A stretch of 50,152 nt of DNA, taken from assembly GCA_013519935.1 (NCBI GenBank), contig JACDUA010000029.1, forward strand, positions 1-50,152, in the 5' to 3' direction. This document shows positions 1 through 50,152 of this stretch, in pieces; positions within the stretch are counted from its first letter, which is position 1, and the number at the start of each line of letters is the position of its first letter. Below the pieces are notes generated by a model. That model did no database searches. It was not told where the DNA came from and was given only the letters and a program-made list of their open reading frames with translations. Origin of the DNA: Ectothiorhodospiraceae bacterium WFHF3C12. GTDB taxonomy: Bacteria; Pseudomonadota; Gammaproteobacteria; Nitrococcales; Nitrococcaceae. The translations under genes and the position numbers were made by a program.

Positions 1-454
1 CGCCCCGGCCGGCCTCCCAGTCGGCCAGCATGTCCCGGCGGTAGATCAGGTACTGGTCGAAGACGTCGGCCAGCTGCTCGGCCAGCTGCCAGCGCCGCAG
101 CTCGGCGGGCGTGCCTTCCAGGTAATGGGCGACGCGCGGAATCTCGCCGGCAAGCTCGGGCAGTAGCGCATAGAGATGCCAGCGCAGGTTCTCCCGCTCG
201 TAGGCCGAGCTGTCCGGCGAGGCCGGCAGGCTGGTGCTCAGCAGCTGCCAGAAGAACTTCGCCGGCAGGGGAAAGGCCAGGTTCGCCGCCACCCCCTCGC
301 CCTCGGCCAGGCGCATCTGCAGCCACCGGCTCACCCCCCGGTTCGGTACCAGCACCGTCTCGGCGGCCAGCGGCGGCGCCCCGGAACGCCCCAGCAACAC
401 CGCCAGCAGCTCCGCCAGCCGGTCGAGATCGTGGTGATGATAGAGGTAGAACAT
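1..454 (-). CDS. recC: RecC, exodeoxyribonuclease V gamma subunit (N-terminal part)
   Basis: Only the first 151 codons lie in the window; the gene continues beyond base 1. The protein begins MFYLYHHHDLDRLAELLAVL and contains VPNRGVSRWLQMRLAE at about residues 37-52 and FPLPAKFFWQLL at about 63-74, which are recognisable RecC N-terminal blocks. RecC is the DNA-scanning, Chi-recognising subunit of RecBCD, which processes double-strand ends for recombination and degrades foreign linear DNA. The ATG at 454 is the natural start because the conserved family N-terminus begins there. recB and recD would be expected further along the minus strand, outside the window. Confidence 0.92.
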   Translation of the reverse strand, partial: MFYLYHHHDLDRLAELLAVLLGRSGAPPLAAETVLVPNRGVSRWLQMRLAEGEGVAANLAFPLPAKFFWQLLSTSLPASPDSSAYERENLRWHLYALLPELAGEIPRVAHYLEGTPAELRRWQLAEQLADVFDQYLIYRRDMLADWEAGRG

Positions 455-555
455 CCGTCGTTATCGGTCCCGGCCGGCGCCTGAGGGCAGGGCCTTACTA
501 TCCGGAGTGGGCGGCTGGAATGTCAAAGCCGGGTGCTATCCCAGGGGCATTTTGC

Positions 556-790
556 GGTCTTCCCCTCTCCCCAACCCCTCTCCCGCCAGGGGAGAGGGGC
601 TCTACACGGCGGGCCGGTGTCGTTGCCTGGTCGGCTCGCGGGCGATGAGCCGACTCCTCATTCCCCTCGTCCCTGGTGGGATAGGGGCCGGCTCCGTATT
701 CCCCTCTCCCCTTGTGGGAGAGGGGTTAGGGGAGAGGGGCGCAACCCATCCGCGCCGAAGTCGGCGCTCCCGCAAACAGTCAAAAAACGG
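556..790. repeat. Intergenic repeat block (D modules)
   Basis: The 513-base gap between recC and the transporter holds two copies of a purine/pyrimidine palindrome (CCCCTCTCC ... GGAGAGGGG) at about 562-600 and 702-739. A GCGCCGAAGTCGGCGCTCCC element follows at about 751-770. The same modules recur in most intergenic regions of this window outside 5.0-20.8 kb. No gene is visible in the gap. Confidence 0.75.
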
Positions 791-967
791 CGCAAAGGCC
801 CGCCTCACATGCGGGAGTGGCGATACCGCCGCGAAATGCCCTCAACCCGTCTGACCGGTGCTGAATACCCAGCCGCGCCGCTTCCGGTGCCCGGTGGCTG
901 GCTTCGATTGGTTAAGATGGGCCCTCGATTGCCGTGCGACGACCCGGCAGACCGGAGGGAACGATCG

Positions 968-2593
968 ATGCCCGAAACGGACACCTTGATGGCCGTGGAG
1001 ATTCTCTTCCAGAGATCGGAGCTGGTGGTGACGTTCCTGATCGTGCTGATCGGCATCGCCTTCGGCAACCTCACCATCAAGGGCATCGGCTTCGGCTCCA
1101 GCGGCGTGCTGATCGCGGCCATGGTCGCGGGCTACTTCTACCAGTTCGAGCCCATCAGCATCCTGGCCGACCTCGGCATCGTGCTGTTCCTGCTCTGCGT
1201 CGGGCTGGAGGCCGGGCCCAGCTTCTTCCGGGCGTTCAAGCAGCATGGCCGGCGTTTCATCACCAACGTCCTGGTGCTGCTCGCCGTCTCCGGCGTCAAC
1301 ACCGTCGCCATCATCGCCGTCTCGGGGGTGCCCATCGGCGTCGGCCTGGGGCTGTTCGCGGGCTCGTTCACCTCCAGTCCGGCGCTGATCAGCGCCCTGC
1401 AGTTCAGCCCCGAGAAGGAGGTCATCTTCGGCTACGGCGTGGGCTACCCGTTCGGCCTGCTCGGGGTGATCCTGTTCATCAGCATCGCCGTGCGGGTGCT
1501 GCGGGGGCGCATGGAGGAAGAGCTCAAGGGCCGCAGCCGCCTGCACGCGGCCATCTACCGCCTGGACAGTCCCGACCTCCACGGCAAGCTGATCCGCGAC
1601 GCGACGGTCTTCCAGGAACACGACGTGGCCGTCTCCGGCATCCTGCGCGACCTCTCCGTGCGCTTCGCCAGCGGCAGCACGGTGCTCCAGCAGGGCGACA
1701 TCCTGCGCCTGGAAGGGCTGCCGGAGGACGTCGCCGCGGCCGGCGCGGCCATCGGCGAGGAGGTGCACCAGGCCTTCGACGAGCATGCGGAGCTCGATAC
1801 GCGTTCCATCGTCGTCGAGAACACCGCGGTGGTGAACCGCTCCCTGCGCGATCTCGGGCTGCGGCTGCGGTTCAACGTTTCGCTTACCCGCATCAGCCGC
1901 GCCAACGTCGAGTTCGTGCCCTCCGAGGACGAGCCCCTGTCCCACGGCGACATCGTCGTGGCGGTGGGCGCGCCGAGCCAGCTCGACCAGCTGGAGCAGT
2001 TCCTCGGCCAGGAGCACCGCACCGTTCAGCGCCGGGTGGACATCGGCTCCCTCGCCGCCATCCTGTTCCTGGCCTTCGCCCTCGGCGGCATCGTCCTGCC
2101 CATCCCCGGCCTGGGGCCCTTCTCCCTGGGTATCGCTGGGGGCGCGCTGATCGCCGGGCTGATATTCGGGCACCTGGGGCGCATCGGCAACTTCATCGGC
2201 CGCTTCCCCCGCGACGCCACTGCCGTGCTCCGGGAACTCGGCCTGGCCCTGTTCTTCGTCCAGGTGGGCCTGGAGACCGGGCAGAGCTTCGTCGAGTCCC
2301 TGGACTTCCAGGCCGTTTACTACGCCCTCTACGCCGTGCTTTTCGCCGTCGTGCCCATGGCCGGCAGTTTCCTCGTCGGGCACTACCTTATGCGCATCCC
2401 GGTGAGCGAATGCTTCGGCGTGATCTGCGGCGGCATGACCTTCACGCCGGGGCTCGACATCATCCGCCAGGTGGACAGCTCCGAGCGCCCGATCGTCGCC
2501 TATTCCTCCGTGTATCCTGTGGCGCTGATCCTGGTGATCGTGCTGGTGCAGGGCATGCACCTGGCGCTGGTCAGCCTCGGGGCCGGGGGCTGA
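968..2593 (+). CDS. AspT/YidE/YbjL-family transporter with two RCK-C domains
   Basis: A 541-residue inner-membrane protein. Two hydrophobic blocks (about residues 10-180 and 355-541) flank a soluble centre of about 150 residues. Each membrane half resembles the AspT/YidE/YbjL duplication domain: glycine-rich helices, LFLLCVGLEAGPSFF in the first half and LALFFVQVGLETGQSF in the second. The soluble centre looks like two TrkA-C (RCK-C) domains, as in YidE and YbjL. AspT exchanges aspartate for alanine; the substrate here cannot be read from sequence. The frame is open upstream to 533, but the ATG at 968 has a good ribosome site (GGAGGGA at 954-960) and starts next to the first membrane block. 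It appears monocistronic. Confidence 0.85.
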   Translation: MPETDTLMAVEILFQRSELVVTFLIVLIGIAFGNLTIKGIGFGSSGVLIAAMVAGYFYQFEPISILADLGIVLFLLCVGLEAGPSFFRAFKQHGRRFITNVLVLLAVSGVNTVAIIAVSGVPIGVGLGLFAGSFTSSPALISALQFSPEKEVIFGYGVGYPFGLLGVILFISIAVRVLRGRMEEELKGRSRLHAAIYRLDSPDLHGKLIRDATVFQEHDVAVSGILRDLSVRFASGSTVLQQGDILRLEGLPEDVAAAGAAIGEEVHQAFDEHAELDTRSIVVENTAVVNRSLRDLGLRLRFNVSLTRISRANVEFVPSEDEPLSHGDIVVAVGAPSQLDQLEQFLGQEHRTVQRRVDIGSLAAILFLAFALGGIVLPIPGLGPFSLGIAGGALIAGLIFGHLGRIGNFIGRFPRDATAVLRELGLALFFVQVGLETGQSFVESLDFQAVYYALYAVLFAVVPMAGSFLVGHYLMRIPVSECFGVICGGMTFTPGLDIIRQVDSSERPIVAYSSVYPVALILVIVLVQGMHLALVSLGAGG

Positions 2594-2664
2594 GCGAGCC
2601 CGCGCAGGCCGGATACGGTCGTCATCCAGAACCCGCACTAACGCCCACTGGCCGACAGGCGCCG

Positions 2665-2910
2665 GGCCCGTTTCCCCTCTCCCCTGGCGGGAGAGGGGTT
2701 AGGGGAGAGGGGGAAGATCATTCGCGCCGAGGTCGGCGCTCCCACATGTCCGGGGCCACCTGTGGGAGGGGCGTCCCCGCCGCGATAAGGTCTCTACGCA
2801 TTCGCGGCCAGGGGCCGCTCCTACGGCGGGCAACAACACCTGTAGGAGCGCCGCAAGGCGCGATCACAAGCATTTCGCCGCGAAGCCGGGCCTCCCGCGG
2901 GTATGCGCAT
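2665..2910. repeat. Intergenic composite repeat array
   Basis: In order on the plus strand: a CCCCTCTCC/GGAGAGGGG palindrome at about 2673-2711, a GTGGGAGGGGCGTCCCCGCC element at about 2763, a GCGGCCAGGGGCCGCTCCTA element at about 2803, and a TGTAGGAGCGCCGCAAGGCG element at about 2840. The order matches the reverse orientation of the arrays elsewhere in the window. The last 100 bases before the downstream toxin-antitoxin genes hold no recognisable repeat. Confidence 0.7.
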
Positions 2911-3007
2911 GTGGCCACAGATACGCACTCAATCCCACCGAAATGTGGTGAATGGACCTGCACTGCCGGTAGCATGAAGATGTTCAGCACTCAAAAAGGT
3001 GACGCCA

Positions 3008-3298
3008 GTGACGCGAGCTGAAGCATTGCGCCGGCTCCAGGCCCACAAGACGCGCCTCGCCCGTGAGTATGGCGTGATGGATCTGGCGTTGTTCGGCTCC
3101 GTTGCTCGCGACGATGCCGAAGCCACCAGCGATATCGATGTCCTCGTTGAGTTCGATGGGCCCGCAACCTCGAAGCGATACTTCGGCGTTCAGTTCTATC
3201 TTGAGGACCTGCTCGGCTGCCCGGTAGACCTTGTCACAGAAAAGGCGCTCCGCCCGGAGTTGCGGCCATACGTCGAACGCGAAGCGATTCATGTCTGA
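3008..3298 (+). CDS. mntA: MntA-like nucleotidyltransferase antitoxin
   Basis: A 96-residue minimal nucleotidyltransferase with the signature LALFGSVARDDAEATSDIDV: the GS pair and the DxD metal ligands are present. In MntA-HepT pairs this enzyme transfers AMP to a tyrosine in the HepT active-site loop and so silences the RNase toxin. The GTG at 3008 is chosen because AAAAGG ends 8 bases upstream and the protein then begins MTRAEALRRLQAHK, a typical family N-terminus. A GTG at 2999 would add three residues. The gene overlaps the downstream hepT remnant by 8 bases, the usual operon layout. The antitoxin appears intact although its partner is broken. Confidence 0.85.
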   Translation: MTRAEALRRLQAHKTRLAREYGVMDLALFGSVARDDAEATSDIDVLVEFDGPATSKRYFGVQFYLEDLLGCPVDLVTEKALRPELRPYVEREAIHV

Positions 3299-3649
3299 CC
3301 GCAAGCCGTCCAAACGGGAACGGGTCTTCTACCTGGATGACATGATCGCCTTTGCTGAAAGGTTCAGGCCTATACCTTCGGGCTGGACCAGGCGGGGTTC
3401 GTTGGCGATGGGCGCACCTACGACGCGACCCTCCTAAACCTCGAGCTGATTGGCGAGGCGGCCACTCACGTTCCCGACAACATCCGTCAGGCGCATCCGG
3501 AGATCCCGTGGCGGCTCATCATTGCGACCCGCAATCGTTTGATCCTCGCCTACCTGGGAATCGACGACGATACCGTATGGAGCATCGTGCAGGACGACAT
3601 TCCCGGCCTGCTTGATGCGCTGAAGGCGCTCAGAGTACGCCAAGGCTAG
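3291..3649 (+). pseudogene. hepT: HepT-like RNase toxin, frameshifted, active-site His lost
   Basis: Two overlapping frames together give a HepT (DUF86) protein. The first runs from ATG 3291 through RVFYLDDMIAFAERF. The second starts around TAT at 3371 with YTFGLDQAGF, continues through LLNLELIGEAATHVPDNIRQ and ends at TAG 3647-3649. Only 11 bases separate the frames where 12 are expected, so one base is missing near 3363-3371. HepT toxins carry an RX4HXY motif; here the segment reads RNRLILAY, so the histidine is replaced by leucine (CTC at 3545-3547) while the arginine and tyrosine remain. The toxin therefore looks inactive for two independent reasons. A sequencing error could explain the frameshift but not also the substitution. 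Confidence 0.8.
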
Positions 3650-3740
3650 ATTGCGGCCCCGTGCCGGAGCAGGCTGACTCGCCCCGCGCTGCCGGTTTCG
3701 CCAATCTCTGCTCGTTTGGGCAGCGGAGGGAGGACCCGGG

Positions 3741-3905
3741 CGCGCCGAGGATGCCGCTCCCACAACGCTCTGAAAGTCGCGCGGCATGGACGGAGCTGTG
3801 GGAGGCGCGTCCCCGCGGCGATGGGTGGGCTGTCGGTTCGCCGCCAGGGGCCGCTCCTACGGGGGGCGCGGCACCTGTAGGAGCGGCACAAGCCGCGATC
3901 CGTTG
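3741..3905. repeat. Intergenic composite repeat array (reverse order)
   Basis: Between the hepT remnant and the broken CopG-like gene lie, in plus-strand order, a GCCGCTCCCACAAC element (about 3752), GTGGGAGGCGCGTCCCCGCG (about 3800), CGCCAGGGGCCGCTCCTACG (about 3841) and TGTAGGAGCGGCACAAGCCG (about 3876). The order is the same as in the arrays at 40.7 and 43.8 kb. Confidence 0.7.
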
Positions 3906-3931
3906 TGGAGCCGGTACCATGACCTGGCTGG

Positions 3932-4201
3932 CTATCGATCCTCACGCAAGCGGCCTTCCCGTACTTGTGAATGATGCTTGCAACCAGGGTTTGATACGGA
4001 ATGCCCTCCGCCAGCGCCTTCTTCTGGAGGCCGTAGATCCTTGGACGAAAGCCGGGTATTGATACGCGCATCCTTCTTGAACATGGCCTCCGCGTATTCC
4101 TGATGCCGCTTCTGGGTATCCGCTGCATCCGGCGCCCGCTTGAGATCTCTGGCCTCAAATGCTTCCAACAGTTCACGCTCGTCCTGATCCAACTTGCTCA
4201 T
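3932..4201 (-). pseudogene. CopG-like antitoxin with two compensating frameshifts
   Basis: Read from ATG at 4201 the protein starts MSKLDQDERELLEAFEARDL and reaches KKDARINTRLSSKDL. The expected continuation, GLQKKALAEGIPYQTLVASI then IHKY, lies in another frame from about 4034 down to 3962. The first frame then resumes with REGRLREDR and stops at 3932. The stitched product would be an antitoxin of about 90 residues with a ribbon-helix-helix-like C-terminus. Two nearby indels, at about 4029-4037 and 3957-3962, disrupt and restore the frame, so about 24 residues would be mistranslated. Upstream, a 24-codon open stretch ends in a TGA overlapping this ATG. It could be the tail of a lost partner toxin, but I do not recognise it. 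Confidence 0.6.
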
Positions 4202-4309
4202 CTCCGACCTCCCAGGTAGGTCTTGGTCGCCTTCCGGCTCGGAATGACGATTTTCAGAACAACTTCATGAGATCACACAGGATCCGATGACCCCCTGCCC
4301 AGGGGAATA

Positions 4310-4336
4310 TTGAAAAGAGAGGGGTTAAGGTATAAT
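4310..4336 (+). promoter_or_regulatory. Probable sigma70 promoter of brnTA
   Basis: TTGAAA at 4310-4315 and a perfect TATAAT at 4331-4336, with a 15-base spacer (short of the ideal 17). Transcription would begin near 4343, only about 3 bases before the brnT ATG at 4346, so the message would be almost leaderless. BrnTA operons are normally repressed by BrnA or the BrnT-BrnA complex, so an operator is expected here, although no clear dyad was seen. Confidence 0.6.
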
Positions 4337-4345
4337 TTCAATACC

Positions 4346-4618
4346 ATGCTCCGTTTCGAGTTCGATGAGACCAAGAGTCGATCAAATGCGGTTAAGCACG
4401 GGGTCGACTTTGTCGAGGCGCAACTTCTGTGGGATGACCCGGACTTGCTGGAAATCCCGGCGCAAACCATTGACGAACCCAGATATCTGTTGATCGGCCG
4501 TATGGACGGGAAACATTGGTCCGCGGTGGTGACCTACAGGGGAAAGACCATCCGCATCATATCTGTCCGGCGTGCTCGGGCAGAGGAGGTAGCGCTTTAT
4601 GAAAGCGAAGGACTTTGA
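4346..4618 (+). CDS. brnT: BrnT-family ribonuclease toxin
   Basis: A 90-residue protein of the usual BrnT length. It begins MLRFEFDETKSRSNAVKHGV, the typical BrnT opening with the KHGVDF box, and ends with IRIISVRRARAEEVALYE, the conserved RxxSxRxA...E..Y tail. BrnT has a RelE-like fold and cleaves RNA to arrest growth. The ATG at 4346 has no Shine-Dalgarno sequence, and the -10 box lies directly upstream, so leaderless translation is likely. The 3' end overlaps brnA by 20 bases. All motifs are intact, unlike the two toxin-antitoxin remnants just upstream. Confidence 0.88.
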   Translation: MLRFEFDETKSRSNAVKHGVDFVEAQLLWDDPDLLEIPAQTIDEPRYLLIGRMDGKHWSAVVTYRGKTIRIISVRRARAEEVALYESEGL

Positions 4619-4829
4619 CCGCAAGTTTGAAGACGGAGAAGACGTTACCGGGTCTCTGGATCTGAGCAAGGCGCGACGATCCGGTCACGAGCAACGGCGG
4701 GTGAACGTGGACTTCCCGACCTGGATGATCGAATCCCTGGATCGGGAGGCCCGGCGCTTGGGCGTCACGCGTCAGTCCATTATCAAGATCTGGCTCGCCG
4801 AGCGGCTGGAGCAGACACACTCCGGCTAG
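4599..4829 (+). CDS. brnA: BrnA-family antitoxin
   Basis: A 76-residue protein whose ATG lies inside the end of brnT, giving the usual translational coupling of toxin then antitoxin. The C-terminal half, RRVNVDFPTWMIESLDREAR then RLGVTRQSIIKIWLAERLEQ, is a ribbon-helix-helix DNA-binding domain of the BrnA/CopG type. The charged N-terminal half would wrap the toxin. BrnA neutralises BrnT by direct binding and represses the shared promoter. Confidence 0.87.
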   Translation: MKAKDFDRKFEDGEDVTGSLDLSKARRSGHEQRRVNVDFPTWMIESLDREARRLGVTRQSIIKIWLAERLEQTHSG

Positions 4830-4944
4830 GGCGGCCATACGGGCCGCGAAGCCCGGGGCTGACGTGTGCGGGACGCTCTTCACGCCCGCCTCCGCGCCGG
4901 GGTGAGGCCCAACGTTCCTCTTTTCCCCCCAAGAGAGAAGGGCC

Positions 4945-4995
4945 ACCCCCAACCTCCCCTCTCCCCTCGCGGGAGAGGGGCTAGGGGAGAGGGGG
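4945..4995. repeat. D-module palindrome; rest of the 4830-5248 gap is blank
   Basis: One CCCCTCTCC/GGAGAGGGG palindrome follows brnA. It is the last chromosomal repeat module before 20.85 kb. A short GCGGCC/GGCCGC hairpin lies at about 4840-4855. From 5000 to 5248 I see nothing recognisable: the sequence is C-rich with short A-runs and leads into the WYL regulator. Confidence 0.65.
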
Positions 4996-5248
4996 ATGCC
5001 CCAAAACCACCCCGACACCCCCTGTCACCCCGAGCCCGCAAAATCCCCACCCAAACAACCTGCAAAATCTGACAGACGACTCACCTGGGGCATCAAGGGT
5101 GCCAACATCAACAAAATCAAGAGCAAAGCGCCCACGCCCTACCGCGCCGGCACTGCCCGGCATGGGTCGACCCCCGTTGCGTACCGCTCACCCCGCGGTC
5201 TACAGTCAAAGCAGGGGTGAATGGCCAGTCATAAGAGCCGAGGGGGTC

Positions 5249-6234
5249 ATGGGGGACACGCTGCTACGCCAGTGGACGATGCTGCGCGCGATTCCACGCG
5301 CGCCACGCCGAAAGACCACGCCGGAGCTGGTCGAGCACCTGCGCGACGAGGGCTTCGACGTCACCGCGCGCACCGTCCAGCGCGATCTCAACAAGCTCTC
5401 CGGCAGCCTGTTCCCGCTCTACTGCGACGAGCGCGACACCACCCACGCCTGGCAGTGGCCCGCCGACGTGGAGATCCTGGACATCCCCGCCATGGAGCCC
5501 CAGACGGCCCTGGCCTTCTGGATGGCCAAGGAACACCTGCAGCGCCTGCTGCCGCCCAACACCCTGCGCGCCCTGGAAGGCCACTTCGACCAGGCCCAGA
5601 AGGTTCTCAGCAGCAACAGCCCCGTCAGCCACTGGCCGGAGAAGGTGCGCGTCGTCTCCCGCGGCCAGCCGCTCATCCCGCCGTCCGTGGACGGCCAGGT
5701 GCTGGAGACCGTCTACGAGGCCCTGCGCATCGAGCGCCGCTTCAAGGCGCGCTACAGGCGCCGCGAGGACCAGCAGCCCCGCGACTACGACGTCAACCCG
5801 CTCGGCCTGGTGCTGCGCGGCTCGGTGATCTACCTCATCTGCACCGTCTTCGAGTACGACGACCCGCTGCAGATGGCGCTCCACCGCATGGACAGCGCCG
5901 AGCTCACCGACACCCCGACGCACGTGCCCTCCGGTTTCGACCTGGACGACTACCTGCGGGAGAACTACCTGGACTTCCGCCTGGGCGATCCCCTGCGGCT
6001 GCACATCCGCATCAGCAGCGAGATCGCCAAGCACCTGGAAGAGACGCCGCTGGCCGACGACCAGCACATCGGCCTGGACGAGAACGGCTGGCGGGAGCTG
6101 ACCGCCACGGTGTCCGATATATACAGCTTCGGTGGTGGTTACTGGGCTTCGGAGACAGTGTGGAGGTTACTGGCCCGGCGCCCCTGCGCAATGAGATAGC
6201 TACCGCGCTGCAAAACGCGGCCCGAAGGTATTAG
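5249..6234 (+). pseudogene. WYL-domain transcriptional regulator, frameshift near the C-terminus
   Basis: The frame starts at ATG 5249 (MGDTLLRQWTMLRAIPRAPR), with an N-terminal helix-turn-helix (about residues 1-75) and a WYL domain. The nominal WYL triad reads VIYLIC at about residues 193-198. The expected C-terminal segment, LRWWLLGFGDSVEVTGPAPL then RNEIATALQNAARRY, is present but in the next frame, ending at TAG 6234. Only five bases (ATATA, about 6118-6122) separate the frames where six are expected, so one base is missing in an AT run. As read, translation runs on to 6199 with an aberrant tail. WYL regulators often sense nucleic-acid ligands and control defence genes; this one is close to a defence island. 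Sequencing error or slipped-strand variation are both possible. Confidence 0.78.
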
Positions 6235-6351
6235 TGCGTTCCAAGTCGCGTTTCGGCCGGGGCACGGGATCTCGCGAAAGATACCTATCTCAGGCGGGGG
6301 CAGAAATGAGAATCCGCTTCGAAAGCAATCAATCAAGAACTCGGGAGCAAT

Positions 6352-7101
6352 ATGTTTTCAAAGAAAATTCTCACTGGCGCATTCACTCTCGCTCTGACCG
6401 TCGGTGTTGCTGCCTGTGGCGGCGGTGGCGGTGGCGGTGACAGTGACGGCGGCGTTACTGGTGGAAGTGAGTCCCCGGAAGGCTTGTGGTCGGGTACATT
6501 CACGGAGCGCACGGACTCCGGCGACGTAACGTTCGACGTCCAGGGGCTTGCCTATGACGGCGACCTCATCATGATCAGCGAGTCGGCGGGCGTGGTTTAC
6601 GAAGGTCGCTACAGCCTATCCGGTTCAACGCTTACGGCGCAGGTCGATGCGTACGACAATGGTCCAATTGGCACCGCTACCGTCACGGCCGAGGTGGACT
6701 CGCGATCAACGATTCAGGGCACTTTCGATACGAGTTATGGCACTAATGGGAGCATCAACCTCGGGTACGAGCCTGTCTATGATCGGGATGTTGCGCTGTC
6801 CGATATCGCGGCCAACTGGTCGGGGACGTCCGGCGGGATCACAACGACCATTGCTATCGACAGTCAAGGCAACGTGAACGGCTCAGATGGCGCCGGTTGC
6901 CAATATAATGGCACGGCAGAACTCATAAAGGCAGGAAAGAACCTATTCCGACTGAGCGTTACCGCGAGCAACTGTGGGAGCGCCAATGGCGACTACAGTG
7001 GTTACGCGGCGCTGCTTGACGGCACCTCCAGGAACAGCGTGCTCCAGTACACGCTGATTAACAGCTCTTACATCATCATTGACTACCTGGAACGGCAATG
7101 A
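6352..7101 (+). CDS. Secreted lipoprotein of unknown function
   Basis: A 249-residue protein with a lipoprotein signal peptide: KK near the start, a hydrophobic core, and the lipobox GVAAC with Cys22, followed by seven glycines, a flexible tether. The mature part has two similar halves rich in Gly, Ser and Thr with alternating strands (SPEGLWSGTFTERTDSGDV at about 41-59 and ANWSGTSGGITTTIAID at about 154-170), which suggests a duplicated beta-rich domain. The ATG at 6352 has GGGAG at 6342-6346. Probably attached to the outer membrane. I do not recognise the family. GC content is lower than in the flanking housekeeping genes. Confidence 0.75.
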   Translation: MFSKKILTGAFTLALTVGVAACGGGGGGGDSDGGVTGGSESPEGLWSGTFTERTDSGDVTFDVQGLAYDGDLIMISESAGVVYEGRYSLSGSTLTAQVDAYDNGPIGTATVTAEVDSRSTIQGTFDTSYGTNGSINLGYEPVYDRDVALSDIAANWSGTSGGITTTIAIDSQGNVNGSDGAGCQYNGTAELIKAGKNLFRLSVTASNCGSANGDYSGYAALLDGTSRNSVLQYTLINSSYIIIDYLERQ

Positions 7102-7123
7102 CCGTCCGGCTCAGCTGGGTTCA

Positions 7124-7163
7124 GCGGAAGGCGTGGGCAGAACTTTCCCGCCACGCCTTCCGC
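7124..7163 (+). terminator. Strong hairpin after the lipoprotein gene
   Basis: A perfect 13-base-pair stem, GCGGAAGGCGTGG at 7124-7136 pairing with CCACGCCTTCCGC at 7151-7163, with a 14-base loop. It lies 22 bases after the lipoprotein stop. No T-run follows, so it may stabilise the 3' end or act with Rho rather than as a classical intrinsic terminator. Confidence 0.55.
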
Positions 7164-7188
7164 GCCAATAGGGGGTGTTGAGAGAGCC

Positions 7189-7431
7189 ATGGCCCACGTC
7201 ATGCCCTCCAACCCCAGCGAGCTCCGCCTGGCCGGTGGCCCCGAGCGCGAGCTGGTGACGCCGGAACAACTGGCTGACGCCCTGCCCGACGACTACACGG
7301 TGTTCCACACCGTGCACTGGGCCGGCATGACGCCCCGGCAACAGCGATCCGGCGAGATCGACTTCGTCATCGTGAACCAGTCCGGCGACGTGCTCCTCGT
7401 GGAGCAGAGGAATGGAGCGCTTGTCGAGGGT
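7189..7431 (+). pseudogene. 5' stump of a NERD-domain protein, cut at an island junction
   Basis: The frame starts at ATG 7189 and encodes an N-terminus typical of NERD (nuclease-related) helicases: SELRLAGGPERELVTPEQL, DDYTVFHTVHW, GEIDFVIVNQSGDVLLVEQR and NGALVEG. The E-x-D and E-x-(K/R) positions of a nuclease core are present, though the usual QK reads QR. Similarity stops at about 7431, after which the frame passes into sequence complementary to the downstream gene on the minus strand and ends at 7584. NERD helicases usually run several hundred residues further, and no 3' part was found in the window. This looks like a gene truncated when the McrBC-containing segment entered. Confidence 0.65.
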
Positions 7432-7461
7432 ACGTCAGCCCACTGCCGCAGGCTACGCTCC

Positions 7462-10005
7462 TTAAGTTTCACTGGACCCGTTTCGTCGTATGAGCTCTTC
7501 CACTACTTCGTTCAAAGTCAGCGTCCGCACACTGGACTCGCCAACTGTCACCTCGAAGCGATAACCACCGATGTAGCGGATTAGGCAGCGTCCAACCCGA
7601 AACCATGCTCGCCCTCGAATGGCGCTGTTACCGCTTGGCCGTGGCGGCACGGCCATGAGCTCAAGCTCCAAGCCCGCGGCACGAATGGCTTCGTAGAGCG
7701 CCCACTCGGCTGCGCTCTCTAGCAGCAGCTCCGTCACGTTGGTGGCTCGCAGCAATGCCAGACGGGAGGTCCAGCGGTTGGTCGAGAATCTTTGAACGGA
7801 GCCATCGACGGAGCGATTCGAGATCAACCTTGGAAGTGGCTGCACAGGCCCCAGGCGGTAGTGCACTTGCAGTTCGTCTTGGCTTCGCCGTGCAGGCCAG
7901 GGCGTTCGTATGCGCTTGCGGGGGAGGACCTCGATCTCCTCCACTTCCGCCCAGTGGGTCACCGCTCCGGGGGCATCTCCGTCCGTGGCTTGCCCTGGCA
8001 TATAGAAAGCAACCGCCTTTGCTCGGAGCTGCCGTGGTTGAGAAGGGGTGAGACGGGTGTAGTAACGCCGTTCCCGCTCAATCCATTCCAAGTGCGTGGC
8101 TTCCTCGCCGCCGCGAAGTACACCTACCAGGACCGGCTCTTCGCTGCTGCGCTGCCATTGCGCCCTTCGAACTTCAGCCGCGTGTGGCGTGACGGCATCC
8201 GCGATGGTCCAGCCACAACGCAGAAGGACTTCGCGCAGCCACTGATGTACCCAGCCGGTAGAGCCGGGCAGGAAGGGCAGCGCGCCGATGCCTAGCCGCT
8301 TCAATGAACCCCAGAGCCTGGTCTCGTCGAAACGCTCCGCCTGATCGGCGGTCAGCGGATATAGTGCGGCACCCTCAACAACGGTTCGCTTGCTTCGGCC
8401 CGTTCCCTCGGCGGAGGAAACATCTTCGCCGTCTCGGGATTCCAGAATCGCATCACGGTACCGGTGAAGTACGTTGATCGCGTCGGGTGGCGGACTCGGG
8501 GCGCCGAACCGGTCAACAAAGTCGGGATCCGTTTCTACGCGGTATTTGGCGTCGAGCACCAGGCGGACGGTGGGCCAATGTGGGTCGGAGAACGTAAGCA
8601 CGAAGTCCGGCTGCTGCGGAAGCAGCGCGTCCGCCTCCAGAAACGTGGGGTTATACGTCACCTCCAAGTTGCGTCCGCCGGGCAAGGCGAACGGCACAGA
8701 CTGCGTTCTTCCCCGTTCCAGGCGCATCCGCAGTCCATCGCCGCGGACCTCCAGGAGTTTGTCGGCCGGAATGGGAACGCCGAGCACCCCCGATACCAAC
8801 CGCAGCAGCGCCAGGAAGCACCAGTACTCATACAACAGATGCACGTCTTTGACGGACAGTTCGACCGGGCCGCCGCGGATACTCAAGCCTTGGCGTAGTA
8901 TGGTCAGGTTCCGGTATGCCTCCTTGTACCCGGGTGCTCCCTGTAGCTGGAGCGAGGCAAAGCCGGAGGGTGGCGCGCCTTCGGCCGCGGCCATGCATTC
9001 CAGCCGTTCCAGGCCGGTGACACGCTTCTCCAGTTGCTCAAGCTCGGCAAGTGCTTGCGCGTCACGCGCCGAAGTCTGGCCGCGAGCTCCTGGCCTGCGG
9101 GATGCAGACTGTCGTCGCCGCTCCTCCAGCGCGATGTGCGCCAACTCCTGTCGGACGCGTTGCAGCTGTAACGCCAACCATCGGTGCTCAGGGGTGTCCA
9201 AGGTCGGCGTGGGCCTTAGCTCAGGCAGTCGGCGCCGTACGGATAATCCGTTCTTCGTGGCAATTGCCGGGCCCTGGCCGCGACCGGCACGTACCGCTTG
9301 CCGCAGCCGAGCGTCCGAACGGCGCAGTGCCTCGGCGCGCACCATGCGATGCTCTCGTCGCAGGCCGCGAATGGGGTGGCGATCAATCTGGCGCATGGCC
9401 GGTTCAAGATCGCCCAGCACGTGCCGAAGTAGGGCGATCCATTCAAGCCGGGAGCTTCGTCGTTCTCCGGAGGTGCTCGCCAGATGATACGTCGCGCGCA
9501 GGTGCTCCAGGGCCAGGCCGGCCGCCAGCGCATGCACCTCGCCTAACATCGCCGTGTAGTCCGCTTGATAGTCGATCTTGGACGGGAAGACCTCTACTTC
9601 CAGGTCCAGCTCCGGACGGCCATCGACAAGGATAGTGAACCGGCTCAGGCCGACCTGGCTCCGAAAGTTCAGACTACCGTGAGCAGAGACCTGCCCATGT
9701 TCATAGTGGATGTTGCCAAGCAGCAACGGATCGCGATGACGTAGCTCAACGGCCGCACCATCACGGCCGACGAGAGCGAGCTGGTAGGTTGTCTCCTCGA
9801 ATAGAGCAGGCCCCGCTTCCTGGGCGAGGTCCAGCGCCGCCTCGTCAGGTACGCCAGCCCTTTGGGTTCCGTCCAGGAGCGTCAGGCCCGGTCTCAGCGC
9901 GGCTATGCGTACGTGACCGTTAGCGTCTTGAGGGCCCGATAGCGATTGCGGCGCATACCAGGTGAACGACACGCGTTCCGTCTTGATGCACAGCAGCGCA
10001 GTCAC
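7462..10005 (-). CDS. McrC-like DUF2357 restriction nuclease
   Basis: An 847-residue protein paired with the McrB-like GTPase gene. The N-terminal two thirds resemble the DUF2357 region found in large McrC-type proteins. A PD-(D/E)XK core follows: QPDFVLTF with Asp467, then LVLDAKYRVE with Asp485 and Lys487, the same DAKY motif as McrC-type nucleases. Unlike compact E. coli McrC (about 350 residues), this is the long form. The GTG at 10005 lies 4 bases after the mcrB-like stop and has no clear ribosome site, so it is probably translated by coupling. It likely acts as the nuclease subunit of a modification-dependent restriction complex; the DNA modification recognised is not readable here. Confidence 0.8.
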   Translation of the reverse strand: MTALLCIKTERVSFTWYAPQSLSGPQDANGHVRIAALRPGLTLLDGTQRAGVPDEAALDLAQEAGPALFEETTYQLALVGRDGAAVELRHRDPLLLGNIHYEHGQVSAHGSLNFRSQVGLSRFTILVDGRPELDLEVEVFPSKIDYQADYTAMLGEVHALAAGLALEHLRATYHLASTSGERRSSRLEWIALLRHVLGDLEPAMRQIDRHPIRGLRREHRMVRAEALRRSDARLRQAVRAGRGQGPAIATKNGLSVRRRLPELRPTPTLDTPEHRWLALQLQRVRQELAHIALEERRRQSASRRPGARGQTSARDAQALAELEQLEKRVTGLERLECMAAAEGAPPSGFASLQLQGAPGYKEAYRNLTILRQGLSIRGGPVELSVKDVHLLYEYWCFLALLRLVSGVLGVPIPADKLLEVRGDGLRMRLERGRTQSVPFALPGGRNLEVTYNPTFLEADALLPQQPDFVLTFSDPHWPTVRLVLDAKYRVETDPDFVDRFGAPSPPPDAINVLHRYRDAILESRDGEDVSSAEGTGRSKRTVVEGAALYPLTADQAERFDETRLWGSLKRLGIGALPFLPGSTGWVHQWLREVLLRCGWTIADAVTPHAAEVRRAQWQRSSEEPVLVGVLRGGEEATHLEWIERERRYYTRLTPSQPRQLRAKAVAFYMPGQATDGDAPGAVTHWAEVEEIEVLPRKRIRTPWPARRSQDELQVHYRLGPVQPLPRLISNRSVDGSVQRFSTNRWTSRLALLRATNVTELLLESAAEWALYEAIRAAGLELELMAVPPRPSGNSAIRGRAWFRVGRCLIRYIGGYRFEVTVGESSVRTLTLNEVVEELIRRNGSSET

Positions 10006-10009
10006 GCGG

Positions 10010-11869
10010 TCACAGCCAGTATGAGGTGAAACCTTCCGTCAGCAACCGATCCCACATGAGGCAGGTTCGTGCCGCCATGCCAGGATAGCGCGCACCGGCC
10101 AAGCGATCCGGTCGTCCGGCCTCCTCCCACTGTTCCAGGGCCTGTCTCGCCTCCTCCTCACGGCGATATGCCACGCCGCTGACGGACCAACCAAGCAGAC
10201 CCAGCAGAACGCGCTGAATGCTGCCACTCCCGCCGGCGATTCGGGGCAGTATCTTCATTTGCAAGGCAAGGTCGAGCGGATCAACCGGTGATTCATCGGC
10301 GGTCTGGAAAAAGGGGCGAATCTCCTCCGCATGCAGTACGAAAAGCGCCACCTCATCTCTCGTGCGGTAGCCAACCTGTAGCTGCGCGGCGGCGAGTATG
10401 TGGTTAAGCTCAACAAGCGTATCGACCGCGCCTTGGACCAACTGCCGTTCCGCCGGCGTCAGCCCCGTCAGCTCCGAAAGGCGAATCGCCCGCGGCCGCC
10501 ACGCAGAGACGGGCCACGCTATGGGCTGCCCCGCATCGGCCGTGGCAGGCTCTTCCCAGCGGTCCAACGCCACTTCCGATAGCTCCAATGTAAATGCGCG
10601 GTCTAGGACCTTGCGGCTGAAGCCGTGCGCGCTCTCGTCCATGTTGACCGTGCCCACCAACGCAAGATTGTCAGGTAGGCAGACCTTGCCCCACTCGGCA
10701 TCCTTCTCCGCTAGCGCGGCCTGGATGAGCGGCGAGCTCGCGTAACCGCCATCATCGGTGGGGGAACGGTCTTCAATACGGCTCAACACCTCCGCGAAGT
10801 AGTGCTCAACCCGGGCCAGGTTCATTTCATCAATGACGCATACCCGATAGACATCGTCTTCATCCATCGCCGTATGCGCCACTTCCAACAGGGCGCCGGG
10901 CCGAAAGGTCCCTTGCAGATCCGTATAGCCGAGCACTTCCGCGCTATCCGTCCAGTCCGGGCGGACGGGGATCAACTCCGACTGGCCCCCAGTGAACTCG
11001 GCGACCAACCTGGGCAGCCTTGACTTCCCCGTTCCGGTAATGCCCGCGAGGATAACGAACGGTTTTGTCCGGATCGCAGCCACATATTGGGCCAACTGCC
11101 ACGGCTGGAAGACGAAGCCAGTTGCGCGTATCGCGTTCCAAAGCGCTGTCATGCCAGCCACAGGATCAAACTGGCCGTCCGGCGCCGCTGAAGGCGTTGT
11201 GCCCGCGCTGTCCTGCACTGTCGAATCAGTCGTCGTGACCTCTTTGAACGCCCGCGGAAGCTCTGAATTCATGTAGCGCTCATACGTCTCAAGAAGTACC
11301 TCGAGATCCCCGAAGAGCACCTCGTCAGACGGTACGTGGCCCTTTTCGTAGAGGCGATACGCGACGGTGGACGCTTCGTACTGCTTGCCCAGGTTCGACT
11401 CCGTACGCAAGTCGATGTGGCCATCGGTGCGGAAAGTCGTGCTGTTATTCGGTAGCAAGCGCTGCAACTGCTCCGCGCGCCTGCGTAAGATCGCCCTTCC
11501 TTCACGGGTACCGTGCCGGTTGCGGAGATCAGTTACGCCCTGATTGAATGTCAGATAGACCCCGCTCATGTCCTCCCGAAAGAGGAAGACCACATAGACG
11601 CCATGCTGCGTGGTCGTGGTCTCACGCCGGTCCAGCAAGGCCACCCATGGTACCCGTGCCCAGTTCCCCTGACCCACGGACCAGCCGACTTTCACGTTGT
11701 GGTACTGCTGAATCACGGGATGGTGCTCGATAATGCGCTGCAGCTCCTCAAACCGCCTCCAGATGGCGTGCTCCTTCCCGAAGGGCGCGTGTTTCCTGGC
11801 ATCAGCGTAGTCGGAGAGGATGGATTCCAGGTAGCTGGCGAGGGTTGGCTGCGATTCGGACACCGCCAT
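10010..11869 (-). CDS. McrB-like AAA+ GTPase with MrcB_N (DUF3578) domain
   Basis: A 619-residue protein. Residues 10-200 resemble the MrcB N-terminal (DUF3578) domain, including WARVPWVALLD and GVYVVFLFREDMSGVYLTFN. An AAA+ domain follows, with Walker A GITGTGKS at 276-283, Walker B CVIDEMN at 344-350 and TVNMDES at 407-413, the McrB version of the GTP-binding signature. McrB rings bind DNA and, when GTP is hydrolysed with McrC stimulation, drive long-range DNA cleavage. The N-terminal domain sets target recognition and differs from the E. coli DUF3578-free version. First gene of a two-gene operon on the minus strand. Confidence 0.85.
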   Translation of the reverse strand: MAVSESQPTLASYLESILSDYADARKHAPFGKEHAIWRRFEELQRIIEHHPVIQQYHNVKVGWSVGQGNWARVPWVALLDRRETTTTQHGVYVVFLFREDMSGVYLTFNQGVTDLRNRHGTREGRAILRRRAEQLQRLLPNNSTTFRTDGHIDLRTESNLGKQYEASTVAYRLYEKGHVPSDEVLFGDLEVLLETYERYMNSELPRAFKEVTTTDSTVQDSAGTTPSAAPDGQFDPVAGMTALWNAIRATGFVFQPWQLAQYVAAIRTKPFVILAGITGTGKSRLPRLVAEFTGGQSELIPVRPDWTDSAEVLGYTDLQGTFRPGALLEVAHTAMDEDDVYRVCVIDEMNLARVEHYFAEVLSRIEDRSPTDDGGYASSPLIQAALAEKDAEWGKVCLPDNLALVGTVNMDESAHGFSRKVLDRAFTLELSEVALDRWEEPATADAGQPIAWPVSAWRPRAIRLSELTGLTPAERQLVQGAVDTLVELNHILAAAQLQVGYRTRDEVALFVLHAEEIRPFFQTADESPVDPLDLALQMKILPRIAGGSGSIQRVLLGLLGWSVSGVAYRREEEARQALEQWEEAGRPDRLAGARYPGMAARTCLMWDRLLTEGFTSYWL

Positions 11870-12298
11870 CGATTGAGTTTCCCCGGCATTGGTGCGGGCG
11901 ACGGTTCACACTGGGGAATATTCCCAGAATCCGCCCGCAGATTGTTCTTGATGTAATGGCCTTGGACCTTGTGAAGTCTAGTGCACCTGACGGGCGGCTT
12001 CACAGCCCCCTTCGGGTAATAGGCCCTGCGCAAGCCGCCGCAAGAGTGTTCTCCAGGGTGCGCGTCACAGAAGACGACAAATGACGCTCATCGACCGAGA
12101 GCGGCTGCTCGATTGTCGACTACGGCGGAAGGTGGGAACTGTGACCCTGAAGGCTTTAGGATGATAGTCTTTCCATGACCGCCGTCCTTAGGGAAAAGGC
12201 ACGCAGCGATAGGGGGCAGCCAGTAGGTGGACTGGGGAGTTCACGCACGGACAGTACTCAAGTCGCAGGAAACGGGGCCGCTTGGATGACACGCGTCG
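11870..12298. other. Intergenic region between divergent genes, no gene seen
   Basis: 429 bases separate the mcrB-like start (minus strand) from the small membrane protein (plus strand). Both promoters should lie here, but I found no convincing -35/-10 pair. It contains short open frames without recognisable similarity. It carries none of the palindromic repeat modules found in intergenic regions outside 5.0-20.8 kb. Confidence 0.5.
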
Positions 12299-12619
12299 AT
12301 GAGCGATAGCGAAGCTTCAAAGAATAAGAAGAAAGACCCTGCCAATTTACTTGCGTCTTCCATTTTCGCCGTTCCCTTATGGTTGTTCATCCTCTACCTA
12401 ACCCCTCCATCTCTACGCCCATACTGGATCACTGCGTGGGTCGTAGTGGCCTTTTTCATCGCCGTGTATTCCGATGCAGGTAAAGCAAAATGGGAACTAC
12501 TCGACGGCATTCCACAGGATGACCCGCATCGACTAGGGAAAGCTCTACGAATATTCGTGTTGATCTACCTTCCTGTTTCGGGAGGCGTATTCGCTTTGGC
12601 TCGGGCAGTGATCTTCTGA
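12299..12619 (+). CDS. Small membrane protein of unknown function
   Basis: A 106-residue protein with a charged N-terminus (SDSEASKNKKKD) and three hydrophobic stretches at about residues 19-36, 42-58 and 85-103, so it is probably an inner-membrane protein. Start at ATG 12299. Base composition is clearly more AT-rich than the flanking chromosome, as in the HNH gene that follows. I do not recognise the family. Its place inside a defence island could fit a membrane effector or an accessory protein, but nothing in the sequence shows this. Confidence 0.6.
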   Translation: MSDSEASKNKKKDPANLLASSIFAVPLWLFILYLTPPSLRPYWITAWVVVAFFIAVYSDAGKAKWELLDGIPQDDPHRLGKALRIFVLIYLPVSGGVFALARAVIF

Positions 12620-13079
12620 GCATTCGATTCTATATTGCACCAGCGTTGAAATTGCCCGTCATTTTCCTCCGCCTGTTGTCGGAGGATCCTTTAGTTCAGG
12701 ATTGGACGACAGAAAGGACATCCCCTCCACCACTGGCATCGATACATTGGTAAGCTATCGCGTTCCGGTTGCACCGCATCTTTGCGTTGGAGTCGCGACA
12801 GCATTATCAGCAGGTGGTGGACGCCGCACCTGCAACTGTACGGCCTTTGGACTTCAAGCGTCGTACCGCACGCCCGCTTCAAGGGGAGGACGCTTGGGTT
12901 GACTGGGTAGGGCAGACCACGACCCCGAGCGGACGCTCGCCCGGACAATGTTGGAATGTTAGAACTGACCCTGTGGCCTTCTGTGGCCCTTTAGGGCCCT
13001 TTTTAGTAAGGCTGAGCTAGGAGTATCATATTCAAATTACATATATGTGTTAGGCGGTCCTGTCATTTAGGGTATTGGT
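12620..13079. other. Gene-free region with two hairpins
   Basis: A TCCTCCG/CGGAGGA hairpin lies at about 12665-12686, 45 bases after the small membrane gene. A GGCCC-TTTA-GGGCC stem at 12985-12998 followed by CTTTTT is a weak candidate terminator. AT-rich sequence at 13021-13050 precedes the HNH gene and may hold its promoter. Open frames in between show no recognisable product. Confidence 0.45.
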
Positions 13080-13715
13080 ATGAATCCGCAGAACATGGGG
13101 CGGTGCGCAATTTGCGGAGTCAACGAGGCGAGCACCTCAGACCATCTACCACCGAAAAGCATATTCCCAAAGCCACGACCCAATAACTTAATAACGGTTC
13201 CCGCCTGTGAAGATTGTAACAACTCTGCCTCCGGCTTGGATGAGGCGTTCCGGTTATACCTCGCACTACATGTAGGCGGGTCAGAAGACGACGCTGCCAC
13301 GCGCTATTTCAAAGAAGCACTTAGAACTTACAAGCATAATAAGCGACTACAGCGAGAGATTTTAGCTCGAACGAATCCAGTAGACTTCGTAACAGCTAGC
13401 GGGGTCTACGTTGGGGAGGGGGCACGAATTCTCTGGAAATCAGATGCTCATGACAGGGTTATTTCTAGAATGGTGCGGGGTCTCTATTTCTATCACTTCG
13501 GTGAGGCATTATCGCCGGACACATGCGTATCTCCAAAATGGTTTAATCGCCCTGATAACGAGTTCCTTGAGAAGTTATCGGGTCTTTCCAAGAATGTAAT
13601 TGGCGAAGAACAGGTCATCTATCTATACGGGAGAGCTGAAGAACATCCTGATGCATCAGTATGGTACTTCGAGTTTTATGGGCGGCATTGGGCGGGTGCT
13701 CATACGGGCTTTTAG
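13080..13715 (+). CDS. HNH-endonuclease-like protein, low GC
   Basis: A 211-residue protein with a zinc-ribbon type HNH core: CAIC (Cys9, Cys12), then SDHLPPKSIF with Asp21-His22, then PACEDCNN (Cys43, Cys46, Asn47-Asn48). The remaining 150 residues are of unknown function. The gene is much more AT-rich than its neighbours and uses rarer codons, so it was probably acquired separately. Start at ATG 13080. It is monocistronic and oriented like the downstream operon but separated from it by 237 bases. It may be a defence nuclease or a remnant of a mobile element; it could also be a solitary homing-type nuclease. Confidence 0.68.
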   Translation: MNPQNMGRCAICGVNEASTSDHLPPKSIFPKPRPNNLITVPACEDCNNSASGLDEAFRLYLALHVGGSEDDAATRYFKEALRTYKHNKRLQREILARTNPVDFVTASGVYVGEGARILWKSDAHDRVISRMVRGLYFYHFGEALSPDTCVSPKWFNRPDNEFLEKLSGLSKNVIGEEQVIYLYGRAEEHPDASVWYFEFYGRHWAGAHTGF

Positions 13716-13858
13716 TTATCGCCTACAGTTGTGGGGCGAGAGCGATGGATCACGGTATTGACTAGAGTAGTGTCCGCTCTTGGCCGGACTTCGCCATTGG
13801 CCAGGCCCGAAGGGTTGGGATTCAGGCGCAATCCTACCGGCGCGGGGCGACGTACGGT

Positions 13859-13876
13859 ACCCTCGTCAGCGAGGGT
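13859..13876 (+). promoter_or_regulatory. Hairpin upstream of the MTase-HNH operon
   Basis: ACCCTCG-TCAG-CGAGGGT, a perfect 7-base-pair stem with a 4-base loop, ends 76 bases before the operon start. It could be an operator or leader hairpin. No strong promoter boxes were seen around it. Confidence 0.35.
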
Positions 13877-13952
13877 CAAGCGACGGACCGCGCGGCATTA
13901 CCGATAGGATCTGGCAGGGAAGGCCGATTCCAGCGAGCAGGGCCTTTCCGTC

Positions 13953-15632
13953 ATGGCCGACGCCTATTCTACGAACGCGCGCCACTATTTCGACGAGTAC
14001 TGGAGGCTGCGCTTCGACTCCGTCCATGGTGACTGGCTTCATCACCTGCCGGAGCAGCCCGGTTTTGCCCTGGATGCCGGCGCCGGAGGCGGTCGGGACG
14101 CCGCGGCTCTATCCGAGAAAGGGTGGGAGGTCCTGGCGGTGGAGCCGGCGGATGGGCTCCGGCAATTGGGTGAAGAGGCCACTTCAGGGCACGACGTTCA
14201 GTGGGTGAACGATCGACTGCCTGAATTGGGTCGCGTCCGCACCCTCAGTTATCGCTTCAACCTGATCCTGGTCTCCGCGGTCTGGATGCATGTCCCACCG
14301 GCGCAGCGGGACCGTGCATTTCGCATCCTAACCGAACTGCTGGCGCCGGGCGGGTTGCTGGTAATCACCCTGCGTCATGGGCCCAGCGCTGACGAGCGAG
14401 TTTTCCACGAGACCAGCCGTGATGAGCTGGAGGCCCTGGCCCGTCGGCGGGCACTGGTTACCCTTCAGGCGGCCGGGCAGGCGGATCAGCTCGGTCGGGA
14501 TGAAGTGTCTTGGGAGACGCTGGTCTTCCGGTTGCCGGATGACGGTACGGGCTCGTTGCCGCTGCTGCGCCATATCATCGTGAATGACAGCATGTCCTCC
14601 ACGTACAAGCTGGGTCTTCTCCGGGCGGTCACGCGGATCGCTGACAGCGTTCCCGGTATGGTCCTCAGGCGTTCCGATGACTGGGTGGACATACCCCTGG
14701 GGCTGGTAGGGCTCTACTGGATCAAGCTCTACCAGCCTTTGATCCTGCGTCATCAGCTGCGGCAGCTGCCGGGCAGTGCCAATTATGGTTTCGCCAAGGA
14801 CGACTTTTACCGGTTGGCGGATGTCTCGCCGCTGGACCTCCGGGTGGGTCAGCCGCTCTCCGGGGAATTTGCGGCGACCGTGCTGCGGGCGATACGCGAC
14901 GCCTGCCGGACCATCGTCCAGATGCCAGCGCACTACATCACCTATCCGGGCAGCAATCGGTCGGTTTTCGACGCCAGCCCGGCCCGCACGACGATCCGGC
15001 CGGGCCCGGTCATGCTCGGGCGGGAGACGCTGGCCCGCTTCGGCACCTTCCGGGTGCCCGCGTTGCTGTGGGATTGCTGCAGCCGGTACGCCTGCTGGCT
15101 GGAGCCGGCCATCGTCAATGAATGGGCGGAGCTGATGCAGAGCTACCAGGTCCGCTACGCCGACCATGGCTTCCGTGATGCCCTGCAATGGGAGGAAGGC
15201 CGACGGGACACCAGCCGTGTCCGCGCAATGGTGGAAGAGCTGATCGACCGGCGGGAAGACGTGAAGTGTGTATGGACCAGCCGGGCACTGACGCGCCGAG
15301 GATATGACATCGACCATTGTTTCCCGTGGTCGCGCTGGAGCAACAACGATCTTTGGAATCTGATGCCGGCCACCACACTGGCCAACGCCAGGAAAGGGGA
15401 GAAACTGCCCGCCGCGACGTTGCTGCATGATGCGCGCGAGCGGATCCTGCACTGGTGGGAGGAAGGCTTCGTGGGCACCGCGCGGGAAGAGCAGTTCTTC
15501 ACTGAAGCCGAGGCCGCGCTGCCGATGGTTGGTGGCAGTCGCAAGCCGGAAGCCGTGTTCGAGGGCGTAGTACACCAGCGCATGCGGCTGAAGATGAACC
15601 AGCAGCTGGCGGAGTGGTTCGGGCTTGAATGA
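13953..15632 (+). CDS. SAM methyltransferase-HNH nuclease fusion
   Basis: A 559-residue protein. Residues 1-160 are a class I methyltransferase: motif I FALDAGAGGGRD (38-49), an acidic turn AVEPADG, and APGGLLVITLRHGP in the post-motif region. Residues 180-420 have no recognisable domain. The C-terminus holds an HNH nuclease: YDIDHCFPWSRWSNNDLWNL with Asp454-His455, then ANARKGEKLP. The HNH arrangement (DH...WNL.P...N..K...LP) is intact. First gene of a three-gene operon: its stop overlaps a possible ATG of the next gene, and the preferred GTG start lies 53 bases on. The methyltransferase fold is closer to small-molecule or protein methylases than to DNA methylases, since no DPPY-type motif is seen. 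Whether it protects host DNA is therefore uncertain. Confidence 0.72.
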   Translation: MADAYSTNARHYFDEYWRLRFDSVHGDWLHHLPEQPGFALDAGAGGGRDAAALSEKGWEVLAVEPADGLRQLGEEATSGHDVQWVNDRLPELGRVRTLSYRFNLILVSAVWMHVPPAQRDRAFRILTELLAPGGLLVITLRHGPSADERVFHETSRDELEALARRRALVTLQAAGQADQLGRDEVSWETLVFRLPDDGTGSLPLLRHIIVNDSMSSTYKLGLLRAVTRIADSVPGMVLRRSDDWVDIPLGLVGLYWIKLYQPLILRHQLRQLPGSANYGFAKDDFYRLADVSPLDLRVGQPLSGEFAATVLRAIRDACRTIVQMPAHYITYPGSNRSVFDASPARTTIRPGPVMLGRETLARFGTFRVPALLWDCCSRYACWLEPAIVNEWAELMQSYQVRYADHGFRDALQWEEGRRDTSRVRAMVEELIDRREDVKCVWTSRALTRRGYDIDHCFPWSRWSNNDLWNLMPATTLANARKGEKLPAATLLHDARERILHWWEEGFVGTAREEQFFTEAEAALPMVGGSRKPEAVFEGVVHQRMRLKMNQQLAEWFGLE

Positions 15633-15685
15633 GTCAACCATGCCGCTCCGGAGCCGTGTGCGGACGACAAGTTGCGGAGGCGCTT

Positions 15686-16051
15686 GTGGCAGAACAATCT
15701 GAGCCGGACCGTCTGGCTGAAATACGCCAGCGACTGAATACCTTCGTACGGGACCGAGACTGGGAGCAGTTCCAGTCTCCGAAGAACCTGGTCATGGCCC
15801 TGACCGGCGAACTGGGTGAGCTGGCCGAGCACTTCCAGTGGCTGACGAGTGAGCAATCCCGGGCCCTGGACGAAGACCGGCTCAATGAGGTCTGTGACGA
15901 GGTTGCCGACGTTCAGATCTATGTGCTGCTGCTGACCGAGCGGCTGGGGATCGATCTCCTTGACGCGGTGGAGCGCAAGATCGACAAGAATGAGCAGAAG
16001 TACCCGGTGGAGCTTGCGCACGGTAACGCCAGGAAGTACACCGACCTTTAG
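15686..16051 (+). CDS. MazG-like nucleotide pyrophosphohydrolase
   Basis: A 121-residue all-alpha NTP-PPase. Motifs: SPKNLVMALTGELGELAEHF with the E-x2-E-x2-E metal ligands, FQWLT, and EVCDEVADVQIYVLLL with the E-x3-D pair. These enzymes hydrolyse (d)NTPs to NMP and pyrophosphate. The GTG at 15686 is preferred over ATG 15629 because GGAGG sits 5 bases upstream and the product then matches the family length. The longer start would add 19 residues rich in Cys and Arg. It lies 18 bases before the helicase gene. In a defence operon it could deplete nucleotides or clean up modified ones, which is inference. Confidence 0.82.
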   Translation: MAEQSEPDRLAEIRQRLNTFVRDRDWEQFQSPKNLVMALTGELGELAEHFQWLTSEQSRALDEDRLNEVCDEVADVQIYVLLLTERLGIDLLDAVERKIDKNEQKYPVELAHGNARKYTDL

Positions 16052-16069
16052 GCCGCTGGGGGGCGGGGC

Positions 16070-18463
16070 ATGCTGATCTACACCGCGGATAAGCGGGATT
16101 TTGTGCGCCACGTGGCAGGTAACGAGATCGAGGACCGCATCCTAGAGCGGATGCGATCCAGTGGTCAGGGCCGCGTTTCGGCGAATGAAGTAGCGTCCTG
16201 GCGCAACTCCATGCAGTACATGATGAATGTGCTGAATCAGGCGGATATTCCGGACGATGCCGGCGTCGCCATCGAGTACACCATTCCCCAGACATCCAAG
16301 CGGATCGACTTCGTCCTCACCGGCCGGAACGCCGATGACCGGGATACGGCTGTGATCGTGGAGCTCAAGCAGTGGACCGACGTCACTGCGACCGGCAAGG
16401 ACGCCATAGTGCGCACGTTCATCGGCGGTTCCGAACGGGAGGTGACTCACCCCTCCTATCAGGCGTGGACCTACGCGGCCCTACTTGCGGATTTCAACGA
16501 GACCGTCCGGACCGATGACATCTCACTAAGGCCCTGCGCCTACCTGCACAACTGCACGTCGGATGCGGTGACGTCGGACTTCTATCGCGAGCACCTGGAC
16601 TTAGCCCCGGCTTTCCTCAGGCGGGATGCCGACAAGCTAACGCGGTTCATCCAGCAGCACGTACGCCGCGGCGACCGGTCACAAATCATGTACCGGATCG
16701 AGCACGGTCGTATCCGCCCTTCGAAGTCACTCGCCGATCATCTGGCTTCTCTACTTGAAGGCAATCAGGAGTTTCTGATGATCGATGATCAGAAACTTGC
16801 CTTCGAACTCGCCTTGGAGGTGTCCGAACTTGCCGAAGCCGGGGACAGACAGGTTCTGATCATTGAGGGTGGGCCAGGGACGGGCAAATCTGTTGTGGCC
16901 ATCAACCTGCTGGTCGAGCTCATAAATCGTGATCGCGTGGCGCATTACGTGACGCGCAACGCGGCGCCGAGGGAGGTTTACAAGCACAAGCTCACCGGCA
17001 CCATCAAGCGCACCCGCATCGACAATCTGTTCAAGGGGTCGGGCGCCTACCACTCCGTTGAGCCGGATTCTTTTGACGTGCTGGTCGTCGATGAGGCCCA
17101 TCGGCTGAACGAGAAGTCCGGCATGTTCCGGAACCAGGGCGAGAACCAGATCAAGGAGATCATCGAGGCGGCGCGGGCTAGCGTCTTCTTCCTGGACGAG
17201 GATCAGCGTGTTACCTGGCAGGACATCGGGTCACGCGAGGAGGTCGAGGCCTGGGCGCGCCGGATCGGAGCGACTGTGCAATACGCGACGCTGCGCTCGC
17301 AGTTCCGCTGCAACGGTTCGGACGGCTATCTGGCGTGGCTGGACAACGCGCTGCAGATCCGGGAAACAGCGAACCAGAGTGCCGCCGACCTCGAATATTC
17401 CATCGAGGTCGTGGATTCCCCCGCGACGCTTCGCGACCGGGTATTCGACCTTAATGTGGAAGCCAACCGTGCAAGGCTGCTCGCGGGCTACTGCTGGGAC
17501 TGGGTGAGCAAGAAGAAAGACCCCGACGCGATGGATATCCGGTTCCCCGAGCATGACTTTGCCATGCAGTGGAACCTCGATACGGATGGGATGCTGTGGC
17601 TGGTGCAGCCGAATTCCGTGCATCAGGTCGGATGCATCCATACCTGCCAGGGCCTGGAGCTGGACTACGTGGGCGTGATTATCGGGCCGGACTTGGTCGT
17701 GCGGGACGGCAAGGTGGTGACTCGGGCAACAGAACGTTCAGGGATGGACTCTTCGATAAAGGGATTCAAGAAGGCCCGCAAACAGAACGCGGCAGAGGCG
17801 GATGCAAAGGCCGATGCGATCATCAAGAATACCTATCGCACGCTGCTGAGCCGCGGCTTGAAGGGCTGCGTGGTCTGGTGCACCGATCCGGAAACTAACG
17901 AGTACTTCACCCACTTGGTAGGGCAGGAAACTGATCAGCCAGAGGGCGCAGGCGCACCGCCGTTTCGAATCGTGCCACACGACGAGGTCCTGCCGTTCGT
18001 CAACGCGATACCTTTGGTGAACCTCAAAATTGCGGCCGGCACCTTCAGTGAAGAACAGCACTTCGATAATTGCGAGTGGATAGAGCCGCCGGAAGGCCAT
18101 AGTCCCGAGGAGGGAATGTTTGTCGCGCAGGTTGTCGGGGAGTCCATGAACCGGCGTATTCCCAGCGGCGCCTGGTGCCTCTTCCGGAAGCCGCCCGGGG
18201 GATCGAGGGAGGGACGCATACTGCTCGTGCAGCACCGCGACATCCAGGATCAGGATGGCAACGGAAACCTGACCGTCAAGCGGTACTACAGTGAGAAACG
18301 CGAGGACCCGGATACGGGGTGGCGGCACGCACGCATCGTTCTGAACCCGGATTCAGACGACCCCGGTTACCGTCCCATCGTCCTTGAAGAGGACTCCACG
18401 GATGAGTTTCGCGTGATTGGCGAGCTAATGGAGGTTCTTGCCCCTTCCAGAGTGGGCAGGTAA
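16070..18463 (+). CDS. Nuclease-DUF2075 helicase with LexA/UmuD-like C-terminus
   Basis: A 797-residue three-part protein. The N-terminus has a PD-(D/E)XK-like pattern: RIDFVLTG with Asp80, then VIVELKQW with Glu98 and Lys100. The centre is a DUF2075 (Schlafen-like) helicase/ATPase: Walker A EGGPGTGKS with Lys273, Walker B VLVVDEAHRL with Asp341, and CQGLELDYVGVIIG as a late helicase motif. The C-terminus resembles S24 peptidases: KIAAGTFSEEQHFDN with Ala656-Gly657, VVGESMNRRIPSGAWCLF with Ser692, and LTVKRYYSEK with Lys737. The Ala-to-Ser spacing is 36, against 35 in LexA and 36 in UmuD. Self-cleavage is inferred, not shown. Last gene of the operon, with a 14-base gap to a convergent gene. 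Confidence 0.8.
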   Translation: MLIYTADKRDFVRHVAGNEIEDRILERMRSSGQGRVSANEVASWRNSMQYMMNVLNQADIPDDAGVAIEYTIPQTSKRIDFVLTGRNADDRDTAVIVELKQWTDVTATGKDAIVRTFIGGSEREVTHPSYQAWTYAALLADFNETVRTDDISLRPCAYLHNCTSDAVTSDFYREHLDLAPAFLRRDADKLTRFIQQHVRRGDRSQIMYRIEHGRIRPSKSLADHLASLLEGNQEFLMIDDQKLAFELALEVSELAEAGDRQVLIIEGGPGTGKSVVAINLLVELINRDRVAHYVTRNAAPREVYKHKLTGTIKRTRIDNLFKGSGAYHSVEPDSFDVLVVDEAHRLNEKSGMFRNQGENQIKEIIEAARASVFFLDEDQRVTWQDIGSREEVEAWARRIGATVQYATLRSQFRCNGSDGYLAWLDNALQIRETANQSAADLEYSIEVVDSPATLRDRVFDLNVEANRARLLAGYCWDWVSKKKDPDAMDIRFPEHDFAMQWNLDTDGMLWLVQPNSVHQVGCIHTCQGLELDYVGVIIGPDLVVRDGKVVTRATERSGMDSSIKGFKKARKQNAAEADAKADAIIKNTYRTLLSRGLKGCVVWCTDPETNEYFTHLVGQETDQPEGAGAPPFRIVPHDEVLPFVNAIPLVNLKIAAGTFSEEQHFDNCEWIEPPEGHSPEEGMFVAQVVGESMNRRIPSGAWCLFRKPPGGSREGRILLVQHRDIQDQDGNGNLTVKRYYSEKREDPDTGWRHARIVLNPDSDDPGYRPIVLEEDSTDEFRVIGELMEVLAPSRVGR

Positions 18464-18477
18464 CCCCCCAGGAGGCG

Positions 18478-19620
18478 CTATTTGGGGTTAAGCTTCTTGG
18501 CCAGCCAATCTATGGCGCCCGTGAAACGGTCAAATGACTCTTTCCGGGAAAGCCGCTGGCACGAGAAAGTCGGTGAGCGGTCTAGGTTGGTGGGGTCGAT
18601 GTTGGGGTCGATCGCCAGAAAGCGGCGTTGCAGCTCCCGGCGCGCTTCGACTTCGTCAAAGGGCGGAAATCGCAATAGCTGCGCAAAGTCTATATGACCG
18701 CCCAGACCGTCTTGAAAGACCCCAAGAGTAATGACTCGGCAGGTGCCTGCAGCCGTGTCGACGGTAAGGTACAGCGTCGGGTAGTAGGCACCTTTCCCGA
18801 AGTTCGCGTGAACACCCGTATGCTCCTCCGTCCACCGGATGATTGCCTTGATGTTCGAGGCGCCCTCGTTGAATCCCTCCTGCTCCAGGAAAGCGAGCAT
18901 GCTCTCAGCGTCCCATTGGCGCGCTGCTCCGCGGGCTTGTCGGAGAGCCGTCGCCTGGGCGGTTCTCCCTACGAGACGGGGTACGAGTGTTCTCACACCG
19001 CTACCGGAGTAGTGACGCAACTCGACGCCAAGCACCTCTGCGGGAGACATCTGAACGTTCAGAAATTCGATGACCCGCTGGAGCTCGCCTGGGATGTGGT
19101 CAGCGACGAAGAGCAGACGCAATTTCCCGGCCTGGAGGTTCGTCCAGACTTGATCCCAGAAGTCGTCGCTTACGTTCGGCTCCTCCAATAGTTCTGCAAG
19201 TGCCTGCGCAGGCTCGAGACCATTGTTCGTCGCGGTCGATTCGAAGGCGCGGTGAATAGTGTCGCGTGTCCAGTAGCTGACGGCATTGGCAGCGTAATCG
19301 AGCATCTGCCCAACTACCTCCCGTCGCAGCCTGGTGTCGCCGCGACGCTTAACCTCAACGAACGTCGGTATGCCGTCCTGATCAACGAAGAGATGGTCCA
19401 AGGCCCACCGTCCACCACCGTCCCCGCTGTCCGGGATAGGTGCCTCCCGCGTGACGAGTAGCCATCGGCGAGGTGCGTTAGGATCAACCTGGTCGCCGGG
19501 AAGCAAGTCGGGATATCTTTCCAGAAGGGTCTGAAAATCGTCCTCTGACTCGAAGGCGGACTCTTCGAGACGAAGCAAGCCCTCATTCTCACTCACAAAA
19601 AATATGCCGCTCCCGCCCAT
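18478..19620 (-). CDS. PD-(D/E)XK nuclease-like protein (RecB/NucS-type core)
   Basis: A 380-residue protein. The core reads RWALDHLFVDQDGIPTFVEV then KRRGDTRLRREVVGQMLDYA, giving Asp75, Glu89, Lys91 and the downstream Gln105 of a RecB/NucS-like fold. The region around residues 24-42 (ESEDDFQTLLERYPDLLPGD) is typical of NucS/DUF91-like N-termini. The C-terminal 200 residues are unassigned. ATG 19620 has GAGGA about 6 bases upstream. It converges with the DUF2075 operon with only 14 bases between the stops. It may belong to the same defence locus or be an independent nuclease. Confidence 0.65.
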   Translation of the reverse strand: MGGSGIFFVSENEGLLRLEESAFESEDDFQTLLERYPDLLPGDQVDPNAPRRWLLVTREAPIPDSGDGGGRWALDHLFVDQDGIPTFVEVKRRGDTRLRREVVGQMLDYAANAVSYWTRDTIHRAFESTATNNGLEPAQALAELLEEPNVSDDFWDQVWTNLQAGKLRLLFVADHIPGELQRVIEFLNVQMSPAEVLGVELRHYSGSGVRTLVPRLVGRTAQATALRQARGAARQWDAESMLAFLEQEGFNEGASNIKAIIRWTEEHTGVHANFGKGAYYPTLYLTVDTAAGTCRVITLGVFQDGLGGHIDFAQLLRFPPFDEVEARRELQRRFLAIDPNIDPTNLDRSPTFSCQRLSRKESFDRFTGAIDWLAKKLNPK

Positions 19621-19879
19621 ATATGTCCTCGAGTTCGGTATCGACCCAATGATGCGCAGCTCCCGACAAACCTAGCTTCGTTGTTTGTGACGTGCCACTC
19701 AGGCCTGCAGCAGAGTAGTCCGGCCGCATTGTGTCGCGCCAGTGCTCTAACCCCGCGACGGCTCAAATTTCCCGATGATCGCCGGAGCAATCTGAGTCAC
19801 CCCACCAACCTGAAATCCCACCGAAACAGTGGCAGGATTGGGTCATTAAGTCAGAAGCCACCAACGGACGGTGATTACC
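19621..19879. other. Intergenic region between divergent genes
   Basis: 259 bases between the PD-(D/E)XK gene (minus strand) and the nucleotidyltransferase-HEPN gene (plus strand). It holds a CCAC/GTGG short dyad near 19818-19833. No gene and no chromosomal palindromic module are visible. It is a plausible right edge of the acquired island. Confidence 0.4.
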
Positions 19880-20788
19880 ATGGAGCAGAAGGCCCCGGGA
19901 TTGGCCTATCAGGCGTACATGCGCACGGACCTTTCCTATCTCCCCGAGCACAAGCGCGAAGAGCTTGCCTGGATCGTGGACATGATCCGCGAGCACGCGG
20001 ACGTGGAGTTGATCGTGCTGTTCGGCAGCTATGCCCGGGACGAGTGGGTGGAGGACCGTTATGTGGAGGACGGCGTCACCTACGAGTACCTGAGCGACTA
20101 CGACCTGATGGTCGTGCTGGACCTGAAGCACGAGAACGGCCGGGGCGAGAAGTGGCGGGCCGTGGAGCAGCGCATCCGCCGGCACCCCGGAATCAAGACA
20201 CCGGTGACGTTGCTCACCGAGGGCAGCGAGCACCTCAACCGGGAGCTGGAGCGGGGGCAGTACTTCTACACGGACGTTATCAGGGAGGGCGTGCTGCTCT
20301 TCGACGCCGGGCGGATGACGCTGGGGGAGCCGAGGGTGCTGGATGCCGGTGAGCGGGCCGAGGTGGCGCACGGGCATTTCAGCTATTGGTACCGAAAGGG
20401 CGAGCAGGCCATCCGGGGCTTTCGCATGTATTTCGAAGAAGGCGTGCACGACGACGCCGCTTTTCTGCTCCACCAGGCGACAGAGCGTTTCTATTTCGCC
20501 CTGATCCTCGTCTTCACCGACTATAAGCCCAAGACCCACGACATCGAAAAACTACACAGCCAGGCGGCCATGTGGGTGCCGGAACTGGTGCGATTGTTCC
20601 CGCGGGCCACGAAGTTCGAAGAGCAGGCCTTCAAGCGGTTGAAACAGGCCTACATCGATGCCCGCTTCGACAAGGAGTACGCCATCACCCGCGAGGAGCT
20701 GAACTGGCTCGCGGGGCAGGTGGAGCGGTTGAAGGCGGTGACGGAGGACGCGTGCCGGGCCCGGCTGGCGCACTTGCGGGCGAGCTGA
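19880..20788 (+). CDS. Nucleotidyltransferase-HEPN domain protein
   Basis: A 302-residue fusion. Residues 30-125 form a polymerase-beta-like nucleotidyltransferase: LIVLFGSYARDEW with Gly49-Ser50, and LSDYDLMVVL with Asp73 and Asp75. Residues 165-290 form a HEPN domain: DDAAFLLHQATERFYFALIL then VFTDYKPKTHDIEKLHSQ, and YIDARFDKEYAITREEL. Separate proteins of these types form antitoxin-toxin pairs; here both are on one chain, as in many stand-alone MNT-HEPN proteins. A short extension upstream (MIT from 19871) is possible, but ATG 19880 fits better. Function may be a self-controlled RNase or a nucleotide-transfer enzyme. Confidence 0.82.
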   Translation: MEQKAPGLAYQAYMRTDLSYLPEHKREELAWIVDMIREHADVELIVLFGSYARDEWVEDRYVEDGVTYEYLSDYDLMVVLDLKHENGRGEKWRAVEQRIRRHPGIKTPVTLLTEGSEHLNRELERGQYFYTDVIREGVLLFDAGRMTLGEPRVLDAGERAEVAHGHFSYWYRKGEQAIRGFRMYFEEGVHDDAAFLLHQATERFYFALILVFTDYKPKTHDIEKLHSQAAMWVPELVRLFPRATKFEEQAFKRLKQAYIDARFDKEYAITREELNWLAGQVERLKAVTEDACRARLAHLRAS

Positions 20789-20849
20789 CGGCGGCAGGGA
20801 TTAGGTTCACCCGGGTGTGCGCGACAACGACTGTCGCGGCAATGCATTA

Positions 20850-20918
20850 GTAGGTCGGCACCGCCGCAGGCGGCGCCGACGTCCCGGGATGATGTCGGAT
20901 CGCGAGCCGATCCGACCT
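20850..20918. repeat. E-module, left copy flanking the DUF3800 gene
   Basis: A 69-base element composed of a GTCGGCACCGCC/GGCGGCGCCGAC palindrome and a GTCGGATCGC/GCCGATCCGAC part. A nearly identical copy in the same orientation lies at 22125-22193, on the other side of the DUF3800 gene. Confidence 0.75.
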
Positions 20919-21001
20919 TCGCCGCTTGTCAGTCCGACTGTCATTCAGCAATGTGGGTGCTGTCTTCGAGTGTGCTCAGGGAGTCCCGGGGAGAATAGCT
21001 G

Positions 21002-21901
21002 ATGAGCTTTCTGCTTTTCATGGACGAAAGCGGCCAGGATCACAAGAATTCGCCTTACGAAGTCCTGGCTGGTGTGTGCATCGAGGATCGTGATCTCTGG
21101 AACCTCATATGTGAAGTGCAGGATGCGGAAACCGCATATTTCGGGCGGCGTATCACGCCCGGAACTCTGGAACTGAAGGCCAAGAAGCTGCTCAAACGCA
21201 AAACCTTCAAGCTAGCCGCACAGTTGCCCGGCCTGGCGCCCGCTGAACGTACCCGTTTAACCGCGGCATGTCTGGAAAAGGGCGATCGCGCACGAGGTAC
21301 TGGCGTGGTTGATAGTGGCGCGACTCAGGAGGAGCTGACCGCACTGGCACAGGCGAAGATTGCTTTCGTGGAACATCTCATTGAATTGTGCGCACGCTAC
21401 CGCGCGCGGGCTTTCGCAAGCATTGTCGATCCGGACGCACCGAAGCCCGCAGGGAATTTCCTTCGCAAGGATTACGCTTATCTTTTCGAGCGCTACTTTT
21501 ACTTTCTGGACGAGCAACCCGGCGATGGGGTCGGGCTTGTGGTCTTCGATGAGCTCGAGAAATCCCAGTCCCATATCTTGGTCGACCAGATGGGTCATTA
21601 TTTCCGCGAGACAGCTAAAGGGCGCATGCGAGCGGCGAGGGTGATTCCGGAGCCGTTCTTCGTGCACAGCCACCTGACGACCGCGATACAGCTGGCGGAC
21701 ATAGTGGCTTATGTTGTGTCCTGGGGCGTGCGTTTCGGGAGAATGGAGAAATGGCGCCGCGAGGAGTTAGCCGTGTTGGCTGCCCGTATACTGGATCTAC
21801 GGCATCGGGCCTACCGCGGTGACGGGGACAATGCGCAGCCGGTATGGAGCTTTGCCTATCTGGATGATCTGAGGCCCCGGGAAGAGCGCGTCGGGCAGTA
21901 A
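21002..21901 (+). CDS. DUF3800 protein
   Basis: A 299-residue protein starting MSFLLFMDESGQDHKNSPYE, the hallmark DUF3800 opening with the D-E-S-G-x-D acidic cluster. LVVFDELEK (about residues 179-187) and a late TTAIQLADIVAYVV segment (about 223-236) supply the other acidic positions of an RNase H-like fold. DUF3800 proteins recur in defence islands and near mobile elements; their reaction is not established. ATG 21002 follows a GGGGAG ribosome site. The gene stands alone and is bracketed by two directly repeated 69-base E-modules, which suggests it could have been gained or moved as a cassette. Confidence 0.85.
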   Translation: MSFLLFMDESGQDHKNSPYEVLAGVCIEDRDLWNLICEVQDAETAYFGRRITPGTLELKAKKLLKRKTFKLAAQLPGLAPAERTRLTAACLEKGDRARGTGVVDSGATQEELTALAQAKIAFVEHLIELCARYRARAFASIVDPDAPKPAGNFLRKDYAYLFERYFYFLDEQPGDGVGLVVFDELEKSQSHILVDQMGHYFRETAKGRMRAARVIPEPFFVHSHLTTAIQLADIVAYVVSWGVRFGRMEKWRREELAVLAARILDLRHRAYRGDGDNAQPVWSFAYLDDLRPREERVGQ

Positions 21902-22124
21902 AAAAGGCAATGCCGACGCTTTCACGCCAACAAAGCCTCCAATACAGATTGTGGGACGTGAGGCGGTTGTTTGCAAGTTCCTGGGTCGCGGAACGACGGG
22001 ATAAGCATGGAGAACTTAGGTGACCCGTACCGTCTCGCGGCGGTACGCCAGCACCTGCGCATCTTCGTCAGTACCGACGACCCTGGCATTAGCAGAGGCG
22101 AATCAACTTGGTGAAACAGCCGGC

Positions 22125-22193
22125 GTAGGTCGGCACCGCCGCAGGCGGCGCCGACGTTCCGGGATGCGGTCGGATCGCGAGTCGATCCGACCT
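22125..22193. repeat. E-module, right copy flanking the DUF3800 gene
   Basis: Direct copy of the 20850-20918 element with a few substitutions. The rest of the 21902-22406 gap shows no gene; short frames there have no recognisable product. Confidence 0.75.
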
Positions 22194-22406
22194 ACGCGGC
22201 CCCCGAGCGACTCTGGCAGTTCCAGGCCCTTCCGTACCCGATTTCTTGACGCCCTTATACCCGTGGACTAACCGTTCTTCTTATCGGGGATCGCAGACGT
22301 GCCCTGGCCGACCCTTGAGCGCAGGCATGAAGGGACGCGCGTCGTCGCGGCGGGGACTGCAAAGGCACGTGCCTGATGGCCTTCCTTGCATGGAGGAGAT
22401 GGAGCC

Positions 22407-25355
22407 ATGGTCCACGCCGCCCCCACGAGGCGCCTGCCGCGCCTTGCCGTTGTCCTATTGTTTGCCGTTTCCCTTGCCGGTTGTATTGGTGAAGAAGGCG
22501 CCGTCGTCGAGCTCGACCATGACGCGCTGGACAAGCCCGTGTTCATCGGCGAGGAGGACACGGGCATTCCCCACATCCGCGCCAGATCCGAGGCGGATCT
22601 GCTCTTCGCCCAGGGCTGGGTGCAGGCGCGGGACCGCTTCTTCCAGATGGACGTCTTCCGCCGGGCCGCCAGCGGCACCCTGGCCGAGCTCCTCGGTCCT
22701 GGGGTACTCGGCCAGGACGTTACCTTGCGCACCCTCGGGCTGAGACGGGCGGCGGAGGCCTCGCTCGCCGGGCTTTCGCCGGATACCCGCGCGGCGCTGG
22801 AGGCCTACGCGGCCGGCATCAACGCTTACCTGGACGACAACCCCCTGCCGCCGGAGTACACGGTGCTGGAGGTGACCCGCGTCCCCGAGTGGGCCCCGGT
22901 GGACTCGGTGGTGATCGGCAAGCTGCAGTCGTTCAACCTGTCCTTTGACCGCGGCGATCTGGAGCGCACCCAGCAGCTGACGGCCTACCAGCAGGCCGGT
23001 GCCGTGGGCGGGTTCGACGGGGCCGCGTTGTTCCAGGACGTCTCGCCGTTCGCGCCGTTCGATCCGGTGGCGGTGCTGCCGGACGCCACGGGCAATAGCG
23101 GCGAGTTCGTCTTTCCCGGCGGCGATGCGCTGGCCTCGTCTGGCCTGGTGGGTCGGGTCCTGGACCGGCTGGCGGGGCCGGCAATGCTCCGGCGCTGGAC
23201 CGACCCGGACAGCGTCGGCCGCGGCAGCAATGCCTGGGTGGTGGCCGGGGATCTCACGGCCAGCGGCCGGCCGCTGCTCGCCAACGACCCCCACCTGGCC
23301 TTGGACGTGCCGGCCACCTTCTACCAGATGCACCTGGTCGCCAGGCGCGATGGCATCGACGTGGCGGGGAGCAACGTGCCCGGTCTGCCCTACGTGCTGC
23401 TGGGCCAGACGAAGGACTTCGCCTGGGGCCTGACCACCAACCCCATGGACGTTACCGACTGGTACCTGGAGGACCTGGAGCCGGACCCGTCGGTGCCCAG
23501 CGGCTTCGTGGCGGAGTTCCAGGGCGGGACCGAGCCGGTGCAGGCGATTCCCGAGCAGTTCCGCTACAACGTGCCCGGTGACGGCCAGGCGGATAACGTG
23601 GCGACGGCCACCCCCGGCAGCACGGTGAACGACGTGTTCATTCCGCCGGCGACCCTGCTGACCCGCCACGGGCCCATCGTCGAGCTGGCGGGGGCGCCGG
23701 AGAATCCCGCCGATCCGGGCGATACCACTACGGCCATATCGGTGCAGTGGGTGGGCCAGTACGCCACGGAGGACGTCGAGTTCATTCGCCGGATCAACCG
23801 CGCCCGGAACCTGGGTGAGTTCAAGGCGGCCCTGCAGAACTTCGACGTGGGCTCCCAGAACTTCCTCTACGTGGACACCCGCGGCAACATCGCCTGGTTC
23901 ACCACGGGGGAGATGCCCCTGCGCGAGGACCTGCAGGCGGTGAACACGCCGCTGGAACTGCAGGACCTGCTCCAGGACCCCGCCTTCCGTCCGCCCTGGC
24001 TGCTGCGCGACGGCACCGGGGGCAACGAATGGGTCGCCCAGCCGGCCCCTCCGGAGAACCAGGCGATCCCCTTCGAGATCCTGCCCTTCGCCGAGATGCC
24101 GCAGGTGGAGAACCCGTCGGAAGGGTTCATCATCTCGGCCAACAACGACCCCACCGGGGCCACCCTGGACAACAACCCGCTGAACCAGCTGCGGCCCGGC
24201 GGGGGGATCTACTACCTGAACCCCGGCTATGCCATCGGCACCCGGGCGGCGCGCATCACCGAGTTGCTGACCGGGCTGATCGACGACCCCGTGCGCCAGC
24301 CCACGCCGGAGGCCATGCAGGCGATCCAGGCGGATGTGACGCTGCGCGACGCGCAGGTGCTGTTGCCGTATCTCCTGCAGGCCTTCGACAACGCGAGCGC
24401 CGGCACCGCCCACCCGGTCCTGGCCGGGTTGCTCCAGCAGGACCCGCGGCTGGCGGGCGCGGCCAGCCGGCTGTCCGCGTGGGATTACAGCACGCCCACG
24501 GGTGTCGCCGGTGGTTACGACGCCAGCAACGGCCCGGCCGCCGCCTCCAACCCCGGGCCGGCGGAGATCGACAACAGTGTGGCGGCGACCCTCTACTCCG
24601 TGTGGCGGGGGCAGGTGCTCGCCAACACCGTGGATGGTGTGCTGCGGGCGATATTCGCCGGCTCCGGCCTGGATGATGGCGCCTTCCTGCCCGATGACGG
24701 GCGGGCGCTCATCGCCCTGCGCCAGCTGCTGGACGGCTACGATGCCAGCCAGGGCGTTGGCGCGTCGGGCGTGGACTTCTTCCAGGTCCCGGCCGAGGCG
24801 CTGCCGCCGGGTGTCGACAGCCTGCCGGCGGACGTGGAGCGGGATGTGATTCTTCTGCAGAGCCTGAGCGCGGCGCTCAACCGGCTGGCGGGCGAGCCCT
24901 TCGCGGCCGCCTTCGGCGGCTCCACGGACATGGCGGATTATCGCTGGGGGCGGCTGCACCGCATCGTCTTCGACCACCCGCTGGGCGCGGTGGCGCCGCA
25001 GTTCAACATTCCGCCGGCGGGCGGGGTGTTTCCGGCGCCATCGGCGGATCTGCGCGGTGTCGCCACCGACGGCGGCTTCGGCGTGGTGGACGCCTCCAGC
25101 CACAACGCCCGGGCGGACGAGGCGGGGGATTTCATGTTCGGCAGCGGGCCGGTCCGGCGCTACGTCGGCCAGCCCCGGGGCGGTGCGTTCTTCGAAGGCC
25201 AGACCTCGTTGCCGGGCGAGATCAGCGGCGTGCTGGGCGATCCCCGGTACGCGGATCTGCTGCCCGAGTGGCTGCGCAACGAGACGCATGCCATCAGCAA
25301 CCAGACCCGGAGCCTGTCGCGGGTGGTGTTGTTGAAGCCGGAGCGTGGGCGGTGA
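22407..25355 (+). CDS. Penicillin-acylase family lipoprotein
   Basis: A 982-residue N-terminal nucleophile hydrolase. The signal peptide ends in lipobox SLAGC with Cys26, so the precursor is lipidated. The alpha region holds DTGIPHIRARSEADLLFAQG and WVQARDRFFQMDVFRR, typical of the family. The beta chain would begin at Ser274 in GRGSNAWVVAG, the autocatalytic serine, followed by LLANDPHLALDVPATFYQMH. A late NSVAATLYSVWRG block and a C-terminal PGEISGVLGDPRYADLLPEW match the family. The enzyme hydrolyses amide bonds; substrates in this family include beta-lactam side chains and acyl-homoserine lactones, so quorum quenching is possible. ATG 22407 is preferred over a TTG at 22386. The gene stands alone. 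Confidence 0.88.
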   Translation: MVHAAPTRRLPRLAVVLLFAVSLAGCIGEEGAVVELDHDALDKPVFIGEEDTGIPHIRARSEADLLFAQGWVQARDRFFQMDVFRRAASGTLAELLGPGVLGQDVTLRTLGLRRAAEASLAGLSPDTRAALEAYAAGINAYLDDNPLPPEYTVLEVTRVPEWAPVDSVVIGKLQSFNLSFDRGDLERTQQLTAYQQAGAVGGFDGAALFQDVSPFAPFDPVAVLPDATGNSGEFVFPGGDALASSGLVGRVLDRLAGPAMLRRWTDPDSVGRGSNAWVVAGDLTASGRPLLANDPHLALDVPATFYQMHLVARRDGIDVAGSNVPGLPYVLLGQTKDFAWGLTTNPMDVTDWYLEDLEPDPSVPSGFVAEFQGGTEPVQAIPEQFRYNVPGDGQADNVATATPGSTVNDVFIPPATLLTRHGPIVELAGAPENPADPGDTTTAISVQWVGQYATEDVEFIRRINRARNLGEFKAALQNFDVGSQNFLYVDTRGNIAWFTTGEMPLREDLQAVNTPLELQDLLQDPAFRPPWLLRDGTGGNEWVAQPAPPENQAIPFEILPFAEMPQVENPSEGFIISANNDPTGATLDNNPLNQLRPGGGIYYLNPGYAIGTRAARITELLTGLIDDPVRQPTPEAMQAIQADVTLRDAQVLLPYLLQAFDNASAGTAHPVLAGLLQQDPRLAGAASRLSAWDYSTPTGVAGGYDASNGPAAASNPGPAEIDNSVAATLYSVWRGQVLANTVDGVLRAIFAGSGLDDGAFLPDDGRALIALRQLLDGYDASQGVGASGVDFFQVPAEALPPGVDSLPADVERDVILLQSLSAALNRLAGEPFAAAFGGSTDMADYRWGRLHRIVFDHPLGAVAPQFNIPPAGGVFPAPSADLRGVATDGGFGVVDASSHNARADEAGDFMFGSGPVRRYVGQPRGGAFFEGQTSLPGEISGVLGDPRYADLLPEWLRNETHAISNQTRSLSRVVLLKPERGR

Positions 25356-25380
25356 TCGTTTGCGGCGGCGAGGAGAAGGT

Positions 25381-25705
25381 TGCGGGAGCGGCGGTCCCGC
25401 CGCGATGGCCATGCCGAAACCATCGCCGCGGGGGCGCGCCTCCCACAGCCCTTCGGCCGGCCGCGGGGCATAGTCGCAGTTGTGGGAGCGGCGACCCCGC
25501 CGCGATGGCCATGCCGAAACCATCGCCGCGGGGACGCGCCTCCCACAGCCCTTCGGCCGGCCGCGGGGCATAGTCGCAGTTTTGGGAGCGGCGACCCCGC
25601 CGCGATGGCCATGCCGAAACCGTCGCCGCGCGGACGCGCCTCCCACAGCTCGCCGGATACCGCGTGGCTGGCAGCCAGTTGTGGGAGGGGCGTCCTCGCC
25701 GCGAT
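25381..25705. repeat. Tandem array with a 100-base period
   Basis: Three units of exactly 100 bases (anchors ATGCCGAAAC at 25411, 25511 and 25611). Each contains GTGGGAGCGGCGACCCCGCC, a short ATGGCCATGCCGAAACC linker, CGCCGCGGGGACGCGCCTCC and a CCTTCGGCCGGCCGCGG stem. A final GTGGGAGGGGCGTCCTCGCC element ends the array near 25705. The unit can fold into a long GTGGGAG/CTCCCAC hairpin. Related units lie at 29.26-29.43 and 30.58-30.72 kb. The stretch 25706-25883 has no recognisable element. Confidence 0.85.
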
Positions 25706-25883
25706 TGGGTTTCCTCCTGTCCCTTCAAGGGAATGGCGTTTTTCTTTTGCGGCAATCGGCGGTGTGTGGATGGGGCGCGCACTTTCTCGGGCCGCGCCCG
25801 TCTTTGTTTCCGTAGTGACGCCTGGCGGGTGAGAATAGGTGCTTTCCTCACGTCTCATGGGTCTCCAGGCAGGAATTACCGCC

Positions 25884-28800
25884 GTGTCCGACGATTTCAG
25901 CCAGTTCAGCCTGTTCGACCGCCCGGAGGATGTGGTTGCCGAGATTGGCGGGGCCGGCTGGCCGAGCCCGGAGTCGTTGCCGCATAACGCCGGCGCCCAT
26001 CGGGTTTCGAAGCAGCTTCTGCGGGACCTGCGTGGGTCGGAGGCGCCTTTGCTGGTGGTCGGTTATGCCTCGCTGGACCGGCTGGTGGACTTCCTGGCGG
26101 AAGCACCGCGTCCGGGACGGCATGTGCGGATCCTTTTCGGTGCCGAGCCCTTTCCCAGCCGCGAGCTCTCCTTTCCCTATCGCGGTGGATTTCCCGAGGA
26201 GGTGCGCCGGTACTGGGCGCGTCAAGGGGTCTCGCTGCGGCTTTGCGGCGCGATTGTCGCGGTGCTGGAGCGGTTGGCCGCCGGTGAGATCGAGGCGCGC
26301 TACATCGACGGTACCCGCCTGCACGCCAAGCTCTACTGCACCGAGGCTGCCGTTACGCTGGGGTCCAGCAACTTCACCGAGGGCGGGCTGAGCCGCAACC
26401 TGGAGGCGAATGCGCGGTTCACCCCGAACGAGCGGCGTTTCCGCGAGGGCTGGCAGCTCGCGGAGCGCTACTGGTCCAGGGCGAGGGATTACGGCGACGA
26501 GCTGAAGCGGCTGCTGGAGGAGCTGCTGCAGTTCGTGGACTGGCGTGAAGCGCTGGTGCGGGCCAGCGTGGAGTTGCTCGAGGGGGAATGGGCGGATCGT
26601 TATCTGCGCATGCAGGGCTACGATGGCGACCTCCCGCTCTGGCCGAGCCAGCGCCAGGGCATCGCCCGGGCGCTATGGCTCATCCGCAACGTGGGCAGCG
26701 TTCTGGTCTCCGACGCGACCGGTTCCGGGAAGACGCGCATGGGCGCGCACCTGGTGCGCGCCGTGATGGACCGGATCTGGGCCCATCAGCGCATCCGTAA
26801 GGGTCAGCCGCTGCTGGTCTGCCCGCCGGCGGTGCAGGATATCTGGAAGGATGAGGCGCGGCAGTGCCTGCTTCCGCTGCTCACAGAGTCCCACGGTCAG
26901 CTCAGCCGTGGCGGGGCCGACAGCGGCTCCACCATTCAGGACCAGATCCGTCGTGCGCAGGTGCTGGCGGTGGATGAGGCGCACAACTTTCTCAATTCTC
27001 GCTCGCGGCGTACTCGGGCGCTGCTGAGCAACATGGCCGACCACACCATCCTGTTCACCGCCACGCCCATCAACCGCAGTCTGCAGGACCTGCTGCGACT
27101 GGTGGATATGCTGGGCGCGGATAACCTGGATCCCGACACCCTGCGGCGGTTCGAGCGGATGCTCCGGCGCGACAGCCTGGATCGCAGCCTTTCCCAGGAA
27201 GAACTGGCGCTGCTGCGTGAGGAGATACGGCGCTTCACCGTGCGCCGGACCAAGGCCGAGCTCAACCACATGATCGACGCCGACCCGGACGCCTACCGCA
27301 ACGCGCGAGGCGAGCGTTGCCGCTACCCGGAGCACGTCTCGCGGCTGTACGCCCTGGAAGAGGACGACGACGACCGTCGCCGCGCCAGCGAGATCCGCTC
27401 GTTGACGGAGCAGCTCCACGGGATGGCCTATCTGCACCGGCCGATCCAGATGCCCCCGGTACTGCGCAGCGAAGGCTGGACGGAGGAGAAGTACCTGGCC
27501 TCTAGGCTGACGGCGGCCAGGAAACTACCGGCCTATGTCGTCATGGCTGCCCTGCGCTCCAGCCGGGCGGCGTTGGTCGAGCACGTGCGGGGGACCGACT
27601 ACGCCTCAGAGGAGTTTGCCCTGGCGGAGCATCTGCACAAGGCGGCCACCGGCAATGTGCTGGAGACGCTGTCGAACATCGCCGGACAGCCGCCCGAGAA
27701 CCAGCTGGGCATTGATCTGCCGGATTGGTTGACGGACCCTGCCGAGCATCGCGCCGCCTGCCAATCCGACCAACGGATCTATGAGCGCATCGAGGCGTTG
27801 GCCGCCGGGATGTCCGGCGGCCGGGAAGAGCGCAAGGCCCGGTTCCTGGCGGACTGCCTGTCGCGCGACGAGCTGGTCATTGCCTTCGACAGTCGCCCTA
27901 TCACGTTGGCCTTCATGCAGCGCCAGCTGCGCGCCGCGGGTATCACCCAGACGCTACTCGCGACGGGTAGCGAAGCGCGCGGGCGGGACGAGGTGAACCG
28001 GCGCTTCCGGCTCGGATCCACCGACCGCGGGATAATCGCGCTGTGTTCGGACAGCATGGCGGAGGGCATCAACCTGCAGCAGGCCGGTTGTATGGTGCAT
28101 CTGGACATGCCCAGCGTCGTGCGGGTCGCGGAGCAGCGGGTGGGGCGCGTTGATCGCATGGACAGCCCCCACGAGAGCATCGACGTATGGTGGCCGAAGG
28201 ATGCGCCGGAGTTCGCGCTGCGTGCGGACGAGCGTTTCATTGAGCGTTACGAGACGGTGGACGCGTTGCTGGGGGCGAACATGCCGCTGCCGGAGGGTAT
28301 GGTGCCGGCGCGGGACCGGGCCGTGGAGGCCGCCGAGCAGATGGAGCGGATCGAGGCTTCGCTGAACGCCGAGGAGAGCTGGGACGGCATCGAGGATGCA
28401 TTCTCCCAGGTGCGGCGGCTGGTCAGCGGGCCGCGGGCGCTGGTGGCGCCCGGGGAGTACGAGGCATTCCGCAGCGAAGAGCGGCGCGTGGCCTCGCGGG
28501 TGTGTCTGGTGCGCAGCGAAAAGCCCTGGGCTTTCTTCTGCCTGGCGGGTCTGGAGGACCAGGCCCCCAACTGGCTGCTGTTTCCGCAACGCGGCGGCAA
28601 GCCGGTGACGGATCTCAGCCGTGTGGCGGACTCGCTGCGCGAGGCACTGGAGACGGAACCGGACACCGTCGGGTTCGACGAATCCACCGCAGGGTGGCTG
28701 CGGCATTTCGTCGACCGCCTGCCGGAGGCCCAGCGCCTGATGCTGCCACGCAAGAAGCAGAAGGCGCTGGAGGAGATGGAGCGGGTCATGGAGGTTTACC

Positions 28801-29126
28801 GGCGGGAGGCCTCGGCCAGTCAGAGTCAGGCGGGCGTCGACTTCTGCGAGCGGCTGCTGAATGTGCTCCGGCGCCCGGATCCCGATGCGCCGCCGGACTG
28901 GGACGCCTTGGCGGAGACCTGGCTGGATCTGATCCGGCCCGTCTGGTACCGCAAGCTCACCCGGGGACGCCGACGTCGTCCGCTGTTGCTGCGCGATCTG
29001 CGCAGCGACCTTACCGGGGCCGACCGGATACCGCTGGACCGGGTCATGGCAGCCTTCGAGGGGCTGGGGACGCTGCCGGCGCTGGAGCGGCGTGTCCAGG
29101 CGGCCATCGTGGGGGTGCCCGCGTAG
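25884..29126 (+). CDS. PLD-nuclease/SNF2-type helicase
   Basis: A 1080-residue protein. Residues 40-200 resemble a phospholipase-D-type nuclease with one HKD-like motif: RLHAKLYC (His147, Lys149) and TLGSSNFTEGGLSRN. A superfamily 2 helicase of the SNF2 type follows: ATGSGKTRMG with Lys283, VDEAHNF with Asp364, LFTATPIN, and late motifs MAEGINLQQAG and QRVGRVDRM. About 300 residues of unassigned C-terminus complete it. PLD plus SNF2 helicases occur in defence systems (for example in DISARM-like contexts), but no partner genes are seen. The GTG at 25884 is preferred because AGGAA lies about 8 bases upstream; in-frame ATG 25857 and GTG 25839 are alternatives. Confidence 0.8.
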   Translation: MSDDFSQFSLFDRPEDVVAEIGGAGWPSPESLPHNAGAHRVSKQLLRDLRGSEAPLLVVGYASLDRLVDFLAEAPRPGRHVRILFGAEPFPSRELSFPYRGGFPEEVRRYWARQGVSLRLCGAIVAVLERLAAGEIEARYIDGTRLHAKLYCTEAAVTLGSSNFTEGGLSRNLEANARFTPNERRFREGWQLAERYWSRARDYGDELKRLLEELLQFVDWREALVRASVELLEGEWADRYLRMQGYDGDLPLWPSQRQGIARALWLIRNVGSVLVSDATGSGKTRMGAHLVRAVMDRIWAHQRIRKGQPLLVCPPAVQDIWKDEARQCLLPLLTESHGQLSRGGADSGSTIQDQIRRAQVLAVDEAHNFLNSRSRRTRALLSNMADHTILFTATPINRSLQDLLRLVDMLGADNLDPDTLRRFERMLRRDSLDRSLSQEELALLREEIRRFTVRRTKAELNHMIDADPDAYRNARGERCRYPEHVSRLYALEEDDDDRRRASEIRSLTEQLHGMAYLHRPIQMPPVLRSEGWTEEKYLASRLTAARKLPAYVVMAALRSSRAALVEHVRGTDYASEEFALAEHLHKAATGNVLETLSNIAGQPPENQLGIDLPDWLTDPAEHRAACQSDQRIYERIEALAAGMSGGREERKARFLADCLSRDELVIAFDSRPITLAFMQRQLRAAGITQTLLATGSEARGRDEVNRRFRLGSTDRGIIALCSDSMAEGINLQQAGCMVHLDMPSVVRVAEQRVGRVDRMDSPHESIDVWWPKDAPEFALRADERFIERYETVDALLGANMPLPEGMVPARDRAVEAAEQMERIEASLNAEESWDGIEDAFSQVRRLVSGPRALVAPGEYEAFRSEERRVASRVCLVRSEKPWAFFCLAGLEDQAPNWLLFPQRGGKPVTDLSRVADSLREALETEPDTVGFDESTAGWLRHFVDRLPEAQRLMLPRKKQKALEEMERVMEVYRREASASQSQAGVDFCERLLNVLRRPDPDAPPDWDALAETWLDLIRPVWYRKLTRGRRRRPLLLRDLRSDLTGADRIPLDRVMAAFEGLGTLPALERRVQAAIVGVPA

Positions 29127-29210
29127 TTGCTGACGGTGGTGCTCCTTCATTGGGTGGCGTTTGGTCGAGGGCCTGCATTGCGCTCCTGCGCTCTGGTGCC
29201 GACTCCACGC

Positions 29211-29624
29211 CGGATCGCGGCTTGCGCCGCTCCTACAGGTGCCGTGGACGCATCCCGTAGGAGCGGCGACCCCGCCGCGATGGCCGCCGAAACCATCGCC
29301 GGGGGGACGCGCCTCCCACAGCCCTTCGGCCGGCCGCGGGGCATAGTCGCAGTTGTGGGAGCGGCGACCCCGCCGCGATGGCCGCCGAAACCGTCGCCGC
29401 GGGGACGCGCCTCCCACAGCTCGCCTGATGCCGTGTGGCTTGCGGCCGGTTGTGGGAGGGGCGTCCTCGCCGCGATGGTTTGTCCCCCTCTCCCCAAACC
29501 CCTCTCCCGCCAGGGGAGAGGGGCTTTTCGGGGGGCGGCGGCAGAAGCGGTAGGTCGGACGGGCTTGCCGTCCGACAGCCCGGCGCCGGATGTCGGCGCC
29601 GGCTTCGCCGGTGCCGACCTACTC
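29211..29624. repeat. Composite repeat array, forward order
   Basis: In order: half of an A module (GCGGCTTGCGCCGCTCCTAC), two units of the 98-base C tandem (29262-29425, with GGCCGCCGAAACC in place of GGCCATGCCGAAACC, hence 98 rather than 100 bases), a C2 element (about 29450-29478), a D palindrome (about 29486-29524) and an E module (about 29551-29624). It fills the gap between the helicase gene and vapC. Confidence 0.8.
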
Positions 29625-29632
29625 TGGAACGG

Positions 29633-30043
29633 TCACTCGCCGGCCGCCAGCCAGTTTTCAACGCGCAGATCCGGAACGCGCGAGAACTCGGCCACGTTGG
29701 CGGTTACGACGGTCAGGTCGAGGGCGAGCGCCTGTGCTGCGATCAGCATGTCGTTGGGTCCAATTGGCGTACCCAGCCGCCGCAGATGGTCGCGCAGCTT
29801 TGCGTAGTACCGATCCGCGGGGGATTCGAGTGGCAGTACGGCCAGCGCTGACAGAACCGCATGTAGGTTATTGAGAAGCCTGGTGGAGCCGTTCTTGGTG
29901 GCGCCGAAGTGAAGTTCCGCGCTGACGATGATGCTCGTGCAGACGGCGTCTTCGCTGACGCGCGAAATTGTGCGCGCAACCGTGCCCTGGGGCCGACGAA
30001 CCAGCTCGGAGACGATGTTGGTGTCGAGCAGGTAGCGATGCAC
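29633..30043 (-). CDS. vapC: VapC-family PIN ribonuclease toxin
   Basis: A 136-residue PIN-domain protein. The acidic active-site residues are visible: LLDTNIVSE with Asp7, SAELHFG with Glu43, and GPNDMLIAAQAL with Asp98; the fourth position reads TANVAEF, with Asn. VapC toxins cleave tRNA or rRNA. The start is a GTG at 30043, 5 bases after the vapB stop, consistent with translational coupling. All core residues are intact, so it is probably active and held by the adjacent antitoxin. Confidence 0.9.
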   Translation of the reverse strand: MHRYLLDTNIVSELVRRPQGTVARTISRVSEDAVCTSIIVSAELHFGATKNGSTRLLNNLHAVLSALAVLPLESPADRYYAKLRDHLRRLGTPIGPNDMLIAAQALALDLTVVTANVAEFSRVPDLRVENWLAAGE

Positions 30044-30048
30044 GGGTC

Positions 30049-30297
30049 CTAGAATTCCACGTCGTCCACGTCGGGCAGGTCCTCGTCGACATCCGGGAAT
30101 GGCTCATCGACCGGTTCAAGCGAGGCGAGCACGGAGAGCAGCCGGCCCTTTCGTACGGGTTCGATCACCAGGTGGTCGCCTTCCTTGCGGATGATGGCTT
30201 CGTCACCCTCGAGCTCGTACTCGCGGGGAATGCGGATCGCCTGGTTACGGCCGTTGCGGAACAGCCGAACGTGGCGTTCGTTATTTTCGGGAGGCAT
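30049..30297 (-). CDS. vapB: VapB-family antitoxin (AbrB-type)
   Basis: An 82-residue protein. VRLFRNGRNQAIRIPREYEL (about residues 9-28) is the SpoVT/AbrB DNA-binding swapped-hairpin barrel typical of VapB. The acidic tail EPVDEPFPDVDEDLPDVDD would occupy the VapC cleft. ATG 30297 is chosen because AGGAAG lies directly upstream at suitable spacing; two further ATGs (30324, 30312) would add residues but lack a ribosome site. First gene of the vapBC operon, which VapB or the complex should autorepress. Confidence 0.88.
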   Translation of the reverse strand: MPPENNERHVRLFRNGRNQAIRIPREYELEGDEAIIRKEGDHLVIEPVRKGRLLSVLASLEPVDEPFPDVDEDLPDVDDVEF

Positions 30298-30333
30298 GTC
30301 TTCTTCCTGCATCAAGATCGGCATATGCCGCAG

Positions 30334-30362
30334 GATATGCCGGCTTCGCGCGTTGCTGTCAA
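30334..30362 (-). promoter_or_regulatory. vapBC promoter with overlapping operator-like repeats
   Basis: On the minus strand, TTGACA (30362-30357), a 17-base spacer, then CATATC (30339-30334). The -10 region overlaps two related repeats, GGATATGCC at 30333-30341 and the palindrome GGCATATGCC at 30320-30329, spaced about one helical turn apart. They are likely binding sites for VapB. Confidence 0.65.
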
Positions 30363-30453
30363 TAGGGCGTCTGTCGAGCGACGGCCCTATTTCTCATCCC
30401 CATTCCCAAAGCCCGCACCCCCGGGGAGAGGATGTTTCCGGGGAGCGGATTCG

Positions 30454-30765
30454 TTGTAGGAGCGCCGCGAGGCGCGATTGCTTCGTCCCGACTCCGCGCC
30501 GGATCGCGGCTTGCGCCGCTCCTACGGGTGCCGTGGGCGTGGCGTAGGAGCGGCCCCTGGCCGCGAACCCATGGCCTGCCGATCGCCGCGGGGGCGCGCC
30601 TCCCACAGCCCTTCGGCCGGCCGCGGGGCATACTCGCAGTTGTGGGAGCGGCGACCCCGCCGCGATGGCCATGCCGAAACCGTCGCCGCGGGGACGCGCC
30701 TCCCACAGCTCGCCTGATATCGCGAGGCTTGCGGCCGGTTGTGGGAGGGGCGTCCTCGCCGCGAT
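30454..30765. repeat. Composite repeat array, forward order
   Basis: In order: an A module (TGTAGGAGCGCCGCGAGGCG ... GCTTGCGCCGCTCCTACGG) at about 30454-30529, B (GTAGGAGCGGCCCCTGGCCG) at about 30545, C tandem units at about 30583-30720, and C2 at about 30738-30765. It lies between vapBC and the wax synthase promoter. A degenerate D-like stretch sits at about 30399-30430. Confidence 0.78.
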
Positions 30766-30846
30766 TGGGTTGGTCTTCCGCGCGGCTCTTCTCCAGCCAA
30801 TGGAGCGGGAAGTGGTTCTCGGGGCTTTTGAGTTGATCTGGGGCAA

Positions 30847-30874
30847 TTGGGTCGCCTCTCTGCCATCCTATAAA
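30847..30874 (+). promoter_or_regulatory. Candidate sigma70 promoter of the wax synthase gene
   Basis: TTGGGT at 30847-30852, a 16-base spacer, then TATAAA at 30869-30874. Transcription would start near 30881, about 58 bases before the chosen start codon. Confidence 0.45.
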
Positions 30875-30938
30875 GGACGAGACAACAACGACTTCGGCGG
30901 GCCGGGCCTCGGCCGCCGTTTGGAGGATGGAGCGCGCT

Positions 30939-32384
30939 GTGGCAGCACGGGAAAGCATGGGCGCGGTTGATCATGCCTGGCTGCGCATGGATCGGCCGGC
31001 GAACCTGATGATCATCACGGGGGTGCTTATCTTCCGTGAGCCGATGGATTTCCAGCGTCTGACCCACGTCATCGAGACGCGTTTTCTGCGCTTTCACCGG
31101 TTCCGGCAGCGGGTGGTGAATTACTCCGGTACCTCCGGGACCTGGGAGGACGATCCCAACTTCGACATCCGCCGGCACGTGAAGCGGGTGGCCCTGCCCG
31201 GTGATGCCGGCAAGGTGGAGCTGGAGGATTACGTCAGCGATCGCATGGGCGAGCCCCTGGATCACGATAAGCCCATGTGGGAGTTCCACCTGGTGGAGAA
31301 CTACCGCGAGGGCGCCGCGGTGGTGGTGCGCATTCACCACTGCTACGCCGACGGTATCGCGCTGATTGGCGTGACCCTGGGTATTACCGACGACGAGCCG
31401 AACCCGGCGGAGCCGGCCGACTCGCCCAGGCATTTCCACGCCCACGAGAACGACGTCATCCACGCCCTGTTCCAGCCCCTGGAGAACGCGGTGGAGAGCA
31501 CCTACGACCTGGGCCGCGGGGTGCTGAATGCCGGGCTCGGGCTGGCACGCAATCCGCGCAAGGCCCTGGCCTACGCGCGCTACGGCTGGCGGTTCACCAC
31601 CGAGTCCACGGAGCTGACCCTGCTGCCGGCGGACTCGCCGACCCGCTTCAAGGGCACCCCCGGGCCCATCAAGCGGGCGGTCTGGGCGGAGCCGATCTCG
31701 CTGGAGGAGGTGAAGGCCATCGGCCACGCCATCGGCTGCTCGGTGAACGATGTGCTGCTGGCATCGGTGACGGCGGCGCTGCGGGCGTACCTGATAGAGA
31801 AGGGCGACTCCGTGGAGGCCGCGGAGGTGCGGGCCATAGTGCCGGTGAACATGCGAGCCGAGGTCCCCGGGGAGAGCCTGGGCAACCACTTCGGGCTGGT
31901 GTTCCTGAGTCTGCCGGTGGGCATCGCCAACCCCCTGGAGCGCGCCTACGAGCTCAAGCGCCGGATGCGCGAGCTGCGCAGCTCCACCCAGCCGGTGTTT
32001 GCCCTGGCGCTGATGAACGTCACCGGCATGGGGCCGCAGGCCTTCCAGGACTTCGTGGTGGGGCTGCTCAGCCAGAAGGCCTCGGCGGTGATGACCAACG
32101 TGCCCGGGCCGCAGCAGCCGCGCTATCTCGCCGGTGTGAAGATCGACGAGCAGATGTTCTGGGTGCCCCAGAGCGGCGACATCGGCATGGGCGTGAGCAT
32201 CTTCAGCTACAACGGCCGGGTGCATTTCGGCATGTCGACGGATGCCGGGCTGGTGCCGGACCCGGAGCGGATCATCGCGCGGTTCGGCGAGGAGTTCGAG
32301 CGGCTGGTGCTGACCACGTTGATGGAGGTGGACTGGGACGCGCCCTCGGAGGGGCATCGGCCTATCGGGCCTTCTGGCCGGTAG
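30939..32384 (+). CDS. Wax ester synthase/diacylglycerol acyltransferase
   Basis: A 481-residue WS/DGAT-family enzyme. It starts near MGAVDHAWLRMDRPANLMII, a typical opening, and has the catalytic HHxxxDG motif as IHHCYADGIAL (His133, His134, Asp138). The later blocks NDVLLASVTAALRAYL and VMTNVPGPQQPRYLAG are conserved in the family. It joins fatty acyl-CoA to fatty alcohol (wax ester) or diacylglycerol (triacylglycerol) at the inner membrane, seeding neutral-lipid bodies. The GTG at 30939 is preferred, with GGAG 6 bases upstream; ATG 30927 abuts GGAGG with no spacer. The fatty acyl-CoA reductase at 36.7-38.7 kb could supply its alcohol. Confidence 0.9.
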   Translation: MAARESMGAVDHAWLRMDRPANLMIITGVLIFREPMDFQRLTHVIETRFLRFHRFRQRVVNYSGTSGTWEDDPNFDIRRHVKRVALPGDAGKVELEDYVSDRMGEPLDHDKPMWEFHLVENYREGAAVVVRIHHCYADGIALIGVTLGITDDEPNPAEPADSPRHFHAHENDVIHALFQPLENAVESTYDLGRGVLNAGLGLARNPRKALAYARYGWRFTTESTELTLLPADSPTRFKGTPGPIKRAVWAEPISLEEVKAIGHAIGCSVNDVLLASVTAALRAYLIEKGDSVEAAEVRAIVPVNMRAEVPGESLGNHFGLVFLSLPVGIANPLERAYELKRRMRELRSSTQPVFALALMNVTGMGPQAFQDFVVGLLSQKASAVMTNVPGPQQPRYLAGVKIDEQMFWVPQSGDIGMGVSIFSYNGRVHFGMSTDAGLVPDPERIIARFGEEFERLVLTTLMEVDWDAPSEGHRPIGPSGR

Positions 32385-32417
32385 TCGAGGTCGCTGCTAG
32401 GAGGCAACCGGGGTTTC

Positions 32418-32810
32418 CCCCTCTCCCCAACCCCTCTCCCGCCAGGGGAGAGGGGCTTTTCGGGGCGTCAGCGGTAGGTCGGACGGGCTTGCCGTCCGAC
32501 ACCCAGGCGCCGGATGTCGGCGCCGGCTTCGCCGGTGCCGACCTACAGGTGTAGGAGCGCCGCGAGGCGCGATGACACGGTGCCGACTCCACGCCGGATC
32601 GCGGATTGCGGCGCGCCTACAGGTGCCGTGGGCGTGGCGTAGGAGCGGCCCCTGGCCGCGAACCGATGGCCCACCGATCGCCGCGGGGACGCACCTCCCA
32701 CAGCTCGCCGGATACCGCGTGGCTTGAGGCCGGTTGTGGGAGGGGCGTCCTCGCCGCCATTGGGTCTTCCCCCGCTCCCCAACCCCTCTCCCGCCAGGGG
32801 AGAGGGGCTT
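32418..32810. repeat. Composite repeat array, forward order D-E-A-B-C1-C2-D
   Basis: The clearest single copy of the ordered array. Approximate positions are D 32418-32455, E 32474-32546, A 32550-32626, B 32639-32670, C1 32675-32706, C2 32733-32765 and D 32770-32810. It fills the whole gap between the wax synthase and the convergent TPR-like gene and may also supply hairpins that end both transcripts. Confidence 0.85.
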
Positions 32811-32817
32811 TGCCCAG

Positions 32818-33684
32818 CTATTCCAGCTGCGACTTCGCCAGCTCCACGTCGAGGCGCTCAAGGGCGTCGGCGGGGTCCATGGCGGCGGCTTTTTCGTAGA
32901 GCTTGATGGCCTCGGCGGTCTGGCCCTTGCCTTCCAGCATCAGCAGCCCGTCGGCGTATTCCATCAGCGCGCTGGCGGAGTGGGGGGCCAGCTCGATGCC
33001 CTTGCGGAAGTGCTTGAGACCTTCCTCCTTGTTGGCGCCGAAGGTCATGCCGCCGATCATCGCGCCCACCTTGTCGATGACCTCGGCGTGGAAGACGCCG
33101 GTGGCGGTGTGGGCGTCGGCGTGGCTGGGCTCCAGGTTCAGGGTGGTGCGCAGGTACCTGGTGACCTTCTTGCCCAGCCCTTCGGCCAGCGCCTCGGCCA
33201 CCGAGACGCACTGGGCATAGCGGCCGATGGCGTAGGCGTTGAGGTACCAGCTGTTGGGGTGCTCCGGCAGGGATTCCATGGCCTGCTCGGCCCGGGCCAT
33301 GGTCGCCTGCATCATCGCCGATTTGGCCTTGCCGTCCTCCACCAGGTAGTTGCCCACAGTGCTCTGAGCCTTGTTGGCGACGGCGTAGCCAATGAGGCCA
33401 AGCTCCACGCCCTGCTCCATGGCCTCCCTGAAGTCGCCCCGATGAAAGCTGCGCCAGGCCTCCTGCAGGCGGGCGGCGACGGTCTTGGGATCGTCGGCGA
33501 GCTCGCCCAGGCCCTGCGCCGCCGCGGGAAACCCCGCGCAGGTCTTCTTCACCCAGGCGGTGTCGGGCCAGGGCTCGCGGTCGCCGCCGTGGAGCCGATC
33601 CCAGGCCTTGTGCAGGGCGCTGCCCGCGTAGTCGTAGTCGTCCTGCGCGTGGGGAAACGCGGGCCATTGCGTGGTGCTGGTCAT
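32818..33684 (-). CDS. TPR-like repeat protein
   Basis: A 288-residue soluble, mostly helical protein. C-terminal tetratricopeptide-like units are visible: KHFRKGIELAPHSASALMEY (about 216-235) and AIKLYEKAAAMDPADALERL (about 253-272). No signal peptide or membrane segment is seen. The ATG at 33684 has a good ribosome site (GGAGAAAGGG just upstream). The frame is open further upstream but lacks a plausible start. It is divergent from the first phasin gene, and the 186 bases between them hold a TGAC-N4-GTCA dyad, so the two may be co-regulated. Probably a scaffold; a granule-related role is inferred only from location. Confidence 0.75.
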   Translation of the reverse strand: MTSTTQWPAFPHAQDDYDYAGSALHKAWDRLHGGDREPWPDTAWVKKTCAGFPAAAQGLGELADDPKTVAARLQEAWRSFHRGDFREAMEQGVELGLIGYAVANKAQSTVGNYLVEDGKAKSAMMQATMARAEQAMESLPEHPNSWYLNAYAIGRYAQCVSVAEALAEGLGKKVTRYLRTTLNLEPSHADAHTATGVFHAEVIDKVGAMIGGMTFGANKEEGLKHFRKGIELAPHSASALMEYADGLLMLEGKGQTAEAIKLYEKAAAMDPADALERLDVELAKSQLE

Positions 33685-33745
33685 TCCCTTTCTCCGGGCT
33701 GTCGTTGTTGGAGCTATCTTCGCGTCTTCCCTGGGTCCATGAAGG

Positions 33746-33757
33746 TGACTTAGGTCA
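33746..33757. promoter_or_regulatory. TGAC-N4-GTCA dyad between the TPR-like and phasin genes
   Basis: TGACTTAGGTCA, flanked as G...A. It resembles CRP/FNR-family half-site spacing, and similar dyads occur at 35645-35656 and 38826-38837. The factor is unknown. Confidence 0.45.
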
Positions 33758-33870
33758 AACGGTGGTGCCGCGCACAGGCGTAATTTTGAGATCGAGGCGT
33801 TCTGGTCTCGACCCCGCCGGCAAAGGCCAGGACCGCGAACCGTTAGCAGGCCGGCGACAGGAGCATGAAG

Positions 33871-34335
33871 ATGGCAGGCAAACTCAAGGAACAGACCGCC
33901 GAGGCGGAGAAGGAATCCGGTTTCGGCGTGCTGGATGTGGCCCACCAGATCTGGCTGGCGGGGATGGGCGCTTTCGCCCGCACCACCCAGGAAGGCACCA
34001 AGATGTTCACCAACCTGGTGGAGGAAGGGCAGAAGTTGCAGTCGCAGTCCAGGAGCGCGGCCACCGGCGCGGTCAGCAGCGTGGTGGACCGGGCCGGCGA
34101 AAACTGGGATCGCGTGGAGGGCATCTTCGAGGATCGCGTACAGCGCGTGCTCGAGCGCCTGGGCGTACCCACCAGTGACGACATCGAGGCCCTTTCCAAG
34201 CGCGTCGATCAGCTCTCCGAGGCCGTGAAGCAGCTCAGCGAGCAGCAGGCGGCGGCGAAATCCGCCAGTGCGGCAAGCAAGACCCGGACGTCGTCCGCGA
34301 AGAGCAGCTCCTCGGCTTCGTCGGCCAAGAGCTGA
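33871..34335 (+). CDS. Phasin-like polyhydroxyalkanoate granule protein
   Basis: A 154-residue protein of the PhaI/PhaM-like phasin family: VAHQIWLAGMGAFARTTQEG then TKMFTNLVEEGQKLQ near the start, a long amphipathic helix, and GVPTSDDIEALSKRVDQLSE (about 103-122) as a heptad coiled coil. The tail is rich in Lys, Ser and Ala (KSSSSASSAKS), typical of proteins that also bind DNA or other granule proteins. It would coat PHA granules. ATG 33871 is chosen because ACAGGAG lies 7 bases upstream; ATG 33865 is too close. It is followed 47 bases on by a patatin gene, probably as one transcript. Confidence 0.85.
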   Translation: MAGKLKEQTAEAEKESGFGVLDVAHQIWLAGMGAFARTTQEGTKMFTNLVEEGQKLQSQSRSAATGAVSSVVDRAGENWDRVEGIFEDRVQRVLERLGVPTSDDIEALSKRVDQLSEAVKQLSEQQAAAKSASAASKTRTSSAKSSSSASSAKS

Positions 34336-34382
34336 CCGGGTCGTGGAGGCAGGTCGTTGAGCGACGCATCGAGGACGGCGCC

Positions 34383-35630
34383 ATGAAGGGAGGCACGGCG
34401 GGGACCGCCCGCCGCGGCAAGCCGCGCATCGGCCTGGCCCTGGCGGGCGGCGGGCCGCTGGGCGGCATCTACGAGGTGGGTGCCCTGCTGGCGCTGGACG
34501 AGGCCCTGGAGGGCATCAAACTCAACGACCTCGACATTTACGTCGGCGTCAGCGCCGGTGCGCTGGTGGCCAGCGGCCTGGCCAACGGGCTGTCCACCAC
34601 GCAGCTCTTCCAGATGCTGGTGGACGAGACCGCCGGCCAGCCGAGCTTCCGGCCGGAGATCTTCTTCCGGCCGGCGGTGGGCGAGTACGCCCGGCGGCTG
34701 ATCGGCATGCCCTGGGTAATCGCCACGGAGCTGCTGGCCGCGGCGAAGAACCCGCTGGACGCCAGCGTGTTCCGCTCCGTGGCAAAGCTGAACCAGTCCA
34801 TCCCGAGCGGGGTGTTCGACAACACGGCGGTGCACGAGTATCTGCGCGAGCTCTACGCGCGCGAGGGCCGCACCAACGACTTCCGCGAGCTGCGCAAGGA
34901 GCTCTACGCGGTGGCCGTGGAGCTGGATACCGGGGAGACCGTGTGCTTCGGCGAGCCGGGCTGGGATCACGTGCCCATCTCCAAGGCGGTGCAGGCGAGC
35001 GCCGCCCTGCCCGGGCTTTACCGGCCGGTGGACATCGATGGCCGGCACTTCGTCGACGGGGCCCTGCGCAAGACGCTGCATGCCTCGGTGGCGCTGGAGC
35101 GCGGCGCGGAGCTGCTGATCTGCGTGAACCCCATCGTCTCCTACGACGCGGATCTCGCCAACGCCCGGGGCAAGGGCCGCCACGACAAGCTCGCCGACGG
35201 CGGCATGGCGGTGGTGATGTCCCAGACCTTCCGTACGCTGATCCATTCCCGCATGCAGGTGGGCATGGGCAAGTACGATCAGGACTACCCGGGCCAGGAC
35301 GTGCTGCTGTTCGAGCCGGACTCCGACGACCCGGAGATGTTCTTCAACAACGTGTTCAGCTTCAGCGGCCGTCAGCACGTGTGCAAGCACGCCTACGACA
35401 CCACCCGCCGGGAGCTGCTCGCCCGCCGCGAGACCCTGGTCCCGTTGCTGGCGAAGCACGGCGTGCGCCTGCGCGAGGACGTGCTGGCCGCGGAGACCGG
35501 CCGGGTGGATCGGTTGTTGGCCAGCATGGAGCGGCGCTCGCGCACCGGCGGCCGCGGCCGCCACGCGGTGCTGCGCAACCTGGACAGCACCCTGGACACC
35601 CTGGAGGACTACCTCGCCGAGCAACGGTGA
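34383..35630 (+). CDS. Patatin-like phospholipase
   Basis: A 415-residue protein with the patatin catalytic set: oxyanion loop LAGGGPLGGIYEVG (about 20-33), nucleophile elbow GVSAG with Ser57, and VDGAL with Asp225. Patatins use a Ser-Asp dyad to hydrolyse lipid acyl chains. The C-terminal 130 residues include MQVGMGKYDQDYPGQDVLLF and RRELLARRETLVPLLAKHG, seen in proteobacterial members near phasins. It sits between two phasin genes, so it could be a granule-associated lipase or an intracellular depolymerase. ATG 34383 has GAGGA about 10 bases upstream. No signal peptide was seen. Confidence 0.87.
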   Translation: MKGGTAGTARRGKPRIGLALAGGGPLGGIYEVGALLALDEALEGIKLNDLDIYVGVSAGALVASGLANGLSTTQLFQMLVDETAGQPSFRPEIFFRPAVGEYARRLIGMPWVIATELLAAAKNPLDASVFRSVAKLNQSIPSGVFDNTAVHEYLRELYAREGRTNDFRELRKELYAVAVELDTGETVCFGEPGWDHVPISKAVQASAALPGLYRPVDIDGRHFVDGALRKTLHASVALERGAELLICVNPIVSYDADLANARGKGRHDKLADGGMAVVMSQTFRTLIHSRMQVGMGKYDQDYPGQDVLLFEPDSDDPEMFFNNVFSFSGRQHVCKHAYDTTRRELLARRETLVPLLAKHGVRLREDVLAAETGRVDRLLASMERRSRTGGRGRHAVLRNLDSTLDTLEDYLAEQR

Positions 35631-35643
35631 CGGGTATAGTTTT

Positions 35644-35657
35644 TTGACTTCAGTCAA
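35644..35657. promoter_or_regulatory. TGAC-N4-GTCA dyad upstream of the second phasin
   Basis: TTGACTTCAGTCAA, a perfect 6+6 palindrome around TC, just after the patatin gene. A TATAGT at 35679-35684 could be a -10 box for the phasin gene; the dyad then lies near -46 to -33, the usual place for an activator of the CRP/FNR type. Confidence 0.5.
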
Positions 35658-35784
35658 TAGGTTGGGGCGTGATTGCCCTATAGTCGTAAGCCATGCCGGG
35701 TTACCGGCCAACCTTCAGCGCTGAGGCGGCCCGAACGGCCATCCGCTGATGCATTTCCACGACATAGATCAAGGAGTCGTTGCA

Positions 35785-36264
35785 GTGGCAGAGAAAAAAT
35801 CAAAAGTCGGTGAGGACGCCACCTCCGCGGCGGCGGTCGAGTACACGCGTCACATCTGGCTGGCCGGCCTGGGCGCCATGGCCCGCGCGAACGAGGAGGG
35901 TACCAAGCTCTTCGAGCAGCTGGTCCAGGAAGGCGAGAAGGTGGAGAACCGCAGCCGGGAAGTGGTCGGCTCCAAGGCCGAGGATGTCCGCAACATGGCC
36001 ACCAGTGCGTGGGAGGATTTCATGAAGCGGGCAACGGGCGGCATGGGCGATGTCGAGGCCATGTTCGAGGCGCAGGTGAACCGCACGCTCTCGGCCCTGG
36101 GTGTGGCCACCAACGAGGACATCAACAAGCTGGCCAAGCAGGTGGACGAGCTCAGCAAGCAGGTGAAGAGCCTGAGCAGTGCCAAGTCGACCAAGTCGTC
36201 GTCTTCCGGCACCAAGAGCAGGTCCACGAGCGGCAGCAAGACGAGCAAGACCACCAAGAAATAA
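35785..36264 (+). CDS. Second phasin-like granule protein
   Basis: A 159-residue paralogue of the 33871-34335 product: YTRHIWLAGLGAMARANEEG then TKLFEQLVQEGEKVENRSRE aligns with the first phasin, and GVATNEDINKLAKQVDELSK gives the same coiled coil. The tail is rich in Lys, Ser and Thr (SGSKTSKTTKK). The GTG at 35785 is preferred because AAGGAG lies 8 bases upstream; the open frame continues upstream to ATG 35749 without a ribosome site. It has its own candidate promoter and a strong terminator. Two phasins with different tails may serve different granule surfaces or bridge granules and nucleoid. Confidence 0.86.
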   Translation: MAEKKSKVGEDATSAAAVEYTRHIWLAGLGAMARANEEGTKLFEQLVQEGEKVENRSREVVGSKAEDVRNMATSAWEDFMKRATGGMGDVEAMFEAQVNRTLSALGVATNEDINKLAKQVDELSKQVKSLSSAKSTKSSSSGTKSRSTSGSKTSKTTKK

Positions 36265-36289
36265 CCCCGCCGGTTACGGCAGCGTTCGG

Positions 36290-36317
36290 CGGGCCCTACG
36301 GGGCCCGTTGTTTTTTT
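36290..36317 (+). terminator. Intrinsic terminator after the second phasin
   Basis: Stem CGGGCCC (36290-36296), loop TACG, stem GGGCCCG (36301-36307), then TTGTTTTTTT. It lies 25 bases after the phasin stop and is the best intrinsic terminator in the window. Confidence 0.92.
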
Positions 36318-36345
36318 GTCATTCCGGAAGGTGCCGTGGACCTGG

Positions 36346-36735
36346 CGTAGGAGCGGCCCCCTGGCCGCGGATCGGTCGGGTGCCGATCGCCGCGGGGACG
36401 CGCCTCCCACAGCCGGTCCGGTACCCCACGGCTTGCGGGGCGCTGTGGGAGCGGCGTCCCCGCCGCGAATGGTCTTCCCCCACTCCCCAACCCCTCGCCC
36501 GCCAGGGGCGAGGGGCTTTACGGCGGCATCGGGGCGCAGGTCGGCTGGGCGTGCATCCGGCATTCATGGCCGGAATGCCGGCGCCGGCTTCGCCGGTGCC
36601 GACCAACATCTGTAGGAGCGCCGCGAGGCGCGATGGTGCGGTGCCGGTTCGACACCGGATCGCGGCTTGCGCCGCTCCTACATGGGCCGTGAACCTTCCC
36701 CTAGGGGTGGCCCCTGGCCGCGAACCGGGCCGGCC
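36346..36735. repeat. Composite repeat array, forward order B-C1-C2-D-E-A-B
   Basis: Approximate positions are B 36346, C1 36387, C2 36440, D 36477-36515, E 36538-36605, A 36611-36690 and B 36700-36730. It separates the phasin terminator from the convergent reductase gene. Confidence 0.8.
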
Positions 36736-36736
36736 C

Positions 36737-38722
36737 CTACAGATGGATCCCCTTCAGCATCCCTTTTAGCGCCGCCTGTTCCGCCGTCTCGTGGTGTTCC
36801 TCCTCCGAGTGGCCGGTGGCCGCAGCGGAGTCGGGGAAGAGATGGTAGGCGGAGTTCATGATGGCCTGCATGAGCTTGGGCGAGACGGCGTGGACCAGGG
36901 TGGCCATCTTGCCCAGGCGGGTGGTGAGCTGCTCGGGCCGCTCGATGATGGCCTTGGCCACCAGGTCCGCGGCCTGGTCCGGGGTCAGGGTCGGCGCGTT
37001 GGCGTAGACCTGTGTGGGCGCGATCATGGGCGTGCGCACCAGGGGCATGTTGATGATGGTGAAATCCACCCCGGTGTCGGCGAACTCGCCGCCGGCGCAG
37101 CGCGAGAAGGCCTCCAGCGCGGCCTTGGACGCCACGTAGGCGGAGAACCGCGGGGCGTTGCTGACCACGCCGATGGAGGAGATGTTGATCACGTGGCCGC
37201 TGTTGCGCTTGAGCATGGACGGCAGCAGGGCGAGGGTGATGCGCACGCAGCCGGTGTAGTTCAGCGCCATGGTGCGCTCGTAGTCGTGCAGCCGGTCCAG
37301 GGAATGGAGGATGGAGCGGCGGATGGAGCGACCGGCGTTGTTGATGAGTACGTCCACGCCGCCGTACTCGGCCAGCAGCCGCTCCACCATGGTGTCCACC
37401 GAGGTCTGGTCGGTGAGGTCGCAGACGTAGGCGCCCACCTCGCCGCCGGCGGCGCGGATCTCCTCGGCGGCGGCCTGGAGCTTGTCCTCGCCCCGGGCGC
37501 AGATGACCACCCGGGCACCCGCCTTCGCCAGTTTGGTGGCCGTGGCCTTGCCGATGCCGGAGGAGCCGCCGGTGACCAGCACGGTCTTGCCGGCGATGGT
37601 GCCGTGCAGGGTGCGGTCCAGGAACAGGTCCGGGTCCATCTGCCGTTCCCAGTAGTCCCACAGCCGCCAGGCGTAGGACTCCAGCGGCGGCACCTGGATG
37701 CCGGCCTTGTCCAGGATGGCCTGGGTTTCGCGGTTATCGTAGCGGGTGGGCCAGTTGACGAAGCGCAGGGCGTCGGGCGGCAGGCCCAGGTCGTCCAGGA
37801 TGCCGTCCCAGAGCTTGCGCAGGGCCGGCGAGGCCGACAGCCCCAGCTTCAGCGAGCGTGGCATGAGCTCCAGCAGGCGGGCGTTGACGTGGCCGGCCAG
37901 CTCCGGGGCATGGGCCGCGCGGGCGAAGATGTCCAGGATCTCGCCGACCCGGTGGGGCTTCGGGTCCACCAGGTGGAAGGCGCGCCCGTCCAGGCCGCGC
38001 TTGTGGGCGATGTGGTCCAGGGCCGCCACCACGAAATCCACCGGCACGATGTTGATGTAGCCGCCTTCCAGGCCCACCGCGGGCATCCACTTGGGCAGCA
38101 GGTCGCGCAGCTTCTGCAGGGTCTTGAAGAAGTAATACGGGCCGTCGATCTTCACGGCTTCGCCGGTGCGGGAGTCCCCCACGACGAGCCCGGGGCGGTA
38201 GACGCGCCAGGGCCGGCCGTACTCGTTACGGACGATGGCCTCGGCGTCGTGCTTGGTGCGGAAGTAGGGGTGGTCGAGGTTTTCGGCTTCCTCGAACATG
38301 TCCTCGCGGAACACGCCGGGGTAGAGGCCCGCCGCGGCGATGGAGCTCATCAGGTGGAAGCAGCCGGCCTCGACGGCTTCGGCGAACTCCGTCGCGTGAC
38401 GGGTGCCGTCGACGTTGGCCTTCTGCTGCGCCTCGGCCGTCGCCCGCAGGTCGTAGACCGCCGCCAGGTGGAAGAAATGCCGGATCTCGCCTTTGAGCTT
38501 CGCCGTGTCCGCGGCGCTGACGCCCAGCCCCGGCTGGGTCAGGTCCCCGGTCACGGGTATGACCCGTTTGCCGTGCCGGCCCCACTGCTCGCGCAGGTGC
38601 TCCAGCTTCTCCGCCGAGCCGGGGCGGACCAGGATGTAGACGTTGCCGCGATGCTCTTCCAGCAGCCGGGCGACCAGCCGCCGGCCGATGAATCCCGTGG
38701 CGCCGGTGACGAAATACGCCAT
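36737..38722 (-). CDS. Fatty acyl-CoA reductase, two-domain (FAR-SDR) type
   Basis: A 661-residue fusion of two Rossmann domains. The N-terminal NAD-binding_4 (male-sterility type) domain starts VTGATGFIGRRL and has YFRTK (Tyr153, Lys157). The C-terminal short-chain dehydrogenase starts VTGGSSGIGKATA at 383 and has NNAG (461-464), the catalytic pair SAYVASK (Tyr529, Lys533) and INISS. This arrangement and length match bacterial fatty acyl-CoA reductases such as the Marinobacter enzyme Maqu_2220, which convert acyl-CoA to alcohol through the aldehyde using NADPH. ATG 38722 has a GGGGAG ribosome site. With the wax synthase at 30.9 kb it would complete a wax-ester route. A long antisense frame over it is a codon-bias shadow. 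Confidence 0.86.
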   Translation of the reverse strand: MAYFVTGATGFIGRRLVARLLEEHRGNVYILVRPGSAEKLEHLREQWGRHGKRVIPVTGDLTQPGLGVSAADTAKLKGEIRHFFHLAAVYDLRATAEAQQKANVDGTRHATEFAEAVEAGCFHLMSSIAAAGLYPGVFREDMFEEAENLDHPYFRTKHDAEAIVRNEYGRPWRVYRPGLVVGDSRTGEAVKIDGPYYFFKTLQKLRDLLPKWMPAVGLEGGYINIVPVDFVVAALDHIAHKRGLDGRAFHLVDPKPHRVGEILDIFARAAHAPELAGHVNARLLELMPRSLKLGLSASPALRKLWDGILDDLGLPPDALRFVNWPTRYDNRETQAILDKAGIQVPPLESYAWRLWDYWERQMDPDLFLDRTLHGTIAGKTVLVTGGSSGIGKATATKLAKAGARVVICARGEDKLQAAAEEIRAAGGEVGAYVCDLTDQTSVDTMVERLLAEYGGVDVLINNAGRSIRRSILHSLDRLHDYERTMALNYTGCVRITLALLPSMLKRNSGHVINISSIGVVSNAPRFSAYVASKAALEAFSRCAGGEFADTGVDFTIINMPLVRTPMIAPTQVYANAPTLTPDQAADLVAKAIIERPEQLTTRLGKMATLVHAVSPKLMQAIMNSAYHLFPDSAAATGHSEEEHHETAEQAALKGMLKGIHL

Positions 38723-38825
38723 CGCTCTCCCCCTCTCCTGATGCACGTTGTCAGGGGTTGGCCGCCGAGCGCGGCCCGCTCACTGTCTCGACGATGAGCA
38801 TCGCAAAGGTGCACCCCGGGCGGAG

Positions 38826-38837
38826 TGACCCAGGTCA
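38826..38837. promoter_or_regulatory. TGAC-N4-GTCA dyad between the patatin and reductase genes
   Basis: TGACCCAGGTCA, flanked as G...T. It lies upstream of the reductase (minus strand) and just after the end of the second patatin gene. It is the third copy of the motif in the storage-lipid region. Confidence 0.45.
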
Positions 38838-38854
38838 TCCCAGGGTGCTGGTGT

Positions 38855-39865
38855 CTAGCGCCGGATCGCGTCGATCGTGCGGTGGAACAGGCCTCGCAGG
38901 CCCGTGTGACGGCGGCGGTGGCGTTCCAGTGCATCGCGCAGGGCGGGCAGCTCGCGCCGGGCGGTTTCGCGGCCGATCTCGATGCCTTCCCTGGCGCGGT
39001 GGAAGTCCAGGGCGCCGATTTCCGCCACGGGCGGTTCGAAGCGGAAATCGGCGGGGTACCGGGCCAGGCGGGCCTGGGTCAGCCCGTGCTGGGTGATGAT
39101 CATGCTGCGCTCGATGGCTTCCAGGACGTTGGGGCCATGACGGCGGTTGTTGTTCGCCGGCTCTTCCGTCTCGGCGGGCAGGAAGCCGCGGATGTAGTTG
39201 AGCGTGGTGTCCAGGGCGCCGGGCTCGTCGTCCTTCGGCGGCGGCGCCACGGTGGCGGCGTCGCCGAAGAGATCCACGGCGATGACGAACCCGGCGCCGA
39301 GGTCGCGCGCGGCCGCCACCGGCAGAGGGTCCACCAGTCCCCCGTCCACCAGGATGCGGCCGTCGCGGTGGATGGGGGTGAACAGCCCCGGAATGGAAAT
39401 GGATGCGCGCACGGCGGAGCTCACGGGCCCGTCGCGGAGAACCACCGACTCGCCGGTGTCCACGTCCGTGGCCAGGGCGACGAAGGGGATGTCCAGATCG
39501 TCGAAGGTCTCTCGCCCGATCAACCCGCTTAGCCACTCTATGGCGTTGTTGCCGGTGAATATGCCCCGCAGCGACCAGCTGGGGCTGAGCATGCGGGGGA
39601 CGTCCAGCAGGCGGATTTGGGTTGATTCCGCGACCAACCGATCCAGGCCCCCGCCGGCGTAGACCGCGCCCACCAGGGCGCCGCTGCTGGTGCCGGCGAC
39701 CGCCCCGGCGGTGATGCCCGCCTCCTCCAGCACCTGGAGAATACCGATGTGGGCATAGCCCCGGGCACCGCCGCCGCCGAGGGCGACGCCCAGTCGCAGA
39801 CTGTCGGAACGTGCAGTCAACTGGTTATTCTTCCACGGCCGGTGTGAGATCGCGTTATCTTGCAT
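38855..39865 (-). CDS. Patatin-like phospholipase, RssA type
   Basis: A 336-residue protein with LGGGGARGYAHIG (about 29-41), nucleophile elbow AGTSSG with Ser60, and ILVDGGLVDPLP with Asp174, the complete RssA/NTE-like catalytic set. It differs from the other patatin in this region, which has the GGGPLGG form, so the two are not recent duplicates. The ATG at 39865 lacks a ribosome site; a TTG at 39820 with GGAAG upstream would remove 15 residues. It lies upstream of the reductase gene on the same strand with 132 bases between, including the shared dyad. Substrate is not readable; lipid or granule turnover is plausible. Confidence 0.85.
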   Translation of the reverse strand: MQDNAISHRPWKNNQLTARSDSLRLGVALGGGGARGYAHIGILQVLEEAGITAGAVAGTSSGALVGAVYAGGGLDRLVAESTQIRLLDVPRMLSPSWSLRGIFTGNNAIEWLSGLIGRETFDDLDIPFVALATDVDTGESVVLRDGPVSSAVRASISIPGLFTPIHRDGRILVDGGLVDPLPVAAARDLGAGFVIAVDLFGDAATVAPPPKDDEPGALDTTLNYIRGFLPAETEEPANNNRRHGPNVLEAIERSMIITQHGLTQARLARYPADFRFEPPVAEIGALDFHRAREGIEIGRETARRELPALRDALERHRRRHTGLRGLFHRTIDAIRR

Positions 39866-39900
39866 GGCGGAAGATACACGGAACCAGGCAGGCCGGATAT

Positions 39901-40629
39901 ATGGCAGAAGACCCCAAGCAACGCCCGCCGGGCGCCGCCGCCCTGTGGAAGTTCCTCTCCCGCGTCAAGGAGATCGACCGCAAGGAGGTCAGCGGCGGCG
40001 GGCTCAGCGAGGAGCTGGAGCATCTGCGGGACTGGCAGTCCCGGCGGCTGGCGTTCACCCACGCCGATCTCATGGAGAACAAGCGCTTCCGGCCGGCCAT
40101 GGACTTCTTCCTGGAGGAGCTCTACGGGCCCAAGGACTTCAGCCAGCGCGACGCCGACGTGGAGCGCATTTACCCCATCATGGTGCGGGTGCTGCCGGAC
40201 AAGGCCCTGACCAGCATCGCCCAGGCCATGGAGCTCAACGCGCTGTCCCACGATCTGGACGCGGAGCTGCTCGAACAGCTGGAAGCGCTGGGCGCCGCCC
40301 GGGACATCACCGAGGCCGCCTACACCGAGGCCTACCGGCGCTGCGACAACCACGACAGCCGGGTGCGGCAGATCGACCTGATCGAACGTCTGGGCACCCA
40401 GCTCGACCACCTGGTGCGCCACCGCTTCATCCGCACCGCGCTACGGCTTGCCCGCGGCCCCGCCCACAGCGCCGGCTTCGGCGAGCTGCAGGGGTTCCTG
40501 GAGCGCGGTTACAGCGCCTTCCATCAAATGAAGGACGGCGAGGCGTTCATCAAGACCATAGTCGAGCGCGAACGGGATCTGCTGGAGCGGATCTACGCCG
40601 GGGAGAGCCGGCCCTTCGGTATGGATTGA
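39901..40629 (+). CDS. FFLEELY-motif protein
   Basis: A 242-residue soluble helical protein with the family's naming motif in MDFFLEELYGPKDFSQRDAD (about residues 67-86), followed by ERIYPIMVRVLP. No enzyme motif is visible and the function is not established. Similar proteins occur in gammaproteobacteria. ATG 39901 is the likely start. It is divergent from the RssA-type patatin with only 35 bases between the putative starts, so the two promoters overlap or lie inside the patatin's 5' end. Confidence 0.72.
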   Translation: MAEDPKQRPPGAAALWKFLSRVKEIDRKEVSGGGLSEELEHLRDWQSRRLAFTHADLMENKRFRPAMDFFLEELYGPKDFSQRDADVERIYPIMVRVLPDKALTSIAQAMELNALSHDLDAELLEQLEALGAARDITEAAYTEAYRRCDNHDSRVRQIDLIERLGTQLDHLVRHRFIRTALRLARGPAHSAGFGELQGFLERGYSAFHQMKDGEAFIKTIVERERDLLERIYAGESRPFGMD

Positions 40630-40663
40630 GGGCCGTTTTTGAAGCTGCATCTCCGCCCCAAGA

Positions 40664-41160
40664 GCCCCTCGCCCCAGGCGGGAGAGGGGATTGGGGAGAG
40701 GGGGAAGACCCAGTCGCGGCGAGGACGCCCCTCCCACAACCGGCCGCAAGCCTCGCGGTATCAGGCGAGCTGTGGGAGGCGCGTCCCCGCGGCGATCGGT
40801 GGGCTACCGGTTCGCGGCCAGGGGCCGCTCCTACGGGGTGGGGCCACGGCACCTGTAGGAGCGGCGCAAGCCGCGATCCGGTTTATCCCGCCATCGCGCC
40901 TCGCGGCGCTCCTACAGATGTAGGTCGGCACCGGCGAAGGCTGCGCCGACGTCCCGCGCCCGGTTTGTCGGATGGCAAGCCCATCCGACCTACGCCTGAA
41001 AGCTGCATCTCCGCCCCAAGAGCCCCTCGCCCCAGGCGGGAGAGGGGATTGGGGAGAGGGGGAGAACCCATCGCGGCGGGGACGCCGCTCCCACAACGCT
41101 CGGAATGCCGCGCGGCACGGAAGGTCCTGTGGGAGGCGCGTCCCCGCGGCGACGGGTGGC
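40664..41160. repeat. Composite repeat array, reverse order
   Basis: Plus-strand order is D, C2, C1, B, A, E, D, C2, C1, all inverted, which is the exact reverse complement of the forward arrays. Approximate positions are D 40664-40705, C2 40713, C1 40770, B 40811, A 40853-40918, E 40920-40998, D 41023-41065, C2 41072 and C1 41128-41155. Two array periods in one 556-base gap between convergent genes. Confidence 0.82.
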
Positions 41161-41185
41161 CGGCGCCCCGTTTCTGGCGGGACCC

Positions 41186-41806
41186 CTACGCTACTTCGGC
41201 ACTCCCCCAGAAATTGAACCCCGCGAACCGCGGCGTTCCGGGCAGGTACATGGTCTCCAGGTGCTTGACGCGGTAGCCGGACGCCTCCAATAGCGCGGGT
41301 ATGTCGCGGTTGACGTTGCAGCCGCCGGCGATGCGCTTCCACAGCGGATTGATGCGGTTCTGAAAACGCTGCACGCGTTCGTCGGGGGCGAGACCGTGCT
41401 CGCAGAACAGCACCCGGGCGCCCGGCTTCAGGGCCGGGCGCAAGGCATACAGCGCCGAGACCGCATCCGGAATGGTGCACAGCGTGAAAGTCACCACCAG
41501 GGTGTCGATGCTGTGTCGGTCCAGCGGCATGTCTTCCGCCGTGGTGGTGAGGTATTCCACGGGGAAGCTCACCTGCCGCGCCGCCCGCTCGGCCCGGCCG
41601 CGCAGCTCCGCGGAGGGATCCACGCCGATCACCGCCTTGACCTTGTCCGGATCGTAGAAGGGCAGGTTCAGGCCCGGCCCGATTCCAAGCTCCAGCACCC
41701 GGCCTTCGGCCTCGGGCACGATCTTGCGGCGCTGGTAGCGGATGGGCTTGGAGCCGCAGGCACAGGTCAGCAGGGGTGGCAGGATGTAGCGTTCGTAGAA
41801 TCCCAT
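41186..41806 (-). CDS. SAM-dependent methyltransferase
   Basis: A 206-residue class I methyltransferase (Methyltransf_11 type) with motif I VLELGIGPGLN (37-47), VIGVDPSAEL as the acidic loop, and LKPGARVLFCEHG after it. It opens MGFYERYILPPLLTCACGSK, a typical start in small UbiE/METTL7-like methylases. The substrate is not readable. ATG 41806 is two codons into the open frame. It is divergent from the DsbA-like gene with 133 bases between. Confidence 0.8.
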   Translation of the reverse strand: MGFYERYILPPLLTCACGSKPIRYQRRKIVPEAEGRVLELGIGPGLNLPFYDPDKVKAVIGVDPSAELRGRAERAARQVSFPVEYLTTTAEDMPLDRHSIDTLVVTFTLCTIPDAVSALYALRPALKPGARVLFCEHGLAPDERVQRFQNRINPLWKRIAGGCNVNRDIPALLEASGYRVKHLETMYLPGTPRFAGFNFWGSAEVA

Positions 41807-41939
41807 GAGCAATCCGTTGAAGCGGTTTCGGGGTCTGGCGTCCCGGGCGGACGTCGCCCACTATCGCACAGACGCCCCGGGGCCGTGGTTATGATGGGGG
41901 CGTTTCGCGATCGGGCAAGCCGTTGTCAGAGGAGGAGTC

Positions 41940-42692
41940 ATGGGCGAGGCGAAGCGACGCAAAGCGCAGGGAGAGCCGCCGAAGAGCAGCCGGCGCCGGC
42001 TAAGGCGGCGGTTGCTGGGCGGCACGGTGACCGCGGTGGTCGTGGCGGTGCTGATCGGGCTCTACTACGTGCTGACGACGCCCGGCGTCGCGCCCGTGGA
42101 CGATCTGCCCACCGCGGCGGCGGATGCGCCGCTGTTCCCCGCGACCCTGGACCGCTTCGGCGTGAGCATCGGCGATGCGGATGCGCCGGTAACGGTGCGG
42201 GAGTTCGCCGACTACCAGTGTCCGGCATGCGCGCGCCTGGCACCGATCATGGAGCGATTCCGCGAGGAATACGTCGAGACCGGCAAGGTCCGGTTCGTGT
42301 TCTTCGATTTCCCCCTGGAGCAGCACGACAACGCCGTGCCCGCCGCCATGGCCGCCCGCTGCGCCGGCGATCAGGACGCCTACTGGGCCATGCACGAGCG
42401 GCTCTACGACGCCCAGTCCACCTGGGCCGAGACCAACGACCCCATGACCCGGTTCGCCGACTACGCGGCGGCGCTGGATCTGGATACCGATATGTTCAAC
42501 CGCTGCATGCTGAGCGGGCGCCACCGCGAGGCGGTGACCAACAGCCGCGAGGCGGGCGCGCGGATGCGCGTGCCGCGCACGCCGACCATCTACGTGGACA
42601 ACATTCGCCTGACCCAGCCGGGCTGGTATCAGCTCTCCGGTGTGGTGGAGCGGGAGCTGGGGAAGGCACGGACCGCTGAGGCATCCGAATAA
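41940..42692 (+). CDS. Membrane-anchored DsbA-like thiol oxidoreductase
   Basis: A 250-residue protein. A basic N-terminus (KRRKAQGEPPKSSRRRLRRR) precedes one membrane segment at about residues 26-46, and a thioredoxin-fold domain follows. The active site is YQCPACARL with Cys94 and Cys97, and the cis-Pro loop is VPRTPTIYVD. Its architecture resembles DsbA/BdbD-like proteins anchored in the inner membrane with the domain in the periplasm. GGAGGAG precedes the ATG at 41940. It is followed 29 bases on by the cyclase-family gene and probably co-transcribed. Confidence 0.85.
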   Translation: MGEAKRRKAQGEPPKSSRRRLRRRLLGGTVTAVVVAVLIGLYYVLTTPGVAPVDDLPTAAADAPLFPATLDRFGVSIGDADAPVTVREFADYQCPACARLAPIMERFREEYVETGKVRFVFFDFPLEQHDNAVPAAMAARCAGDQDAYWAMHERLYDAQSTWAETNDPMTRFADYAAALDLDTDMFNRCMLSGRHREAVTNSREAGARMRVPRTPTIYVDNIRLTQPGWYQLSGVVERELGKARTAEASE

Positions 42693-42721
42693 CACTCACG
42701 CAACGACGAGGGGGACAACGC

Positions 42722-43747
42722 ATGCGCTGGAAGCATCGCCCGGAAGGGTCCAACTGGGGGGATTTCGGGCCGGACGACGAGCGGGGCCGAATCAACCTGC
42801 TGACGCCGGAGAAGGTCCTGCAGGGCGTCGCGGAGGTGCGCGCCGGGCGCAGCTTCTGCCTGAGCCTGCCCCTGGATTACCCCGGCGGCAACGACATGCT
42901 GCCCTTCCGTTTCCCGCCCCGGCATTTCGCCGCCCCGCGGGACGGCGGGCACAACTTCAACTTCCCGCTGCAACAGTCGAAGCCGCAGTTCACCGACGTG
43001 GTCAGCGACGACGCCGTGTTGCTCTACACCCAGTATTCCACCCAGTGGGACAGCCTGGCCCACGTGGGTAGCCACTTCGACGCCGATGGCGATGGCGAGG
43101 CCGAGCCCGTGTACTACAACGGCTGGCGCGCGGGCGATGACGTGGTCGGCCCGTCCGGGGAGGCCCATGACGGCCTGGTGGAAGGCAGCTACGCCCACCG
43201 CCTGGGCATCGACCGCATGGCGGAGAGCGCCGTCCAGGGCCGGGGAGTCATGATCGACCTGGAGAAGCGCTTCGGCGAGGAGCGGGTACTGGTCGACTAC
43301 GAGACGCTGATGGACGTTTGCCGCGAGGACGGCGTGGAGGTGGAGCCGGGCGACATGGTGTGCTTCTACACCGGCTTCGGCGACGTGGTGCTGTCCATGA
43401 ACAGGCAGCCGGACAAGGACCGCCTGCACGGCGCCTGCGCCGTTCTGGACGGGCGCGATCCGAAGCTGCGCCAGTGGGTGAGCGATTCCCAGGTCAGCGT
43501 GCTGATCTCCGACAACTTCGCCGTGGAGGCCTATCCCGCCCGCCAGGCGGAGGGCCGATGCGCCGCGCTGCCTTTGCACGAGCACTGCCTGTTCAAGCTG
43601 GGCGTACACCTGGGCGAGCTGTGGTACCTCACCGAGCTGGCCCATTGGCTGCGGGAGAATGACCGGTACCGGTTCCTGCTGACCGCACCGCCCCTGCGGC
43701 TGCCCGGCGCCGTGGGCTCGCCGGCCACGCCGGTGGCCACGGTGTAG
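42722..43747 (+). CDS. Cyclase-family (kynurenine formamidase-like) metal hydrolase
   Basis: A 341-residue cyclase-superfamily protein. The metal-binding motif is AHVGSHFDADGDG (His114, His118, Asp120), a Ser-for-Thr version of HxGTHxD. RGVMIDLEK and VEPGDMVCFYTGFGDVV in the second half match the fold, and LPLHEHCLFKLGVHLGELWY (about 280-299) is the conserved C-terminal block. Members hydrolyse cyclic or formyl amides and esters. GAGGGGG lies 8 bases before ATG 42722. It is likely in one transcript with the DsbA-like gene, though no functional link is evident. Confidence 0.83.
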   Translation: MRWKHRPEGSNWGDFGPDDERGRINLLTPEKVLQGVAEVRAGRSFCLSLPLDYPGGNDMLPFRFPPRHFAAPRDGGHNFNFPLQQSKPQFTDVVSDDAVLLYTQYSTQWDSLAHVGSHFDADGDGEAEPVYYNGWRAGDDVVGPSGEAHDGLVEGSYAHRLGIDRMAESAVQGRGVMIDLEKRFGEERVLVDYETLMDVCREDGVEVEPGDMVCFYTGFGDVVLSMNRQPDKDRLHGACAVLDGRDPKLRQWVSDSQVSVLISDNFAVEAYPARQAEGRCAALPLHEHCLFKLGVHLGELWYLTELAHWLRENDRYRFLLTAPPLRLPGAVGSPATPVATV

Positions 43748-43793
43748 GCCGGCTGCGCGGCACAGGCCACGACGGGAGCGGGTGAAGGCGATT

Positions 43794-44288
43794 CGCGGCG
43801 AGGACGCCGCTCCCACAACACAATGCCAGCGAGTGCCGCCATAGGACTGTGGGAGGCGCGTCCCCGCGGCGAACGGCGGCCTACCGGTTCGCGGCCCGGG
43901 GCCGCTCCTACGGGGTGTGTCCACGGCACCTGTAGGAGCGGCGCAAGCCGCGATCCGCCGTCCAGTCGATACCCAACCATCGCGCCTTGCGGCGCTCCTA
44001 CACGGGCCTGGTGACCCGAAGTGACCGTAGGTCGGCACCGGCGAAGCCGGCGCCGACAGCCCGCGCCTGGATGTCGGATGGCAAGCCCCTCCGACCGACC
44101 GCCGACGCCCCAAAAAGCCCCTCTCCCCTCGCGGGAGAGGGGTTGGGGAGAGGGGGAAGACCCAATCGCGGCGAGGACGCCCCTCCCACAACCGGCCGCA
44201 AGCCTCGCGGTATCAGGCGAGCTGTGGGAGGCGCGTCCCCGCGGCGACAGGTGGGCCACCGGTTCGCGGCCCGGGGCCGCTCCTACGG
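43794..44288. repeat. Composite repeat array, reverse order
   Basis: Plus-strand order is C2, C1, B, A, E, D, C2, C1, B, inverted. Approximate positions are C2 43794, C1 43848, B 43888, A 43930-44001, E 44026-44097, D 44117-44155, C2 44165, C1 44221 and B 44262-44288. It fills the gap between the cyclase gene and the convergent lipoprotein gene. Confidence 0.82.
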
Positions 44289-44311
44289 GATTCGGGGGCG
44301 GGTGTTGGGAG

Positions 44312-44974
44312 TCACGGCTGGTAACGCACTGCCCGCAGGAGTCCTTCCGCGCCGACGTCCGGCACGATCAGCAATCGGTGGGCGCGGTACATGCCTGCGT
44401 TGGACTCGTCGTGGAGCCAGACCAGCCAGTCGGGCCGGTTGTTATCGTCCAGGTGGCCCACGGCCACCGTGCGCAGTTCCAGGACCCAGTCCCGAGCGTC
44501 CGCCACCACGCCGTGCTCGGTGACGGCCACGCGAAGGCCCTCGATCTCATCCAGGGTGGGCCCGGCGCCTTCCAGCGTGCGGCTGACCGAGGACTGGAAG
44601 CTGCCAAGGTCCAGACGGCTTTTCAGGGCCTCGCCGTAGTCATCGGGCCGGTAGTCGTCCTTCTCGAGTGGGCGGGCGTCCTTGAGCGCTGCCATGGTGT
44701 CGCAGACCAGATACTGGGCGGGCGTGATCCGGGAGTTCACGTCCCCGGCCACCTCGGGGTGGCCGCCGGCTTCCAGGTAGGCCACGCAGTTGTCCACCGA
44801 GCGGCCCGAGCTCATGACCAGCGGCGCGCGTCCCCGGCGCATGGTGTACTCACCCGCCTCGTATGCGTCCGCCAGACGTTCGTTGAGAATGAAGCTGTCC
44901 CGGTTGCCGGAAAGGCCGAGGGTGGAGCAGGCCGTCAGCAACAGGGGCAGCAACAGCAACGTGGTCCGAAGCAA
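44312..44974 (-). CDS. Lipoprotein of unknown function
   Basis: A 220-residue protein whose signal peptide MLRTTLLLLPLLLTAC ends in lipobox LTAC with Cys16. The mature part includes RDSFILNERLADAYEAGEYT (about 27-46) and LVWLHDESNAGMYRAHRLL near the end. No catalytic motif is recognised. The TTG at 44974 is chosen because GGGAGGA sits just upstream. The ATG at 44992 has no ribosome site and would add a non-signal MIREDS. It is probably sorted to the outer membrane. Confidence 0.7.
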   Translation of the reverse strand: MLRTTLLLLPLLLTACSTLGLSGNRDSFILNERLADAYEAGEYTMRRGRAPLVMSSGRSVDNCVAYLEAGGHPEVAGDVNSRITPAQYLVCDTMAALKDARPLEKDDYRPDDYGEALKSRLDLGSFQSSVSRTLEGAGPTLDEIEGLRVAVTEHGVVADARDWVLELRTVAVGHLDDNNRPDWLVWLHDESNAGMYRAHRLLIVPDVGAEGLLRAVRYQP

Positions 44975-45072
44975 GGAGTCCTCCCGGATCATGCGTTCGT
45001 GGGCTGCGCACACGATAGCGCATCGGGAAACGCCCGTCCCTCGGTGTCTGCCAACAGGAGAAGCTTGGCGCC

Positions 45073-45735
45073 GTGGGAGCGGCGTCCTCGCCGCGATTGC
45101 TTCTTCCGCCTCTCCGTGGCCCCTCTCCCGCCACGGGATAGGGGTTTGTTCGGGGCACCAGGCCTGTGTAGGAGCGCCGCGAGGCGCGATGGCTGGGTGT
45201 CGACTCGATGGCGGATCGCGGCTTGCGCCCGCGCCTACAGGTGCCGCGGCCCCTCCCGTAGGAGCGGCCCCTGGCCGCGAACCGGCAGCCCACCCATCGC
45301 CGCGGGGACGCGCCTCCCACAGCTCGCCCGATACCGCGTCGCTTGCGGCCGGTTGTGGGAGGGGCGTCCTCGCCGCGATTGGGTCTTCCCCCTCTCCCCA
45401 ACCCCTCTCCCGCGAGGGGCGAGGGGTTTTTTGGGGCGTCAGCGGTCGGTCGGATCGGCTTGCCATCCGACATCCAGGCGCGGGCTGTCGGCGCCGGCTT
45501 CGCCGGTGCCGACCTACAGGTGTAGGAGCGCCGCAAGGCGCGATGGTTGGGTGTCGACTCGACAACGGATCGCGGCTTGCGCCGCTCCTACAGGTGCCGT
45601 CGACACACCCCGCAGGAGCGGCCCCCGGGCCGCGAGCCGGTGGCCCATCTATCGCCGCGGGGACGCGCCTCCCAAAGCTTGCCTGATACCGCGTGGCTTG
45701 CGGCCGGTTGTGGGAGGGGTGTCCTCGCCGCGAAA
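45073..45735. repeat. Composite repeat array, forward order, two periods
   Basis: Approximate positions are C2 45073, D 45118, A 45166-45241, B 45258, C1 45296, C2 45353, D 45390-45429, E 45447-45517, A 45521-45592, B 45609, C1 45653 and C2 45708-45735. The first period lacks E; the second is complete. It is the longest array in the window and fills the gap before the SbcD-like gene. No gene was found in 44975-45832. Confidence 0.84.
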
Positions 45736-45832
45736 TCGCGCCGGCAGGTGCGCGTATGGCACCAACCCCGGTACCATCGGGCGCGGACGGCCCCCGTGGG
45801 CGGATTGGCCGAGAAAAGGACATAGCTAGCGC

Positions 45833-47113
45833 ATGGCCCTGAGAATACTGGCAGTGGGTGACATTCATCTGGGCCGGCGGCCCTCGCGGCTGCCGCAGGC
45901 TCTGGCCGAGCGCGCGCGGGATCTGGGCCCGGCCGGTGCCTGGGGCCGCACGGTGGAGGTCGCCATCGGCCAGGGCGTGGACGCGGTCGTCCTGGCCGGA
46001 GACGTCATCGAGCGCGACGAGGACTTCTACGAGGGCTACCGCGAGCTGCAGTCCGGGGTCAGCCACCTCACCGACGCCGGCATTCGGGTGCTTGGCGTCG
46101 TCGGCAACCACGACGTGCGGGTGCTGCCGCGCCTGGCCGCGCAGATTCCGGAATTTCACCTGCTGGGCCAGGGCGGTGTGTGGGAGGCCGTGGACCTCGG
46201 CGACGATGGCGAGCCGCTGACGCTCTGGGGCTGGTCCTTCCCCCAGGAGCGGGTTCCGAACAGCCCGGTCGCGGACACGCGCTTCGACCGGCGTGACGGC
46301 CCCAACCTGGGGCTGCTCCACTGCGACCGCGACCAGCCCGGCAGTCCCTACGCCCCGGTCTCCAGCGCCGAGCTGCGCGCCGCCGGTCTGGACGGGTGGC
46401 TGTTGGGTCATATCCACGCTCCGGACGCGCTGACCGCCCGGGATCCTTCTGGCTACCTGGGCTCGCTGACGGGCATGGACCCCGGCGAGCCGGGAGCCCA
46501 CGGCCCCTGGCTCATCACCGTGGAACGGGGCCGCATCAGCGAAGTGGCGCAGCAGGTGCTGGCCCCCCTGCACTGGGCGCCGGTGGAGCTGGACCTCACC
46601 GGCATCGAGGCCGCTGAATCCGCCCAGACGTTGCTGCTGGAACGGGTGCGGCAGCTCGACGAGACTCTGAATGCCACCACCCGGCCCCCGGCGGCGGCGG
46701 GCCTGCGGGTGCGTCTGACCGGCCGCACCGGGCTCGGCGACGAAGCGGCGGCCCTGTTCGGCGAGACGGAACGGGAACAGGTCTATAGCGGCAGTAGTGG
46801 TTGCCACTACTTCATCGAACGGCTGGCGGTGGAGACCCGCCCGGAGATTGCGCTGACGGAGCTGGCCGGCCGCGCCGATCCACCCGGGTTGCTGGCCCGG
46901 CGCCTGCTGTTGCTGGACCGCCCCGCCGACGATCCGGACCGGCAGGCGCTGCTGGCGCAGGCGCGGCAGCGGCTGGATCCGGTCCACCGCGACCCGCGCT
47001 GGCAGGCCCTGGGAGGCGGGGAGCTGGATGACGAGGCAGCCGCCGAGTGGCTGCGCCGCTCCGGCACGCGGTTGCTGGAGCGCATGCTCGCCCAGCGGGA
47101 GGACGCGGCGTGA
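45833..47113 (+). CDS. SbcD/YhaO-like metallophosphoesterase
   Basis: A 426-residue calcineurin-like phosphoesterase. Metal-binding motifs in order are GDIHLG (Asp10, His12), AGDVIE (Asp57), VGNHDV (Asn92, His93), LLHCDRD and LLGHIHAPD. This is the Mre11/SbcD fold, which makes DNA double-strand-break exonucleases and endonucleases. About 200 residues of unassigned C-terminus may bind the partner ATPase. Its stop overlaps the GTG start of the next gene (GTGA), the tight coupling expected for an SbcCD or YhaON pair. ATG 45833 begins directly at the conserved MALRILAVGDIH. Confidence 0.87.
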   Translation: MALRILAVGDIHLGRRPSRLPQALAERARDLGPAGAWGRTVEVAIGQGVDAVVLAGDVIERDEDFYEGYRELQSGVSHLTDAGIRVLGVVGNHDVRVLPRLAAQIPEFHLLGQGGVWEAVDLGDDGEPLTLWGWSFPQERVPNSPVADTRFDRRDGPNLGLLHCDRDQPGSPYAPVSSAELRAAGLDGWLLGHIHAPDALTARDPSGYLGSLTGMDPGEPGAHGPWLITVERGRISEVAQQVLAPLHWAPVELDLTGIEAAESAQTLLLERVRQLDETLNATTRPPAAAGLRVRLTGRTGLGDEAAALFGETEREQVYSGSSGCHYFIERLAVETRPEIALTELAGRADPPGLLARRLLLLDRPADDPDRQALLAQARQRLDPVHRDPRWQALGGGELDDEAAAEWLRRSGTRLLERMLAQREDAA

Positions 47114-50100
47114 GGCTCCTGCGGCTGGAAATCCAGACCCTGCCCGGCATCGAGCCGGGTTTCGCCGTGGAGGACATCGATGCCGGCGTGAACCTCGTCA
47201 CCGGTCCCAACGCCATCGGCAAGAGCAGCCTCGTCCGCGCCCTGCGGTACCTGGTGGGCGGCGTGCAATCGGGCGACCCCCGCGCCGTAGCGGTCAGCGC
47301 CGTATTCGCGGACGCCGACGGCGGACAGTGGCAGGCCCGGCGCACGGGGACTCAGCTGGAGTGGACCCGGGAGGGCCGCGCCACCGAGCCGCCGCGGTTG
47401 CCCGGGCGGGATCAGCTGCACTGCTACTGGCTGTCCATGGAGGACCTGCTGGACGCCGATGACCCGGACCGGGCCCTGGTGGAGGAGCTGCGCACGGCGC
47501 TCGCCGGCGGTTACAACCTCGCCGCCCTGCGCGAGGCACCGGGCTTGCGGGTGGGTCCGAAGATCGGCCAGGCCGAGGCAAGGCGCGTGCAGTCCGCGGA
47601 TCGTTCGCTACGGGATGTGGAAGCGGATTACGCCGCTTTGCGACGGGACGAGGACGGTCTGCCGGAGCTGGAGCGGCGCATCGAGACAGCCCGCCGGGCG
47701 AGAGATCTCGCGGCACGGCTGGATCAGGCCCTCAGCCTGCTGGATGTCCGCTCCAACCGGCGCGAGGCGGAGGTGGCCGTGGCCGCTTTCCCGGCGCAGA
47801 TGGCGCAGCTGCGCGGCGACGAGCTGCAGCGGCTGGACCGGTTCGCGGCCCGGCGCCGGGAGCTAAATGCCGCGCTGGAGACGGCCCGGACCCGGCGCGC
47901 GGACGCGGAGGCGCTGCTCAGAGACACGGGTCTGGAAAGCGAGCGGCCCGCCGGGGATGCCCTGGAGGCCGAACGCGGTCGTCTGGAACGGGCGCGTAGC
48001 AACCGGGACCGGCTCGCCGACCGCCGCGGCCAGCTCGAGCAGGACGAGGCCGCCGAGGCCCAGGCGCTGGCGGCCCTGGGCGGTTCCTCGGCTCCGCCCG
48101 ACCTTTCTCCCGAACAGATCTCCGAGGCCGGTACGCTGGCCCGCCAGATCCATGGACGGGAGACCGAGGCAAATGAGATCGCCGCGCGAATCGAGGCCGC
48201 GCCGGAAGCGCCCTCGGAACAGTCCCTGCTGAGCCATGCCGGGGCCGTGGAAGCGCTGACGGCCTGGCTGTCCGCCGCCGGGCAGAAGCGCCCGCCCGCC
48301 GCCGCCCTTTGGCTCGCGGCGCTGGGTGCTCTGGTTGCCGCCGGTGCGGGCAGCTGGCCCATGCTCGAGTCTCTTTTCGCCGGTGAGCTGGATGCCCTGG
48401 CGGCGGCCCTGAATAACGGCTTCTCCCGCGTCTGGGTGGCAGTGGCCGGGGGTGTGCTGGGGATCGCCGGGGTGGTCTGGGTCGCCCTGCACCGGGACGA
48501 CACGGAGGTGGAGACGGCACGGACGCGTTTTGCCGAGACCGGCCTGGAGCCGCCGGCGGAATGGACGCGCGCCGCGGTGCAGGCCCGGCTGGAAGAGCTG
48601 GCGTCGGCCCGGGCGGCGCTATACCGGGACCAGAGTCAGGCCCAGTACGCCGAAGCCCAGCAACGCCAGCTGGACCGGGTGCGCGAGGCCCTCGCGGCCC
48701 TGGAGTCCCGGCGCCGGGCCCTGGCCGAACGGCTGGGTTTCAATCCGGCGCTCACCGCCCAGGGACTGGATCATTTCGTGCGCCTGGTCAGCGAATACCA
48801 GCAGGCGGCCGCGCGCCGTCGCGCCACCGCCGCGAAAGTGGCGCGCCTGCAAGCGGAGGTGGACGATGCCGGAGCGCGGGTTGGGCGCTTGCTCGCCCAG
48901 TGGCGGGTGGACGCGGACGACTCCATCGAGGGTCTGACGGCCGCCCTGGCCGGTCTGGCCGAGCGCAGCCGGCGTGCCGAAGGGGCCGAGGATGACGTCC
49001 GGCACCATGCCCGGGAGGCCGAGCAGCTGGCGGAGTCCCTGCGGGCGCTGGAGTCCGAGGAAGCCGATCTTTACCGCGAGGTGGGGCTGGAACCGGGGGC
49101 GCGCCGCGAGCTTGAGGCGCTGTGCGAGCGCCTCGAGGCGTGGCGTGAACGCCAGCGCGCGCTGGAGACGGCCCGCATACGCGAGGAGCAGCGCCGCGAG
49201 GCGCTGGCCGGGGCGGAGGATCTGCTGGCCCGGGTGGAGGAGGAAGACCGCGAGGGCCTGGAGCGGGAACGCGAGCGCGCCGTCGCCGACGCCGCGGCGC
49301 TGGAAACGCTGCGCGACCAGCGTACCGCGATCCGGACCCGGCTGGACGTGGCCGGCCGGGACCAGCAGCTGGAGCGCACCCTGGCCGACCGGGACGCGGC
49401 GCTGGACGCGCTGCAGGACCGTTACGAGGAGCAGCTGTTCGCCGAGGCGGGCTGGTTCCTGCTGGATACGGTGGAATGCGAGCACCGCAGCGAGCATGAA
49501 CCGGCGGTGCTGCGGGATGCCCGGGACCGTCTGCAGCGCTTCACCCATCATGACTGGGACCTGGAGCTGGACGATGACCAGGGGTTCATGGCCCGCGACC
49601 TGCGCCGCAACGAGCGCCGGACACTGGCGGAGCTGTCGTCGGGAACCCGCATGCAGCTATTGCTGGCCGTGCGTCTGGCCTGGACCCGCCGCATCGAGCA
49701 GGGTGGGACGGCGCTGCCGCTGTTTCTCGACGAGGCCCTGACCACCGCCGACGAGCAGCGCTTCGACGCCGTGGCGCGCAGCCTGGCCACGCTGGCCGCC
49801 GACGAGGACCGGCAGGTCTTCTACCTCAGTGCCCGCCAGCACGAGCTCGCCCTGTGGGAACGGGCGACCGGACAGCGGCCGCATCACGTCGACCTGGCAG
49901 CGGTCCGGTTCGGCCAGGGCGCCAAGGCCGCCGCCCTGCGGTTGCCGGAGCCCCGTCGCCTTCCGCCGCCGGGCGACCAGGCCCCCGAGGCCTACGCCGA
50001 GCGTCTGGGCGTACCGCCCGTGGAGCCCCGCCGCGATCCCGGCGAGCTGCATCTGTTTCATCTGCTTCGGGACGATCTGACGCTGCTCCATCGGCTGATG

Positions 50101-50152
50101 GAGGACTGGCGGATCAACACGCTCGCCCAGCTGGAGAGCCTGTTGGCGAGCA
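47110..50152 (+). CDS. SbcC/YhaN-like AAA ATPase (3' end outside the window)
   Basis: 1014 complete codons are in view and the frame remains open. Walker A is TGPNAIGKSS (31-40). The ABC signature is LAELSSGTRMQLLLAVRLAW, followed by Walker B ALPLFLDEALTTAD. Long coiled coils fill the middle. Two hydrophobic segments at about residues 397-422 and 438-458 interrupt the coil and suggest a membrane hairpin, as in YhaN-like proteins rather than the zinc-hook of SbcC. The start is GTG at 47110, overlapping the SbcD-like stop. With the phosphoesterase it probably forms a DNA-end processing complex, here possibly tethered to the membrane. Confidence 0.83.
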   Translation, partial: MRLLRLEIQTLPGIEPGFAVEDIDAGVNLVTGPNAIGKSSLVRALRYLVGGVQSGDPRAVAVSAVFADADGGQWQARRTGTQLEWTREGRATEPPRLPGRDQLHCYWLSMEDLLDADDPDRALVEELRTALAGGYNLAALREAPGLRVGPKIGQAEARRVQSADRSLRDVEADYAALRRDEDGLPELERRIETARRARDLAARLDQALSLLDVRSNRREAEVAVAAFPAQMAQLRGDELQRLDRFAARRRELNAALETARTRRADAEALLRDTGLESERPAGDALEAERGRLERARSNRDRLADRRGQLEQDEAAEAQALAALGGSSAPPDLSPEQISEAGTLARQIHGRETEANEIAARIEAAPEAPSEQSLLSHAGAVEALTAWLSAAGQKRPPAAALWLAALGALVAAGAGSWPMLESLFAGELDALAAALNNGFSRVWVAVAGGVLGIAGVVWVALHRDDTEVETARTRFAETGLEPPAEWTRAAVQARLEELASARAALYRDQSQAQYAEAQQRQLDRVREALAALESRRRALAERLGFNPALTAQGLDHFVRLVSEYQQAAARRRATAAKVARLQAEVDDAGARVGRLLAQWRVDADDSIEGLTAALAGLAERSRRAEGAEDDVRHHAREAEQLAESLRALESEEADLYREVGLEPGARRELEALCERLEAWRERQRALETARIREEQRREALAGAEDLLARVEEEDREGLERERERAVADAAALETLRDQRTAIRTRLDVAGRDQQLERTLADRDAALDALQDRYEEQLFAEAGWFLLDTVECEHRSEHEPAVLRDARDRLQRFTHHDWDLELDDDQGFMARDLRRNERRTLAELSSGTRMQLLLAVRLAWTRRIEQGGTALPLFLDEALTTADEQRFDAVARSLATLAADEDRQVFYLSARQHELALWERATGQRPHHVDLAAVRFGQGAKAAALRLPEPRRLPPPGDQAPEAYAERLGVPPVEPRRDPGELHLFHLLRDDLTLLHRLMEDWRINTLAQLESLLAS

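Follow-up and report, generated by a model that had tools for sequence, protein, structure and literature searches.

A LexA-type S24 domain at the end of a defence nuclease-helicase as a candidate RecA-triggered, self-cleaving switch

The locus described here raises the question of why a large bacterial nuclease-helicase should end in a domain resembling the one by which LexA and UmuD cleave themselves, and what such a domain could do to the enzyme that carries it. A sequence-only reading of the window (the whole stretch of DNA that was analysed, 50,152 nucleotides in length) had placed a LexA/UmuD-like self-cleavage site in a helicase labelled DUF2075 and had suggested that the protein could be cleaved or activated during the SOS response or upon another RecA-type signal, linking DNA damage or infection to its operon. 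According to our analysis, the domain is most likely a RecA-triggered self-cleaving switch. The features concerned are the following:

15629..16051, + strand: MazG-like nucleotide pyrophosphohydrolase gene (Pfam MazG-like, 3.4e-17; putative start codon)
16070..18463, + strand: 797-aa nuclease-helicase-S24 protein (open reading frame and translation; homologues of near full length at 56–57% identity)
16070..16669, + strand: predicted N-terminal PD-(D/E)XK nuclease domain, approximately residues 1–200, with D80, E98-x-K100 and Q131xxxY135 (invariant columns, model)
16847..17887, + strand: SLFN-g3 helicase (PF09848, formerly DUF2075), residues 260–606 (Pfam 2.6e-104)
18011..18427, + strand: Peptidase S24 domain, residues 648–786 (Pfam 4.7e-7 for the C-terminal piece; LexA fold, Z 11.7)
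18035..18040, + strand: predicted scissile bond Ala656-Gly657 (A656 at 18035–18037, G657 at 18038–18040), motif AAGxFSxxQ
18143..18145, + strand: predicted catalytic Ser692, motif VxGESMN
18278..18280, + strand: predicted catalytic Lys737, motif TVKxY

The helicase label given from the sequence holds under its present family name, the match to PF09848 scoring 349.7 bits against a curated Pfam cut-off of 24. In the N-terminal ~200 residues, E69, D80, E98-x-K100 and Q131xxxY135 are invariant in two alignments (A3 and A4), and the model of this domain (pLDDT 86.6) has Can2 (Z 8.7), Cdn1 (8.3) and VC1899 (8.2) as its top structural matches; Card1, NucC, Shedu and numerous restriction enzymes follow in lower rows of the list, and the best Z of 8.7 is middling. 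Most of the listed matches are nucleases of the PD-(D/E)XK class, and the invariant D80, E98 and K100, together with the restriction-like fold of the model, point to a PD-(D/E)XK nuclease. Three PADLOC 2023 models match the N-terminal and helicase parts, namely PDC-S41 (2e-18), AbiO (7.2e-12) and Nhi (8e-11), of which PDC-S41 is the best, its best stretch covering residues 20–305. The protein resembles these helicases in the N-terminal and helicase parts but differs from them at its C-terminal end, as 0 PADLOC 2023 families matched its S24 part at E 0.1 and no model spans nuclease, helicase and S24 together.

That the C-terminal part is a real S24 domain can be regarded as practically certain. 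The Pfam match of this part to Peptidase_S24 (E 4.7e-7, or 4.8e-6 when the whole 797-aa protein is searched) reaches 30.0 bits against a cut-off of 23.3. An AlphaFold2 model of residues 619–797, made from 53 aligned sequences (alignment A2, consisting of 51 of the 80 homologous loci described below, the window and L012), has a mean pLDDT of 82.5 and a pTM of 0.79; its best solved match in Foldseek is T. maritima LexA (E 5.1e-5), and its top row in VIA-align is LexA 1jhh (Z 11.7, rmsd 3.0, 122 aligned), other matches including the lambda-type repressor 8gmu (Z 10.6) and UmuD' (Z 9.4). Rows 1–30 of the listed matches are without exception LexA, repressors of the lambda, 186 or lambda-186 hybrid kind, or UmuD/UmuD', and the next ones listed are Raf1 (6.1) and signal peptidases (at most 5.9), so that the fold attributed to this region from its motifs is indeed present and stands ahead of others. 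The cleavage loop is a low-confidence stretch inside the model (model residues 36–44, protein residues 654–662), and a profile search of solved structures by sequence alone returned weak matches, mostly LexA, with a best E of 0.12. A chance resemblance of the S24 motifs, to which the conservation results below are equally contrary, is ruled out by Pfam and the fold, leaving it a negligible probability. The protein belongs to neither LexA nor UmuD proper: its N-terminal part is a nuclease and SLFN-g3 helicase with no repressor DNA-binding domain, and the S24 domain forms the last ~140–150 residues of a 797-aa open reading frame and is not a small free-standing protein.

The translation of 16070–18463 has Ala656-Gly657, Ser692 and Lys737 exactly where they had been proposed. 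In order to follow these residues, the S24 alignment was scanned against one genome each for 84,980 species, yielding 399 relatives, of which 80 were listed and analysed. Among these 80 matches listed of the 399, taken together with the window, the P2 residue A655 is conserved in 80 of 81 domains, A656 in 81, G657 in 80, and S692 and K737 in all 81, the Ala-Gly pair being replaced by Ala-Ser in the HsdR-type locus L076. Since the patterns used for the scan contained the motif around the Ser and one version of the Ala-Gly motif, the conservation of these two in the scan is biased, whereas that of the Lys is not; the seeded AAG pattern is absent from 77 of the 81 domains, 76 of which still have Ala-Gly. 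Conservation is at its maximum on AAGxFSxxQ, with variable adjoining columns, and the loop is flexible in the model. At the level of sequence, the protein thus has the Ser-Lys catalytic pair of S24 peptidases and, ahead of the Ser, a predicted scissile bond of the Ala/Cys-Gly type.

The spacings call for a more cautious interpretation. The Ala-Ser distance of 36, previously likened to those of LexA and UmuD, is correct for this protein but ranges from 35 to 48 across the 81 domains, and a fixed Ala-Ser spacing was therefore discarded as evidence; the Ser-Lys distance of 45, recorded as longer than the 37 of LexA and UmuD, proved to be a family-wide property (44–46 in 81 of 81), compared with 37–38 in the 28 pattern-parsed of 30 LexA/UmuD-type control loci, which indicates an insert ahead of the Lys that is particular to the S24-fusion family. 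With the loosened pattern which parses these 28 of 30 controls (a stricter version parsed 9 of 30), and in which a few P2 letters are possibly out of register, Ala was found at P2 in 23 of the 28 parsed LexA-type controls of the same class, while His occurs in L119 and Arg in L122, both UmuD-like by motif; among viral S24 domains P2 is Lys in L095 and Ser in L097.

Homologues were also collected through the nuclease domain. A search with the nuclease profile A4 in 341 genomes of one order found 18 places in 16 genomes, comprising nine proteins of 796–831 aa with S24, eight of 623–677 aa without S24 and one 128-aa fragment, and in another class (78 genomes) a single match, S24-bearing (L182). 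These results overlap the 80 loci (L182 is identical to L032, and L167 to L079, in the helicase tree), and since A4 was made from S24-bearing loci, they allow no exact statement on the frequency of S24. All nine S24-bearing homologues from the search of 341 genomes (including L010) retain AAG, GESM and T-[VI]-K, so the Ala-Gly pair on which the sequence-only reading depended is conserved in this set as well, and nothing points to degeneration into a purely structural domain. Taken together, the fold and the conserved site and dyad make it very probable that the domain is able to cut itself. A role confined to dimerisation or RecA docking, without any cut, has a precedent in that S24 is the dimerisation domain of LexA and cI, but appears improbable: Lys737 in 81 of 81 domains and Ala-Gly in 80 of 81, under nine phylum labels, would be unexpected without catalysis.

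The S24-less homologues end right after the helicase (L011 at 639 aa, other open frames at 623–677 aa), and no S24 match was found in the available DNA of any of the 21 S24-less loci (including L144 and L145). In a helicase tree with 88 rows (S24 present in 70 and absent from 18), the S24 label requires 11 changes, at least eight of these gains or losses being forced by well-supported branches; this tree is the result of a quick search with long branches flagged and S24-bearing rows over-sampled, and it omits 22 of the 80 loci (other architectures, truncated ones and near-copies). The S24-bearing rows carry nine phylum labels, many of them from metagenome bins: Pseudomonadota, Thermodesulfobacteriota, Verrucomicrobiota, Myxococcota, Acidobacteriota, Nitrospirota, Kiritimatiellota, Krumholzibacteriota and Bacteroidota. 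That proteins so alike in other respects have gained or lost the domain many times argues against an essential step and thus against a constitutive, RecA-independent self-cut after synthesis that would serve folding or assembly, for which we see little probability even though LexA-type domains do cleave themselves without RecA at high pH and a maturation step would fit the conserved site and dyad.

The same C-terminal domain was found on other motors, namely on four HsdR, two Res and one DEAD/MZB protein as well as on GIY-YIG-SLFN-g3 proteins:

L030, L045 (whole), L076, L091 (on truncated contigs): type I HsdR-S24
L066, L077 (the latter with RE_endonuc): ResIII-type S24 fusions
L065 (truncated): DEAD/MZB helicase-S24
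L090 (above the Pfam GIY-YIG cut-off), L089 (just below it), L012 (by eye): GIY-YIG-SLFN-g3-S24

The S24 domains of the seven restriction/DEAD fusions are 47–57% identical to that of the 797-aa protein, and those of the GIY-YIG proteins 39–46%. These seven fusions were recognised through the genome scan and alignment, and only L030 among them passes the S24 Pfam cut-off of 23.3, with L045, L065, L066, L076 and L077 scoring 19.4–22.8 and L091 having no reported Pfam S24 match. L030 adjoins HsdM and HsdS, and L066 and L077 adjoin N6_N4 DNA methylases, as in type I and type III systems. Site and dyad motifs are alike across all fusion architectures, save for the Gly in L076. That a cis site is kept in every architecture examined except this HsdR-type locus speaks against the S24 domain acting in trans on a separate target (LexA, a repressor or MazG, for example); LexA fragments are capable of trans cleavage, but we consider such a role here very improbable.

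Neither plasmids nor phages appear to be the main home of the fusion, and both were rejected as such: at E 1e-8 a single plasmid record, from Halomonas and with its copy split across frames, contains the S24 domain, and viral contigs contributed four distant S24 domains and three nuclease relatives without S24. The L010 gene has no DNA-level match in any E. coli genome. On balance we lean, by a little, towards the view that a LexA-type self-cleaving domain has served as a portable safety module which bacteria have attached more than once to DNA-translocating defence enzymes of unrelated kinds (SLFN-g3 nuclease-helicases, HsdR of type I, Res of type III and a DEAD/MZB helicase), and that the RecA filament would directly destroy or arm the enzyme, instead of the repressor of its gene, constituting a post-translational SOS branch for immunity.

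The surroundings of the gene look like a defence island, with McrB/McrC-like genes (7462–11866), HNH proteins, a nucleotidyltransferase-HEPN protein and a PLD-SNF2 helicase. LexA boxes of the E. coli type with one mismatch number 9 in the window versus 12.5 expected, and none of them was found near the operon, from 10 to 32 kb; an E. coli-type SOS box driving the operon was therefore rejected. The MazG-like gene lies upstream and ends 18 bases before the start of the 797-aa reading frame. A MazG relative is present in 60 of the 80 listed loci, mostly just upstream and on the same strand, and 0.9–1.5 kb away in L035, L044 and L093. The 20 loci without a MazG match include the seven restriction/DEAD fusions (L030, L045, L065, L066, L076, L077, L091), six with more than 1 kb of upstream flank (L014, L023, L049, L052, L084, L086) and seven that are short, truncated or broken (L021, L038, L039, L041, L085, L088, L092).

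The proposed operon link is borne out to the extent that MazG is a recurrent partner, but this partner also stands beside some S24-less homologues (5 of 10 S24-less versus 7 of 9 S24-bearing loci), and MazG as an S24-specific partner was discarded. S24-less forms accompanied by MazG occur in Gammaproteobacteria, an archaeon, Priestia, Marivirga and a Microcystis phage; among S24-less plasmid and phage loci, MazG lies beside L139, L140, L142 and L143 and not beside L137, L138 or L141. The basic unit thus seems to consist of MazG and the nuclease-helicase, with S24 as an optional controller, and the occurrence of MazG beside S24-less forms also makes MazG a poor candidate for a target cleaved in trans.

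In the reading that we favour, the C-terminal ~140 residues would be a LexA/cI-type self-cleaving control module added to a defence nuclease-helicase. RecA-ssDNA filaments, arising from DNA damage, recombination or incoming DNA, would prompt a cut in cis at Ala656-Gly657 by Ser692/Lys737, and this cut might, with less certainty, disable the enzyme: the released 656-residue nuclease-helicase, ending in -Ile-Ala-Ala, would be degraded by ClpXP, a built-in restriction alleviation sparing host DNA under repair. Triggering of the cleavage by RecA is probable, and the same genome encodes RecA, LexA-type proteins and ClpX; to the disabling of the enzyme by degradation we give somewhat less than an even chance. 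It is favoured because the cut would leave an -AA end like that of LexA, exposed to ClpX. The N-fragment of LexA, once freed by cleavage, shows a C-terminal latent signal that is recognised by ClpXP, and is then destroyed. Ala at P2 is retained in 80 of 81 domains, although S24 domains with a different P2 residue exist, and none of the 18 ends read from S24-less homologues has a C-terminal -AA. Built-in restriction alleviation would also account for HsdR and type III Res motors carrying the same module; according to two reviews, DNA damage is followed by suppression of type I restriction (PMC3874165) and HsdR of types IA and IB is degraded by ClpXP during damage repair (PMC12707154).

Some observations run counter to such an off-switch. 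The S24-less homologues are complete at ~620–640 aa, so the 656-aa N-fragment could equally be active; P2 Ala is also found in most LexA-type controls, so the -AA end may be mere inheritance from a LexA-like ancestor; and when phage infection raises RecA filaments, this defence too would be turned off, which looks costly. The favoured reading as a whole is also weakened by the low sequence similarity to solved LexA structures, by the Pfam scores of the restriction/DEAD fusions, of which L030 alone passes the S24 cut-off, by the Ala-Ser of L076, by the report that EcoKI alleviation is no SOS function, and by the finding of no E. coli-type LexA box near the operon. The main rival is accordingly an on-switch, in which S24 would keep the nuclease-helicase inactive or dimeric until a RecA-triggered cut freed a fully active enzyme, armed by DNA damage or infection. 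The length of the 656-aa N-fragment, approximating that of natural and presumably active S24-less homologues, would suit this alternative, as would UmuD, which is activated by cleavage of its S24 domain. In LexA and the lambda repressor, which likewise combine a functional N-terminal part with a C-terminal S24 domain, cleavage ends function; moreover, an on-switch gives the conserved -AA end no role and makes the release of HsdR seemingly needless, because ordinary HsdR works inside its complex with HsdM and HsdS. We therefore regard arming by cleavage as possible but rather unlikely.

S24 self-cleavage is a known means of controlling repressors and a polymerase subunit. The switch itself is thus already known, and what appears to be undescribed is that restriction and defence motors make use of it: no description of S24 fused to a helicase, HsdR or Res was found in the open-licence literature, a scope which does not amount to proof of absence, and the term S24 does not occur in the available main-text portions of two restriction reviews (PMC12707154, PMC3874165) or of PMC5512222 and PMC12255303. 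If the proposal is true, the S24 switch is wired directly into restriction and defence motors under at least nine phylum labels (many of them metagenome bins), which would answer how such motors are silenced or armed when host DNA breaks and is repaired. The natural S24 fusions would then represent a degron supplied by evolution, of the kind that was sought and not found in EcoKI HsdR, according to PMC4231737.

Among known systems, the alleviation of EcoKI restriction and the S24 proteins are close to the proposed switch. No self-cleaving domain is known in EcoKI HsdR. Alleviation of EcoKI by ClpXP is likewise a damage-linked loss of a restriction motor subunit, as described in PMC3874165, PMC12707154, PMC4231737 and PMC11109961, but differs from an SOS-type switch in that it is reported not to be an SOS function (PMC11109961), and the analogy carries over in part only. 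LexA shares with the S24 fusion its fold (Z 11.7), a [VI]AAG-type site, the Ser-Lys dyad and the C-terminal position of the domain, and differs in having a DNA-binding repressor head in place of a nuclease-helicase and a Ser-Lys spacing of 37–38 against 44–46 in the fusion family. The lambda-type phage repressor shares the S24 fold (8gmu, Z 10.6) and its C-terminal position, but has a helix-turn-helix head. UmuD is a small free-standing polymerase subunit, whereas in the fusion S24 is the C-terminal module of an ~800-aa enzyme with Ala at P2 (His and Arg in the two UmuD-like controls); the two nevertheless have in common the S24 fold (UmuD', Z 9.4) and a small residue followed by Gly at the cut.

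The nuclease slot in front of the helicase looks interchangeable, because in three related loci from other genomes (L012, L089 and L090) a GIY-YIG-like domain, scoring above the Pfam cut-off in L090, slightly below it in L089 and recognised by eye in L012, takes the place of PD-(D/E)XK while the S24 domain and the neighbouring gene for the MazG-like pyrophosphohydrolase are both retained. The copy in Halomonas sp. PA16-9 (L013, 7920-10390) is divided into two reading frames, with the break at the helicase/S24 junction. Another genome, G881, carries three nuclease-helicase copies (L176, L178 and L181), all of which lack S24, and no MazG gene was found beside any of them within the DNA stretch examined around each.

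Around the S24-bearing gene, the window contains the following features:

7462-11866, minus strand: MrcB_N-AAA_5 protein and adjoining DUF2357-PDDEXK_7 protein
13953-15632, plus strand: 559-aa protein with fused methyltransferase and HNH_4 nuclease domains
18478-19620, minus strand: gene matching the PADLOC candidate PDC-S11 (2e-10)
19871-20788, plus strand: single protein with fused nucleotidyltransferase and HEPN domains
25839-29126, plus strand: PLD-SNF2 helicase, 1095 aa

The MrcB_N-AAA_5 and DUF2357-PDDEXK_7 proteins constitute a McrBC-like restriction pair, and the PDC-S11-matching gene is convergent with the S24-bearing gene. MNT and HEPN are as a rule encoded by separate toxin-antitoxin genes; here the two domains are joined in one protein. 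At 25380-25830, identical peptide blocks seen by eye to recur several times in overlapping ORFs suggest a DNA repeat array lying between two genes. The PLD-SNF2 helicase taken by itself resembles DpdE/DrmD at scores under the curated cut-offs.
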